From Triatoma infestans (Eukaryota; Arthropoda; Insecta; Hemiptera; Reduviidae): 64,000 bases of DNA. The stretch's first letter is position 1; each line of letters starts with the position of its first letter. A program made the position numbers and the translations under genes. The stretch is from assembly GCA_011037195.1 (NCBI GenBank), contig JAAEAF010000389.1:248001-312000 (forward strand). Direction: 5' to 3'. The notes under the pieces are model-generated. The model ran no database searches. It was given only the letters and a program-made list of their open reading frames with translations, and was not told the origin of the DNA. Below are positions 1 through 64,000 of this stretch, piece by piece.

Positions 1-820
1 GGCGAACTCAGGGGGACCTACCGCAAGCAGGCGTCCTCTTTTAATGTCCGCGGTTATGCAATTTTATTGTATGGCTGTGAAATCTGGCCGACGCACTTCA
101 CAAAGAAAAGTACCGCAAGCGGCTTGCCGCAATACAAAAAAGATGTGCCCTTAGGATCGCCAGCGCGTACAGGACAGTCTCTGAAGCAGCTGTTCTGGAG
201 GTGGCTGGTGTAGCGCCCATAGATTTGCAGGCACAGGCCAGGAGAATGGCATATCTCCAAAGGACACTTTAGGTAAGCTCGTGGCAAAGGCGAAGGCGAG
301 CGAGTATATAGGGAGTATATAGGTCTGGCGAGAGCGATGGAGAGTGGATAGTAGAGGTCGTTGGACAGCCCGCCACATTGAAGACCCGGCTGCCTGGGCC
401 GGAAGAAGCCATGGGGAAGTAGATTATTACTTGACCCAACTTCTCACCGGCAATTGATACTTCGCCTCATATCTGTACAGAATGGGCAAGAGGTCAACAC
501 CGGCCTGCATCTTCGGGGACTCGAATAATGATGATGTTTATCACACTTTTTTCGAGTGCGCGAGATGGGAAAATGATAGGAGGAACGTACAGGAGAGGGT
601 CGGCCCACTTTCACCGGACAGCATTGTGGATAAAATGATGACTAGCGAGGAGATCTCATAAGACGAAATTTCCTACTACGTCAGACATGTGCTGTTGGCT
701 AAGGAGAGGAAGCTGGACTGTCGCTAAGACGGACCAGGGAATTGTTGCTTACTGACAGGGTGAGCATATATACGAGACACAACCCCGAAGGGGGCCTTTC
801 CCCTTCTTATAAAAAAAAAA
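1..820 (+). mobile_element. 3' end of an R1-like non-LTR retrotransposon (LINE), decayed
   Basis: Conceptual translation in shifting frames gives the thumb/C-terminal part of an R1-clade LINE ORF2. Recognisable strings are RLAAIQKRCALRIASAYR and VAGVAPIDLQAQARRMAYL near 130-265, SRGRW around 350, then a C-terminal stretch containing GEVDYYLTQLLTG and YHTFFECARWENDRR, which is the Cys/His-rich tail found after the reverse transcriptase in these elements. In-frame stops and frameshifts (for example after the QRTL string and in the SYLYRMG stretch) make it inactive. The 3' end lies near 815, where a C-rich palindromic stretch (AAGGGGGCCTTTCCCCTT) is followed by an A-run. The catalytic domains lie outside the window. 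The same family type recurs at 6370-8501. Confidence 0.75.
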
Positions 821-1014
821 TATTAGTATAGTAATAATGGATAAGTCTGGTAAAGGCCACAAGAGAGCACTGACTCGCGAGAATACGAGTCTGGCTATGC
901 GCGCGCCGAAGGTGGTGGAAAACAAGGATAGTAGAATGAATATCCATGATACTACTACTGATAATAATAGTCAGTAATGTTTTCTTGGCTTGATCAACAA
1001 AGTGAGATATTTTT

Positions 1015-1170
1015 AAAAAAAAAATGCATACATACGTATATAGACCATGAGTTGAAAACTTTTTTCGTATTAATCTGACTCGAAACAAATATTTCCAATG
1101 AAAATGCAATTTCAAAAATTTGACACAATTGAATAATTCCTCTTACAATAGGAAGGAAAAGTAAACAAAA
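1015..1170 (+). repeat. family A, degenerate 3'-end fragment
   Basis: The stretch reproduces the last ~150 bp of family A in plus orientation: a short ACAT tract, the TTCCAATGAAAATGCAATTT region, TTTGACACAATTG, and a decayed version of the terminal palindrome (TTCCTCTTACAATAGGAAGG). Confidence 0.5.
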
Positions 1171-1179
1171 CTTATTATT

Positions 1180-1725
1180 TGAGAAAGAGGAAAAAAAGTT
1201 AGTTTATATAAGAAAAATACAGATTATAAGTTTGAAAAACTATAGCAGCTATGAATTACAGCAACAGTACGAATTTAAAGAGCACTTCGTTTTAATTAGG
1301 AAATATCAAATAAACCAAAATAATTGCATACAAGTCGACGTTTATTCCCATTTGACTTATAGTAGTGATCACTATAAGCTACTCAGAAGCAAAAGCACAG
1401 AAACTAAAACCAAGATAAAGAGATGCAATCAGGGACATTGAAGTAAAAGAATTTATTTAGAGGAACAACCAAGACTACAATGGGATATAATATCAGAATT
1501 ATATGCGATATTTTTCAAACAAAATGGCTTTTATTAATTATACAATTTATTTTAAAAATGAAGAACTTAATTTCCGATTATAAATTAGATGCATATTCAG
1601 TTTTCGGCTGTGATGTAAAACACGACTAAATAGGAAGTATTTCGGCATTTAGAAAGTGGTGACTTCCCCCACCACCACCCATTATTCTACTAACTACATG
1701 CTCGTCATACCTTTTCCTTCAATGT
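1180..1725. other. Unassigned AT-rich intergenic sequence
   Basis: No gene, tRNA or recognisable transposon coding sequence was seen here. The open frame at 1232-1441 has no family resemblance and is treated as chance. Confidence 0.5.
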
Positions 1726-1727
1726 AT

Positions 1728-1790
1728 ACACTTCTCATCTTTAAAGAGAGAGAACTTTCGGCCAACTTTCACCTCTAGCATCAACTATTA
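1728..1790. repeat. Short dispersed repeat B, copy 1
   Basis: About 60 bp matching 3630-3688: both contain ACTTCYCATCTTT, an AGAGAGAG stretch and CCAACTTTCACCTCTAGCAT. It probably marks part of a longer decayed element. Confidence 0.5.
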
Positions 1791-1829
1791 ATATTATTTC
1801 TATTTACAATATTCCATACTCCTTTAATC

Positions 1830-2922
1830 CATATAAGAGGAAGTATTGCGACAGTTCAATTTTTCGTCCACCAAATTAGGCTTCACCGGAAATAGGAAAA
1901 AAATTGTATTAAGCGAATGTCGTCCATGTATATCTGGTAAGTGAGAGTGTGTATATACAAAATATCTAAAAAACGAAAAATGCAGTATAACAAATATCTT
2001 TGAGATCCGAGAAGATTTCGATACAAATCCATCAACCTGAAATGCGGCTACTTTACTGCATTTTGTTTTTTCAGTTTTTCGCGAATTTATAAAAAATATT
2101 CTAACATTTTGTTTAAGTTCTTCTTCCAGCAGTCCAATACAGAAACTAGAGGCCACTAAACGTAAACTACAGGAGTTGTAAAAAAAAAAATATATATAAA
2201 TTTCTTATCTATATACAAATAAGCCTAACATTTCTATTTAAAACTTTTTTCCAAAAAGTGAGGGAGTATTAAAGTTACATAAAATGTCATATCAGTAAAA
2301 TTTATGGTTTTACAAAATATAATATTATTTTGAGGATTATAGGGGAGGGGGTGGGTGGCTGGTGGGTTTCCTCCAAAGTGCTATTTCAGTTTATTACACA
2401 ATTCTATCAGCTAAATAATATTAACTGGAATTAAATATGTTGTTAAAATTACGAGTTTGAAGAAAATCAGAACACCGGAAGTGCGTTTTTACTGAAATGA
2501 ATTTTTCAGTTTTCTGATATTCTCTAAAAGTGCCCCAACGATTTTCTTTAAACTAGGAATGTGAACTACACATATAGAGAGCTACAACTTTTATTTGAAA
2601 CATTTCTCCAGGTAGAATCATTTAAAGGGGCTTTTGGGGGATTGGGTGGGGTTATGTTTTTCTCTAAAGGGCTATGTAGTTGATTATCACAATTCTACAC
2701 CCAAACAAAATTAATTAGAATAAATAGATGGCAAAAATTCCGAGCTCAAGAAAATTAGTAAACCGGAAGTACGCTTTTACTGAACATTTTTTTCCGTTTT
2801 CGACGAACTCCAACTTGATTTCATCAAATTTGGTACACAAACCATAAAATTTGTCAATTTGGTACAATTTTGAAAACTGGAGTAAGAGAAAGTTGTGTGA
2901 GTGTTTCACACCAGATTTTTTT
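1830..2922 (-). repeat. Family A copy 1, near full length
   Basis: Read on the minus strand, this runs from the 5' signature ATCTGGTGTGAAACACTCAC (ending at 2922) through the subterminal motif ACTTTCTCTTACTCC, the internal modules with their CACTTCCGG / GTACTTCCGG landmarks, and a decayed 3' end near 1830-2010. The poly-pyrimidine tract at 2340-2390 is the family's conserved CCCACCCCTCCCC block. No coding capacity was found; the open frames are shadows. Confidence 0.8.
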
Positions 2923-2999
2923 GGTTTTAATATTAATTAATTAGTGGTATTGTCTGACCTTAGGATTAACTCTAAATTGTCAAGTTTTTGTTAGTGGTT

Positions 3000-3195
3000 G
3001 ATGGAAGCCGCTGGCTGGAGATTTACAATGAAGTCATATTACTAGATTGTTATAGACGATATTGTACTGCGATCTGAAAGATCTATTGTATCCCCCCCCG
3101 GGTCTTCTGGCTATCAGTGAGTCTCCCCTATAAAGGGAAAATCTAACAGCAGTACTGCCGGACTCGAACCAGGACCTACGCGTTGCTTATTAACT
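3000..3195 (-). mobile_element. tRNA-derived SINE (SINE-1), truncated
   Basis: Matches the body of the SINE at 24725-24952: TACTGCGATCTGAAAGATCT and ATCTAACAGCAGTACTGCCGGACTCGAACC. On the minus strand GGTTCGAGTC is the tRNA B-box relic. The A-box end is missing. Confidence 0.6.
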
Positions 3196-3327
3196 TTGAG
3201 CTTATTTATTCTTTCCCTGAAGTGATATACTTCAAGCTATGACTGGAGTATCAACATAAAAAATGAACGGTTACCTAGCAACCTTATGAATAGTAACATA
3301 AATACATTATTATCCACTTTATTTAAT

Positions 3328-3517
3328 ATTTGACGAATTCTGTTCTTGAGAGATATAATAAAATCAAACAATTTCCCAAGGCCAACGTTTTAGGCTTCTA
3401 TTTGGTCTTATATTAGCCTTCATCTTGCTAAAAATAAAATTTTGTTGCATCATTGTAGGTAGCCTGGAGGAACTGTTTTTAGACTTGATCAACCCTCAAG
3501 AACAAAATCCGTCAAAT
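3328..3517. repeat. Fold-back element with GAAACGTTGGC-type motif, degenerate
   Basis: An inverted repeat pairs 3328-3350 (ATTTGACGAATTCTGTTCTTGAG) with 3495-3517. On the minus strand the interior reads GATGAAGGCT, a loop, AGCCT, then AAAACGTTGGCC. This resembles the conserved box, stem II and GAAAC-GTT layout of minimal hammerhead motifs, with the GAAAC box mutated to AAAAC. Confidence 0.45.
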
Positions 3518-3597
3518 GTTTTATGAGTAACTAAACGGCTAGTAAATATTTCAAGTTTAACGAAAATATGTAGTAGTTAGTTATAAATGTCATAACT

Positions 3598-3690
3598 TCA
3601 GTAAGAGGTCATGTGAGTGTTTCACACCACACTTCCCATCTTTAGAGAGAGTATTACATCCAACTTTCACCTCTAGCATTAACTATTTAT
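3598..3690. repeat. Family A 5'-end scrap plus repeat B, copy 2
   Basis: 3598-3632 has AGTAAGAGGTCATGTGAGTG TTTCACACCA, the 5' end of family A in minus orientation. It is directly followed by repeat B (see 1728-1790). Confidence 0.45.
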
Positions 3691-3784
3691 AACACGCCTA
3701 GTATAATGTAGTATTTACTTTTTATTTCCTCATACATTATTAATTTGAAAGTAGAAGTAAAAATTAAAAAAAAAAAAATTTTGT

Positions 3785-4210
3785 TCTGTTATCATAGCAT
3801 GTTTCTTACTTTAATTCTGATCTGGTTTCTGATGTTTCATCATCATCAGAGACTGATTCATAAAATTTTAAAGACACGATGACTTCTACTTTTCAAGTTT
3901 TTGACATACCGATTGATCATAACTAACATTCCACTAACCTGTATTTTTATATCAGTCTTACTTTATTTTTACTATTTTATTTTTGCTATTTCTTGCTGAA
4001 TTTTTACTTTTTTTTTTTTATTTTTTAGATATAAAAAGTCCTTATTTTGAATAAAAATTTTAATTATATATATACTAAATAAATATTTAACAATAAATAA
4101 TGAAAGTCAACGACTGAAAAAAACTTGCTAACACAGCCTCTGATGATGGAGTAAAATCTGTAACCGGTCAGAATGAAAACAAAAGGAGCATGCTATGACG
4201 GATATAAATC
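3785..4210. repeat. Fold-back element with hammerhead-like arms
   Basis: The arms at about 3788-3850 and 4135-4200 are imperfect inverted repeats; both carry CATAGCATG and the GATGATG / ACCGGTCAGAAT or GATCTGGTTTCTGATG blocks. On the minus strand the left arm reads CTGATGA, then TGATG-AAA-CATCA, then GAAAC, which is an intact CUGANGA box, a perfect 5-bp hairpin and a GAAA box. The right arm is more decayed (GTAACCGGTC). Confidence 0.5.
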
Positions 4211-4484
4211 AATCTCAGTTATTGTTCAGTATTGTGGACTCAACTATCTATTCAGAAAAATCAAATGTTTTGATTAAGACAAAACATATTCTGGACTTAA
4301 TGAAATGTTATACAGAGCTTTAATTAACCCAACAAAATTAATAACTTGTCTGATAATAATTATTTATTTGATAAGAGTGAAGTTTAACTTTAATATATTC
4401 GAATTAAAGTTCCTCCACCCAAACAAACGTAAATAACAAATCTCGCATTGTATGTTACAATTTCTCTACGACCCAACTATTACA

Positions 4485-5445
4485 AAAAAAATCTGGTGTG
4501 AAACACATGCACAACTTTCTCGTAACGCAGTTTACAAAATTGTAATTGACAAACTTTAACAAGTTAGCATACCAAATTTAAAGAAAATCACTCGGGGTTT
4601 TTATGGAGAAAAAACTGAAGAAACTATTCAGTAAAAGCGCACTTCCGGTTTACTAATTTTCTTAAAACTCGGAATTTTGGTAATCGTATTTATTTCTAAT
4701 TAATTATGTTTGGATGGTAGTATTGTATAATCAACTAAAACAGCACTTTAGAGGAAAATATAACTCAACCCCTTCCCCAAAAGCCCCCTAAAAAGAGGTT
4801 TCCCGGAGAAATGTTCCAAATAAAAGTTGCAGCTTTTTTTATATGTATAATTCAAGTACTTAGTTTAAAGCAAATCGTTGAAGACATTTTAGAGAAAATA
4901 ACAAAAAAAACTGAAAAATACTTTTCAATAAAAACGCACTTCCGGGGTCATCTGATTTTCTTCAAACTCAGAATTTTATTTAATTCTAATTAGAATAATT
5001 TATTTCGATGATAGCACTATGTAATAAACTGAAATAGCACTTCAATGAAAAACCTATCCCATCCGTTCCACCAAAAGTGTTCCATAAAGGAATTTTCCTG
5101 GAGAAATGTTGAAATAAAAGTTGTAGCTCTTAATCACAAAAAAGTGAAAAAAAAAAAAAAAATCAGAAAAGTGGTACTTCCGGTTAGGGAATTTTGACGG
5201 ATAACTTACTATCGAATCCTATAGTGATACCTAAATCGAATATCAAATTTGAACTATCTGCGAATTTTTTGTTTTTGAGCTATGCTGTTCATAAACATAC
5301 ACACACACAGACCATATACTAAAAGCTACTTCTTTCCGTTTTGAGGAGACCTCAAAACATGTATTTCCGGTGAAAACTCGATATTGAAAATTTGACACAA
5401 TTAAAAATACTTCCTCTTACTAGAGTAAGAGAAAATAGAAGGATG
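4485..5445 (+). repeat. Family A copy 2
   Basis: Starts with AAAAAAAATCTGGTGTGAAA and ends at CCTCTTACTAGAGTAAGAGAAA. It has the two tandem modules (CACTTCCGG near 4641 and 4939, GTACTTCCGG near 5177) and the short ACACACACAC tract near 5300. It takes part in the inverted duplication with 26255-26870. Confidence 0.85.
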
Positions 5446-5604
5446 TTAATGTTATAGTTAAAAATATATGATAACCTCTAAAAGAACACGTTGACCATTG
5501 AAAAAGTGGAAAGTTACCTTCAGAAAGGTCGTAGAGCATTAATTAAAGCTAAGCAAAATTATACATGTTTTCTTATTTGTTGTTTGATTTTTCAAATGAT
5601 AAAA
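5446..5604. repeat. Spacer S1 of an inverted segmental duplication
   Basis: This non-family-A sequence matches the reverse complement of about 26085-26252. Shared strings include AAAGTGGAAAGTTACCTTCA, AAGGTCGTAGAGCATTAATT and ACATCCTT / AAGGATGT. Confidence 0.75.
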
Positions 5605-6456
5605 AAATCTGGTGTGAAACACTCACACAACGTTCTCTTACTCCAGTTATGAAAATTATAATTGACAAATAATGTTATAGTTACTGTACCAAATTGAATG
5701 AAATTCGTCGAAAACCGAAAAAACAGTTCAGTAAAAGCGAACTTCCGGTTTACTAATTTCTTTGAAAGTTGGAATTTTGGCCATCTATTTATTTCTAATT
5801 AATTTTGTCTAGATGGTAGAATTGTATAATCAACTATGATAGCATTTTAAAGAAAAACATAACCCCACCCCTTCCCTAAAAGTGCCCTTAAATGAATGTT
5901 CCTAGAGAAATATTTTAAGTAAAAGTTGTAGATCTTTGTATGCGTAGTTTATATAGACGAAGTTTCAAGAAATCATCAGCCATTTTTGAGAAAATCGCAA
6001 AAAATGAAAAAACCATTTAGTAAAGTGTAAAGTAAACGCACTTCCGGTTATGCGATTTATTTCAAACTTGGAATTTCAACAATATATTTATTCTAAATTA
6101 ACATTATTTGATGAGCGAATTGTCCAATAAACTGAAATAGAACTTTAGATGAAAACCTAACCCACCCCTCCCCCAAAAGTGCCCTTAAATGAATTTTTCC
6201 AGAGAAATGGTTTCAAATAAAAGTTGTAGCTCTTTGTATGTTTTGATATACCAAGTTTGAAGAAAATCGTCGGAGCCATTTCTAGAAAATCGCAAAAAAG
6301 TAAAAAAACTACTACTGAAGTGGTATTTCCGGTTGCGGAATTTTGACAGATAACGTACTGTCAGATCCCTGTGTTTGGCATAAAGAGTGGGAAGAGCCCC
6401 GGTGGGGATGGTGTGATGGTTGAGTTTGTGAAGTGTGGGTTTGAGATTCTGAGAGG

Positions 6457-6867
6457 GTGTATACTAGTTTCTACAATGCGTGTTTCGAGTATGGGATGTT
6501 TCCTAATGTATGGAAAAGCGGGGTTATTGTTACATTGCTGAAGGGTGAGGAGAGAGATGTTGGTTTGGCTGCTTCGTATAGACCGATCTGTTTGCTTCCG
6601 GTGTTGGGAAAAGTTCTAGAGAGGTTGATTGTGATGAAAATGGAGAGTGTGTTCTATGAGAGTGTGTCTGTTAGGCAGTATGGGTTTATGAGAGGTAGAA
6701 GTACGGAGGATGCGATTGAACGATTGAGAAATGTGGTGGATGGTAAATCGGAAAAGTATGTACTAGGGATATTTTTGGATATGTCGGGTGCGTTTGACAG
6801 GGTGTGGTGGCCTGGTGTGCTTTGGGCATTGAGGAAAAGAGGTGTGAGTGGTGAGGATATAGGATAA
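6457..6867 (+). pseudogene. LINE reverse transcriptase, palm/fingers part
   Basis: An open 136-residue stretch within the R1-like LINE. It carries RT blocks 1-3 and the first catalytic aspartate block (FLDMSGAFDRVWW). It is interrupted just downstream, so the YADD-bearing part is in a separate open frame. Confidence 0.85.
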
Positions 6868-7020
6868 TGAAGGATTATTTGAGAGGGAGGTGGGCTGAGA
6901 TGATATGTGGTACGTGGAAGATCGGTAAAAGAGTGAATAGAGGATGTCCGCAGGGTTCGGTGTTGGGGTCCTCAGATATGGAAGGTTGTATTTGATGACT
7001 TTATAGGTGAGATTGAGAGG

Positions 7021-7992
7021 GTGGAAGGATGCGAGGTTATTGTGTACGCGGACGATGGTGTGGTGCTTGTGTGGGGCTATTCTAGGAAGCAGTTGGAAGA
7101 AAGAGGTGGTGTGATTATGGACATGATTGGTCAATGGTGTGAAGCCAGTAAAATGAAGTTGTCCAGAGACAAGACTGTGATAATGATGCTGAAGGGCATA
7201 TTGTCGGAGGATAGGCAGCCACGAGTTAAGATGGGTAGTCAGGTTTTGAAGGCAGTGAAACAAGTGAAATATCTGGGAGTAACGTGGAGTAGGCGCTTGT
7301 TTATTGCGGCCCACGTGGAAGAGGTGACGAAGAAGGCTAGGGAAAAGATGATGTCGGTGATGAGAATGATAAGGAGGAGTAGGGTGAGGTACGAGGTAGT
7401 AAGGAGGATATATGAGGGAATGTATGTGGCGATAGTAACGTATGCTGCAGGAGCATGGGCGGATCGACTGGATGTGAAAGGAAAAGGGAAGTTGCTGAGT
7501 GAACAGAGGAGAGTGCTGTTGAGTATGATAAGAGGTTATAGAACGTTGTCTGGGGATGCGTGTGTTGTGATTGCTGGGGTAATACCCATGGACTTGGAGG
7601 TTGAGAGGAGAAGAGTGATGAGTGTGATTAGGAGAAATGGACAAGTGGAATGGCAGGGTAAGTTGTTTGGCATCGGATGTAAGAAGAGTGTGAGGGACGA
7701 GGTGATGAGTATGTGGCAGGTAAGATGGAACGAGTCTAGTAGGGGTAGATGGACGTATGGATGGTGGAGTAGTGTGTTGGAGCGGTGTAGGTCATCATGG
7801 GTGGAGCCTGATTACTACGTCACTCAGTTGGTTGGTGGTCATGGGAATTTTAGTGGCAAGTTGTATACACTCGGGTTGTGTGAAAATGGGGAATGTAGGG
7901 GTGGTGTCGACGAGGAAAGCGTAGAGCACGTGTTTTTGAGTGTACGTTGTGGTGTGACATTAGAACTGAGTTTATGGCGAGAATGCGGTTGA
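7021..7992 (+). pseudogene. LINE reverse transcriptase, YADD block and C-terminal region
   Basis: An open 323-residue stretch containing VYADDGVVL, VKYLGVTWSRRL (thumb region), and the R1-like tail with SRGRWTYGWW, EPDYYVTQL and a Cys-rich segment ending near VRCGVTLEL. It belongs to the LINE at 6370-8501 and is not a host gene. The open frames on the opposite strand here are shadows created by its G-rich coding strand. Confidence 0.85.
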
Positions 7993-8750
7993 TGGATTTA
8001 GAGTTCGAAAAGGAGGGAATGGTGAGTGAGAGAGGTTCAGTGAGTTTGCGCTCTTTGCGCGAAGGATATTGGAGTGCTAAAGAGTTCGCGATTTAAAGGG
8101 GGGATTAGATGGATTATGAGAAGTTGGGTGGGGAGTTGGACGCGGACTTTGGGTTGGGTACGGAAAACCCACTGCATCTGGAATGACATAGTAAGCCCAA
8201 GCTGGAGTAAGGAGGATGTGGTAAAACCGTAGGGCAGGTTCAGGAACTTCTTGTTCATGCCCGGGCCAATGACCATTCTGGCCTTAAGTAGGGGACTTGC
8301 TCCCTCTACGAAATGGTACCACGGGATCGTGAGCCAGCCCGGCGGAGTTCTATCTCCGCGTTCACGAGTTGAGAAGGTTTCGTGGTAGTCGAGGATTCGC
8401 AGTGATGATGGTAGAGTCCCAATGTCTCTGTTTTGTGGGTGGAGGTTGGCTGGTTTGCCTTCGGGAATAGTTCCGCCTTCTTCCATTCCCTCACAACAAC
8501 ATGTCAGATCCCATGGTGATACCTAAACGGAATATCAAGTTTCAACTTTCTACGGTTTTTCGTTTTTGAGCTATGCTGTTCACATACATACATACATACA
8601 TACATACATACATACTACACACACACACATACCATTTGTTAAAAACCACTTTTTTGGACTCAGGGGACTTCAAAACGGATATTTCCGGTGAAAACTCGAT
8701 ATCGAAAATTTGACACGATTACAATACTTCCTCTTACTAGGGAGTAAGAA

Positions 8751-8935
8751 ATTCTCTAGTGATTAAAAAAATCACTTTAAAAAGTAAACTTTAGCCATCG
8801 GTTTTTAGTGGAATAATGGTCACATTAAAAAAATAATCAAAGCAATGATTTTTATTAGTGGTAAGTGGGTGGTACATAGAGTCACTATAATGTTTTGAAA
8901 TAGATGGGTAAATATTGGTTTTTAAACTAGCGCAG
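8751..8935. repeat. Spacer S2 of the inverted segmental duplication
   Basis: Matches the reverse complement of 25826-26005. Shared strings include TGTACCGCCCACTTACTACT / its complement, AATCAAAGCAATGATTTT and GAAATAGATGGGTAAATATT. Confidence 0.75.
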
Positions 8936-9044
8936 CTTTTGGTTGATATCTAGCAAATCATTCTGGTAATTTAGATGTATAAAGAGTGAAGTGAAATTTT
9001 AGAGGCAAGGAGAATAAAATTAGGATTACATTTCCTCTAAAAAA

Positions 9045-10335
9045 AAAAAAAAAATAGAAAAATCTGGTGTGAAATACGCACACAGCTTTCTCTTACTCTA
9101 GTTTCAAAATTGTAATTGACAAATTTTATAGTAAGTGTACCAAATTTAATGAAATTCGTCGGAGTTCGTCGAAATCCCTCGAAAACTGATCAGTAAAAGC
9201 GCACTTCTGATTTACTAATTTTCTTGAAACTCGGGATTTTGGCCATTTAAATTTCTAATTAATTCTGTTTGGTTGGTAGAATTGTACAATCAACTATGGC
9301 AGCACTTTAGAGTAAAACATAATCTCACCCCTCCCTCAAAAGCCCCCTTAAATGACTTTACCAGAAGGAATTTTTCAAATAAAAGATGTAGCTCTTTATA
9401 TGAGTAGTTCACATTGCTAGTTAAAAGAAAATCGTTGGAACCGTTTTTGAGAAAATACCAGAAAACTGAAAAATACATTTCAGTAAAAAAGCACTTCTGG
9501 TCATCCGATTTTTTTTCAAACTCGGAATTTCAACAACACATCTAATTCTTATTATTATTATTTAGATGACAGAATTGTATAATAAACTGAAATAGCACTT
9601 TTGAGGAAAGCTAACCCCCACCTTTCCTTCAAAAGCGCCCTTAAATGAATTTTTCCAGAGAAATGTTTCAATTAATAGTTCTAGATTTTTGTATGTGCAG
9701 TTGATATAGCAAGTTTGAAGAAAATCGTCGGAGCCATTTTTGAGAAAATTACAAAGAAGTGAAAACAAACATTCAGTAAAGTGGTACTTCCGGTAGAGGA
9801 ATTTTGACAGATGACCTACTGTCGGATCCCATGGTGATACCTAAACGGAATATCATGTTTGAACTTTCTAAGATATTCTCTTTCTCTTACTCTTAGTAAG
9901 AGGAAGTATTGTAATCGTGTCAATTTTAGATTTTGAGTTTTCACCGGAAATATCCGTTTTGAGATTTCCTGAGTCAAAAAAAAGTGGTTTTTAGAAAATG
10001 GTCTGTGTATGTGAACAGCATTGCTCAAAAACGAAAAATCGCAGAAAGTTCAAACTTGATATTCCAGTTATCACCATGGGATCCGATAGTGGGTCATCTG
10101 TCAAAATTCCTCAACAGGAAATACCACTTTACTATATGGTTTTTTTTACGTTTTTGCGATTTTCTCAAAAATGGCTACAACGATATGGCACACACACACA
10201 CACACACACAGTCCATTTTCTAAAAACTATTTTTTTGGACTCAGTAGACCTCAAAACGGATATTTCAGGTGAAAACTCGATATTGAAAATTTGGCACGAT
10301 TACAATACTTCCGCTTACTAGGAGTAAGTGAAAGT
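9045..10335 (+). repeat. Family A copy 4, with an internal inverted piece
   Basis: Starts at AATCTGGTGTGAAATACGCA and ends at CTTACTAGGAGTAAGTGAAA. The landmarks GCACTTCTG (9201), GCACTTCTGG (9491) and GTACTTCCGG (9784) give ~290-bp module spacing. At about 9880-10187 a piece of the 3' half appears in inverted orientation, beginning TTCTCTTTCTCTTACTCTTA, before the plus-oriented end resumes at the AC tract (10190-10210). The open frames on either strand here are shadows. Confidence 0.85.
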
Positions 10336-11580
10336 AAAAATAAATAATTACAGTTTAATTCATTTTATATTAAATATTAATTACATTTCGAAGTCTTTTA
10401 CAAAATTATTTTTTTTTTAAATTATATTTTTAGAATCCATAAATTAATGTTTTATATGATCTCAATATGTACATTTTTATCAAGATCAATTCTTTACAGA
10501 GCGTGTGGCTAATGGCCTTTTCATGACTCCCTTTGCTGGTGACCATCCCTGTAATGCAAAATATTTCCCTTTTCAACTTGAGGTTGAAACACTTCTTAAA
10601 ATATTTCAGCATTTTAGTGTTCATGTCTTAAGAGGAAACTAAAAAAAATTGGTAAAATTTGCCCATTGTTTCTGATAATCTGGCCAACTATTTTTATACT
10701 TATATGGGTATAACAAAATTATGTTGGAAGGTTACATGAGTAATATTTCTAATGTTACTATCTCCTTCAAGTAAAGTATCAACCTTTAGTGCTGACCAGA
10801 TTTGCATTTAGATATTACAATGACATCTGTGATATTTATTTTTAATACTACAATGGTGTTCGTTATTCATAAAACATTTCTAATTTTTCTACACCAAACT
10901 GTCGTCTGCCAGCAAGTTAAACTTAAATACTTCCTAGAATAACAGATATTTTATGTAATTTTATTTCATAGACTGTTAATGGAAATAATTACATTTCTGT
11001 CAATAAAAGATTTAGTTGCACAATCTAAGAGAATACTTCACACTTGGAACTTGTCAGTATTTAAGTACTTTTTATTATGTAATTTATTATTTACTTTTTC
11101 TTTTTTTTAAATTAAGCACGATGATAAATGATATTTATTTAGCAGTTATATCACACTATACTATTCTTATGATAATATAAACTCGTAAAGATAAATCAGC
11201 AAAAAAAAAAGAAAGAGCTAAATTCTTAAATGACAAATGAAATAAGAATCAATGGGGGTAGATAACACACTTTCTAATGAACTGATGTTTCTCGATGACA
11301 TTTCTCTTTGTTACCAAGTCATCATCTTTGTCCTTAATTACATTTCAACAATTCCCTGTCCTAATTTTACTTTGTTAGAAATATATGTGTTTGGAGTTAA
11401 CTTTGTTCATACGCATACCTACATACACACACATATATACATATTAATACGTCACACAAAATCCAGCATGCGGACGTCTGACTCTACTGAATATAATTTA
11501 TTTATTTATTTGAGTTTTTGCGCGATAATTAAGAAAAAAACACAATTTTCTTCACATTATATATATATATATAGTTCTAA
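10336..11580. other. Unassigned AT-rich intergenic sequence
   Basis: I see no gene or recognisable element here. The open frames at 10430-10624 (minus) and 11252-11593 (plus) are low-complexity or of chance composition. Confidence 0.4.
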
Positions 11581-11639
11581 CGGTTTTATTTGAAACATTT
11601 TTTCAGGAAGACGTTTGTGTTGGGATCTGAAGGAAAAAA

Positions 11640-12642
11640 GCCTTTTATTTAAGGCGTCGCTCTACTTGCTGGCTCCTCCCACAAAAAAAAAAAAAAAAAA
11701 AAATCTGGTGTTATTCAATCACAGATCTATCTCTTACTGCATTTTCAAAATTGTAATTGCAAATATTATAGTTAGTGTACCAAATTTAATGAAATTCCTC
11801 ATAGTTCGTCGAGAAGTAAAAAAACTGTTCAGTAAAAGCGCACTTCCGGTTTAAGGCGTCGCTCGAAACTTTCTTGAAACTCGAAATTTTGGCCATTTAT
11901 TAATTTTTAATTAATTTTGTTACAATGGTAGAATTGTATAATCAAATATGATAGCACTTTAAAGAAAAACACAACTCCACCCCTCCCCCAAAAGCCACCA
12001 AAATGACTTTACCAAGAGAAATGTTTCAAATAAAAGTTGTAGCTCTTTGTTTAGTTCACATTCCTAGTTTAAAGAAAATTGTTGGTGCCGTTTTCCGGAA
12101 AATATTAGAAAACTAAAAAAATATATTTCAATAAAAATGCACTTCCGGTCATCTGATTTTTTTCAAAATCGGAATTTCAACAACATATATAATTTTAATT
12201 AATATTACTTCTATGACAGAATTGCATAGTAAACTGAAATAGCCCTTTAGAGGCAACTCCCCCAAAAAGCCCTTAAAATTTTCCCACGTAAATGTTTCAA
12301 ATAAAAGTTGTAGATTTTTGTATGTGTCGTTGATATACCAAGTTTGAAGAAAATTGTCGGAACCATTTTGAGAAAGTCGCAAAAAAGTGATAAAAACGAT
12401 TCCGTAAATAGGTACTTCCGGTTGAAGATTTTTGATAGATGACCTACCATCGGATCCCATGGTGATACCTAAACGTAATATCAAGTTTGAACTTTCTACG
12501 ATTTTTCGTTGTTGAACTATGCTGGTCACATAGATACACAGACAATTTTCTATAAACCACTTTTTTGGTCTCAGTGGACCTCAAAAGGGATATTTTCGTT
12601 GAAAATTCGATATCAAAAATTTGGCACGATTACAATAAAAAG
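11640..12642 (+). repeat. Family A copy 5, 3' end missing
   Basis: Begins after a 20-base A-run with AATCTGGTGTTATTC (about 11700) and runs through all landmarks to TTGGCACGATTACAAT, stopping before the terminal palindrome. A 15-base string TTTAAGGCGTCGCTC at 11850-11864 interrupts the conserved CCGGTTTACTAATTTTC block. It is identical to 11648-11662 just outside the element. Confidence 0.8.
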
Positions 12643-12783
12643 TCAATTAAATACGTTTAATAATAATAAGTTTAAAGAAAGTTTGGTTAATCGAGAATTT
12701 GAAGAATTGATTTCCAGTTTCTTGAATTTATTCGAAAGCGGCCCCAAAAGATTTTCCTCTACAAAGTATATATAAAACTACTG

Positions 12784-12982
12784 CGATGGATGATGTATAG
12801 ATTCTTGAAGAAATTTGATCTATATTAATTAAAAAAAAAAATTTACTCAGCCAAAGTTTCGTTCTTATATTATCAGTCATCATCAAGGTTAATAACACGA
12901 CGAAACGTTGGCGAAGTAAATTCTATTTTTATTTAAAACAGACCAATATTTCTTCTAAGAATCTACATTATCCATTGTTAAT
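12784..12982. repeat. Fold-back element with GACGAAACGTTGGC motif
   Basis: Two ~80-bp imperfect inverted arms (about 12784-12865 and 12897-12980) surround a short CATCATCAAGG loop. The inner parts are AATTTACTCAGCCAAAGTTTCGTTC on the left and GACGAAACGTTGGCGAAGTAAATT on the right. On the minus strand CTTGATGATGA precedes CGAAAC-TTT-GGC, a hammerhead-like order of boxes. Confidence 0.5.
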
Positions 12983-13159
12983 TTTTATTAGTCAAAATAA
13001 TAACGCGGTTTATTTCAAACATTTTCTTCTTAAAAATTGATTTTGAAAACTGGTCAGTAGTGCCAACCCACTTAGTAAAAATTCCGAATGTTCATTATAT
13101 TTGTGTTTCAGCTACTGTGAGGATTCCATTAAATAGAAAGCGATGTAATTTACATTAGA

Positions 13160-13245
13160 TTTTTTGTTTTGGTTTTTAGAGGGGGGTCTTCAAAATAGGT
13201 ATTACTAGTGGAAACTCAATTTCCAAAATTTGATTCGATCGCTCA
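13160..13245 (+). repeat. Family A 3' scrap
   Basis: GGTCTTCAAAATAGGTATTA, GGAAACTCAATTTCCAAAAT and TTTGATTCGATCG correspond to the last ~100 bp of family A. Confidence 0.4.
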
Positions 13246-13249
13246 ATTG

Positions 13250-14160
13250 ATATGTAATTATTACACGAATATCTAAATTGTCTTACAGTGTTCAAAGTAA
13301 ATTCTTATATAAAATATTTATGATATCTATCCATACCCAGCGGGTTACATTGCTTATAGCTCTCATAGCTTTATTTCTGGATTTACTCCTTGAACATCAC
13401 AAATATTTGAAGCATTTAAAGAAAATGACCCTTAAACAACGGAAGCCAGTTTTGCAAGTGATTAAAATTTTTGGACCTCCAAATTATAATCGGTAAAGAA
13501 TCTCCTGTCATCAGAAGTAAATACTTAGGAATCACATATTAAACAAAACTAAATCATAGATATTTCAAATTTTAAATTTACCATATAATTAGTAAACTAG
13601 TTAGTAACACACCTGCTGTTTTTTCTTTAATGAGGTTATCAATGGTAACTCACTGAAATTAATCTTGAAACTACGATAGATATTTATGTTAGTTGTTTAG
13701 TTTTGCAATATAAAACGGCTATTTTTTTTGTTTGCTTGTTTTCTTTTAGCAATAGTTTTAAGTTAGGTAATCAAGTATGTAGTTTGAATTTGTAGTGATT
13801 TGAAAAGATTTGGGTCACGGTGAGCATGCCATATTGTCGTAAGTACCAAGATGACGGCATTTAATACACCCATTCCGATGTACACTTTATTATAAACAGT
13901 TGGAAATAGTAATTGCACACTTTATTGAGAACAAATTAAATAGTAATTTAAAAATATACATTTAAATAGGACAAACTAAGATGAAAGACCTATCCAAATC
14001 GTTGTATTACAACAATATAAAACTAGGGCTACATTTATTTAACATAAAGTCTCATAACTTATTTAACATGATTTATTTCCTTTTTGTTATTATTTATTTA
14101 TTTATTTATTTGTTTATCTAACATCTAGAGGCAGCTACACCCTCTTTACAATAAATTTAT
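13250..14160. other. Unassigned AT-rich sequence
   Basis: No supported gene. A TTTA microsatellite lies at about 14090-14112. The open frame at 13278-13496 has no recognisable family. Confidence 0.4.
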
Positions 14161-14164
14161 AAAA

Positions 14165-16315
14165 CAAATTATTGAACGATTTTCTTGAAACTTAGTACAT
14201 CAACTACACATATAAAGAGCTACACCTTTTATTTGAAATATTTCTCCGGAAAAATTCATTTAAGGGGACTTTTTGGGGAGGGGTGGGATTACGGCTTCCT
14301 CTAAAGTGCTATTTCTGTTTGTTAGACAATTCTGTCATCTAAATAATGTTAATTAGAATTAAATATGCTGTTGGAATTACGAGTTGAAAAGAATCGATGA
14401 CCAGAAATGAGTTTACTTTACCACTTTACTAAATGATTCCTATGCTCTTCAGTGAGGGTAAATATCTAAGGGCCCTCTCAAATACAAGCGCATTGGCAGA
14501 TCACATTGAATACAATGAGAAGGGACAGAAAGTTTTCTGGCAGTGCAGGAGACTAGCGGCAAGACTTGGAGAGTTAAACCACGAGGCCTTTATTGGATTT
14601 ATGAGAAGTTGGTGAAACTACTCAACTACTGTATGCCGCAGTGGCATGGTGGACGAGTTCCTTGATAGGGAGGAAAAGCAAGAAGCTGTAAGGCGTGCAG
14701 CGTACGGCCTAATTTGCCAAAACGGGTGTGATGAGAACGACTCCGACGGTGGCACTGGAGATTTTTGTTGGAGCTAACCCTCTTCAGTATGTGGTTGGGG
14801 GTGAAACGATGATCTCAGAATGAGATGTAAGAGAGAATTGGTGAGAACCTTCCGGAGGGGATCACACTAGGATCGAGGATGAGATTTAGCAAGCAAACCA
14901 ATTTCTGCTCTCTAAAATTGATGAGACGAACAAGAAATGGGGATTTGAGAGGGATTATGAGATTAGCATTGGTAGTCTAGGGAAGAACACTCTTACGAGG
15001 CTAACGGAGGCGGTAACAGCATTATTCGCTGCTATTCAGGTGGCTCTAGGCAGGAGGGAACTGGCCTGTCAGGAGCGGACAGGAGTTAGACAGGGGGAGC
15101 TCGGTGCCTTGGATGGAGATTGTTGGTATTATCGAATGCTGGTGCCATGCGGGGGAGTGGCAGGGAGAGATTAAAGAGGTGTGCATATTGTCTGAAAGCC
15201 AGGCCGCACTGAGGGCTTTGACCAAGCCGCGTTGGAGTGCGAAATTGGTGGGAGAATGTAGGAGAAAGCTTAACGCCTTAGCTCGGAGGGAAAAGGTGCA
15301 GCTCTAATGGGAAGCCGGACATGCGGGAATAGAGGCCAATAAGAGGGCGGATCGGCTGGCTAGGGAGGGATCCTCTTTACCTTTTTGTGGTCCCGAGCCA
15401 GCCCTTGTCGTCACTAAGAGGTTTTGTGATAGTCAGATCAGGTTTTGGGAAACGAGGGTTTTGGAGAAATGCTGGGAGGACACGACGGGGTTAAAAGATT
15501 CATCAAAGGAACCAAGCAGGGGGTTTCAGATTACCTCCTGTCTCTTAGTAGGATAGGACTGAGGACCTTGGTGGGTATAGTGACTCGACACACATGGGTG
15601 TCTAGTCATTTGTATAATATAGGGAGAACCCATATGTCAGAACTGTGATGACGGAGTTAGGGAAACGGCGAATCATCTACTTATGTCAGTGTTTCCGTTT
15701 CGCTGGTACTAGGTTTCGTGTATTTGGGAGAGCACCACTTTCGCGGGATTGCCTGGAGTTGAAGGATATCTTGAGATATTGCAGATTGGCTGGTAGGCTG
15801 TCGGGGGAGATTAATTAGAGGGGAAGAGAAGGGGATAAAAGCCATACAGGCTTAAGTCCCAAGCCAATAGACACCCAGTTTGAATAATAATAATAATGAT
15901 AATTTACTAAATGATTTTTTTACTTTTTCGCGATTTTCTCAAAAATGGCTCCGATGATTTTCTTGAAACTACACATACAAAGATGTACAACTTTTATTTG
16001 AAACATTTCTCTGGGAAAATATTTAAGGGCACTTTTAGGGGAGGGGTGGGGTTATGTTTTTCTCTATAGTGCTATCATAGCTGATTATACAATACTAACA
16101 TCCAAACAAAATTAATTAGAAATAAATAGATGGCCCAAATTCTGTGTTTCAAGAAAATTAATAAACCGGAAGTGCGCTTTTACTGAACAGTTTTTTTTTC
16201 AGTTTTCGATGAATTTCATTAAATTTGGTACACAAACTATAAAATTTGTCAAATATAATTTTGAGAACTGGGGTAAGGGAAAGTTGTGTGAATGTTTCAC
16301 ACCAGATTTTTTTTT
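14165..16315 (-). repeat. Family A copy 6, split by an I-like LINE
   Basis: Minus-oriented copy whose 5' end (TTTCACACCAGATTTTTTTT on the plus strand) is at about 16315. The 3' part is truncated at about 14165. The insertion at 14439-15902 interrupts the TTTACTAAATGATTTTTTCA position. Confidence 0.85.
14439..15902 (+). mobile_element. 5'-truncated I-like LINE with RNase H, (TAA)n tail, 14-bp TSD
   Basis: The insertion is bounded by TTTACTAAATGATT at 14425-14438 and 15903-15916. It ends in AATAATAATAATAATGATAA, the TAA-type tail typical of I-clade LINEs. Translation in broken frames gives an RNase H domain: CILSESQAALRAL (15182 onward) around the second catalytic acidic position and WEAGHAGIEANKRADRLARE (about 15308) around the histidine and terminal aspartate. 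A downstream segment with CQNCDDGVRETANHLL is a decayed Cys/His region. Stops and frameshifts are frequent, so it is inactive. The RT itself is absent or unrecognisable. Confidence 0.85.
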
Positions 16316-16319
16316 ACCT

Positions 16320-17685
16320 CATTTTTTCTCTTTATACCCTGATTCTTGTTAAAAACTATTCATCATATCAATAAATTCAACATATTCAAACAATATTTCG
16401 TATATAAATCAGAAGTTGGGAAAGAATCAGGCATGTGACGACAGCCTGCGACCTATCGCTTAGACCAAATTAAAAATTTGGCATTTGAAAATAGTTCAGT
16501 TTTCAATATATTTTTTTTAAACATCCTAAAACAGCCAATAGTTTTCGCTTATATAAACACATATTTTAAATGGGTAATGTATTTTTTAAAATGAGCATTC
16601 TACTGCATTTTCTTTCATTATTACGAATATTTTAATGAAAGACACTTTATTATCAGGTAAAATCCGTTACTCTTTCCTTTTTTTTCATACAACTCACTAG
16701 AAATACATCGTCAACGGTAGGTATTGCAAGCAAATTATTTATTTATTGCGTAACATAGGCCTAGTGCCTATTTTAAATATTAAAAAATAATTCTAACATG
16801 AAGTTATAGGTAAATAAAAAAAAAATTAACAATTTAAATAATTATTTACATTTAAACAATTTACAATTTAAATAATAATAATAATTACTTCACACACACG
16901 CACACACACAAGGATAATTAAATGAATAATACACAAAGAAGAAGAAGAAATAATTTAACATTCCGAATTATTTACTTTTGATTCAATGAAGATTAGACCT
17001 TCAAGGAACAAATAAACTTATACATGTCGTTAAATATGAAATTTACTATAGATTTACAGAAACCTAATTATTATAATCTAGAGCTTAATAAATGAAAAAT
17101 ATTGTCAAAGTTATTATCTTACTTAAAATGAAGGCTTTTTTACAGACGCACCATTTAAAATATAAAGTAATCTGATGAAATTTCTTTTTAAAAAGTTACA
17201 CATTAAAAAGATGAATTGTTAGAAAAAACAAAAACCACAATACCCGACCTCTAAACACATTATCTGCGACAGTATGCAAGTTTTAGAAAGCGTAATATTT
17301 TCTTGGAGAAATTCAAGGTAATAATTCTCTAAACTAACGTCTGTGTTTTTTTATTTGTTTATATATGCATTATATTATTAAAACAAACAAAACTTCATTT
17401 TAATAACTATTTTCTTGACCTAGAATGTGAACTGAATAAAAAGAATCAAAATAATATTATTTTTAAAAACTGGCTATAGCGTTATAACGATCTTTTTTCT
17501 TTTCTTTTGTTGTGTCACTAACTAAAGTTGAAAACATATATCGCAAAATAATATTTGAAATTTTGATATTAACACCAAACGCTAACATAAAGAGTAACAA
17601 AACGCAAATTTCTACTAATCATTTTATTAATGCAAACAAACAACTTAGGTTATTTAAAAGTCAATAATGATTGAAAGAAACTTCA
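16320..17685. other. Unassigned AT-rich sequence
   Basis: No gene was recognised. There are short TTTA and AC microsatellites (about 16740 and 16893-16910). Confidence 0.4.
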
Positions 17686-17704
17686 GTAGGAAAAAAACGA
17701 ATAT

Positions 17705-18660
17705 TTATTTATTTATTTAATTATTTATTTATTTATTTGCAAAAACTTAATATACAAAGAAGTTTGGGAGAATACAATTGATATATCTACAAATATATGC
17801 ACGTATAACAAGCTAGTCTCTAAAAATCCATTTCAACAGCAGTAATTAAAGTGAACTTTCTTCTAAGACATATTTTCTTAGCATAAGAGAGCCTTTGACA
17901 TAATAGAAAAGACTACTCAAATGACGCTTATTTTTTATATCTAAAATATCAACTACAGTATCAGAGGTCAAACACAATGGTTCAAGATATGATTTTCTTA
18001 ATTTCACAAAGCATGGGCAGCGAAAAAGAAAATGCGCTAGATCGTCAGCCTCTTTATAATTACATATCGGGCAAAATTGACTATTATCTAGAGTAAAAAA
18101 TTCCCCTTTATACGTAAGCTTACAGAGATTTTTATTTGAGACTCTCAGCTGGCTGATTAGTCTAATTTCCATTATATGACATTCAAAGTTAATGTAGTGC
18201 TCTTCAAAATTTAAGGAAGAAATTAATCTGTACATAGGACAATACTTGGAATTTAATACACTAACTAGATCTTTAGAAAATGAATGGTTACGCATTTTTG
18301 CAATTAAAGCATTTCTATGGTTTTTTAACACGTCATAACTCAGATTTTCCCAAACATTATCAGCTCCGACAGATATAAAAAGATTTTGCACTTGACTAGC
18401 CCAATTCAATTCGCTATTGTTATTTACCTGTCTACTCCAATTGATCAAGCTTAAGAAACTTAACTTTGGTAGTCTTTCGTCCGGCATTTCTAAAATTCTA
18501 ATCAGACAGTTAACAATCCTGGCAAAAATTTTTACTTTCAACTCCCTAACACCTGCTTCCATCCTCACAATATAATTAGGTGTGTAATTAGGCCATAAAT
18601 AAATTGACTTAAAAAATTTAAGTTAATGAAAAACTTTGACTTAAAAAATAAAAATGAAAT
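17705..18660 (-). mobile_element. 5'-truncated LINE with (AAAT)n tail and 15-bp TSD
   Basis: GAAAAAAACGAATAT occurs exactly at 17690-17704 and 18661-18675. On the minus strand the element runs from a truncated ORF2 C-terminus to an AAATAAATAAAT tail adjoining the left TSD. The open frame extends upstream of its first methionine to the TSD region (FFKSIYLWPNYTPNYIV), so the methionine is not a real start. It is 956 bp long and of the same lineage as the degenerate LINE at 42.7-46.76 kb, which shares the LPPNTPN / NYTPNYI region and the Cys-rich C-terminus. Confidence 0.85.
17846..18568 (-). pseudogene. C-terminal part of LINE ORF2 (post-RT region)
   Basis: 240 open residues with no RT catalytic blocks (lost by 5' truncation). 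The key feature is a Cys/His cluster near residue 165: FCPICNYKEADDLAHFLFRC (C-x2-C-x7-H-x5-C), the zinc-knuckle-like segment found after the RT in several LINE clades, followed by KLRKSYLEPLC. The frame is intact to its stop, so this copy is younger than its relative at 45.7 kb. Confidence 0.8.
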
Positions 18661-18675
18661 GAAAAAAACGAATAT

Positions 18676-19360
18676 GTAGTGTGATACGTCCACTTCACTT
18701 CCTCTAATTGCAATTATAATAAATAAATACGAAAAATAATTTTTTGGTTTTATATTCCTTTATCGGAATTTCCAAATTAGGTGCAATTGTCCCTGCAACA
18801 AGTGAATAGTGAATGACAATGACATGTGAGGAGTTAACCATCCATTGGAACCTCTTCAAATGAATCAATTACTGACCACCGTCGCCGAGTAAATCACGTG
18901 GCCAGCGCCGCCTTAGACCGGATTTTCAGGAAGATGTGAAGATGAGAGCTGGTCTATTAGAGGATTAGCATGAGAGGAATGGTGAGAATGTATCCGGCTG
19001 TGATTCAATCTTATACAGAAAGTACTTTTAAATCTGTGCGGAATAGTTTTCTATTGGAGACATAATATATAAAGCATTGATTTATTCGGCGTAGAAATTT
19101 TTGGTCTGTAAAAATACATTTTTTTTTTTAAATTCAAATTTTAATCATTTGTCCAAAAACATAAATATAGAAATGTTAGTGGGAGGGGACAAATACAGTA
19201 TCCTGGCAGATATTAGTCCCTATAGATAGATAATAACACAGTAGTCCACAAGTGAACGCCAATAACATTGAACCAACCACAAGTAATGCGAAATTTAACG
19301 CTATAAATTCCGCACATACTAATCAATTTTTTTTTTTTTCCGAAAAATGTGGTACAAAAT
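18676..19360. other. Unassigned sequence with one GC-richer patch
   Basis: Nothing coding was recognised. About 18870-18930 is unusually GC-rich for the window (GTCGCCGAGTAAATCACGTG) but has no open frame or tRNA boxes that I can support. Confidence 0.35.
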
Positions 19361-19364
19361 AAAA

Positions 19365-19620
19365 CTGATAGGTTTATATCTGTTCACTTAGAATTCCAAA
19401 TTTAAAGGAAATCATTATACTCGTTTTTCTAAGAAAATTCGAAAAAAGTGGTACTTTTGGTTGACCAGTTTTCTTCAAATTTAGAATGAATTCTTCCAAA
19501 GGTTTTAATGTATATTAATATTACGTAAATGGTCCACCAAACTAGGTGAATAGTACTTTAGAGGAATGTTAAGCCCTTAAATTTACCCAGGAAAATGATT
19601 TAAATAAAAGTGATTAGGTA
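19365..19620 (+). repeat. Family A module, very degenerate
   Basis: Retains GTGGTACTTTTGGTTGACCA, TTTTCTTCAAATTTAGAAT, TAATATTA, GTACTTTAGAGGAATG and TTTAAATAAAAGT in family A order. Confidence 0.45.
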
Positions 19621-19704
19621 TTAAAATTTTTTTGATAGATATATTTAAATAGGTATATTTATTTATATATATAATTATAGGTATATTTATATATTTATAG
19701 GTTT

Positions 19705-19845
19705 ATTATTAGGTATGAGAAATATTTTCCGTGATAGCTGCATCATTTTATGGTCATCAACCGGTTTCAGGTGTTCCGCCCATCATCAGGATGTATTGAT
19801 AAAACAGTGTGATAACACAGATTTGTAAAAGTAAAATCAGTTAAT
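19705..19845. repeat. Fold-back family, left-arm copy with hammerhead-like motif
   Basis: Homologous to the left arm of the 37154-37415 element (ATTTTCCGTGATAGCTGCAT, GGTCATCAACCGGTTTCAGG). On the minus strand it reads CATC-CTGATGA, a hairpin (GGGCG.../...ACCT), GAAACCGGTT-GATG. CATC can pair with GATG as stem I. Confidence 0.55.
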
Positions 19846-19884
19846 ACACTCGTACTTTATTTATGCTTATTTATTTATTTATTG

Positions 19885-20040
19885 TTTATTTATATTCATA
19901 AAATACGTGAGGTTTGGCCAGAAGTAAAAAAAAAAAAACAAGACGAATTCTTGCCAACGTTTCGAAAAAAAATTATTATTTTTTTTCAAGGCAAAAATGT
20001 ATTTTGTGAAGTGTACAAATAAAAACAAAGAATGTAAATA
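19885..20040. repeat. Repeat D copy 1 (GAAACGTTGGC motif)
   Basis: Shares GAATTCTTGCCAACGTTTCG and TTTTTTCAAGGCAAAAATGT with 49745-49872. On the minus strand TGCC, a TTGAAAAAA box, a hairpin, then CGAAACGTTGGCA follow in hammerhead-like order. Confidence 0.55.
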
Positions 20041-20131
20041 TGTGTAGCTCACAAATTTTCTTCAAACATAAACCTTTTACTAAATGTATAGTTGTCTTCA
20101 ATGTTCAAATGGGAGAACCTACACATATTTA

Positions 20132-21138
20132 TTACTTTCTCTTACTCCTAGTAAGAGGAAGTATTGTAATCGTGTCAAATTTTCGATATCGACTTTCATC
20201 GGAAATATCCGTTTTGAGGTCCCCTGAGTCCAAAAAATGTTTTAGCAAATGGTGTGTGTGTGTGGTGTGTGTGTGTGTGGGTGTGGTGTGAACAGCATAA
20301 CTCAAAAACGAAAAACCTCAGAAAGTTGAAACTTGATATTCCTTTAGATATCACCATGGGATCTGACTGTACCTTATCTGTCAAAAATTCCTCAACCGGA
20401 AGTACCACATTACTAGTTTTTTTTTTTACTTTTTTTCGTTTTTCTCAAAAATGCGTATGACGATTTTCTTCAAACTTGATATATCAACTACACATACAAC
20501 GAGCTACAACTTTTATTTGAAACATTCTCTGGAAAAATTCATTTATGGGCCAGTTTGGGGTGGGGGGTGGGTGGGGTTAGGTTTACATCCAAAGTCTATT
20601 TCAGTTTGTTAGACAGTTCTGTCATCTAAATAATATTAATTAGAATTGGATATGTTGTTGAAATTCCGAGTTTGAAAAAAATCGGATAAAGGGAAGTGCG
20701 TTTATTTTACCACTATATTAAATGATTTTTTCACTTTTTCGCAATTTTCTCAAAAATGACTCCGACAATTTTCTTGAAACTTCTTATATAAAGTAAACAT
20801 ACAAAGATCTACAACTTTTGTATAAAACTTTTCTCTGGGAAAATTCATTTAAGGGCACTTTTGGGGGAGGGGATGGGGTTATGTTTTTCTCTAAAGTGCT
20901 ATTCATGGTTGATTATACAATTCAATCATCCAAAGAAAATTAATTAGAAATAAATAGATGGCCAAAATTCCAAGTTTCAAAGAAATTAATAAACCGGAAG
21001 TGCGCTTTTACTGAACAGTTTTTTCGACGAATTTCATTAAATTTGGTGAACACAAACTATAAAATTTGTCAATTATTAATTTTGATAACTGGAGTAAGAG
21101 AAAGTTGTGTGAGTGTTTCACATCACTTTTTTTTTTTT
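20132..21138 (-). repeat. Family A copy 7, full length
   Basis: On the plus strand it begins TTACTTTCTCTTACTCCTAG (3' palindrome) and ends GTGAGTGTTTCACATCACTT (5' end). It carries a 38-bp TG-rich microsatellite at 20253-20290 in the family's fixed position. Confidence 0.85.
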
Positions 21139-22125
21139 AGAAAAACAACTCATCCCTCCCCTCCGCCCAAATTCCCCTTAAATGAATTTTCTCGGGAAAA
21201 AGTTTCAAAGAAATGTGATAAGTCTCTGCTATGATAAGTTCGTGTACCAAATTCAACGAAATCTGTTGGGTATCATCATGGATAAAAATTGCAAACGACT
21301 GTTTAGTAAAGTCACACTTCCATTCAACCGATTTTCTTCAAACACAGAATTTCGGGGGAAAACAATTAATTATTCTAATTAATATTATACCTATAGAAGA
21401 TGGAATCATATAATAAATTAAAATGGGAGTTTAGAGGGAACCATAACGCCCACCTCCTAACCCAAAACTATAATGAATTCTTCATGGAAAAATGTTTCAA
21501 ATAAAAGTTATAGCTCTTTGTTTGTGTTGTAGTTAGTATACCAAAAAAAAAACCTTATGGCGCAGCAGCCCATGAAGGACCGAGACTTGCAGGACGGCGA
21601 TTTGAATGGGAGGCGTGTGGTGAGCACGCCGCAGTTCCCACGCCGTTTAGTTCCGGCCTTCGCTACCTAGGGCGCTACTCATTGTAGCTTCCCACTTTTT
21701 ATAACGATGCTGGGTCAACACCGACTTTGTCCTCACGGGAATCGAACCCTGAATTCTCGCACGAAAGGCGAGAGCGCCAGCCACTAGACCAACGCGTGAG
21801 GACTAGTATACCAAGTTTACAGAAAATCATTTAAGTCTTTTGTCGAAAAAATTGCAAAAATCTAATAAAAATATTCAGTAAAGTGGCTGATATTTCATCA
21901 AAACCTTGTCCAGGTATCCTAGTTGAATTTAAATAAAATGTCAAGTTTGAACTTTCTACGTTTTTCCATTTATAATTTATGCTACACTTAAACACAGTGC
22001 CAATTTTCTAAAAACTATTTTTCTGGGACTCACTGGGCCTCAAACTGGTGTATTTCGGATGAAAATTCGATTTTGTAAATTTGATATGAACGCATACTTT
22101 TTCTAAATCAGTAGTAAGAGAAGAA
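21139..22125 (+). repeat. Family A copy 8, divergent and SINE-interrupted
   Basis: Plus-oriented, with its 5' part missing and lying tail-to-tail against copy 7. Landmarks are CACACTTCCATTCAACCGAT, TTTCAAATAAAAGTTATAGC, TGTCAAGTTTGAACTTTCTACG, and an end near 22120 (CTAAATCAGTAGTAAGAGAA). It is more divergent than other copies. A SINE sits at 21545-21803. Confidence 0.75.
21545..21803 (-). mobile_element. tRNA-Glu-like SINE (SINE-2) with 11-bp TSD
   Basis: Flanked by TAGTATACCAA at 21534-21544 and 21804-21814. The minus strand begins with a tRNA-like head: acceptor GTCCTCA pairing with TGAGGAC, an A-box-like TTGGTCTAGTGGC, an anticodon arm CTCGC-CTTTCGT-GCGAG with TTC in the anticodon position (Glu), and B-box GGGTTCGATTCCC. 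A ~180-bp body follows and ends GCGCCATAAGG with a T-run next to the TSD. The T-run instead of an A-tail is a notable detail. The TSD and long body argue for a SINE over a functional tRNA gene. Confidence 0.85.
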
Positions 22126-22129
22126 TGTG

Positions 22130-23480
22130 AATTTGAAGGAATATAAAATAATGTGACCAAAGGTTTCTCTCATATCCAATTGTCTCTTCTTCAAAGAGAA
22201 ATATCGTAATCTTAGCAGAAAACCTTTATCGTAGCTTTATATATAATTTTGCAGAAAGCAATAAAAAATTATTGATAAAGAGTAAAATTTGGTTGATGAT
22301 GGTGTATTATCTGTATAGTAGAAGCTAGTGGCGTGAGCGGTTTTGTATGGGGCTTGTGTGTATGTTTAAGGAGAAGAGAAGTAATAGAGATAAAGAAGAA
22401 AGCACTGCTAGATTGAATTAAATATATATTATCTTTAAAGAATTTTGAATACTATTTTAATATCACAATATTATGTTTATAAACTCAATTATTTATCTAG
22501 ATTAAATGCAAAACTGTTATGTTTTAACTTATGACTGGCACTGATGCTAAGAGAGCGATTCCTGATACAAGTGTTCCGGTAGAATGTCTATTTCAGACTG
22601 TCTGGAGGGAGTGTATTGTGTTACCCTAATTGTCCCTTTGTCTCTTCAGTAACATTGACCTTAAATTATAGTACCTGGCTCTTTCCCTTCACTAAAATTC
22701 ACTATTTGAACTAGCTTAAATTCACTTTTTTTATTTCCAAAATTATTTCACTAATCTATTTTTCAAAACTATTATTTTTTGCATTTCTCTGTTCCACTAC
22801 AACAGTTATTAATCTTTTTTAACATTTTGTGTTGAATACGTATTTTTTTTTTAGAAGCAACAACTTACTGAATTGTTTACATCAGCAATATATATTATAT
22901 TGTAAAGACTGCAACAGTATAATAACCATTGTTTGGTTAATAATACAAAACATAGTTTGGAGTCAGCCATTATTGTCATTACGGTTGCTTATCTGTTGTG
23001 TACAAATGTAAAAAGGATCAAGAAAGAATGTGACTAAATTTTTAACACAAATATCTTTTGCGAGAAACTCATAAAAAATATGATTATTAAAAAAAAAAAA
23101 AAGAGGGTGAAATATTTTCAAAAAATTATTACAGTTCATGCTCCATTAAATAAATAATTTTGCAAAACTAAAAATATATTATTAAACAGGTTGATATTTT
23201 ATTTTCATTTCGCTCTGGAACGAAGCTAATTTTATCGTTGATAAATTCCCCACTATTATTCTATGCTTTACTCTAGTTAAACTTTTTATACTAACTTTTT
23301 TTTTTGTTTATCGCACGGTTGGTGTAATTTTTCACTCTTTTAAAACAATACCTAATATAATAAAAAAAAAATGATCTACTTTTTTCTGCTCCCATTTTAT
23401 TTGATCCGAGATTATGGATTATAAACAAAGATGTTTGATGCAATTATTTTTTTAAAAAATCTCACTTCCAAAAAAAAAAA
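22130..23480. other. Unassigned AT-rich sequence
   Basis: No gene or recognisable transposon was found. The open frame at 22829-23011 is AT-rich and featureless. Confidence 0.4.
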
Positions 23481-23485
23481 AGTTT

Positions 23486-23525
23486 AAAAAATCTGGTATG
23501 AAACACTCTCACTGCAATTTATATA
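23486..23525 (+). repeat. Family A 5'-end scrap
   Basis: AAAAAATCTGGTATGAAACA CTCTCACTGC matches only the first ~35 bp of the family. Confidence 0.45.
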
Positions 23526-23594
23526 CTTTTGATTTATTATTTATTTATACGATATTGTATACTGGAATCAGTTACAATTAACTTATAACTAGTT

Positions 23595-24200
23595 ACCTAT
23601 TCTGTCGTCGTGGAAGGCAACGAAGTGGCCACCCTGGCAAAAGAAGGCGCTACATGTCCTCTCTTAGGGTCTGAATCTTTTTGCGGAGTCAGCGACCAAG
23701 TTACTCTTGGAAGAAATCAAGAAAGAGGAGTTGGCGAAAAGAACATGTCTCTGGAACATTCTCCCAGGATTGAGGCAGACCAAGGTCTGTTTGGGAGATT
23801 ATAACCAGGAAAGGTCGAACGCCTGCATCAATCTGAGTAAAAACAAGATCTGTATTCTTACGGGATTTCTCACGGGGCACTGCAAACTCAGGGGATACCT
23901 GAGGAGGCTGGGCCTAGAAGATGATGGCACATGCACATTCTGTGTGGAGATGGAGGAAACTCCATTACATCTCCTCACCGACTGCGATGCCGTCATCCAA
24001 AAACGATTTAACAGCCTGGGTAGTTATTAGGTGGGGGAGGGGGAAATACCCGCCCTAGGAGCCCTCCATGATTCTGGGATTCTTTAGAGAGCTCAACTTG
24101 GAGAGGGGGTGCTGTAGATTGAGCAAGCTCGCCTACGGTACCAGAGGGGGAAAACAGATCACTTATGGTTGCAGTACATAAACCGTCAAAAAAAAACATG
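23595..24200 (+). mobile_element. 3' fragment of an RNase H-bearing LINE
   Basis: Broken frames encode the end of an RNase H domain (VEGNEVATLAKEGAT at about 23608, where family members have EGNExADxLAKxGA; the aspartate is lost), a linker, then GFLTGHCKLRGYLRRLGL and the Cys/His motif GTCTFCVEMEETPLHLLTDC (about 23930-23990) typical of the C-terminus of I/Jockey-like LINEs. A 3' UTR follows to about 24200, ending before an A-run. It is 5'-truncated and frameshifted (about 23705). Confidence 0.8.
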
Positions 24201-24234
24201 ACTGAATATATATATATTATATTTATGTATATAA

Positions 24235-24565
24235 TGTCGCACTTCCGGTAAACTGACTTTCTTCCAACTCGGAATTCTGGCCGCACATTAAAATCTTATT
24301 GATGTTATATGGACGATAGAACCGTGTAATATATTGAAATGGCACTTTAGAGGAAAGCCTATATATGACCCATCCCTCAGAACACTCCTTCAATGAATTT
24401 TTACCGAATTTAAATAAAAGTTGTACCCCTCTATGTGATTAGTTAATCTAATGAAATTTAAAATATAACAGTTGGAGTCATATTCGAGAAAATCGGAAGA
24501 AATTGAAAAAATATATTTGGTAGAGGGGCACATCCGGTCGACCGATTTTTATATATAGACTAAAT
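24235..24565 (+). repeat. Family A fragment, degenerate
   Basis: Contains GCACTTCCGGTAAACTGACTTTCTT, GCACTTTAGAGGAAAGC, TTTAAATAAAAGTTGTA and GGGGCACATCCGGTCGACC, which is one module of the family. Confidence 0.6.
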
Positions 24566-24724
24566 TCTAAGAACCACTTCTTCGAACCCAATATGAAACG
24601 ATCGCAGTCTTTACAGCAGTAACAGAAAGAAAATAAATAAGTGATTGGTTTTATATATATACTCATATATGCAGTTAGCATTCCAAGTTTATAGGAACTA
24701 GCTGGGTTTATAGGAAGTAGTAGG

Positions 24725-24952
24725 TAGTAGATTGTTGTAGGAGATTATCGGACTGCGATCTGAAAGATCTATTGTACCCCCGGAGCCTTCTCCATGGCAC
24801 AGTTGGAATGCTACAGACAACAGTGCCCATCACTGTACAGTGAGTTGTAGAGGCTCTTAGAAAGAGAAAATCTAAGGGCAGCATGCTTGGATTCGAACGC
24901 GGGACTCTCCGCGTTGTTAGTCAGCGCGCTACCACTGAGCTAATCCCCTCCT
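24725..24952 (-). mobile_element. tRNA-derived SINE (SINE-1), most complete copy
   Basis: The minus strand begins GGGGATTAGCTCAGTGGTAG (A-box TAGCTCAGTGG) and continues to GCGTTCGAATCC (B-box), a tRNA-like head of ~65 bp. The body includes TTTTCTCTTTCTAAGAGCCTC, GGAGAAGGCTCCGG and AGATCTTTCAGATCGCAGTC. Related copies lie at 3000-3195, 36480-36625 and 61255-61475. Confidence 0.8.
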
Positions 24953-25311
24953 TGTAGCTTGGTTTACGCCAATTAACTGGGGACCGAGACCCTAGTTTGT
25001 GTTCTGTATTTGTCCTTGTCTGTAAAGTGTAGAGTGTATTGTGTACTGTTCTGACGAAGTGCATGGAGTACTGAGCTGGGTAATCCATGGGGTCGCTACT
25101 CCCCAAGTAACTGCAAGTATTTTTAATTGAGTATTACTTTGAATATTAATTGAAAATTCATATTTTTAATTGAGTACATTAATTAAACCGCCTCTTGAGT
25201 TTTAGTTTCTGTTAATGTTGTTGTGCTGAAGGGAGATGGTGCATTCATGACAAAAAATTTGTAAATTAAGTTTTACAAAGAATTAAGTTTGAAGGTCCCT
25301 GAAAGTGTAGT

Positions 25312-25818
25312 TTTTACTTTCTCTTATTCCTAGTAAGAGGAAGTATTGTAATCGTGTCAAATTTTCGATATCGAGTTTTCACCGGAAATATCCGTTTTGA
25401 GGTCCCCTGAGCCCAAAAAAGTGTTTTTTAGCAAAATGGTATAATATATATATATATATATATATGATATATGTGTATGTGTGTGTGTGGTGTGTGTGTG
25501 TGGTGTGTGTGGTGTGAACAGCATAGCTCAAAAACGAAAAATCGTAGAAAGTTCAAACTTGATATTCCGTTTAGGTATCACCAAGGGATCCGACAGTGGG
25601 TCATCTGTCAAAATTCCTCAACCGGAAGTACCAATTTACAACTCAGTTTCTTTACTTTTTTGGGACTTTCTCAAAAATGGCTCCGACGATTTTCTTCAAA
25701 TTTGGTACATCAACTACACTTACAAAGAGCTACAACTTTTATTTGAAACATTTCTCCGGGAAAATTCATTTAAGGGCACTTTTGCGGGAGGGGCAGCGTT
25801 AGGTTTTCCTCTAAAGTG
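25312..25818 (-). repeat. Family A copy 9, 5' half missing
   Basis: On the plus strand it starts TTTTTACTTTCTCTTATTCC and is cut at CCTCTAAAGTG where spacer S2' begins. It contains a long TA/TG microsatellite (25440-25515). Confidence 0.8.
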
Positions 25819-25819
25819 G

Positions 25820-26250
25820 AAAATATTTACCCATCTATTTCAAAACATTATAATGACTCTATGTACCGCCCACTTACTACTAATAAAATCATTGCTTTGA
25901 TTACTTTTTATTTTTTTTATAATGTGACAATTATTCCATCAAAAATCGGTAGCTAAATTTTACTTTTTTAAAATGATTTTTTTTTAATCTCTAGAGAATA
26001 AAAGAATGAGTGTTTTAAAATATATTTTAAAATTAATTAATAATTTATTAAAGTAAAAGTAGATGCTCTTGAATTAATAGATTTGTTTTAATATTTGAAA
26101 AATCAAACAATAAAAAGAAACCATGGATAATTTTGCTTAGCTTTAATTAATGCTCTACGACCTTTCTGAAGGTAACTTTCCACTTTCTCAATGGTCAACG
26201 TGTTCTTTTAGAGGTTACCATATATTTCTAACTATAACATTAACATCCTT
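25820..26250. repeat. Spacers S2' and S1' of the inverted segmental duplication
   Basis: 25826-26005 is the inverted match of 8751-8935, and 26085-26250 is the inverted match of 5446-5604. Between them lie only ~80 bp of unrelated sequence, where the other arm holds family A copy 3. Confidence 0.75.
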
Positions 26251-26872
26251 TTATTTTCTCTTACTTCTAGCAAGAGGAAGTATTTTAATTGGGTCAAATC
26301 TTCAATATCGAGTTTTACACGTTTTGAAGTCCCCGCCAAAGACAAAAAAACAGCTTTTAGAATATGGTGTGTGTGTGTGTGTGTGTGTGTAACAGCATAC
26401 CTCAAAAACAAAAAATCGCAGTAAGTTCAAATTTGATTAGGTATTACTATAGGATCCCATAGTAAGTTATCCGTCAAAATTCCCTAACCGGAAGTACCAT
26501 TTTACTGATTTTTTTTCACTTTTTTGTGATTAAGAGCTACAACTTTCATTTCAACATTTCTCCGGGGAAATTCATTTATGAACACTTTTGGTGGATGGGT
26601 GGCATAGGTTTTCCTCTGAAGTGCTATTTAAGTTTATTACACAGTCTATCATAGAAATAAATATTAATTAGAATTAAATATGTTGTTAAATTCGGAAGGG
26701 AGACAGGGAGTTCGTTTTTACTGAAAAGTATTTTTCAGTTTTTGTTATTTTCTTGAAAGCGGCTCCAACGATTTTCTCAAAACTAGGAATGTGAACTGCA
26801 CATCTAAAGACCTACAACTTTTATTTGAACATTTCTCCTAGTGAAGTCCTTTAAAGGGGATTATTTTACTTT
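26250..26872 (-). repeat. Family A copy 10
   Basis: Begins TTTTCTCTTACTTCTAGCAA on the plus strand. It shares with copy 2 the private variant GTGATTAAGAGCTACAACTT, a deletion relative to the family, which shows that the two belong to one duplication. A TG microsatellite lies at 26365-26391. Confidence 0.8.
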
Positions 26873-26875
26873 TAG

Positions 26876-27560
26876 ATTTTTTTTTACTTTCTCTTGCTCC
26901 TAGTGAAAGGAGTATTGTCACCGTGTCAAATTTTCGATATCGATTTTCACCGGAAATATCCGTTTTGAGGTCCCCAGAGTCAGAAAATTTCATTTTTAAC
27001 AAATGGTGTGTATGTATGTATGTGTACAGTATGGCTCAAAAACGAAGAATCGTAGAAAGTTCATACTTGATATTCCGTTTAGGTATCACCATGGGATCTG
27101 ACAGTAAGTAATGTGTCAAAATTCCTCAACCGGAAGTACCACTTTACTAAATGACTTTTTCACTTTTTCGCAATTTTCTCAAAAATGGCTTCGACGATTT
27201 TCTACATACGATTTCTTATAACAACTACTCATACAAAGATCTGCAACTTTTATTTAAAATCTTTTTTCTGGGAAAATTCATTTAAGGACACTTTTATGGG
27301 AGAGGGGTGGGGTTATGTTTTCCTCTAATGTGCCATCATTGTTGGTTATAGAATTCTACCATCCAAACAAAATTAATTAGAAATAAATAGACGGCCAAAA
27401 TTCCGAGTTTCAAGAAAAGTAGTAAACCGGAAGTGTGCTTTTACTGAACAGTTTTTTCAGTTTTCGACCATTAAATTTGGTACACTAAAATTTGTCAATG
27501 ACAATTTTGAGAACTGGAGTAAGAGAAAGTTGTGTGAGTGTTTCACACCAGATTTTTTAT
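26876..27560 (-). repeat. Family A copy 11
   Basis: Abuts copy 10 in the same orientation. It starts TTTACTTTCTCTTGCTCCTA on the plus strand and ends GTGAGTGTTTCACACCAGAT, about 685 bp, with part of the interior deleted. Confidence 0.8.
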
Positions 27561-27564
27561 TTAA

Positions 27565-27790
27565 TTTAAAAAATGATTCTCTCTCTCTCCCTCTTATGCG
27601 AGAGAATCGCTTCAGTTAGGTATTGCCAGGGACTCCGACACTTCATTTCAGTTAAAATCTGTCAACCGGAAGTACGATTTTGCATAATGTTTTCTTTTAT
27701 TCAGGTTTTTCGATAATTGTTCCAACGATTTGCTTTAAATTGGACATACATTTTGCTTTTAAATGTTTTTTGGAAAAAAAAAATATATTT
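27565..27790 (-). repeat. Family A fragment, degenerate
   Basis: Contains TTAGGTATTGCCAGGGACTC, TCAACCGGAAGTACGATTTT and CCAACGATTTGCTTTAAATT in minus-oriented family order. Confidence 0.5.
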
Positions 27791-27799
27791 TTTTACATT

Positions 27800-29120
27800 T
27801 TTATCCGACTTCCCCTTTAATTTGGAAAGTAAAATAAATAAAGTAATTATTATAGCTATTGTTTATCATTATAATTAATTATAAATTTAATTATGATTAT
27901 TATCTTACCATTAATAATGTTCATCTTGCAAAATAATTAATTAATTATTATTAACTACGTTTAAAGCTATTTTATTATAACTGTAGGTTAGTTTAACTGA
28001 AAAATAGTTAAAAGAATTTCAATTAAAATATTTCATTACTTATTTTTATTTGTACAATTTTTTCAAAATAAAATAAATAAATAATTAAAAAATATTATAC
28101 TCATTACGATAAGACTATACAAAAGTGTAACACAAAGAAAACGCAATGGTAACATGCGACCGGTAAAATATTTTTGTAATATTATAGGGATATTTCGTAA
28201 AAGAATTTAACAAAATTTCCTCAATGAAATTAACCTTAAAAAAAAAAAAAAACTACAATTAAAATCCTTGAATTCTAGAATATTTATTCTTAATTATTGA
28301 AATATTGTTAGCAAGTAAGAAATGCTAGAGAAATTTTTTTCAAACTGGCATATGTAACTTTTCCATTATTCGATTGATAAAAATATTTAAACGATTAGTT
28401 ACACATTTGGCAACAGTTTGGTAACGTTACAAATAGGCACGGCTTTGTTTGGTGTGTTAGTGTTTCTTTTTGCTATTTATTATACTTTCGAAAGATCAAT
28501 CACATTAAGAACATTTATCGTTAATCGAAGTTTTAATTGTATACTGATAAGTTCCAATAATTAGGGGAGGTTATGTAAACAGGGAAAATGAAGGTATATT
28601 TAAATTAACCTTATCAAATTTATATTTTAAAAACGTAGAGCTTTTAGTTTTAGCGGTAGCAGGAAATTCATGCTAAGTACGTATCCTGTATATTAGCAAG
28701 CAAGTAAATAAACGTGATTTCATAATAGAACAACTTTCATTTAACAAGTTTCAAAAACTACCATATCATCAGACATTTTTAGAATATTAAAAGTATGACT
28801 ATGAACATGACAGGATTAATTTCTTTTTAAATTATTGTAGTTAATTAAAATGGTTAAAACTTAATAGAATTGTAGAAATGATGAGTTAAAGTGCTAACAG
28901 AAAAATGATGGAGATTAGTTAGATTTAGAGAATATAGCGTATTTATCTAATTTTTGCCCATATTCTACCAGAAGCCTTAACAGTATTGTTAATGCTTAAT
29001 GTACTGGTATAATACCAATATCGGATAATTGGTTTTATTATAAACTTTATTTAAGGGAAGTTACGGTCGTGTAAAATTCAGTTTTCATCGGAAATAATGA
29101 GTTAAAAGTGTAAATAAAGT
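27800..29120. other. Very AT-rich unassigned sequence
   Basis: Dominated by ATTAATTA-type simple sequence (27830-28110). No gene was recognised. Confidence 0.4.
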
Positions 29121-29122
29121 AA

Positions 29123-29338
29123 TGCTCATGTTTTGCTTGTAGGTTTTTAATTCAACTATCATCAGGTATCATGGACGTAAGCGAAAATATAAATATCATA
29201 CTACATTTTAGACCAATACATGACGAAGATGGAGAATCGAAACCAGTAGCACGCAACACAGCGCAACTTCGCGGTCCAAATGTCTTAAATAACCGTTTAG
29301 CTATCTTGGCGTCCTGTGATATTAGGCTTACCAAGTAA
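29123..29338 (+). CDS. Candidate exon, unknown protein (weak)
   Basis: An open frame runs from 29123 to a TAA at 29336-29338. From ATG 29171 it encodes 55 residues with a balanced, coding-like composition (MDVSENINIILHFRPIHDED at the start, then SKPVARNTAQLRGPN). The base composition is clearly less AT-rich than its flanks. Possible 3' splice sites precede it (GCTTGTAG at about 29142, CTATCATCAG at about 29165). No family was recognised. It could be a terminal exon of a plus-strand gene or a fragment of an unidentified element. The minus-strand frame over the same bases is the less convincing reading. Confidence 0.25.
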   Translation, partial: CSCFACRFLIQLSSGIMDVSENINIILHFRPIHDEDGESKPVARNTAQLRGPNVLNNRLAILASCDIRLTK

Positions 29339-30891
29339 CATGAGACTTCAACAGGTTTAATGGTATATAACTTGTTTTAAAGGTGAAGTGCATTCTATTA
29401 GGGACAAATAAATGTCCTGTCAAAATTCTAAAATTGGGAAACTAATCGATTAGAAGTTGAAAAATGCAGTAAGAGTTAGTCGGGTGAGGAACCAGATGTT
29501 TTTGATGAAACACATGCAAGAATGGCGAAGAAGCTAATATCACGACAGCTACATTACGACTTCTAATAGGACTGTTATTTTTATAACGTGTGTAAAATGT
29601 TGACTTAGCAATTTCTCCATTTCTAATGTATTTAGTGCAATTTACTATATATATATGTAATCTTATTACGAGCAGTTAGACATAATTTGTATTATAACTG
29701 CGAAACAAAACAGAATAAATGAGAAAACTCAATCGGTTCAATTGAGTCATTCTTTTTTATTTTAATTAATGCATTCCTTAAATAATTAGGTTGAATATTG
29801 ATAACCTATTATCATTAACTCAAGATGTATTACATATTTGTTAATTTGATTTTAATAAATAGTTATTATTTCGGGGGGGAAAAAAATCTTCCCTAATTAA
29901 GGCAATAAACCTCAGTTTAGCCATTTTAAATGCTGTCACAAGACATGATTCTCAAGCAATACATTTAAGCCCCTTAACTTCCGCTGGTTCTTGCGAGGCA
30001 TTGCATCGTTATTTATTACTTTTTATCAATGGAAATAACATTTTGTGTTCCCCTGAGTCAGAAAAAGTCTTACTCTTTCTTTGTATGTGTTGTATGTAGG
30101 AGTGTTCTGTATTTGAACAGTATCAATCAAAAAATTAAATCGCTGGAAAAGCTCAGATCAAACTTGTTGTTAGTTTGTATATTACCAAGGTATACAAAAA
30201 TCAGAACCGGAAATATAACTTTATTAAATAGATTTTTCAATTTTTTGCGATTTTCTCAAAAAAGTGTTCGTTTAAATGTATTGTAACTCCAGCACTGGGG
30301 TCCAAAGGGGTAATGCGTCGCTTAAAGCCTCTGCACCTCAACTCCACTCTCGCCTTCCCGTGGTGGACCCTGTTAAACTAAGCAACTCTGACGGAGGTTG
30401 TGGTACCCAATCCCTTCGTACGTCAGAGTCAGTGAACTACGATGGGGGCCTTGGCTATTATTAGCCAGGGTGGCGTCAGTTGGCAGCAGGACTGACACCA
30501 AGGAGTGGCGGCGGAAGAACTCACAGTGGAGTCAACGGCGGCCTCCAAGGCAAGTTAGATGCCTACTGCGAAAGGGTAAGAGGAACTCTTGAGTCGTGGT
30601 GAAGACAACCTCCTAGGGGAAAGGAACCCCAAAATCAAAGCCTCTGGTCCTCCTAGTAGGGGGTTTAACGTCGGGCCAACTACCCTACCTTAGAAAAACT
30701 CATCAGTTACGAAACCCACAATACAAGGAATGGATGGAATTAATGGCAACGACACTGGCGATCAAAGGAAAAAGCATAAAGATCTGACCATGGCCACATG
30801 GGCGTACCATGTTGCAGCCAGGAAAAATGAATGAAATCGCAAATGAAATTTTGAAATATAATATAAATGTCGCGGCATTACAGGAGATAAG

Positions 30892-32049
30892 ATGGCCGGA
30901 CAAGGACAGATAGATAAAAAGAACTACTCTCTTATTTATAGTGGATCTGAGGTGAGAAAAGGGCATTTTGGAACGGGATTCATTGTCAGTAAAGCTATAA
31001 GGAAATCTTTGATTGGATATGAGACAATCAATGATAGAATATGTAAGATAAGAATAAGGGGAAAATTTAGAAACCTTTCAGTTATATCTGCTCACGCCCC
31101 CACTGAAGACAAGAGTGATGATGAAAAGGAAGCATTTTATGATGCGCTCAGCAGAGCCTATGAAGCGATTCCCAGATATGATGCTAAAGTGATTTTGGGA
31201 GACTTTAATGCACAGATTGGCAAAGAGGATTATGTAAGGAACATAGCTGGAAAATATACCTTACACGACGTAACAAATGACAATGGACAGCGCCTCGCGC
31301 AATTTGCAGCAGCATGCAATTTAAAAATTAAAAGTACCTTCTTCCCACACAAAACAATCCATTTGGGAACATGGAAAATCCCTGGAGGTGGGGTCAATCA
31401 AATAGATCATGTGCTGGTATCTGCCCGACATGCCTCAAGCATAATTAATGTGAGAACTTGTCGAGGGCCGAACTGTGATTCAGATCATTATTTGGTGAAA
31501 GCTGTGTTCAGGCACAGGCTGGCTAATTCGAAAAAAGGAAGTAGGTGCAAAAGAAAGAGATGGAATACGGACAGGCTACAAGAACAGCAATGTAAGACAC
31601 AATTTGCGGAAGTGCTGAGGGAGAGATTGGATGAGGGAGTGGAAGAGAGTGGAATCGAGGAGCAATGGAAAGGATTGAAGAAGGTGATTGAGGATACGGC
31701 TGACCAGGTGTTAGGGGAAAGGGTGCCAAGGAGGAATGAGGAATGGTTTGATGATGAGTGTCTGAGGGCAATAGAACAGAAGAATGCAGATAGATTAAAG
31801 GTACTACAGAGAGAGACTCGGAATAATAGGGAGCAGTATATCCAGAGCAGGAAAGTGGCGACAAAGTTGTGTAGAAGGAATAAGAGAGAATGGCTAAGAA
31901 AAAGGATAGAGAACATGGAGGAAATGAAGGAAACTAGAGAGGAAAGGAAGTTTTATCAGGCAGTGAAGAAAATGAGAAGAGGTTTCCAGCCCAAAATCAA
32001 TGGCTGTCGTAACAAGGAGGGACGGCTACTCAATGAAGAAATAAAGTAA
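30892..32049 (+). pseudogene. LINE APE-type endonuclease and linker
   Basis: 385 open residues. The true endonuclease start lies further upstream in another frame, with NEIANEILKYNINVAALQEI around 30820-30880 (the catalytic glutamate in ALQEIR); a single-base shift joins the two. Within this frame: FRNLSVISAHAPTEDK, the metal-binding VILGDFNAQIG (about 31190), TFFPHKTIHLGTWKIPG, NQIDHVLVSARH and the terminal CDSDHYLV, which are the APE/exonuclease III-like blocks that nick target DNA for target-primed reverse transcription. A Lys/Arg-rich linker leads toward the RT. Minus-strand open frames over the same stretch are shadows. Confidence 0.85.
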
Positions 32050-32693
32050 TGAATAGGTGGGTAGAACATTTTGAGGAAGTGCTGAATGGTGAGGAAAATG
32101 GAAGTGAAACAACATATGTATCCTATCGTAATCACGCAGATGCGGAACCAGACACGAGAGAGTCACCTGATATGGAACCACCATCGATCGAAGAATTTTT
32201 GGATGCAGTGGATCTCTTAAAGAATTGTAAAGCCCCTGGGGAGGACAATATACCTGCAGAATTGATAAAATTAGGTGATGAACTTCTTAATGATAGATTG
32301 TGTGCTCTGATACTTAGAATTTGGTTAGACGAAGAGATGCCGACTGAATGGTCTTCTGGCCTGGTCATACCAATTTTGAAAAAAGGGGACAAGACGACAT
32401 GCTGCAATTACAGAGGGATTACATTACTGAATGTTGCCTATAAGATATTGTCGAATCTCATAATGGCCCGACTGAAGGTGTATTCTGAACGTATTCTGAC
32501 AGACTACCAATGCGGCTTTAGACCTAATAGGGGTACCGCAGACCAGATCTTCATAATTAGGCAAACACTAGAGAAGTGTTACGAACACAATATAAATGTG
32601 CATCTGCTCTTTATTGACTTCAAACAAGCATTCGATAGAATTAACAGAGATCAATTAACACTTACTTTAAAGGAGTTTAAACATTCCCCTTAA
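32049..32693 (+). pseudogene. LINE reverse transcriptase, N-terminal blocks
   Basis: 214 residues: NRWVEHFEEVLNG leader, LKNCKAPGEDNIPAELIK, GLVIPILKKGDKTTCCNYRG, ITLLNVAYKILSNLIM, YQCGFRPNRGTADQIF and the first catalytic block LLFIDFKQAFDRI. It ends at a frameshift near 32670; the frame continues in 32704-33027. Confidence 0.85.
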
Positions 32694-32703
32694 ACTGATA
32701 AAT

Positions 32704-33027
32704 TTGATTAAGATGACAATGTTTCAAACCCGAGGTAAAGTTCTCATCGGCAACAGAATAAGTAAAGAATTTCGTTTCAACGGAGGAGTAAGACAGGGTG
32801 ATGCGTTATCGGCGGTCCTGTTTAACCTGGCTCTTCATAAAACCCTTCTGACAATTGAGCCGAAAGGAAGCTTGGCCACCAGAACCTCACAGGTCCTTGG
32901 GTATGCGGATGATATTGTGATTCTCGGAAGAAGTGAGAATGCATTAAGAGAGATCCTCACTGAACTGGTGACTGAAAGCAGAAAAGTTGGGCTGGAGATA
33001 AACATAGATAAAAGACCAAATACATGA
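32704..33027 (+). pseudogene. LINE reverse transcriptase, active-site block
   Basis: Contains NGGVRQGDALSAVLFNLAL and the catalytic LGYADDIVILGR (about 32895), then GLEINIDK before another single-base frameshift near 33020. Confidence 0.85.
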
Positions 33028-33704
33028 TGGTGTCGGCAGGTAAAAGAGGGCCAGCGACCGATTTCACGTTCAATGGGGTATCATTTGAATCTGTAGAACA
33101 CTTCACATACCTTGGAGTAAATATTAATTGCGAAAACAAGGTGAGCGAAGAAATTAAGAAACGCATCATGGCGGGAGGTCGAGCGTACTATGCTCTTGTA
33201 GGGTTATTCAAGTCGACACTTCTCTCCAGAGCCACAAAATTAAAGTTGTATAAGGCACTTGTCAGACCAGTGGTTTGTTACGGCGCCGAGTCTTGGACAT
33301 TTAAATTAGCGGACCAACACGTACTGGGTGTATTTGAAAGAAAAATTCTAAGACGAATTTATGGCCCAGTCTGTGTAAATGGTGAATGGCGCATAAGGAA
33401 CAACCAGGAACTGGAGAACCTGACAATGCATGAGAACATTTTAAGATATATAAAATCCCGCAGAATCAGCTGGCTGGGACACATCCTGAGGATGGAGGAC
33501 AGCAGGATGCCAAAGTTAATATTAGATAAGAACATGCCCGGCAAGAGGAAGAGAGGACGTCCTAGGAAGCGTTGGCTAGATGACGTGAGGGAAGACCTGG
33601 ACAGGATTGGTATGTCCAACTGGAGGCAGTTGGCATTGGACCGAGAGGCATGGCAGAGAATTGTTCGGGAGGCCAAAGCCACATCGGACTGTAGTGCAGG
33701 ATAA
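33024..33704 (+). pseudogene. LINE RT thumb and C-terminal region
   Basis: 226 residues ending about 13 bp before the GAA tail: FTYLGVNINCENKVSEEI, LVRPVVCYGAESWT, RRISWLGHILRMED, then the basic KRKRGRPRKRWLDDVR segment found at the C-terminus of RTE-type elements. Confidence 0.85.
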
Positions 33705-33964
33705 GAAGAAGAAGAAGAACTCCAGCACTAATAATTATTATATAGGAATAAATGTGATGCTAACATTCTAAGTTAAAAGAAAACCGTTTGGCGCAAGTAC
33801 AAATTTCCTAAATGGTTTTATTCAGTTTTCAATAATTTTCTTGATAACCGCACCACAAATTTCATTAATCTTTTTTAAAAAATAAAAAAGTTTCATTTCG
33901 TTTTTAGGACTGCACTCATATAAAAAGAGGTTGCTATAAAATTACAATTCTTATAAAAGAACCC

Positions 33965-34500
33965 TAAAAAAAATAACAAACAAAATTAAAGAAAAGAAAG
34001 AAGTAAAATAAAACTAACAAAACAAAAAATTAACTCTAGATAACGAAATAAAGGAAAAATATAATTATATAGTATATACAGTTTGTTGAAATATAAGTAA
34101 ACTACTAGTACAATAAAAACTTTTAGGTCAAAGTGAACTTGTCTGTATTGTTAGTTCCTGTAAAAACACCTAGATCTTCAGTAATAATACAACTCATAAA
34201 GAAAGTCACCATATCGAAATATGACAAAAGACTTACGAGGCTTACGATTTACTAAAAAAAAAAAAAATTATTGAATAAAATCAGATAAATAATTTTTTTT
34301 ATTCACTTAAAAGAATTATTTGATACCAGAATAAAATTTGTTTTTTCTTATGTCACTACGCTAAATAATAGAGTTAATAAAATAATTCCACAAGTTTGTT
34401 TTCGTAAGTGTATTGCAGTTTGACATGGGCAAATTGCCAGATTTGAAAATTTACTTAATGTGTTTAAGCAACTTGAATAAAAACAAAAAAAAAAGGTATA
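33965..34500. other. Unassigned AT-rich sequence
   Basis: No gene or element was recognised. Confidence 0.4.
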
Positions 34501-34559
34501 TTCACAATACTTCATCTTAGTTAATTTCTCACAGTTTATACCAATTTTTTTTTAAACTA

Positions 34560-34810
34560 GAATTTGTCGTTATCCATTATAACAGAATTGAAGGGAACCT
34601 GACTCCCTCAACTAACCTAAAAACAATTTTCCCGGAAAAACGTTGAAATTAATGCAAGTTTATAAAAATAATTTTTTAGCTGTTCTCTTAAAAAATCGCG
34701 AAAATATGAAAAACACGTAGTAATTTGGCGTTTCCGTTTAACAAATTTTATTCAAACTAGAAATTTTAAAAAGGCATTCAATGATTCATAATTATTAATA
34801 TAAACGATTC
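34560..34810 (+). repeat. Family A module, very degenerate
   Basis: AACAGAATTGAAGGGAACCT, TTTTCCCGGAAAAACGTTG, TTTAACAAATTTTATTCAAACTAGAAATTTTA and AATTATTAATAT follow family A order loosely. Confidence 0.35.
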
Positions 34811-34814
34811 AACC

Positions 34815-35880
34815 GTAATAGTTCTATTAAAGGGGCAGTTAAGCAGGAAGTCAATGAATGCTATCACGCAAATATAAGTGAACGAGTTTGTATGTGTGCG
34901 ATGATGATGATGGCTAAAATTTGCTTGTGAGTGCAATAAATCAAGTAGTTGCACTCAGCGCGTTCTATGTTTACAACGTGGGTTCGTGGTACATTCATAA
35001 GGCCGTCAAGATCCTTAAAGAAATGATGCTGAGTAACCAACCATTTCCAAACACATACGTTGTTGGTGGTGTTTTAAAGGTGCAACGGACAATTAACACA
35101 TACGTAAAATTTGTAAAATTAACTTAATTTAAAACCAATAGAGAAAGTGTGAATTAACGGAAAGACTTGTATATTTCTTTGCAGCATATTACTTAATTAA
35201 ACATAAAATTATAAAAAAAAAAAAAACTACATAAATATAGGCAAGATTTCAACAGTTTCGTAAAAAAAGAAAAGAAAAATAATAGCTAACAATTTGTGTC
35301 AAAGCTTTCTAAAAATAGATGCTTTGTAATCTCATATTAAGCAGAGAAATAAACTGCAGATGAACAGCAGTTCCAAAATTTCTAGACTTAAATTAAATTC
35401 TTTAGCAAACACACATGCGAAACGGCAAATTTATTAAATGATAGTTTCACTTAATATTGACGAATAAACACTATCGATAATACTGACAGTTAATTCTGAA
35501 AAACTAAAGTATGAAACAAATGAAACTACAAAATTATCTGAATTGAAACCATTAATAAAAATGAATTTAAAATGAAAATTAAGAGTTTAACGGTTTTAAA
35601 TATTTGACCAAGCCGGTGACTGCCAGTTTGGGTTCCTAAAATTTATTAAATAATAATAACAAAATAAGTTTTAACTCATCACAAATATTGAAAATTAATT
35701 CAGTAATAATCGGACCTTATTATATTTTAAATTCATACAATTCAAGATAGTACTTAAATTATTTTCAATAACATAAAGTAAATGCAATGTTCGCTAGACG
35801 ACATTAACATTGGAAAAACCTATAAAGATCAGGTTGAATGTTTTGAAGTAAAATTTATGCATTTTTGAAAATTGTGCAAC
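34815..35880. other. Unassigned AT-rich sequence
   Basis: No supported gene. The frame at 34921-35127 opens into sequence without recognisable domains. Confidence 0.35.
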
Positions 35881-36014
35881 AAAATTTAAGGCTGACAGAT
35901 TAGAATTTCCATCTTAAATAAACTGATAATTATCATTTCAGTTAATGAAAATAATACATGCACCGGCAAAAAAAAAAAAAAATTAAATAAAAGTAAATGA
36001 AAAAATATATTTAC

Positions 36015-36116
36015 TTTCAACTTTTCATATGTAGTTGTCAGCTCAAGCCGATGTACAAATGGATTAACCAAATCCGAAGACCTGAGCAGGTCCTCTGAAG
36101 AACATTTATTCTTCAT
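36015..36116 (-). CDS. Candidate first coding exon, unknown protein (weak)
   Basis: From ATG at 36116 the minus strand encodes 34 residues beginning MKNKCSSEDLLRSSDLVNPF and ending YEKLK. It is followed at once by GTAAATAT, an acceptable 5' splice site in phase 0; reading on gives a low-complexity hydrophobic stretch, as expected of an intron. The flank upstream (36125-36260) is locally less AT-rich. No downstream exon was identified and I do not recognise the protein. The prediction rests on composition and one splice site only. Confidence 0.3.
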
Positions 36117-36479
36117 TCTATTATCTATCTTATTTTAGATGTTCTGTTGCCGCCGTCACTGACGTACTATCACAATGAAACTTTCTTCCACCGAATACAA
36201 TACACAACTCTCTCCTTAGATTCTACCATACAATGTTATGGCGGTTACTGCAGAGTGCTCTAGCGGTCGTTGTTTAATAACATTCGTTCAATATTATTGC
36301 AGCTGTCTTTACCCTTACAAACTTAAATACTTTTCAAAAACAATTTTTTTTTAATTACATATTTTTCTTCAGATTACAATGGAATATAGATGAACTTTAC
36401 GAAATTAACGATACCATTGTTAGAATTAAATGATTATCTTTAACTAGAAATTTTCTGGAGAGAATAGCATCACTTAAAT

Positions 36480-36625
36480 AGTAAATTAAATAAGCCTCTT
36501 CAGCTCACTGACCGGTTATAGGCAGGCTTGTCTGTAACGAGAGAATAACACTGCCCTGAGGCCGGCAGTGCACTAAGAAGGCTCCGGGCTCAAATGACCA
36601 TAGATGTTGATACACCTTAAATTAA
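36480..36625 (+). mobile_element. tRNA-derived SINE (SINE-1), plus-strand partial copy
   Basis: CTGAGGCCGGCAGTGCACTAAGAAGGCTCCGGG matches, in opposite orientation, the body of the 61255-61475 copy, followed by an A-run near 36625. CTTCAGCTCACTGACCGGTT may be the decayed A-box end. Confidence 0.55.
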
Positions 36626-37153
36626 AAAAAAAAATAGGTATTCCATAACAGAAACATTTGAATTGTCTGAGGGCAGATTTAACAAACAGCTAACAGTATG
36701 CAGACCTTTTAGAATAGTGTTCAGAATAGAAACTGAAAGACAGAAATACTTATCTATCTGTAATAGTGATGTCTTTTTTCTCCAAAAAAGCGGTCATAAT
36801 GAAAACACTGTTGGAATTTGGCATTCATTTAATGATTCAAATTTATATCTGTTGAATTCGTTTTAGTATAATCGTAGCTAATGTTCTCTTGCCCCGTTTC
36901 GGACAATAATGTAATAGTTGTCACTTGACATTAATTTCACACATTTATTTCATATTTGGCCTTTAAATGGATAGAAACTTTTCTGAAAATTTACTATAAA
37001 GCAAAATAGATCTTGCAAATTGACCTAATATATTATTAAACCTATTAATTATTTATTAAATAGAACACTCTTAAATATGTCTTATTTTTATGTTTTATGT
37101 AGATCTTATTTAATAGAAGAGTTTTCAAAAACCATAAAACAAAGCAATAGGAT

Positions 37154-37415
37154 CAGAGACATTTTCCGTGGTAGCCTGCTTCATTTTGTGGTCATCGACC
37201 GGTTTCGGGCGTTCGCCCATCTTCAGGATGCGTTTTTCAGACAGTGTGTGCCAACACAGACTCGTACAGAGACTTAGTTTCACACTAACTCTCTTATGAA
37301 AAACGCATCCTGAAGATGGGCGAACGCCCGAAACCGGTCGATGACCACAAAATGAAGCAGGCTACCACGGAAAATGTCTCTGATGCTTTCCAGCTCTGCG
37401 GAACCAACCACCACA
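37154..37415. mobile_element. Fold-back retroelement with perfect arms, hammerhead-like motifs and 15-bp TSD
   Basis: TSD ACAAAGCAATAGGAT at 37139-37153 and 37416-37430. Arms 37154-37239 and 37297-37382 are perfect inverted repeats of 86 bp around a 57-bp loop. A 33-bp unpaired 3' tail (37383-37415) ends CCAACCACCACA. In the right arm (plus strand): CATC 37306-37309, CTGAAGA 37310-37316, GGGC-GAAC-GCCC hairpin 37318-37329, GAAA 37330-37333, palindromic ACCGGT 37333-37338, C 37339, GATG 37340-37343. That is the box order of a type I hammerhead ribozyme with a loopless stem III and a 4-bp stem I, plus one extra T after the first box. The left arm has the same on the minus strand. Penelope-like retroelements are known to carry such minimal hammerheads; assignment to that group is inference. 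Confidence 0.8.
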
Positions 37416-37439
37416 ACAAAGCAATAGGATTTGAGACTT

Positions 37440-38850
37440 AAATGGTTTCAATTTCAATAATTCAAATTCAAATGAAAAAGAAAATCTTTTTTAACAATTT
37501 ACTCCAAAAAATTTTCACTTGGACGTAGTCTCCAAAAAATCCAATATTAGGTATAAGAGATAATACTTAAATAGAGATGATTATTAATTTAGAAAAATAT
37601 CTAGGTATGTACGAATTATTCTACAAAAAAATTCTGATTATGAACAGAAAAATGGTTTTGTTAGCTGATAAATCAACGATTTATCTCTCCAGTTTTTCCA
37701 ATATTAGTGCCATCTAGCGAATATTGCAATAACTACTTCTCGCTTATCAGTAATTTTAATAATCATTTGTTATTTAATTATATCATACATTATATAATAT
37801 ATCCTCATTTATTTATAATAATTAAAACTATTAATTCTTTATGTTTTTAAGTTTTTAATAACATTGAATAATTTTAATTTTATTTTAAAACTTCGAAGCA
37901 CACTTAAAGAAAGTTGTGGCAACTACCTTGCTCTGAGTATTTATCGCCTTTCTTATATGATTATAGTTTTCTCTTAGCAATAGAAAAATTAAAAAGTTAA
38001 TTTTTCATATATGCATCTTTATGAAAAAGATGTCCTTGATATTATCTTGGCAAGGGTGTGATCTCGAAACGAATTCATGGTTAACCATATAAACGGCGAA
38101 CAACTTTTCTTCTTTTGGATAAGTTTTTTTTTTTGGCCTCATATGTTAGCATTTTTATTTTCAAGTGGCAATCAAAATGCAAGTGCTAGATTTTTCCGGA
38201 TTTTTCCTTCATTGGAGAGTTCGCTTGTTTCTGATGGGCCGAGTTGTAGATTTAGATGTATAGAAAGAGTGATCAATGAATACAAAGCCAAATCCATACT
38301 ACCTAAAGGTCTATTAAGACGTCTTTGGTGGATCATATTTTGTATTTTATGTAGTCGTTTGATAATTGTACTACGGTTGATTGGAGATACATGTATATGG
38401 TAACTAGGTACTCTAAATGATTTATCTTTATTTTACATTGATTTATTGATCCTATTTATTTGTCATTTTTGTAAGTTATTGTATGACCCATCTCTATTTG
38501 TACAAATAAATTATTACCCATCTATCTATCCACTACACTAGAGTTTGGCTCTGACCCGCTAGTTCTACCTGTCATCAATGTTTGCGGCTTTATGTGTCAT
38601 GTAGATAAGGGTGTCAATGTAATTGTTGTATTCTTAGACTGGAATATCTGCAGTGACAACTAGCCATACTAATATTATGTTTTTATTAGCAGCAATCAAT
38701 CATTTATAATTCAGAAAATTATATTATTCATGGTGTTTAAAAAAGTTTTTATGCATGAAACAGTGCTGACCTTTGAAGACGATAATAAAGGTATTTGTGT
38801 TTTTATTTGTATAATTTATATCAATGTTTACTTTGACTAATCCTATACTC
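37440..38850. other. Unassigned AT-rich sequence
   Basis: No gene was recognised. The frame at 38077-38403 encodes SARFFRIFPSLESSLVSDGP and a hydrophobic end but matches nothing I know. A CATCTATCTATCC microsatellite-like end at 38518-38531 may be the tail of an unrecognised retroelement. Confidence 0.35.
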
Positions 38851-39301
38851 AATTATGTTCCTCGCATCCAAATTTACAGAGTTAGCTGATTTATTTGTAC
38901 AGTTACAAACCCAGTTGCAGGCTCTGGAAACGTTGGGTGTTACTAAGGATAAATTTGCAGCTGTTGTTCGTTGGTGGAATCAGTGTTACCCGAAGAGATG
39001 TTGAGAATTTGGAAACGGGAGAGACCAAAAAGACTCGCAGCAAGTGCAGGTGAAGATAAAATGTGGGTGAAGAACGTTTCAATTTGGCAAGAAATAGGTT
39101 CGGAAAAGAAAAAAGAAAAGATTGGAGAAAGGAAAGAAAGGAGCACTTAGAAGATAGTTGTTATAAAGTGCCTACAGTTAATGCGATTGTTGTCACTGAT
39201 CTCAGGAATAATGAAGGTAATTGTGCAAATAATATAGCATATCATGTAGTTTTTGTAAAAAGACGAACCATGAATCACCTCTATGTTAACATGCAAGTAT
39301 A

Positions 39302-39643
39302 ATGGACTTAAATAAAAAACATGAAATTCTAAAAAGAAATGGTAGATGCTTTATCTGTTTCAGACGGGGCCATTCGGCAAGGACTTGCAAGGCATTTGTA
39401 AAATGCTTAAGTTGCAGTGGAAGACATCAAACAGTTATGGGTCCGAATTTGCAACAGAAAGGAAAACCGAATGTTCTTAAGAAGAATGAATCTATAGCTG
39501 CGAGTTGCGGCAGTGAAGGATACACTTTGCTGCAAACTCTTTTTATTAAAGTGGTAGCGAACGGCCGATCAATGGATGTTAGAACTCTTTTAGATAGCGG
39601 CTCACAACGCTCTTATATCACTGCTGCAAGGTATTCAATTTAA
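39302..39643 (+). pseudogene. BEL/Pao gag zinc knuckles and aspartic protease
   Basis: 113 open residues. CFICFRRGHSARTC (C-x2-C-x4-H-x4-C) binds nucleic acid, followed by KCLSCSGRHQT, then the protease active site LLDSGSQRSYITAA. Frameshifted at about 39645 into the next frame. Confidence 0.85.
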
Positions 39644-39652
39644 CAGAAGTAG

Positions 39653-40273
39653 ATGTGGAGACGCTTAACCTTGGCCTCTTCGGGGGAATTACAAACATAT
39701 AGGAAATTTGTAGTAACGCTGAGGATCTTGGATGAAAATTATGAGATGAAGGCGCATCTTCTAGAACAGAAAACTATTTGTAATTATGTCTCTTGCTTGT
39801 CTGACGCTGGATATATGGCAAGACTTAGAAACAGCGGAATAATTATGAGTGACATAGAACATGCGGACACTACAGTTAAGGTCCTATTTGGAGCGGACAT
39901 TATTGCTGGGATCTTGACAGGAAGACAAAAGAAGGTTGGTCAAAATATGCTTGCCATGCACACTAAGTTGAGTTGGATAGTACTTGGGTTGGAAGGAAAC
40001 GCCAATCACGACAAAATGGAGACAAATCTGTTGAATATCAAGGAGCTTGACATCTCCGATCTATGGAGATTAGATGTTATAGGAATAAATTATCTTACGG
40101 AACCGAAAACGACTGTCGAGCAAGAAAGAGAATCTATATCGTTCTCTAAAGAAACGGTAAAGATATCTGAGGAAGGAAGGTATGAGATGAGATTCCCGTG
40201 GATTCCGGCGCCTCAACTTCCAGGTAGTAATCTTCGACTTGTACAGCAGAGGTTAGAAGCTCACGGAGACTAG
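39653..40273 (+). pseudogene. BEL/Pao protease-RT linker
   Basis: 206 open residues between protease and RT. Includes VKVLFGADIIAGILTGRQ, NMLAMHTKLSWIVLG, LWRLDVIGI and GRYEMRFPW. The catalytic YVDN-type RT block lies further downstream after several stops. Confidence 0.8.
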
Positions 40274-40822
40274 TAAAATTAGGCAAGTTTATTGATTACG
40301 ATCAGATATTTAAAAACTGGGAAGAAAGCGGCATTATTGAAGAGGTAGTGACTTCAGTGTCGGACATTACCTTCCCCATTTGGCAAACGTGAAGGACTCT
40401 AGTATGACTAACAAACTCAGTCCAGTCTTCGACGCGTCGGCCAAAGACGATTAGGGGATCTCTCTTAATGACTACCTGTTAAAAGGAAACAATATAACAG
40501 AGTTAATAAAGCAATAATCATGAGGCATGCTGTAGGAGTGTCAGGTGATATAGAGAAGGCCTTTCTGCAGATATCAGTGTCGCCGATGGACAGAGATGTA
40601 ATACGTTTCCTATGGTGGGAGGACTATATTCGCAAAGGATGAAAATTTATAGGCACAAGAGTATTTGGTATCAAACCAAGTCCATTCTTTCTCGGCGCCG
40701 TGCTGGATTTCACCTAAGTAACAATGAATGTTATTCTTCCAGCACAGCTCAGATACTAAAGAAGGCGTTTTACGTCGACAATTGTGTGACGAGCCTTAGG
40801 AGTCACGATGAACTTTTCAAAT

Positions 40823-41290
40823 TTATGTCGGAAGCTCAGAAAATAATGGCAGCTGGCTTAGCACATCTATTTTATCTTCACCTGCACTTGCTGCGAGTCT
40901 TTTTGGTCTTTCCCATTCCCAAATTCTCAACATCGCATCGGATAACGCTGATTCCACCAACGGATAGAAAACAGCTGCAAATTTATCCTTAGAAACTCCC
41001 AATGTTTCCAGAGCCTGCAACTGGGTCAGTAAATGTACAAATAAATCTAGATTTGGATGCTGAATTTTGTTGCAATACGAAATGCAATAATTCTCGCACA
41101 TAAACATCAATTACATATTCATCTCTCGCCAATCTCGTTTTTAATTGTCCTATGGCCTTCACATAATTATTGGCAGAAGGTGGGAAACTTTCTACTACCT
41201 TCCTGGTTAGTGAGCCTACTTCAGTGCCTGGAGTAGGTATTGGAATTTATCTGCCCCATCTATATTAACATCCCTGTCTATTTTTTGAAA
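40823..41290 (-). mobile_element. Inverted gag fragment of the same BEL/Pao family
   Basis: On the minus strand, 41275-41110 encodes VVESFPPSANNYVKAIGQLK-like gag sequence and 41110-40823 encodes LQALETLGVSKDKFAAVFYP, LVESALSDAMLRIWE and ERPKRLAASAGEDK. This is homologous to 38857-39060 on the plus strand but keeps about 200 bp more of the 5' gag and the LVESAL string lost in the plus copy. Head-to-head with the 38857-40855 element. Confidence 0.8.
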
Positions 41291-41390
41291 TTGACCCAGA
41301 AGGGTTCAATAAAAAAAAGTTCAAAAAAAAAGAAGGGTTCAAGTAAAAAAAAACAAAAAAACTTCCGTACCTCTCATTGATATTATAATC

Positions 41391-41740
41391 TGCAACCAAA
41401 ATGTCCGAAGAAAAATTTGTGATTCGCGGTCTTCTGATATATTATTGAAAAAAAAAAAAGAGCAAAGGGGGCAGCCGAGAAATTGGTGCAGTTATAGAAA
41501 AGAGAATGTTGCATAGGAAATATACAGCGATTTGGTTTAAACATTTTAAAAGTGGAGACATCAGCCCTCAAGATGAGGCAAGATCACGTGTCATTCGGTT
41601 GTCCATGATGAGGATGCTCGAATGTGTGAAGCAGGATTCATATGCGACCACTTGAGGATTGTCTACCATATAAAGGCATCAAACTCTACAGTGAGCCGCC
41701 AGCTCAGAAAGATGGATGTTTATTTTTATTGAGCAAAGTA
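41391..41740 (+). pseudogene. mariner-type transposase, N-terminal fragment
   Basis: The frame from ATG 41401 (MSEEKFVIRGLLIYY) passes one stop and gives REIGAVIEKRMLHRKYTAIW and FKHFKSGDISPQDEARS, the HTH region and linker seen in mariner transposases. A shifted frame continues with KASNSTVSRQLRKMD (second HTH). The DDD catalytic domain is missing. One stop, one or more frameshifts and 3' truncation make it inactive. Confidence 0.7.
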
Positions 41741-41759
41741 TGTGGAAAAACAATATTTA

Positions 41760-42690
41760 GAGGAGTGAAAAAAAAATGGCAGTGACGGTAAAGTTCAAGT
41801 TATTAGCAATTATGTGAAGAAGTTTTACAAGTAAAAAATGTTAACATTAGTAATAATGCATTTAACATTAGTAATAATAACAGGAAAGGTATAATTATAA
41901 CCGAATTTAGAGAAGAAAACACCGCTTAGAATGTTTTACGAAATGGAAGAAAGTTAAAAGAAACAAGTAAAAAACATTTGTGATAGGACTAGAAGAAGAA
42001 GAGAATGTCTGATGGCTGCTAGAAGAAAGATAAAGGAACTTGATAACAATGCTTTAATTCTAAAAAGAAACCCGTATTTCATTTTTCACGGAAAAAGTTC
42101 TTTTGGACTATTAAGGAGGGCTAAAATATGAAGGAAAGTGTGAGTTGAATGTGCACAAAGAGGTGCTGCCTGCCGCGTTTTCTGTAGATATGAACAGTTG
42201 TAGAAGAATATTAGTAGACATACAGCTGTAGCTGTTGGTGCTACATAGGCGGGAGTGAGGAAAAAATCAGATCAATTAAAAGAACGAAGTGAAATAAGAG
42301 TATATGTAAAAGAGAAAAGTGAAGAAAATAATAATAAAATAAAGTGAAGAAAGAATAAAGAAATTTTAGAAATAAAAAGAATCACCTATCAGTTTTTAAT
42401 TTTATTAAAAGCTATGGAATTTTTCTTTTATTTGAGACTTTTCTAGTTGATGAAGATTTTGAATATTTTGCATTTTTTTACCGGTTACCAACTTGGTTGG
42501 ATTAGTGCTTTAATGGAAGTTACATTTGGTAGAACAAAAAAATGTTCCTTTTACTTGTATGAAATTAAAAGAATATTAATTTTGGAGAGATTTAGATTTA
42601 AAAAGTAGAAAAATCAGAATTTAATTTATTATGAAAAAATAATATTAATTTTTACTTGTTTTCTTTTTATACAAGAATTGTTCATTAGAG
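41760..42690. other. AT-rich sequence, possibly the 5' part of the next LINE
   Basis: Lys-rich broken frames (about 41940-42080) could be ORF1 remnants of the LINE that follows, but no motif supports this. Confidence 0.3.
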
Positions 42691-45600
42691 AGAGGATTTT
42701 TCAAATATTAATGATATATTTACAAAATGTTCTTGCGATAATTTAATATTAATTGGTGATTGTATAGCAAGAATATGGGAAAATCAAGTAATTTCGGAAG
42801 AATTAAATTTACAACAATTTAAATTTAACTTAAATAGAAATTCAAAAGATATTATTACAAATAGTAAGGGAGAAAAATTCCTTGATTTATGGGAGGCTTT
42901 AATTTTTCAGAAAGGCAGAACTCCTAGAGACTTCCAGAACTAGTTTATGTTCGTTCGACTGAAGGAGTAATTAATTTTAAAAACTATATAGCCAAGATTT
43001 AGCTTATTAACTTTCAAGTAGATACACAAGAAGCAGTGAATATAATTATAAAAATTATGAAGAATGCTAGTTTTAAATAGATAAAGAATTTAAATCAAAA
43101 TTTTGTTTAATTTCCAGTGTTTAATATTAAGAAGATAACATTTACCCTCCTGAACTTATTATAGAGAAACAAATGACGTGTTAATCAAGGAGCTTTATAT
43201 TAGAACTAATAAAGAGTCAAAGAATGAAATAAAAAAATTCCAGATTGTTATTGTTGATCATTTCAATAGTGTCGGGTTTTTGGGAATTGGTTAATTTATA
43301 AAAAAAAAAAATAGGAAGTTCCGGTACTGAGGGAGAAGAATTGAGTGAATATTTCAGTAATCTTTTGAATCCTGCCATTCAGACGTCTCCAATTTTATAT
43401 GCAACTCCTCATAATATCAATTTAATTAGATAAGGCTTTCGATTTACGAAAATTAAAAGTCGTGTTAGGTGAGGCAAAAATTGGAAAGTGCCTGATATGA
43501 TCGCATCCCCTTTGAATTTGACAAAGCCTGTTCAGATGAGTTTTTACAAATATTACTAACTTTTTTAATTCTGTATATAAAACGTCATGTGTCCAGACTA
43601 GTTTTTCTAAGTTTATTTATTTCCTCTCTTTAAAAACAAAGCCCACTAATGTTGTAAGTAATTAAGGGGTATATCTTTTATGGACCGTTTACAAAATTAC
43701 TCTCAGAACTACTTTATCTAGGTTAGAATCATAGATTATTTGGAGACTGAATTTAGAAAAGGATTACATCTTTAATTTACTAAATATCATTAAGGTATTA
43801 ACTCATAAACTCAGAAGTTGTATTGTCTGTTTTTCGATTTTCAGGCAACATCCGACAGGAACTTTTGTGCATACAAACATTCTGGTAATTAAACAATAAA
43901 TCAATTATTCCTGAAGTGAAATTTTTAAAATCCATTGTACTGAGAATATCTGATGATTGTTAAATGAACTGAGAAGGGTTGGTAAGAAAAAAATATTGAA
44001 TTTGTTTTTTTGTAATTAACTATTAATTTTTATTGCAATGTAGAACTATGCTCAACTAACCCGTCCAGGATGTCGTAAGAGGCGACAAAAGGACCACACT
44101 CCTCGAGGTATCTCTCCTACTCCTATGCTCTTTCCCTTCGATGTACATACAAATTTAGGTTACCTACTGAATTCCCTAGACTGTAGGGATATGACAACCT
44201 TCTTCCAATCAAAAGAATACCCCATCATAATTCCATCCCACCTTACTTGTAGGTACGATATCATTTAATTTTCGACTGTACTTTGCAGTTGTTAAACAAA
44301 ATTACTTACCTTTTTTTCGTTCCCTAACACATTTTATGCATCAACCCATTTTATCCATCAGAAGGGAAGATGGCTCTGGAATTAACAAGCTAGTGGCAAA
44401 TACCAGTGACAAGTGCTTTTGAGAACATTTATAAGATAAAGCATCCTCACCAAGAGCGGTGTGTGGGAATGAAGCACTTCAGGTTATTCTTGAAGGCTCC
44501 TTATGCTCACGTATGTTGAACATTTTTTTGGAAAAGTGAGCTAAGAAGAAGATCAAATGACGGTTCAGCCTCCTTACGAAAAGGACATTACTACAAAATG
44601 GACTCATAACAGATCCTTTTTGTGGTAATTTTGACAATTTTTCAAATTTGGTGCTGGATTTCTTGTGCCGAACTTGAATCGAAGATATCTGTCGACATCA
44701 TCCTGACTCCCCAACTCTTTCTCTCGTTGGGCTATGGATCGGGCGTCTTGTCTGCTTCTTTCCTAATCCCAAGCTAGTTTCCTCCACTGATGAATCCAAA
44801 TTTCTCACCAGCGGGTTCTTTTCTTGAATCTCTTGGTAGTTCATCTTCACTGTGGGGCGTCACAACCATTTCCTGCGAGAAAGTTTAAACCCCGTAAATT
44901 ATCCCTGCGGGTTGTCTTTTAGACCTCAACAGTGGATTGTGGATGTTGAAACATAACTCTTTATGAAGAAATAAGCGAAGAGTGTATCTCTGAATGGTTT
45001 TATACGGCCTCTGGTGTTAAGCAAGTTTGCCTACTTTTCCCACCCCTCTTCACCATTTAGATAAATGACATTACGGAAGCAATATGGGGTGGTGTAGATA
45101 TAGGAGGTTTGACTATTGTGCATTGTTACATGCGGATGATATTGTTGTGACTGCTCATAAACCGACGGTATTAGAAAAGATGATTAACTCGTTAAGTTGC
45201 TACTGTAAGAGGTGGGGGCTGGCGGTCAATTTAGAAAAATAAAAATTATGATCCGCAAAAAAAGAGGTGGAAACCGTTCTTTGTCTGAGAAATGGCATTT
45301 TGACAGTCAGAAAGGTTTTAAATATTTGGGGATAAATTTGATGCCTTCATTATCTTCGGATAAGCACGTAAAGGAGAAATTAGAGACTGCTAAATTCGGA
45401 TTAAACTGCACATGAAGTGGGTTGCTGTCAAACCAAATACCATTGGATTCAAAGTACAAGATTTTTATGCTACATCTAGAGCCGTCATGTGCTATGTAGC
45501 CCAGGTCTGGGGTTTGAAGGTATATGAAACTGTGGAGAAACTTTAAAGGTTCTTCCTCAAAAAGTTATTTTCTTTACCGCCCAATACGCCTAATAATGTG

Positions 45601-46760
45601 CCATATTTAGAGATTGGCATGTCTAATATGTTTGTCTACACTCTGAAGTTACATTTTAATTATATTGTAAAGTTATTAAGTTGCCAGAAAGTGGATTGCC
45701 TAGAATAATTGCAGCACAAGTGATTTCTAAAAATTTATATTGGTTTAAGGATTGGAAGGTATTGTGTGTGCAGTTTCAAGTTCCTTTAGTAAATTTTGAG
45801 TTTCAGTCCTTGGAGGCTTGGCAGTCAAATTTAAATAATAAAATTTCTGAAGGTAAAGCCAGACAAGTTATACGTCATAGATTTTATTCGAAGCTGAGTT
45901 ATAACGGTAACTATATTAGCACGAATTCTTTCAGTGATGCAAAGCTCATTTTAAGGGGTAGATGTGAAGCCTTGAATTTAAAATATAAACATTTTAATAG
46001 TGAAGAGTATCAGCGTTACTCCATGTGCAATTTGCCTGAAATTGAAAATATAGCACACTTTATTGCAATCTGCCCTATTTTGTCTTTCTATAGACTGCAA
46101 TACTTTAATAAAAAGTTACTTAGAGAGATAGAAAACTGTGTGACTACCTAAATGGTAAAAATTGGAGTAAGTTATGTTTATTTTTAAGCGATGCATCCAG
46201 ATACAGAACTTGGCTATTACAAGAATTTGATTATTAAATCTTTTGTTTTATTAATGCATTAATGCCCTGTAATTTATTAGGAAAAGCGAATTTTCAGTTT
46301 CTTTTGTTTCATAAGTCAATTATTCTAGCTAAAATTTAAAGTTCTTAGTTCAAAACTATATATCAGTTCCGGCTCTTGTTTGAGAAGAAACTTATTGTTA
46401 GACAGATTAAATTTTTTGTTTTTAAAAAAAGAAAATTATTTTTTGTAAAAATTTAAGTTCTTTATTCTTTAGTTTTGAGAAAAATTTAATTTTGGTCTAG
46501 TTGAAATTTATTTTTTGTACCTTCTTTATTTTTACAAGAGAATTATTTTTAGTTTCAAGATTAATCTTTTGCTTCTTTTCTCTCTTTTTTGATTTAAGAA
46601 ATTATAATTTTGGTTAAAATTTATTTGCTATATTTGCAACTCATGGAGACGGAGTAAAACTCCATGCATTATCTGTGTTTTGTTCTTTATGTTTTGTATG
46701 ATGGTAAACATTTTCGATTTAATAAACATTTTATTATTATTATTATTATTGTTATTATGA
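42690..46760 (+). mobile_element. Long degenerate LINE with endonuclease and RT remnants
   Basis: An old, heavily decayed LINE. An endonuclease relic LILIGDCIARIWENQ lies at about 42740-42785 (family GDFNARIG), followed by SKGEKFLDLWEALIFQKGRT. RT relics follow: LRKLKVVLGEAKIGK with DRIPFEF (about 43450-43520), RLESWI (about 43725), and LLHADDIVVTAHKP (about 45120-45165), the active site with HADD in place of YADD. Then FKYLGINLMPSL, SLPPNTPNNVPYLEIG and the Cys/His cluster (about 46015-46080). The 3' end has AATAAA and a TTATTATTATTA tract at about 46725-46755. Sequence from about 43950 to 44950 does not fit the LINE and may be an insertion. Relative of 17705-18660. Confidence 0.75.
45681..46151 (+). 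pseudogene. LINE ORF2 C-terminal region
   Basis: 156 open residues, colinear with the frame at 17846-18568. Shares KARQVIRHRFYSKLSYNGNY-type helices and the Cys cluster YSMCNLPEIENIAHFIAICP (C-x11-H-x4-C; the first Cys of the C-x2-C pair is now Ser). The start methionine is arbitrary; the frame belongs to the LINE at 42690-46760. Confidence 0.75.
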
Positions 46761-46764
46761 AGAA

Positions 46765-48300
46765 ATAAAAATTCATTCTGATTAAAGTATTATTCTTTCC
46801 CTATAGAAGATTTTGTACAATAAGTACATTAAATTTATAAGTGACCTGTATGTTTCAAAATTAATATTAGTTTAGGTTACTAAATTAACATAGATTTTCT
46901 ATTGTTAAAACAGAGATTTTTTTGTTTAGAAAATATTATTTTGATTTCCTATTAGATGTATTTTTGATTTCAAATAATCATTCAATTTTTGATGAAATTA
47001 CTTAATGCAATTTGCAATTTTTGTTTTCTTTGGACATTCAAATTCACAGAATAAAAATTCTGCTTTTAATATTTGGCTAAGTATCAGGGTTTTCAAAGAA
47101 GCAATATTTTCTTCTAAGCGATCTGTTGTTCAAAAAAAAAAAAGCAGATGTCGGGGTCTACAATAAGACAACAGATGAAATTTGTGAAAAAGCAGATGAA
47201 GGACTTGAACAAACAAACAATATATATATTTGTTACTATTTTGAAATTCTGAAATGAAAGATATTTTCAATCTATTCAAAACTGAAATTAGCATGATAAG
47301 TTCTATGTTAAAATTTCTATTTAAATCTATTCTAAAGTTTTTAAGTAATGGTTAAATTTAAATGAGATTCATTATGCGGCAAAACATAATAAATAGGCAA
47401 ACCAAATTCTAATAAAAAATAAAATTATAAAAGATATTCCTGGAAATAGAAAGCTATAATTTAGTAAAACAAATTACATCTAGATATACTCCTTGTCCAC
47501 ACTAATTTTAGTAGTAATTTATTTAAAAAAAAAAAATTGGATTGATTTATGATTAGGTTTTATATTTTATTTTTACCATCTTCATTATTTATTAAATCAA
47601 TCATTGTTTTAAAATATATTATATGGTCGGTTACCATCATTTTGTCAGAAACAGATAAAACATGATTTCTTTTTCTCGTTGGGGGATGAAGATGTGAAGT
47701 AAAAACAGGAAATAAGGATTTTTAATTACTTTCTACAAATAAGTTATATTTTGTATTTATCTTATAATTTAAGTAAATTTGTACAATATTTAATAAATAA
47801 CATTTCTAAATTGAATCACATTATTAATAATTCTTAGGAATTTAAAATAATCTCCAACAGTACTCCAAACGTAATTATCTACCCCTTAAAACTAAAATTG
47901 TAAAGTGTTTTGTACAAATTAATTTAACAAAAATAAGCCTTGCATTTTTTCAGTAGTTCTTTTAGTAAATATTTATCTCCGTTTCTGTAGGATCTAAAAA
48001 CTCCGTTTGCACGTCTTTCAATAAATATACTTAAAGCTTCATCTGAAGTGAGATTTAATACTTCAAAATGGTAGTGTATAAATAATATAAAAAATCAAAT
48101 ATTTGATCAAAGTTTAAACATCCTTAAGAAAACCATAAATCCCTTGGTTGCTTTTTAAAACTGTACAAAGGAAGGCCTCGTAGCAGTTTGCTTCTTCACC
48201 TGCCAAATTGTACGCCCCTATACCCGCCACCAGATTTTAAGACACTGTACTTTGCAGGGACAAAATGGTGGATTATTACTTTTTTGTACAAACTTTCTAA
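46765..48300. other. AT-rich sequence downstream of the ZP gene
   Basis: Holds the presumed 3' UTR of the minus-strand ZP gene just below 48306. Minus-strand AATAAA signals exist near 47567 and 47589, but which is used cannot be told. Otherwise nothing was recognised. Confidence 0.4.
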
Positions 48301-48305
48301 AAAAG

Positions 48306-48520
48306 TCATGTTAGTGTCGATCTGGGTGGATAGTGAGCAGCAGCCGCTGCCACCTTATCTTGTATTCTAATACCAGCTGCTTGGCTCTGAACAGAATGTA
48401 GTCTGGCAGCTAGATAACACATCAGCAACGCCGCTGTAAATAACATAGATCCAAGAGCAGCTGACATTAATACCATATTCTGGCATGAAGAACTATCACT
48501 ATTTGGTTCAGAGTAGACAT
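48306..48520 (-). CDS. ZP-domain membrane protein, last coding exon (membrane segment and tail)
   Basis: Minus-strand exon: 3' splice site TTCTTAATTCTTGTAG at 48521, stop TGA at 48306-48308. It completes a codon begun in the previous exon (phase 1) and adds 70 residues: a short acidic/Ser stretch (EPNSDSSSC), a strongly hydrophobic segment MVLMSAALGSMLFTAALLMC that is the only membrane span seen, and a 35-residue cytoplasmic tail with an Ala run ending RSTLT. ZP proteins of the insect apical matrix have this layout: secreted ZP module, cleavage site, membrane anchor, short tail. The six exons 48306-58247 splice without a frame break into 987 nt (328 residues plus stop). Confidence 0.85.
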
Positions 48521-48614
48521 CTACAAGAATTAAGAAACAAAGGCATTTGAATTAATCTTCAAGAATGATTCTATAAAATCTTTTTTAGTGATTGATGTAA
48601 TCATATATCCTTAC

Positions 48615-48795
48615 CACCGGGCATAAGAACTGTATACTCAATATTTTCCTTGAATCTTGTAAATTGAGTTTTATTTTTTTCAGCAGTCTGTAAACTGTTA
48701 TGTTCTAACGTTTCATTGTTGACTTTTTCCTTTGCAGCTTCCCTCCTACGTCTTCTACCGTGACCCGAAGGATCAAATTGATCCAAACAGTATTC
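48615..48795 (-). CDS. ZP-domain membrane protein, exon with furin-like site
   Basis: 181 bp; acceptor TGTTTTCAAG, donor GTAAGG. Encodes 60 codons plus one base. It starts EYCLDQFDPSGHG, where the Cys is the last of the ZP-C disulphide set, then the pentabasic RRRRR, a consensus proprotein-convertase (furin) site that in ZP proteins releases the ectodomain for polymerisation. A ~40-residue hydrophilic linker follows (VNNETLEHNSLQTAEKNKTQ), with two potential N-glycosylation sequons (NET and NKT), leading to the membrane exon. Confidence 0.85.
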
Positions 48796-48868
48796 CTTGA
48801 AAACACACGCAAATATTAATATTCTCTTTCAGTTTCTCAGCCTTGAATTTAATTTACCCAATACTTAC

Positions 48869-49046
48869 AGGCTGGCAGTCGGAAGGATCCATACATGCTT
48901 TGATTTGTGAATGTATCCAGAGTGTGGACCTTTCCCTCATTGTGCTTAAAAGAAATGCTTCAAAGTCCAAGAATACTTCATTATGTCTTTCTCTATATCT
49001 GGCTGGTTGGTGTGGAATTATTGAACTAAAGTCGGCATTTCTACAT
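48869..49046 (-). CDS. ZP-domain membrane protein, ZP-C core exon
   Basis: 178 bp; acceptor GGATTTTTTCAG, donor GTAAGTAT. Contributes the end of NGC (with the previous exon), then RNADFSSIIPHQPARYRERH, FLDFEAFLLSTMRERSTLWI and KACMDPSDCQP. The pattern phe-rich FEAF strand, then H/IxCxVxxC-like strand and DC is the canonical second half of a ZP-C module. Sequence antisense to this exon also stays open but is a shadow. Confidence 0.9.
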
Positions 49047-49744
49047 CTGAAAAAATCCAATTTACCATTATCAATGACATTACATTTAAATCAGATTCAT
49101 GCTCGATGCGATGACGGGTATACGGGTGGTCCCTGCAGATTTTTCTTATGCACTTGTCTAGATTAATAACGAGCGTAGGACAGAAAATTGGCAAATGGTA
49201 TGGAAAGGGATTAGTGAGACGGTCGATGTCGTTATGGTGAAGAAATCGCGGAACTTATTATTTTTGTTTATGATGATCTCTGTATACACTTATCATTTGA
49301 AACCGGTTTTTATATATCTATAGTGGAAGTGATGCTTTGTCTTGCAGTTGAAAATGAGATTCCCTTGCAGTGCCTTTAAGTTTTGTGTCGTCTGCTATAG
49401 CAAGATGTCAAGTCTTCATAAAATTATCTTAGGTAAGCGAAGTGAATATTAAGAACAGTTATTGTTTTACTTTGGCATATTACAGATTTTTAAACTCCTC
49501 CGGGAATGTCAAGGTCAATGGGTTTCTCTGTTATATATAAGTTTGAATGTATTTATTGATTGAGAGTACTTCCGTTCATTTCTGCAGTTATTTAATTTAT
49601 CTGAATATTTTATTACTTGTTTATTTAGTTAAAAGCAATAGTTTACAATCTTGTTTAAAATTTAGTTGAACTGCTCTTTCTTCTTCCTGTCATTTACTTG
49701 TACAACTGAATCTGACACTGAATTTTAAATGTTTGTATTGTTAA

Positions 49745-49872
49745 AATTCGTGAGATTAGGCCAGAAGTAGAAAAAAAAAGATGAATTCTTGCCAACGTTT
49801 CGATAAATTTATTATCTTTTTTCAAGGCAAAAATGTATTTTATGTAGTGTGCAAAGTGTAATGTAAATGTTG
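49745..49872. repeat. Repeat D copy 2 (GAAACGTTGGC motif)
   Basis: Closely matches 19885-20040. The minus strand reads TGCC-TTGAAAA, a hairpin GATAA-TAAA-TTATC, GAAACGTT, GGCA: stem I, box 1 (degenerate), stem II, GAAA box and a palindromic ACGT stem III in hammerhead order. Confidence 0.6.
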
Positions 49873-49924
49873 TATATAACTGACAGCTACAATATATATA
49901 AATAATCATAAAGCAAGCTATCAA

Positions 49925-49972
49925 GGAAAATATATCTCTGATGCTTTCTAGCTCTGCGGAACCAACCACAAC
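49925..49972 (+). repeat. Fold-back family, 3' tail copy
   Basis: AATATATCTCTGATGCTTTC TAGCTCTGCGGAACCAACCA CAACAAC matches the 3' tail of the 37154-37415 element almost exactly. It lies ~55 bp beyond repeat D. Confidence 0.6.
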
Positions 49973-51902
49973 AACTTTCCTGTAACAAATTAAATTATTC
50001 ATGTATGCGAAGTTAACGAAATGATTTTTATAAAAAAACTCAATACTAAAATACAATCCTACCGTTTTATATAAGTGGCCAAGCACGCACGATATTAATG
50101 TAATTAATTCGAAATATTTTAACATGGGAAAATTTAAAATATGTCTGAGCACCATACTGTAGTGATTGAAGTATTTGCTGTATACTTAAAATCCAGCATT
50201 GGATAAAATAATGTTATGGGCAACTAAATATCTGTTTGATAATTATATGTAGACAATAAAGAAATCGTAAATCTTATATTACAAAAAAATAAAATAATGA
50301 TGAATGTACATTTCTTTTTGACGTTATAAACTTTCCTAAATTTTTACCTTGAAAACTATCTTGGGGTTGCAGTTATTATGCAATAAACGCTGACCATTTT
50401 TACGTATCTAGAAATTTTGATCTATATGCAAGGAACATAAATTATTTGTTAATCTATAATTAGTTCAACATTCAAGTTTTACTGATTGCAATTTGTTTTG
50501 AATAAGTCAACATTAACTACGTTAGAGGGAAGAAATCCAAAAATAATCAGAAGATGTCGTGAAACCGGTCATACCTAAAAACCGGTTATAGCTAAGCAGA
50601 TAATTGGCATGAAAATCTTTTAAGCATTGACCTAAACGAATCAATCATTTTCAATTTCCTTATTTTAAGTAAATTATGTGTCTGCATATTTATGAAATTA
50701 GAATGCAATGCAAACATTATTAATATTAACGCTAATATAATTAGACCCCTGACAAAGATAAAAATCGAATGCCCAACGTTGCAGTTCAATAACTTATTGT
50801 TTATTGGATATTTCATTGGAAGCAACTGAAAGAAAAAAAAAATTATGACGATTAAAAACATGACTTTAAACCGTAATGACACAGATTCTATTAGTGTGTT
50901 ATTAAAATAAAGCGTACGGTAAGAAATTAGTTCTCTGGAACAATTGAATGTCCCACTATTGTCCTAAGACATAAGCATACTAAGTTAAATGGATCGTTAC
51001 TCTAAGCTCAACGCACCGTGACACAGAAGGCGTGGTTGTTGGAACTGACCGCTCGTTGCCCTCGTTATTCTGATATATATATATGTATATATCTATATAT
51101 ATATAAAGTTGTCATATAAATGAATTTATCAACTGCCAATATACAAAGTTGAATAACAATGAATTTCGAACCCGAAATATAACGAAACAAACATTCCATA
51201 TCATACATTACACAAAACGAAACCGTAAATATATATATTCGCGAGAATAAGAGACATTTCCGACTAATATTTGGATAAAAGTAGTTTTTCAGAATAACAT
51301 CAGTTTTCATTATCTATAAACCTCATATACTCGACTAACAACTTCTTTTCATTTATATTCTACTTGCACTATTTCTTGGGATTATAAGGTTTTTTTTAAA
51401 TAAATTATGAAACTGAGAGTACTGCAAAATGATCAAGATATTAAATCAAGCGCTTTCAAACATTAAGGCAAAAAAAACTTTTCCATAAGCGCCTAATTTC
51501 ATAGTTGTTGTGATTGTCTGGCGCTTAATTTCAGGTAGAATTAATATTCCCAATTAAAATAATTTATTTTCACTTATTATAAGAATATTAGTTCACTCTC
51601 AATAAGAAAAAGGTATTATTTGCAAATCTAGTATGTTTAGGATCTAATTACAATTAAATAATGGATTAATGTTTGTGTGCAATTAATGTAACTTCACACT
51701 TGAAGCAAATTTTAAGATCCAAGAAATAAATCATAAATTTTATAAAAATTTTAGGTTTTTTAATTTTTGAATTCTTTGCTGACTTGCAAACTCTTAATTT
51801 TTAAAACTGTAAAATTAGGCTTCCTTTATTTGTAAGAAACAAATTAGTATAACATAAACGTGTGTGCGTTTAGTTGTAATAAGATGTTTAGCTTTACTTA
51901 AC

Positions 51903-52125
51903 ACTGGCGCAACAGCTTAAGAGGAGCGAAAACCTACCACACGCTATTTTATTGTAGAACATGGTGTCTAAACCATCTTTTTGACATTCTTGTGCGGATC
52001 CGCTATTAAATTTCCAAATTACATATATACGGTGCTTTGCCAGCATCGTTGAGCCCTTGCGGGAATTGAACTCGGACCATTCGATAAAGGCGAGGGCATT
52101 AGCACTGAACTAAGCGATGCTGAAA
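51903..52125 (-). mobile_element. tRNA-derived SINE (SINE-2), older copy
   Basis: The minus strand has A-box-like TTAGTTCAGTGCTAATG, CTCGCC-TTTATC-GAATGG, B-box GAGTTCAATTCCCG, then AACGATGCTGGC shared with the 21545-21803 copy, ending near GCTGTTGCGCCAGTG. Confidence 0.7.
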
Positions 52126-52440
52126 TCTAAAACACACATTTGATCTTAACCTACTTAATATGAAAATCATTCCAAGCATGTCAAACTAATCGGGGCAACT
52201 ATTGTCAGATCCAATGAAATAATTTCTTAATTTTTATTGAGTTTACTTTTTTTCTGTGTTTAACTATTTTCACTGACACAAAATGAAATTAAAAAGTCTG
52301 CATTTTTATGTGCATCTAATCTTAGTACTCCATATAACATGTGAACATATTTTTTATAGTGTAAAAAAAAATAATATTTTACATTTATATTCAAGTAATT
52401 AGTATTTTCTATAATTATATTAACAGTTAGGTTCCCTTAC

Positions 52441-52531
52441 CCGTTTCTCACAAGAGCCACACTGCCAACAGCATGGGCGTCATCTGGATCTGGAGAAACT
52501 GCTACTTCCATTAGCTTAACATATTTCCATG
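52441..52531 (-). CDS. ZP-domain membrane protein, internal exon
   Basis: 91 bp; acceptor TTTATTTATAG, donor GTAAGG. Encodes WKYVKLMEVAVSPDPDDAHA and VGSVALVRNG, bounded by split codons on both sides (phases 1 and 2) that match the neighbours. In ZP modules the strand ending LxxNGC opens the ZP-C core; here the Cys is contributed by the next exon. Confidence 0.9.
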
Positions 52532-52599
52532 CTATAAATAAAACATATTATAAGTCCTTATGACAACAAAGCTCAATGCGGCCAATTACTAACTCTAAA

Positions 52600-53598
52600 A
52601 TAAAAAAAATCTGGTGTGAAACACTCACAACACAACTTTCTCTTACTCCAGTTCTCAAAATTATAATTGACAAATGTTATAGTTACTGTACCAAATTTAA
52701 TGAAATTCGTCGAAAACTTAAAAAACTGTTCAGTAAAAGCGCACTTCCGGTTCACTAGTTTTCTTGAAACTTGGCATTTTGGCCATCTATTTATTTCTAA
52801 TTAATTTTGTTTGGATGATAGAATTCTATAATCAACTATGATAGCACTTTAGAGAAAAACATAACTCCCCTCCCCTAAAAGTGCCCTTAAATGTAAAAGT
52901 TGTAGATCATTGTATGCGTAGTATATAAAAGAAGTTTCAAGAAAACCATCGGAGCCATTTTTCAGAAAATCACGAAAAAGTGAAAAAACCATTTAGTAAA
53001 GTGGTAAACGCACTTCTGGTTATGCGATTTATTTCAAACTTGGAATTTCAACAATATATTAAATCTAATTAACATTATTCAGACGAGCGAATTGTCCAAT
53101 AAACTGAAATAGCATTTTAGATGAAAACCTAACCCACCTCTCCCCCAGAACTGCCCTTAAATGAATTTTCCTAAAGAAATGTTTCAAAGAATGTTTCTAA
53201 AGAAATGTTGTAGCTATTTGCATGTATAGTTGATATAGTTGAAGAAAATCGTTGGAGCCATTTTTGAGAAAAACGCAAAAAAGTAAAAAAAAAATAAAAT
53301 AGTAAAGTGGTACTTCCGGTGGTAATTTTGACAGGTAACCTACTGTCAGATCCCATGGTGATACCTAAACGGAATCTCAAGTTTGAACTTTCTACGATTT
53401 TTCGTTTTTGAGCTATGCTGTTCACATACATACATACATATACACACACTCACAACACACACACACACACACAGAGGCCATTTGCTAAAAACCACTTTTT
53501 TGGATTCAAAACGGATATTTCTGGTGAAAACTCGATATCGAAAATTTGACACGATTACAATACTTCCGCTTACTAGGAGTAAGAGAAAGTAAAAATAC
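52600..53598 (+). repeat. Family A copy 13, full length, intronic
   Basis: Runs from AAAAAAAATCTGGTGTGAAA to CTTACTAGGAGTAAGAGAAAGTA, with landmarks CACTTCCGG (about 52742), CACTTCTGG (about 53010) and GTACTTCCGG (about 53311), and an ACAT/AC tract at 53423-53475. It lies only ~70 bp upstream (in transcript sense) of a ZP exon acceptor, in antisense orientation to the gene. Confidence 0.9.
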
Positions 53599-53599
53599 T

Positions 53600-55080
53600 G
53601 TAGAGATTCTGTTGTGTGCACCGTTTGAAGTAGATATTTTAAAGATAATATTCTTATATAGAAAATTCAATGAAACATACCATTTTTATTTTCATAACTT
53701 TACTTTCCATTGAGCAATTTTCAATAAATTACAGAATATTATCTCAATAAAGTCAAAATCACAATAAGAGAGAAAATGGAATAAATTATATTGAATGAAT
53801 AACAATCATTCAAATTTCCAAAGAAAAAAATAATGTGAAAGTTTTCAATGTTGTCCCCCTCTTTTTAAAAAAAAAAAAAACTCAATATCAGGCGATCAAA
53901 TGTAACTTATTGAAATAAATGTTATGGCCTGAAGTAACATATAAAGAAATAATTTTTAAAATTCTGCTTATACAAATTTAATGAATGTCTCGCAAGAGAG
54001 ACTCCGTTAGTGGCGACCGAATTGATGATGATGCCAAGAAAGGGCCGTTACTAGAAAGGAAACAAATAAAAAGGTGGGGGATTAGCATACAGGTACAGAA
54101 GAAAAGTAAAAAAAAAAAAAAAAAAAAATCTAAATGTCTGGCTGCATTAGCAGAAAAGAACGGGAATGACCCTAATGTGTTAATGGGACTTGAAAAGTTA
54201 CCAGCTGGAACACTTTACAGTTGGTAATTCAACAAAGAAATATAATCTAAGTTTTTCCACTAAATCTTCCTTAAAATGAAAACTACAGTATGTCACTGGG
54301 TTACTATTGTATCTGGCCTACAGTTCAATGAATTAGCCTCTACTGACATTCCCACACACATAAAAGAGTAAAATGACAGTAGTGATTAACTATTAGACAT
54401 AATCAAATATTTTTCTAGAACGGATCAGCATCTATTGCTAGTATCTAGTGGTGCAGAAATTAACAGCAATGTTCCTTCTTCATTCCCTTATTTTATAGAG
54501 CTACATCTTTTGTTAAAAACACTGAATCGTAAGTCTAAGTAATTGTTCAACTATAACAAACAGCGTCTAAAAATGTTTATTAAATAAATAAAATTCTTCT
54601 TTTTTTTTATGTCTCACCTTGGTTGTTAATACGTAAATTCATATATTCATAAAAGATTTTATACCTTTTTATGAACAAAGAAAACTGGTTTTCTTATGCA
54701 GCTAGTTAATAAATGTCTGAAATATTTCTTTGTAATTTGTTGGTTTCTCTAGTTTTTATAATAGTTTGATAAAACGGAAAGAAACAAGGTCGTTAAAGAA
54801 ATAATAATAATAAGAAGAAGAAGAATCAAACAGAAAATATCTGTCCTGTTTGTGGCCAGTAAAAGAAAACTCTTTCAAGGTCATTTATCTTTTACACGGT
54901 CTTCATGCCAGTTAACGCTTTTCTCCTGATTTATTTCCAATCTAGTTTCACTTCGTTACTTATTATTTATAGCATAAAAATATAACATATTCTTCTCTAT
55001 TTATTTATTGTTAATGAGAATCTTTGGAATTTATGTTATTATTTGTAATTATTAAAATATTTAACAGCATTTAAGACTTA
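53600..55080. other. Intron of the ZP gene, remainder
   Basis: AT-rich. A plus-strand frame at 53985-54227 (start MSRKRDSVSGDRIDDDAKKG, end LAALAEKNGNDPNVLMGLEK) looks partly coding but contains a 22-base A-run in its middle. It may be a retrocopy fragment or chance; I do not annotate it as a gene. Confidence 0.4.
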
Positions 55081-55081
55081 C

Positions 55082-55266
55082 CAGATTTGGGATTAATTCT
55101 AGCTCTAAGTTGAAGTTTCGTACCAATAGGAACGGCCTGATCGACAGGTAATTCATTAATACTTGCATTATTTATTCTGGCAGGTGCTTCTTTGTACAAA
55201 GCCACTTCATATTCCAGTCTTCCAGGTGTTTCTTCCACCACGCCAGATACACGGGCACCATGTGGT
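55082..55266 (-). CDS. ZP-domain membrane protein, internal exon (ZP-N/ZP-C linker region)
   Basis: 185 bp; acceptor TTCACCTATTTTAG, donor GTAAGTC. Begins PHGARVSGVVEETPGRLEYE and continues VALYKEAPARINNASINELP, VDQAVPIGTKLQLRARINPK. The PIGxxLxLRAxI string is the usual start of the ZP-C domain (family form: vxxGdpLxlxxxI). One potential N-glycosylation sequon (NAS). The methionine visible further upstream is intronic. Confidence 0.9.
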
Positions 55267-55319
55267 CTAAAATAGGTGAAAAAATGTGAGGTTCTTACTT
55301 TTAGTGGAAATGGCAATAA

Positions 55320-58105
55320 AATAGTAAATGATAAGTTATAGAAGCTTGTATTTGTTTTTAAGCTATCTAAGGATTAGTAGTTAAAACGATAAAAAGATAA
55401 ACATCACCCGTATTTCAGAATAATTTAAATCGATGTGCTTAAGATTTCATAATATATTGGATATTATAAGAAAAATAATATTGTTCGGCAGCATTGCAAA
55501 AGTTCATTTCATTCACTCTGATTTTTATGTAGGATCGAAATGTTAAGGTGTGAAGGGAGAGTGACTATAATGCCAAATCCACTGCGACCTAAAATATCTA
55601 TAGTGACTTCCTTGCGTGTTAGTGTTTGTACATGGAATAATTTGTAATTGTGAGTTAGTATGTATGTGGTAGTGGGACTAGAGTTTGTCAGTTTATGGGT
55701 ACGCTAAACCCAGTAGTTATACCCATCAATTTCTGTATGCAGTAGTAATATTCAATTATTTAATAATCGGTTCGCTTAATTTGATGTCGAGAGATCTTGA
55801 AGAAATTTACAAAATACTTTTATGTTTAATTAAAAAATATACAAAGTAGAATAATGCAACAATGAATAGAAAATGCAATTCCAGTTTCGGATTTTGTCCA
55901 TCTTGTTATCCAGCATTGCAGACCCATCAACATATTCAAAAATGTTAACATTTAAAAAACTAGTGATTTATTCTAATAATTTCCAGATCATTTTCTAATT
56001 ATTGCAAGGCATTCATACAACTTTTTCTTTCATTCGTGTGTCACTTGGCAAATGACGTCCAATCTTATAATGAACTGCATCAAATTCTTCTAAAGGTTTT
56101 CCCTTTAAATTCATTGTCATTAAAAGCCTTGTCGTTCCATGAGCAGAGCATTTCATTTAATATTAATTATGAAATACATTGTGCTGAATCCTCTTTCTAT
56201 TTCTGCGAAATTTACTGCGATATTTAAAATTTTTTGCTCTGGATATGCTATGTGGTATTTCTTTGTGCTTTCTATCTGGTCAAAGGGCCCTTGAAATAAT
56301 TTAAAAAAATATTATGCCGGTTAACGGGCCATTATGATGTATGCAGTAGCGTGAACAGTACTAGCATATATTCAAGGACACATTACCGGTCCAAGTCTTC
56401 CGGTCGTCAGATTAATTAGGTATATCATTAAAGAAAGAGGCGTCGAAATAAGTAAACGAAATTTATGTTTCATGCTATTTTCCTTTTCTTTTTTTAATTT
56501 TTATGCTACCCACATTTGATGTAACTGATCGTAACAAGGATAGGAGAACAAAAAAAATTAACAACCGAACCGGTGCTATCCCTAGCTATCCCTTTCGGGA
56601 TATAGAACCCATGCTGCTAAAAAGATATAATTGGTACAGATTATAGAAGCAGTGACCACTACTCAAATTCCTATGAGTTATTGTCTGTGCTTGTAGTGGT
56701 AGTCGTCTGACAAAGTGCTGATAAAAAGGGGCAATCGGAATGTTTGTGTGTAGAAAAAAGGCGTAGAGTTGAATTGTATTGAAATTTAATTTTTTTAAAA
56801 TAATTTTGTTTCAATTTACATCTAGTATCAATATATTAAAGAAGATTTTATATCAAGTTCCCATGAAGTGTTAATGCACTTCGGCCTTAAATGGGTGCAC
56901 TTGTTAAAGAAGATTGAAATTTAGGATTGTGGCATCCATAGAACCTCTCTTATTCATTTCAAAACAATTTTTCTGAACATTATTATTTTCAGCTGGTACA
57001 ATAACATTGAATGCCGAGACCCTCAACATGCCGTTTTCATCATGAAACATCCCAACAAGTTTTTTAATTACTTCCACTGAATTGTCCAAAGTTTCATAGG
57101 AAAAATTAGCATAAAAGTGCTACATAAAATGGTTGACATAAAATAATGTACCGAAAATATAATTACAGATTTAGGCAGTAGCTATAGAACCATTATAGGC
57201 CACTATAGAAATGATTTATATGTTTGTCTGAAATCCTTTTTTTCATTCTTAGTGATATAAATTGAACAAATAAGTATTATTAAAGCGATTGAATATACAC
57301 AAATAAGTTCCTATTCAAACAGTAATGTATATGTATAGAGAAGCTATATTAGGTAATTCGTATGTGCTACATAAATGATTAAATTGGAAAAAAATTAAAA
57401 TTACAAGATATCATATGATTTTTTTTAACGTTAATTTCACTTTAGACACGCTAATATGAATCATGCAAACCACGTGCCTTTCTTGAGAGAAACAAAAGAA
57501 CTTCATAAAGATGTTCCAAAGTTGATAAGAATGCCTTTCCCCATGACCCAGAACTGCATCATCATGTTTTATGTCCAGATATTGTTAGTACCGCTACTCT
57601 TTACCATATAACATAAGACAGCCATAAACTTAGGCGCAGCCCAATGTTTTTCATCTTTTCTCCAAAAATAGTTGTTAATCTTCAAAATCAAAGAGGTTTG
57701 ACAGTCAAGGATGGGAGTTTTATAGAGTGTCAAACTTGGAACCTTTAGTGGTGAAATTATAAGTCTAAAAGGAACTAGAGGGTAAAAAAATACTGTACGC
57801 TGCAAAGCGCAAACTGATCAGTCAAGGATAACAAAAATAATGGGTTGACAGAATTGTATCCTACTAAACGGATTTGGATCATGTCTACCATTATCAAAAC
57901 AATAAGATAACCTATTTTCGAGATTATTTAAAGTAGTTGTTGCTAAAATTACAATAAACAGGATGTAATTTTTGTTAAATTTTCTTAGGAAATGGATTTT
58001 TTGTAAAGAATTTCTTAGGAAATTTCTATAATTAAAAAAAAAAAAAAAAAATTGAAAAACAAAAACTCAAACCTTATGAATTTTTCTATAAAATAAAAAA
58101 AAAAA
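55320..58105. other. Intron of the ZP gene, AT-rich
   Basis: No further exon or known element was recognised. Minus-strand open frames at 56904-57089 (VEVIKKLVGMFHDENGMLRV) and 57569-57805 have no splice context that I can defend. Confidence 0.4.
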
Positions 58106-58110
58106 CTTAC

Positions 58111-58247
58111 AGACTTCCAGCGAATCCTGCTGCTTTATTTTCTATGACTGTTGGTTCTGGAGGCTTGCACATTATAATTAGCTCTTGGTCAGACATCATC
58201 ACCACACCAGGAAACTGAGGAAACCATACACGAACGTGAACAAAGCC
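58111..58247 (-). CDS. ZP-domain membrane protein, most 5' exon found (end of ZP-N)
   Basis: 137 bp; acceptor AAATATTTCAG, donor GTAAGTTT. Begins in phase 0, so at least one upstream exon exists, and encodes GFVHVRVWFPQFPGVVMMSD, QELIIMCKPPEPTVIENKAA and GFAGSL. SDxELIxxC is the conserved last Cys-bearing strand of the ZP-N domain. The signal peptide and the rest of ZP-N must lie in undetected exons 5' of here, possibly beyond the Merlin insertion or outside the window. The protein resembles insect cuticle/tracheal ZP proteins, but I cannot assign a specific orthologue. Confidence 0.85.
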
Positions 58248-58943
58248 CTGAAATATTTGAAACCAATTAATAGCATACTTACTACGTATTAAGCTTTAGG
58301 TGATTTTTCTTTACTTGGTTTACGCTTGTTTATTTGAATAGTAATTGTGAAAAAGGAAATAGGCAAAAATTTATTGACAACTATTAAAATAGCTTGGCTT
58401 AGTTTTATATAAATTATTATTGCAAATATGTAATCTAATAAATAAAAAGTTTTGTATTTTTTGGAAGCAACATTCACTTTACCAACCTAGCGCCTTCCAC
58501 ATTGTTCTTTTATCAATATCCCTCGCCAATAGAAAAATGATTGCCTTATATATACGTTATTTCCATTTTAAAAAATTATTTTGTATTTCATACTTGCGCC
58601 CCTCATTTCAATTAGACATGAAATGCAAAATAATTTTTTAAAAACGGAAACAACATGAAAAGCTTTTTTTTTTGTTGCTATGAATCGAGAGGCTTATATT
58701 CCTTATCGGGGGCTTCAACCCCGCGCCCCTTTTTTCCTCCACCGCAAAACTACCTATTTTTTCGTGGGGGTCCCCCACGGTGCCCACATTGAATCGCGTG
58801 CGAGTATTTAAAAAAATAACTCCACGTCCATCCAACTCTTTCACTCTCGGATATCTGTTCTGTATAGGTTCTCCTTTTTGATACAAACACTTTTCAAAAG
58901 ATATTCATTACAAATGTACTTACATATTAATTAAAATGTATAA

Positions 58944-59745
58944 TTAAAACGGCGCATCCGCAGGATTATTAATTTCCTTTATTGCAGGTAGAAACTCGCG
59001 TAACTTGACGGGATTGGCATGCCTCCATATATATTCTGCCAAATGTCCGTCGAACTGCCTTCAACAATGATTAGTGGGTAACTAGCGCTTGATGGCGGTC
59101 CCATCATGTGTGGAGCCCTCGTTTCAGGGTCTTTGACTTGTAGGTAGTGGTTTACAGTCAGATGCCTGTATCCTTCATCTTCAAAGTTACCATAAGACTT
59201 CCAACTATCCGATATAATTGTCGTACCCGGTAATACGGAAGACTTGATAATGACCAACTGGGTGTCCTTCCCTCTATTTTCAACGACCCTGAAAAACATT
59301 CTATTTGATCCCCGTTCCACGCCCCCAAATACCCATCTACCTTCAACCGCCCTTCCCCTATTTTATTTTCTCCAAACTTGCATTCACTCCTCAAATTGCA
59401 CTATTTTCTTTTATACATATTTCCATGCACATCTCTCTACAAAAACATTTCCAATCAACCAGTATTCCATTCGCTACATCCATATTTTTTAAAATATCAC
59501 ATATACTCATTTTACTACATTCGAACCATGATCCTTTTCTTACATACATATTCACATCATCATCTCCAAAATCATCTTCCCCTCTATATCACCACATATA
59601 CCTTACACTTTTCTTACATACCAGATTCATAATTCTATCACAAACTCCACACATTTTCGTTCAGAAGCAATCATACATTCTTCATACACAAATCAATCAC
59701 ATCACGCCCAACCTTACCCTTCAACGTGTATTAAGTCCATAGCTT
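58944..59745 (-). pseudogene. Merlin (IS1595/ISXO2-like) DNA-transposon transposase, frameshifted
   Basis: Read on the minus strand with frame changes: VRKGSWFECSKMSICDIL (about 59540), LVDWKCFCREMCMEI (about 59450), then GRWVFGGVERGSNRMFF (about 59330-59290), LPGTTIISDSWKSY with the catalytic-region aspartate (about 59215), GYRHLTVNHYL, DPETRAPH and a C-terminal HLAEYIWRHANPVKLREFLP to a stop at 58944. This is the DDE-type IS1595-like fold used by Merlin elements. The ISxxxWKxY and HxxVNH strings are diagnostic. Two or more frameshifts and a stop inactivate it. Terminal inverted repeats and the short TSD of Merlin were not located. Overlapping plus-strand open frames (59305-59742) are shadows. 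Confidence 0.8.
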
Positions 59746-60059
59746 TTAGGTCTGCCATCATAAAACTAACTATTAAGCACTAACGAAGCAAGCAACAATA
59801 TGATGCAGTGCTAACTAGAGTTAGTACAAATATAATTTCTTAATTCTATAACAATTACTTAATTTGAATTTATTCATATACAAAATAAAATGCTTCTTAA
59901 ATTTATATTTATAATACAGTACAGTAATTTATGTTTAAATTCGGCGGGACTGGTGGGAAGGGGGATGTAATTGATTTGATGAATGCTTATTTTATTATAA
60001 TTCTGTAGTTCAATAAGAAACCAATAAACATTTTCAATGTTTGACCTTTTCGTGAAAAA

Positions 60060-60350
60060 TAGGATTTTTGTTTTGTTTTTGTGATATTTTGTTCACACTC
60101 ACACTCATATTAAAGCCAATAACTAAAAACTTTTTTTGAATTCAGGACCTTGTGATTGATGTTTGGCTTCCCCTATAAAGTACCATTTCTTTATGGTCTA
60201 TGGAATTACTCTTCTGAATTTTATTAGGAGCTAAAATTTCAAGTCTTAAGAAAATTGGTAAATCATTTTTTAAAAATTCAACTTTGAATAAAATTTTGCA
60301 ACTAGATCTTTGAAAACTGCAGTTAAAGAAGCCGTGTGAGTGTTTCAAAC
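60060..60350 (-). repeat. Family A 5' part, degenerate
   Basis: 60165-60350 retains GTTTGGCTTCCCCTATAAAG, TTTCAAGTCTTAAGAAAATT and, at the 5' end, GCCGTGTGAGTGTTTCAAAC in minus-oriented order. Confidence 0.5.
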
Positions 60351-60771
60351 AAACAAAATTTGGTAGAACATAATAAAAAAAAATCTTATTTCTTTTTATA
60401 GACTAACTGATTAATAATAACATGTATGTATGTTTGTCACTGAAGTGATCACCACTTTGGATTTATTTCATATATTACAATAAAACCCAAGGAATTAAAA
60501 CAGCAACTTCTATTAATACATAGTCTAAAAAATTTTAAAATTGCTTAAACTGATAACTGATTAATTTATGGGGCAAATTTTTTAATGAGATTCAATAGTT
60601 CCATAAATATGTGTGTGTACGTATGTACTATTTCTGGATTGTTACAAGCATGTAACAATGCTATTAGTGACAATTACAAAAGAATAACGTGTATAATATA
60701 CCTACTAGAATTTCATTGTTTTTTCTAATCGCGTTTATATTCTTTTCTAATTTTTTTTTTTTATCTGTAAG

Positions 60772-60844
60772 TGAACGAGTTCAACGACGGTTCTGGATGA
60801 TTAACCAGCTGAGTGGAGCGTCAACTCCAGCAAGCGAATCATCG
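60772..60844 (+). CDS. Candidate internal exon, unknown protein (weak)
   Basis: A strong polypyrimidine tract (TTTTCTAATTTTTTTTTTTT) and AG at 60770-60771 precede a 73-bp open stretch that encodes ERVQRRFWMINQLSGASTPA plus ESS, followed by GGTATGC as a donor. The base composition rises sharply in GC exactly within these bounds. No flanking exons or family were recognised. It is on the opposite strand to the ZP gene. Confidence 0.3.
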
Positions 60845-61079
60845 GTATGCGAACCCCCTAATAATACACATTTCCACTGACAACAATGAATAATTACAGC
60901 TGTCTGCTTAGAAGAATTTTAGAAAAATGTTAATAGCTTTGGAAATAGAGTCAAATAGATATTTAAATGAGGTTTTTTTTTCCTTATTGCAGTAAGAGCA
61001 AGTAACCTTCGAACTTGAGGTTTTGAGGGATATCCATTTATTGAGGTCCATTGAATATATATATATATATATATAAAAA

Positions 61080-61240
61080 TTTTAGAGAATGGGTTATTTG
61101 TATGAGACCAAAAATATCTCAAAAATCACAAACCGCAGGAAGGTCAAATTGGATACTCCGATTAGGTATTTACATATTAATTGACGTTATGGTTTTGGTC
61201 AAAACCCATCAACCGGAAGTGCAACATACTGAATCTACCT
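61080..61240 (-). repeat. Family A fragment
   Basis: CTCAAAAATCACAAACCGCAGGAAGGTCAAATTGGATACTCCGATTAGGTATT and CATCAACCGGAAGTGCAACA are a decayed section of the 3' half. A TA microsatellite lies at 61055-61075. Confidence 0.55.
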
Positions 61241-61254
61241 AGGATACGATGTGG

Positions 61255-61475
61255 TCGTCCGACTTTGTAGATTATTGTACGGGATTATCGCACTGCGACT
61301 TGAAAGATCTACTGTGCCGCCGGAACCTTCTCAGTGCACTGCCGGCCTCCAAGCAGTGTTTCTAGCTACATTAGCACTATAGTGCTCATCACCGGATAGT
61401 GAGTTGTAGAGGCACCTAGGAAGAGAAAATCTAAGGGCAGTATGCTGGATTCGAACCCGGGACTTCCGCGTAATG
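61255..61475 (-). mobile_element. tRNA-derived SINE (SINE-1) copy
   Basis: TACGGGATTATCGCACTGCGACTTGAAAGATCT, CACTGCCGGCCTCCAAGCAG and GGATTCGAACCCGGGACTTC (B-box on the minus strand). The A-box end is lost at about 61475. Confidence 0.7.
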
Positions 61476-61479
61476 GTCC

Positions 61480-63590
61480 GTCTTTAGATCCGATCGCATT
61501 TTACAATGAAATCTTGAGGGTAGCCAGGTATCTAATTTCTTAAGTGGATTTCTTTCACTCCAATTTGATAATATCATTCTAGCTCGCAAACAAGAGATGC
61601 ACTTTCAGCAAATCAATTGTCCAGGTGTATATTAGGATGTTATCTGGATCGCAATTTCTGGGATAAATGTATGATAAGCTAGGTGATAATGATGGTAGTC
61701 GCTTCTTAGGAATGCGTCAAAAGTAGACTTGAACAACCTCATTTTAAAGTAAGCATTTCTGAGACAAATTATCCAGTTTTTGTTCTTTGCAAGGAACAAT
61801 TAACAAAAACTGGATAAAAAAGACCATGTTGGTGCTTATTTAATGATAGTGGTTTTTTTGAACAATTATTGTGAATAACATATGTTTTGTGCCAAACACT
61901 AATTAATTATAGTAAATGAAAACATTCCTAATATTGCTCATTCAAATTAACTCGGCTGATTTCAATCGAATATACTAATGTATGCTTATAGGTATCCCTT
62001 TACAAGGGACCCTGTAATATAAACATATACTCAAAGGGCATTTGACACCGAATGCAAAGCCAACAAAATCAAGCGGGCGCAGACATTCCTAAAGCGACTC
62101 ACTTTCATTTCCTCAAGGATGATTCAACTTTACAATATCAAGAATCAAGGTTGTCCCTAATGTTCCAAGCAACTGAAATAAGATAACATTAAATTTCTCA
62201 AGCTACATATCCGGTAACATTCTTATATGATTCCAAATTTTCAGTTGGTTTCAGTGATTTAAGAGAGTGGATCGTTTAGTGGGACAACTACCACATTACT
62301 GTGCTATTAACATACCCATATCATCACCAAATCACTATGACAGGCCTTAACCACCAAAACCACTATCATCCCGGGCGTCTATCACTTTAAGCTCCGCCCA
62401 AATTCCCAGGAGAGGGAATACCCTAAGATTTTCTGTAAAGAGGTATAATTTCAATCAGATAGCAGATCAGTTTTCAAGTCTAAATCAGGGAATTGAAGAA
62501 AGCATCAGACACTTGTGGGAATGCATCAGACGTAGAGTGAGATCAACAAGTATTAGCATATAGTTGTCACAAGTTTAACAAGACAGTTCAGGAGGATTTC
62601 ATCAAGAAGTTATCAACGACCAAAATCTCGCAATGTTTCTCTCCCAGGCGCTAACTCTCTACTTTCTCCTCTCACGGAAGTCTTCTAACTAATAATAATA
62701 ATTTCCATTCTAAATAATATTTTCTGGCGAACAAGTTTTATTGTACAGTAGTTATTACTTTTATTCCAGTCACCACATTCTACAGCAAGACAATTTTCTC
62801 TTCCATACAAATATGTAGAACAGAAATAAAAATTGCCATAAATTCATTCTCACTTGATATACATTTAATTTGTTGCTTTCATTTTTAGTGGGGCAATATT
62901 AGTCTCGCTCTTGGCTAGGCCATTATCCGTAGTGTGATTGATTATGCGGCTCGCTATGGTCAGTCAGTGTCTATGGCCTATATAGATGTTCAAGATATAT
63001 ACTTGCAATAGTAACGCTACAAAATAGATGTCACGGCCAATGTCTGCAATGAGCTAGAGATAGCTCACACTTCTAGCACATATATCCGTTACCTGAAATA
63101 ACTAACTTTTCACTAAATGTGATTTCAAAAATATTTAATTCTTTGTGAATTTCTGTGATTACTAGATAGTTATAGATTAGAAATAAATTAACGATAGATA
63201 TTCTTAACTTAATTATTAGTAGGAAATTGTACTCAGAATTTATTATTTATTTTTATCAATTCTTGTAAGTATTGCTTGCGATATTTGAAAGAATTTAACT
63301 GCAGAGCAAACAGTGTTACCAGTTATTATAATGCCAATAATTATTTAAAATACAGGGAATATTGGAAAGATTATTTTGTATTTCACAAACAATTTATTTC
63401 AGATAGAATTATTGGTAATTGAGTTGTTCTGAGCTTGGAAGATTAAACAAACAACTCATGTAAAATAAAGATTAGAGGAACTTTAAAGGAAAATTGCAGC
63501 TACCCTAAATCCTCCAAAAATCTAATATGGAATTTGATCTGATTGAATCTGGGATCTGGGAAAAGGTTTGAAATAAAGTGACACCCTCCT
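61480..63590. other. Unassigned sequence, less AT-rich than the rest
   Basis: No gene was recognised on either strand. 62030-62660 is noticeably less AT-rich, without a long open frame. Confidence 0.4.
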
Positions 63591-63610
63591 CACACAATAT
63601 ATCTTTCTCA

Positions 63611-63880
63611 TTGTTGAATATGCGGATGGATCCGCAATGCTGGATAACATATGGTATTTTATCCGTCGCAGCATGCATATTTATGTTCTTTCTGACCGGT
63701 TTCGGATTTTCATCCATCATCAGAGCAAATTAACCAAGTTACCATTACATAATTAACAGAAACATTACGTTGAAGTGAACTCTCTACACGAACTTGGTTA
63801 ATTTGCTCCGACGATGGATGAAAACCTGAAACCGGTCAGGAAGAACATAAACATGCATGCTGCATCGGATAAAATACCAG
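63611..63880. mobile_element. Fold-back retroelement, second copy, 12-bp TSD
   Basis: TSD ATATCTTTCTCA at 63599-63610 and 63881-63892. Arms 63652-63740 and 63791-63879 are nearly complementary around a ~50-bp loop. On the minus strand the left arm reads CTGATGA, T, GGAT-GAAA-ATCC, GAAACCGGTC, the same box order as in the 37154-37415 element. The right arm carries CCGACGA and GAAACCGGTC. The minus-strand 3' end (ATCCAGCATTGCGGATCCAT ... CAACAA) resembles the tail of the first copy (TTCCAGCTCTGCGGAACCAA). The minus-strand open frame across it is a by-product. Confidence 0.7.
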
Positions 63881-64000
63881 ATATCTTTCTCACTTTATGT
63901 ATATAATTAGTGAGCGAAGTTTAAATTATAGTATAGTATGGCGAGGAAATCGTATTTTCTAAATTTTAAGTATAGTATGCGAGAAAATAACGGAAAACTG

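Follow-up and report, generated by a model that had tools for sequence, protein, structure and literature searches.

Based on the anatomy of a 261-bp insertion at positions 37154-37414 of a 64-kb stretch of the Triatoma infestans genome (the window, meaning the whole 64,000 nucleotides analysed) and on its relatives throughout the assembly, we propose that the insertion is a head-to-head pair of leader copies of a Penelope-like element (PLE), probably created in a single insertion event in which both 3' ends of the cut target served as primers. The arms themselves very likely correspond to the 5' leader ('pLTR') and the beginning of the open reading frame (ORF) of a Penelope/Poseidon-type element; priming on both target strands, taken as a claim of its own, appears likely, with somewhat less confidence. 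The initial annotation of this DNA had already suggested that the insertion was made by reverse transcription and bears a hammerhead of the PLE kind, and both suggestions are supported here, whereas its description of a tiny non-autonomous, retrozyme-like relative gives way to that of two leaders with ORF starts placed head to head.

The insertion is bounded on both sides by an exact direct repeat, AACAAAGCAATAGGAT; the duplication had been recognized before as one of 15 bp, and its length is corrected here to 16 bp. A few junction bases at either side are common to the duplication and to the element's own ends. Inverted arms at 37149-37239 and 37297-37387 are identical at 90 of 91 bases, rather than forming two perfect arms of 86 bp as first reported, and because of this agreement the insertion is considered young, as had been proposed. 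The arm on the reverse strand runs from a 5' start near 37290, marked by the Inr-like AGTTAGTG, to an outer end at 37154, at a fixed point (S, TCTCTG) that recurs in other copies, and the tail of the forward arm comprises 32 nt up to the duplication, or 36 nt counting the bases common with it. Both arms contain, in the order originally described, CATC / CTGAAGA / T / GGGC GAAC GCCC / GAA / ACCGGT / C / GATG (37306-37343 on the forward strand; mirrored on the reverse strand, with the motif at 37198-37226), and the fold-back with a hammerhead layout in each arm is real. A few bases (AG, AGAG, CTAAG) just before the common 5' start AGTTAGTG occur at 37291-37296 and in L013, L015, L018 and other loci; they are absent from long copies and may represent either subfamily sequence or untemplated bases. 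All features are listed in Table 1.

Table 1. Coordinates in the window of the features assigned from sequence (TSD, target site duplication).
Feature	Position	Strand	Remarks
TSD, left copy	37138..37153	.	AACAAAGCAATAGGAT; 16 nt, exact repeat
TSD, right copy	37415..37430	.	AACAAAGCAATAGGAT; 16 nt, exact repeat
Tail-less (S) arm, PLE leader	37154..37290	-	alignment to reference unit; starts at reference position 165
Centre junction between arms	37291..37296	.	6 bp
Tailed (T) arm	37297..37414	+	5' side truncated; AC-rich tail ...GCGGAACCAACCACCAC at end
Optional tail	37383..37414	+	on the + arm only at this locus
Hammerhead-like ribozyme, - copy	37193..37230	-	predicted cleavage after C at 37197; pattern and structural scan
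Hammerhead-like ribozyme, + copy	37306..37343	+	predicted cleavage base C37339; pattern and structural scan
Stem I of + hammerhead	37306-37309/37340-37343	+	
Box CTGAAGA of + hammerhead	37310-37316	+	
Extra T of + hammerhead	37317	+	
Stem II of + hammerhead	37318-37321/37326-37329	+	
GAA of + hammerhead	37330-37332	+	
Palindromic stem III (ACCGGT) of + hammerhead	37333-37338	+	
PLE ORF start	37316..37417	+	MGERPKPVDDHKMKQATTENVSDAFQLCGTNHHN; overlaps ribozyme, last bases enter the duplication
Second, independent fold-back, PLE family 2	63599..63892	.	12-bp duplications ATATCTTTCTCA at 63599-63610 and 63881-63892 (found by reading)
Arms of family 2 fold-back	within 63599..63892		tailed left (-), tail-less right (+)
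Hammerheads of family 2 fold-back	near 63686-63731 (-) and 63800-63845 (+)		
Old single PLE leader remnant	4132-4250	+	degraded hammerhead (CTGATGATGGAGTAAAATCTGTAACCGGTC), motif near 4132-4177

The genome search for other copies that had been recommended was performed with the motif CTGANGATG-N2-20-CGAAACCGGT, which occurs 25,239 times in the 941-Mb genome, with no occurrence of the same pattern read backward as a control; in the 64-kb window it is found three times, against 0.00 expected from window shuffles. Among 100 listed motif places, two main families are distinguished by stem II, GGGC GAAC GCCC in family 1 and GGAT GAAA ATCC in family 2, and a 26-base piece of the coding part of family 1 is present 11,859 times in the genome. 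These copy counts may be somewhat inflated, because two pairs of the loci examined (L019/L020 and L031/L037) are duplicates with identical 700-bp downstream flanks, corresponding either to assembly duplicates or to segmental duplications. The window carries one fold-back per family, the insertion at 37154-37414 for family 1 and another at about 63611-63880 for family 2. Other mobile elements are also found in this DNA: broken ORFs of non-LTR retrotransposons occupy 6445-7992 and 30862-33704 on the forward strand (reverse transcriptase in both, endonuclease in the second), and a fragment of an ISXO2-like transposase domain lies at 58979-59362 on the reverse strand. Elsewhere in the genome, a family 1 fold-back (L033, 641-1764) sits inside the reverse transcriptase of another PLE, a case of nested insertion.

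The assignment of the arms to a PLE is founded on the coding sequence that they contain and on the company that they keep. The start codon consists of the A of box 1, the extra T and the next G, and the frame beginning at 37316 (MGERPKPVDDHK...) stays open to the end of the arm, for 35 codons including the flank; family 2 would encode a similar peptide (MDENPKPV...). Extension of the two single copies with a long upstream part (L077 and L100) revealed a broken PLE ORF upstream of the family 1 pLTR in both. In L127/L100, the C-terminal part of the reverse transcriptase and an endonuclease part are followed by a 3' region and then by the family 1 pLTR (best tblastn E 8e-35; Pfam GIY-YIG 2.6e-4, 21.7 bits, just below the 22.6 cut-off), and an inverted tailed piece lies on the 5' side of the ORF. 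L126/L077 gives only a weaker endonuclease match (best tblastn E 1e-12), the Pfam GIY-YIG domain being absent. An intact gene with exactly the family 1 leader was not found, only truncated ones; an open PLE ORF of 808 aa from another family is present in the same genome (reverse transcriptase 29.0 bits for a cut-off of 29.6, GIY-YIG 28.1 bits for a cut-off of 22.6), in the layout inverted pLTR - pLTR - ORF - pLTR and with its own hammerhead. Sixteen relatives of this ORF were recognized among the best 7,995 candidates scored in the protein collection, two of them bearing insect names (a ladybird and an ant). Hammerheads are located within about 1.5 kb of 14 of 20 GIY-YIG loci, as well as in L121 and L125 among five further reverse transcriptase stretches; none was found in L122-L124, and L123 and L124 remained negative even in a laxer scan. 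L122 was rejected as a PLE stretch, since its translation reads as that of another, LINE-like retroelement. Two other identities of the insertion were discarded. A miRNA precursor scores 71.3 bits against 150 for Rfam MIR5380 and 67.5 against 99 for MIR6136, values that are due to the long hairpin, and a DNA element such as a Helitron was dismissed by reading, in view of the duplications and of the beginning of a PLE ORF.

Most outer ends of the arms coincide with one of two points: S comes after TCTCTG, and T lies in an AC-rich stretch about 35 nt beyond it. The consecutive sample consists of the first 72 of the 100 listed motif places, in 69 loci, of which 57 were assigned to family 1 and 11 to family 2, with L090 unplaced; the later classification of family 2 places L090 in that family, and L095, counted among the 57, is by sequence a relative of family 2. 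The 57 family 1 loci, examined over 1.2 kb each (3 kb for the first nine), include 33 head-to-head pairs: 29 have one tail, two have no tail, none has two tails, and in two an arm is cut short. In the remaining 24 loci the examined stretch contains a single arm (15 ending at S and 9 at T), and some of these single arms are the ends of longer elements. One tail is thus present in 29 of the 31 classifiable family 1 pairs and two tails in none (binomial p 2e-7), and in one of the two exceptions a tail seems to be present but internally deleted. The same arrangement is seen in all 30 similarity-picked loci, among which are the window copy and two duplicate pairs, and in all eight classifiable pairs of family 2 (the window copy counted in), the other family 2 loci being five pairs with a cut-short arm and ten single arms; the family 2 tally counts the duplicate L020. 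A stricter alignment, which leaves out L010 (the same place as L009) and the duplicates L020 and L037 (of L019 and L031, respectively), yields 51 one-tail and three no-tail pairs; the two alignments disagree on L089, one-tail in one and no-tail in the other.

Target site duplications accompany these pairs. An exact repeat of at least 9 nt at the ends or at most 8 nt from them was detected in 41 of 59 one-tail pairs, with a mode of 12-13, against 28 of 3,422 mismatched flanks used as a control; a clear duplication is absent from the other 18 (this count leaves out L010 and keeps both duplicates). The characters of PLEs, namely inverted and/or direct pLTRs that may carry a tail at one end, duplications of variable length and a hammerhead in the pLTR, are all found, the last in both arms of the insertion at 37154-37414. 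The arm starts at the centre of the pairs are more variable. The A of the Inr-like CTCAGTTAGTG (reference position 165) is the start of one or both arms in 14 of 54 pairs, 12 of which were picked by similarity, and the many arm starts at position 184 are to be read as bounds only, because subfamilies diverge there. With an offset threshold of 15 nt, the tail-less arm extends further 5' in 30 of the 51 one-tail pairs, the reverse holds in six and neither in 15; restricted to the 23 consecutive pairs, the comparison gives eight with a tail-less arm longer at its 5' side, four with a shorter one and 11 with equal arms. We claim only the existence of longer tail-less arms, because the bias of 30 to 6 comes mostly from similarity-picked loci (22 to 2, compared with 8 to 4 in the consecutive ones).

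Two fixed outer ends point to two starts of reverse transcription, one on each target strand. We envisage that the leader RNA would start near the Inr-like site, fold a minimal hammerhead over the AUG and run into the ORF. The PLE enzyme would cut the target in a staggered manner, leaving a duplication that is mostly of 12-13 bp and of 16 bp at 37154-37414. Both target 3' ends would then prime reverse transcription on leader RNA, presumably on two template molecules, with entry at the AC-rich tail site (T) for one end and about 35 nt upstream, at the inner site (S), for the other, and the two cDNAs would extend toward the 5' end of the RNA and be joined in the middle. Whether PLE insertion is inherently asymmetric and two-stranded, so that the tail site serves one 3' end, the inner site serves the second and the tail site never serves both, is a more general proposition, for and against which we hold the chances to be evenly balanced.

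The principal alternative, which we regard as unlikely, is a snap-back (self-priming) process, in which a single cDNA or antisense RNA folds at the end of the leader and is copied into inverted arms. Head-to-head inverted pLTRs with palindromic junctions have been read in this manner in a rotifer (PMC3846280), and the near identity of the two arms at 37154-37414 agrees with such an origin. Against it, an arm that lacks the tail and has more 5' sequence can be neither a copy nor a simple template of the other arm: the tailed arm is not copyable from the tail-less one, nor the tail-less arm from one that lacks its 5' part, and this combination is present in the window and in the 30 one-tail pairs mentioned above (eight of the 23 consecutive ones). 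Self-priming also leaves unexplained why the second outer end should be a fixed point. The inequality of the arms could have arisen by later loss at the centre of the palindrome, since long palindromes are unstable, and such losses would mimic what two-strand priming produces directly. We nevertheless favour priming from both target strands.

A structural scan for the hammerhead layout, allowing 0-3 extra bases, found only the two arms of 37154-37414 in the 64-kb window, and 1.6 Mb of sequence simulated from the window by a Markov model gave no match; it misses the family 2 copy of the window because stem I of family 2 has a mismatch. In 78 aligned cores (77 of 110 distinct cores, the similarity-picked ones being left out, plus the window's own arm), 86.8% of the cells are paired, against 78.5% after shuffling and 20-44% with partners slid by 1-3 columns, and 96 cells have two-sided changes against 39.5 in shuffles, although this covariation represents few events because most of it falls between the two families. 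Two other measures on these cores do not exceed the shuffles, namely pairs with both sides changed (6 against 6.2) and further pair types (17 against 16.5). The core CUGANGA ... GAA ... UH is accompanied on the 78 sequences by covarying stems I and II, and stem III hardly varies.

The T between box 1 and stem II had been viewed as a departure from the hammerhead consensus. The extra base is indeed present, but it is no chance flaw: it supplies the U of the AUG start codon. Among 22 loci fetched for reverse transcriptase or endonuclease and not for the motif (L101-L121 and L125; L122-L124, L126 and L127 being left out), 16 contain hammerheads, 25 in total including a family 1 copy in L120, and exactly one extra base is present in all 25. 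In the pattern-fetched loci one extra base is found in 93 cases, two in 2 and none in 0, a count biased by the pattern itself, which fixes that base. Other families have stems I and II that differ in sequence and still pair: AGGTA/TACCT with GATTAT/ATAATC, AATTTTTACC/GGTAGAAATT with GGCAA/TTGCC and TGTTC/GAACG with GACAAAC/GTTTGTC in the structural scan, GTTC/GAAT with GGACACC/GGTGTCC in L004, and TCC/GGA with GACAA/TTGTC in a laxer scan. Their stem III is a palindrome, ACCGGT or ACGT. Given the 25 of 25, the differing but pairing stems and the lack of simulated matches, it seems that the PLE hammerheads of this genome regularly possess the extra base and a stem III that has no loop. The canonical geometry, with stem II directly after A9 and a loop on stem III, is not what is found, and the motif is therefore a PLE variant and not a canonical type I hammerhead. 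The Rfam check suggested earlier gave no hammerhead match at E<=10 on the insertion stretch, nor at gathering scores over the whole window, but this test cannot decide the matter because L121 and L125, in which hammerheads lie beside long open PLE ORFs, and L111, all of which bear PLE hammerheads, do not match at E<=10 either. With four stretches unmatched at this permissive threshold, Rfam hammerhead searches can evidently miss the PLE variant.

It is conceivable, but a little less likely still than self-priming, that the layout is inert and was kept only as code for the PLE N-terminus and through copying from a few masters. The overlap of the motif with the open frame and the recent common ancestry of the copies are compatible with this idea, as is the behaviour of Poseidon of Anolis carolinensis (PAc), whose ribozyme cleaves in vitro only when protein is present (PMC11167929). 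Moreover, an extra core nucleotide is said to weaken a viroid hammerhead (PMC11014351), and by analogy the extra T may weaken cleavage here. However, the motif of another family lies upstream of the ORF (in L121, motif at 526 and ATG at 679), and across families stems I and II change in sequence while still pairing. Self-cleavage would take place in the parent transcript, probably as a dimer; the self-complementary stem III, correctly singled out before as suited to a dimeric ribozyme, is consistent with this, and PMC7761336 and PMC6466107 describe minimal PLE hammerheads in which helix III is largely missing and which may self-cleave in dimeric form. The ribozyme had also been said to be readable from both strands, which is true of the DNA; for RNA transcribed across the entire locus, however, the prediction is a single long hairpin (-195.6 kcal/mol) in which the ribozyme fold is buried. 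The fold-back copy is thus unlikely to act as a ribozyme, and any such function would belong to the parent PLE transcript. Nor need the ribozyme take part in insertion, since mutants of the PAc ribozyme do not alter insertion in vitro (PMC11167929).

A separate retrozyme-like element, non-autonomous and spreading by way of circular RNAs that its ribozyme produces, would account for the small size, the hammerheads, the duplications longer than 4 bp and the high copy number, but it is highly improbable, since the copies examined are inverted or single rather than tandem repeats with a canonical type I hammerhead, their core includes an additional base, their stem III has no loop, and their ends are not at the cleavage site but delimit a PLE leader and ORF start.

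If two-strand priming is correct, the leader-only fold-backs abundant in this genome would constitute a genomic record of an asymmetric two-strand reaction, and this account would take the place of self-priming as the explanation of inverted Penelope copies. With about 25,000 motif copies, two sharp ends and the one-tail rule, the priming question becomes countable, and a direct assay could use the fold-back copies as natural substrates.

Earlier publications already describe hammerheads in PLEs, inverted pLTRs, tails and the extension of both strands by a PLE enzyme; the interesting part is the one-tail rule. In the literature surveyed through titles and the beginnings of abstracts, with most subscription papers outside it, none was found to tie inverted Penelope copies to two-strand priming. 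Lunse et al. 2017 reportedly described small hammerhead variants of PLEs that cleave as dimers, and, compared by description only, a short stem III with a palindrome, a dimer design and the PLE context are common to those variants and ours. De la Pena and Flores 2001 are said to have described a viroid hammerhead with an extra core nucleotide (CChMVd), an A between the A of box 1 and stem II; one extra core base is likewise present in the Triatoma PLE, where it is a U instead of an A, and the viroid is not a retroelement. Animal non-LTR retrozymes, as characterized in PMC7229834, are tandem repeats with canonical type I hammerheads and circular RNAs, and share with our elements the small hammerhead-bearing repeats and the longer duplications. 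Another parallel is Penelope of the rotifer Adineta vaga (PMC3846280), which likewise has inverted pLTRs that include the first ORF codons, duplications (of 8-10 bp) and a tail (of 31 bp) on one inverted pLTR. It is present in low copy number and its authors favour self-priming; in contrast, the Triatoma elements are present in very many copies, their pLTRs often enclose no ORF, and the unequal lengths of their arms speak against simple self-priming. A further comparison is with PAc (PMC11167929), in which the hammerhead also overlaps the ORF start, C3 and G8 preceding the start codon. It is cut 26 bp after the start codon, compared with a predicted 24 nt at 37154-37414, and reverse transcription begins within an AC-rich stem-loop, 111-118 bp downstream of the ORF start, compared with about 100 nt in the Triatoma element. 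Tandem loci were described for PAc, whereas the Triatoma sample consists mostly of head-to-head leader-only pairs (33 of the 57 family 1 loci). The optional 30-40 bp tail of PAc corresponds to the interval between two reverse transcription start sites, and its enzyme cuts and extends both strands; two-strand priming in Triatoma would fit such an enzyme, because PAc extends both strands from two start sites.
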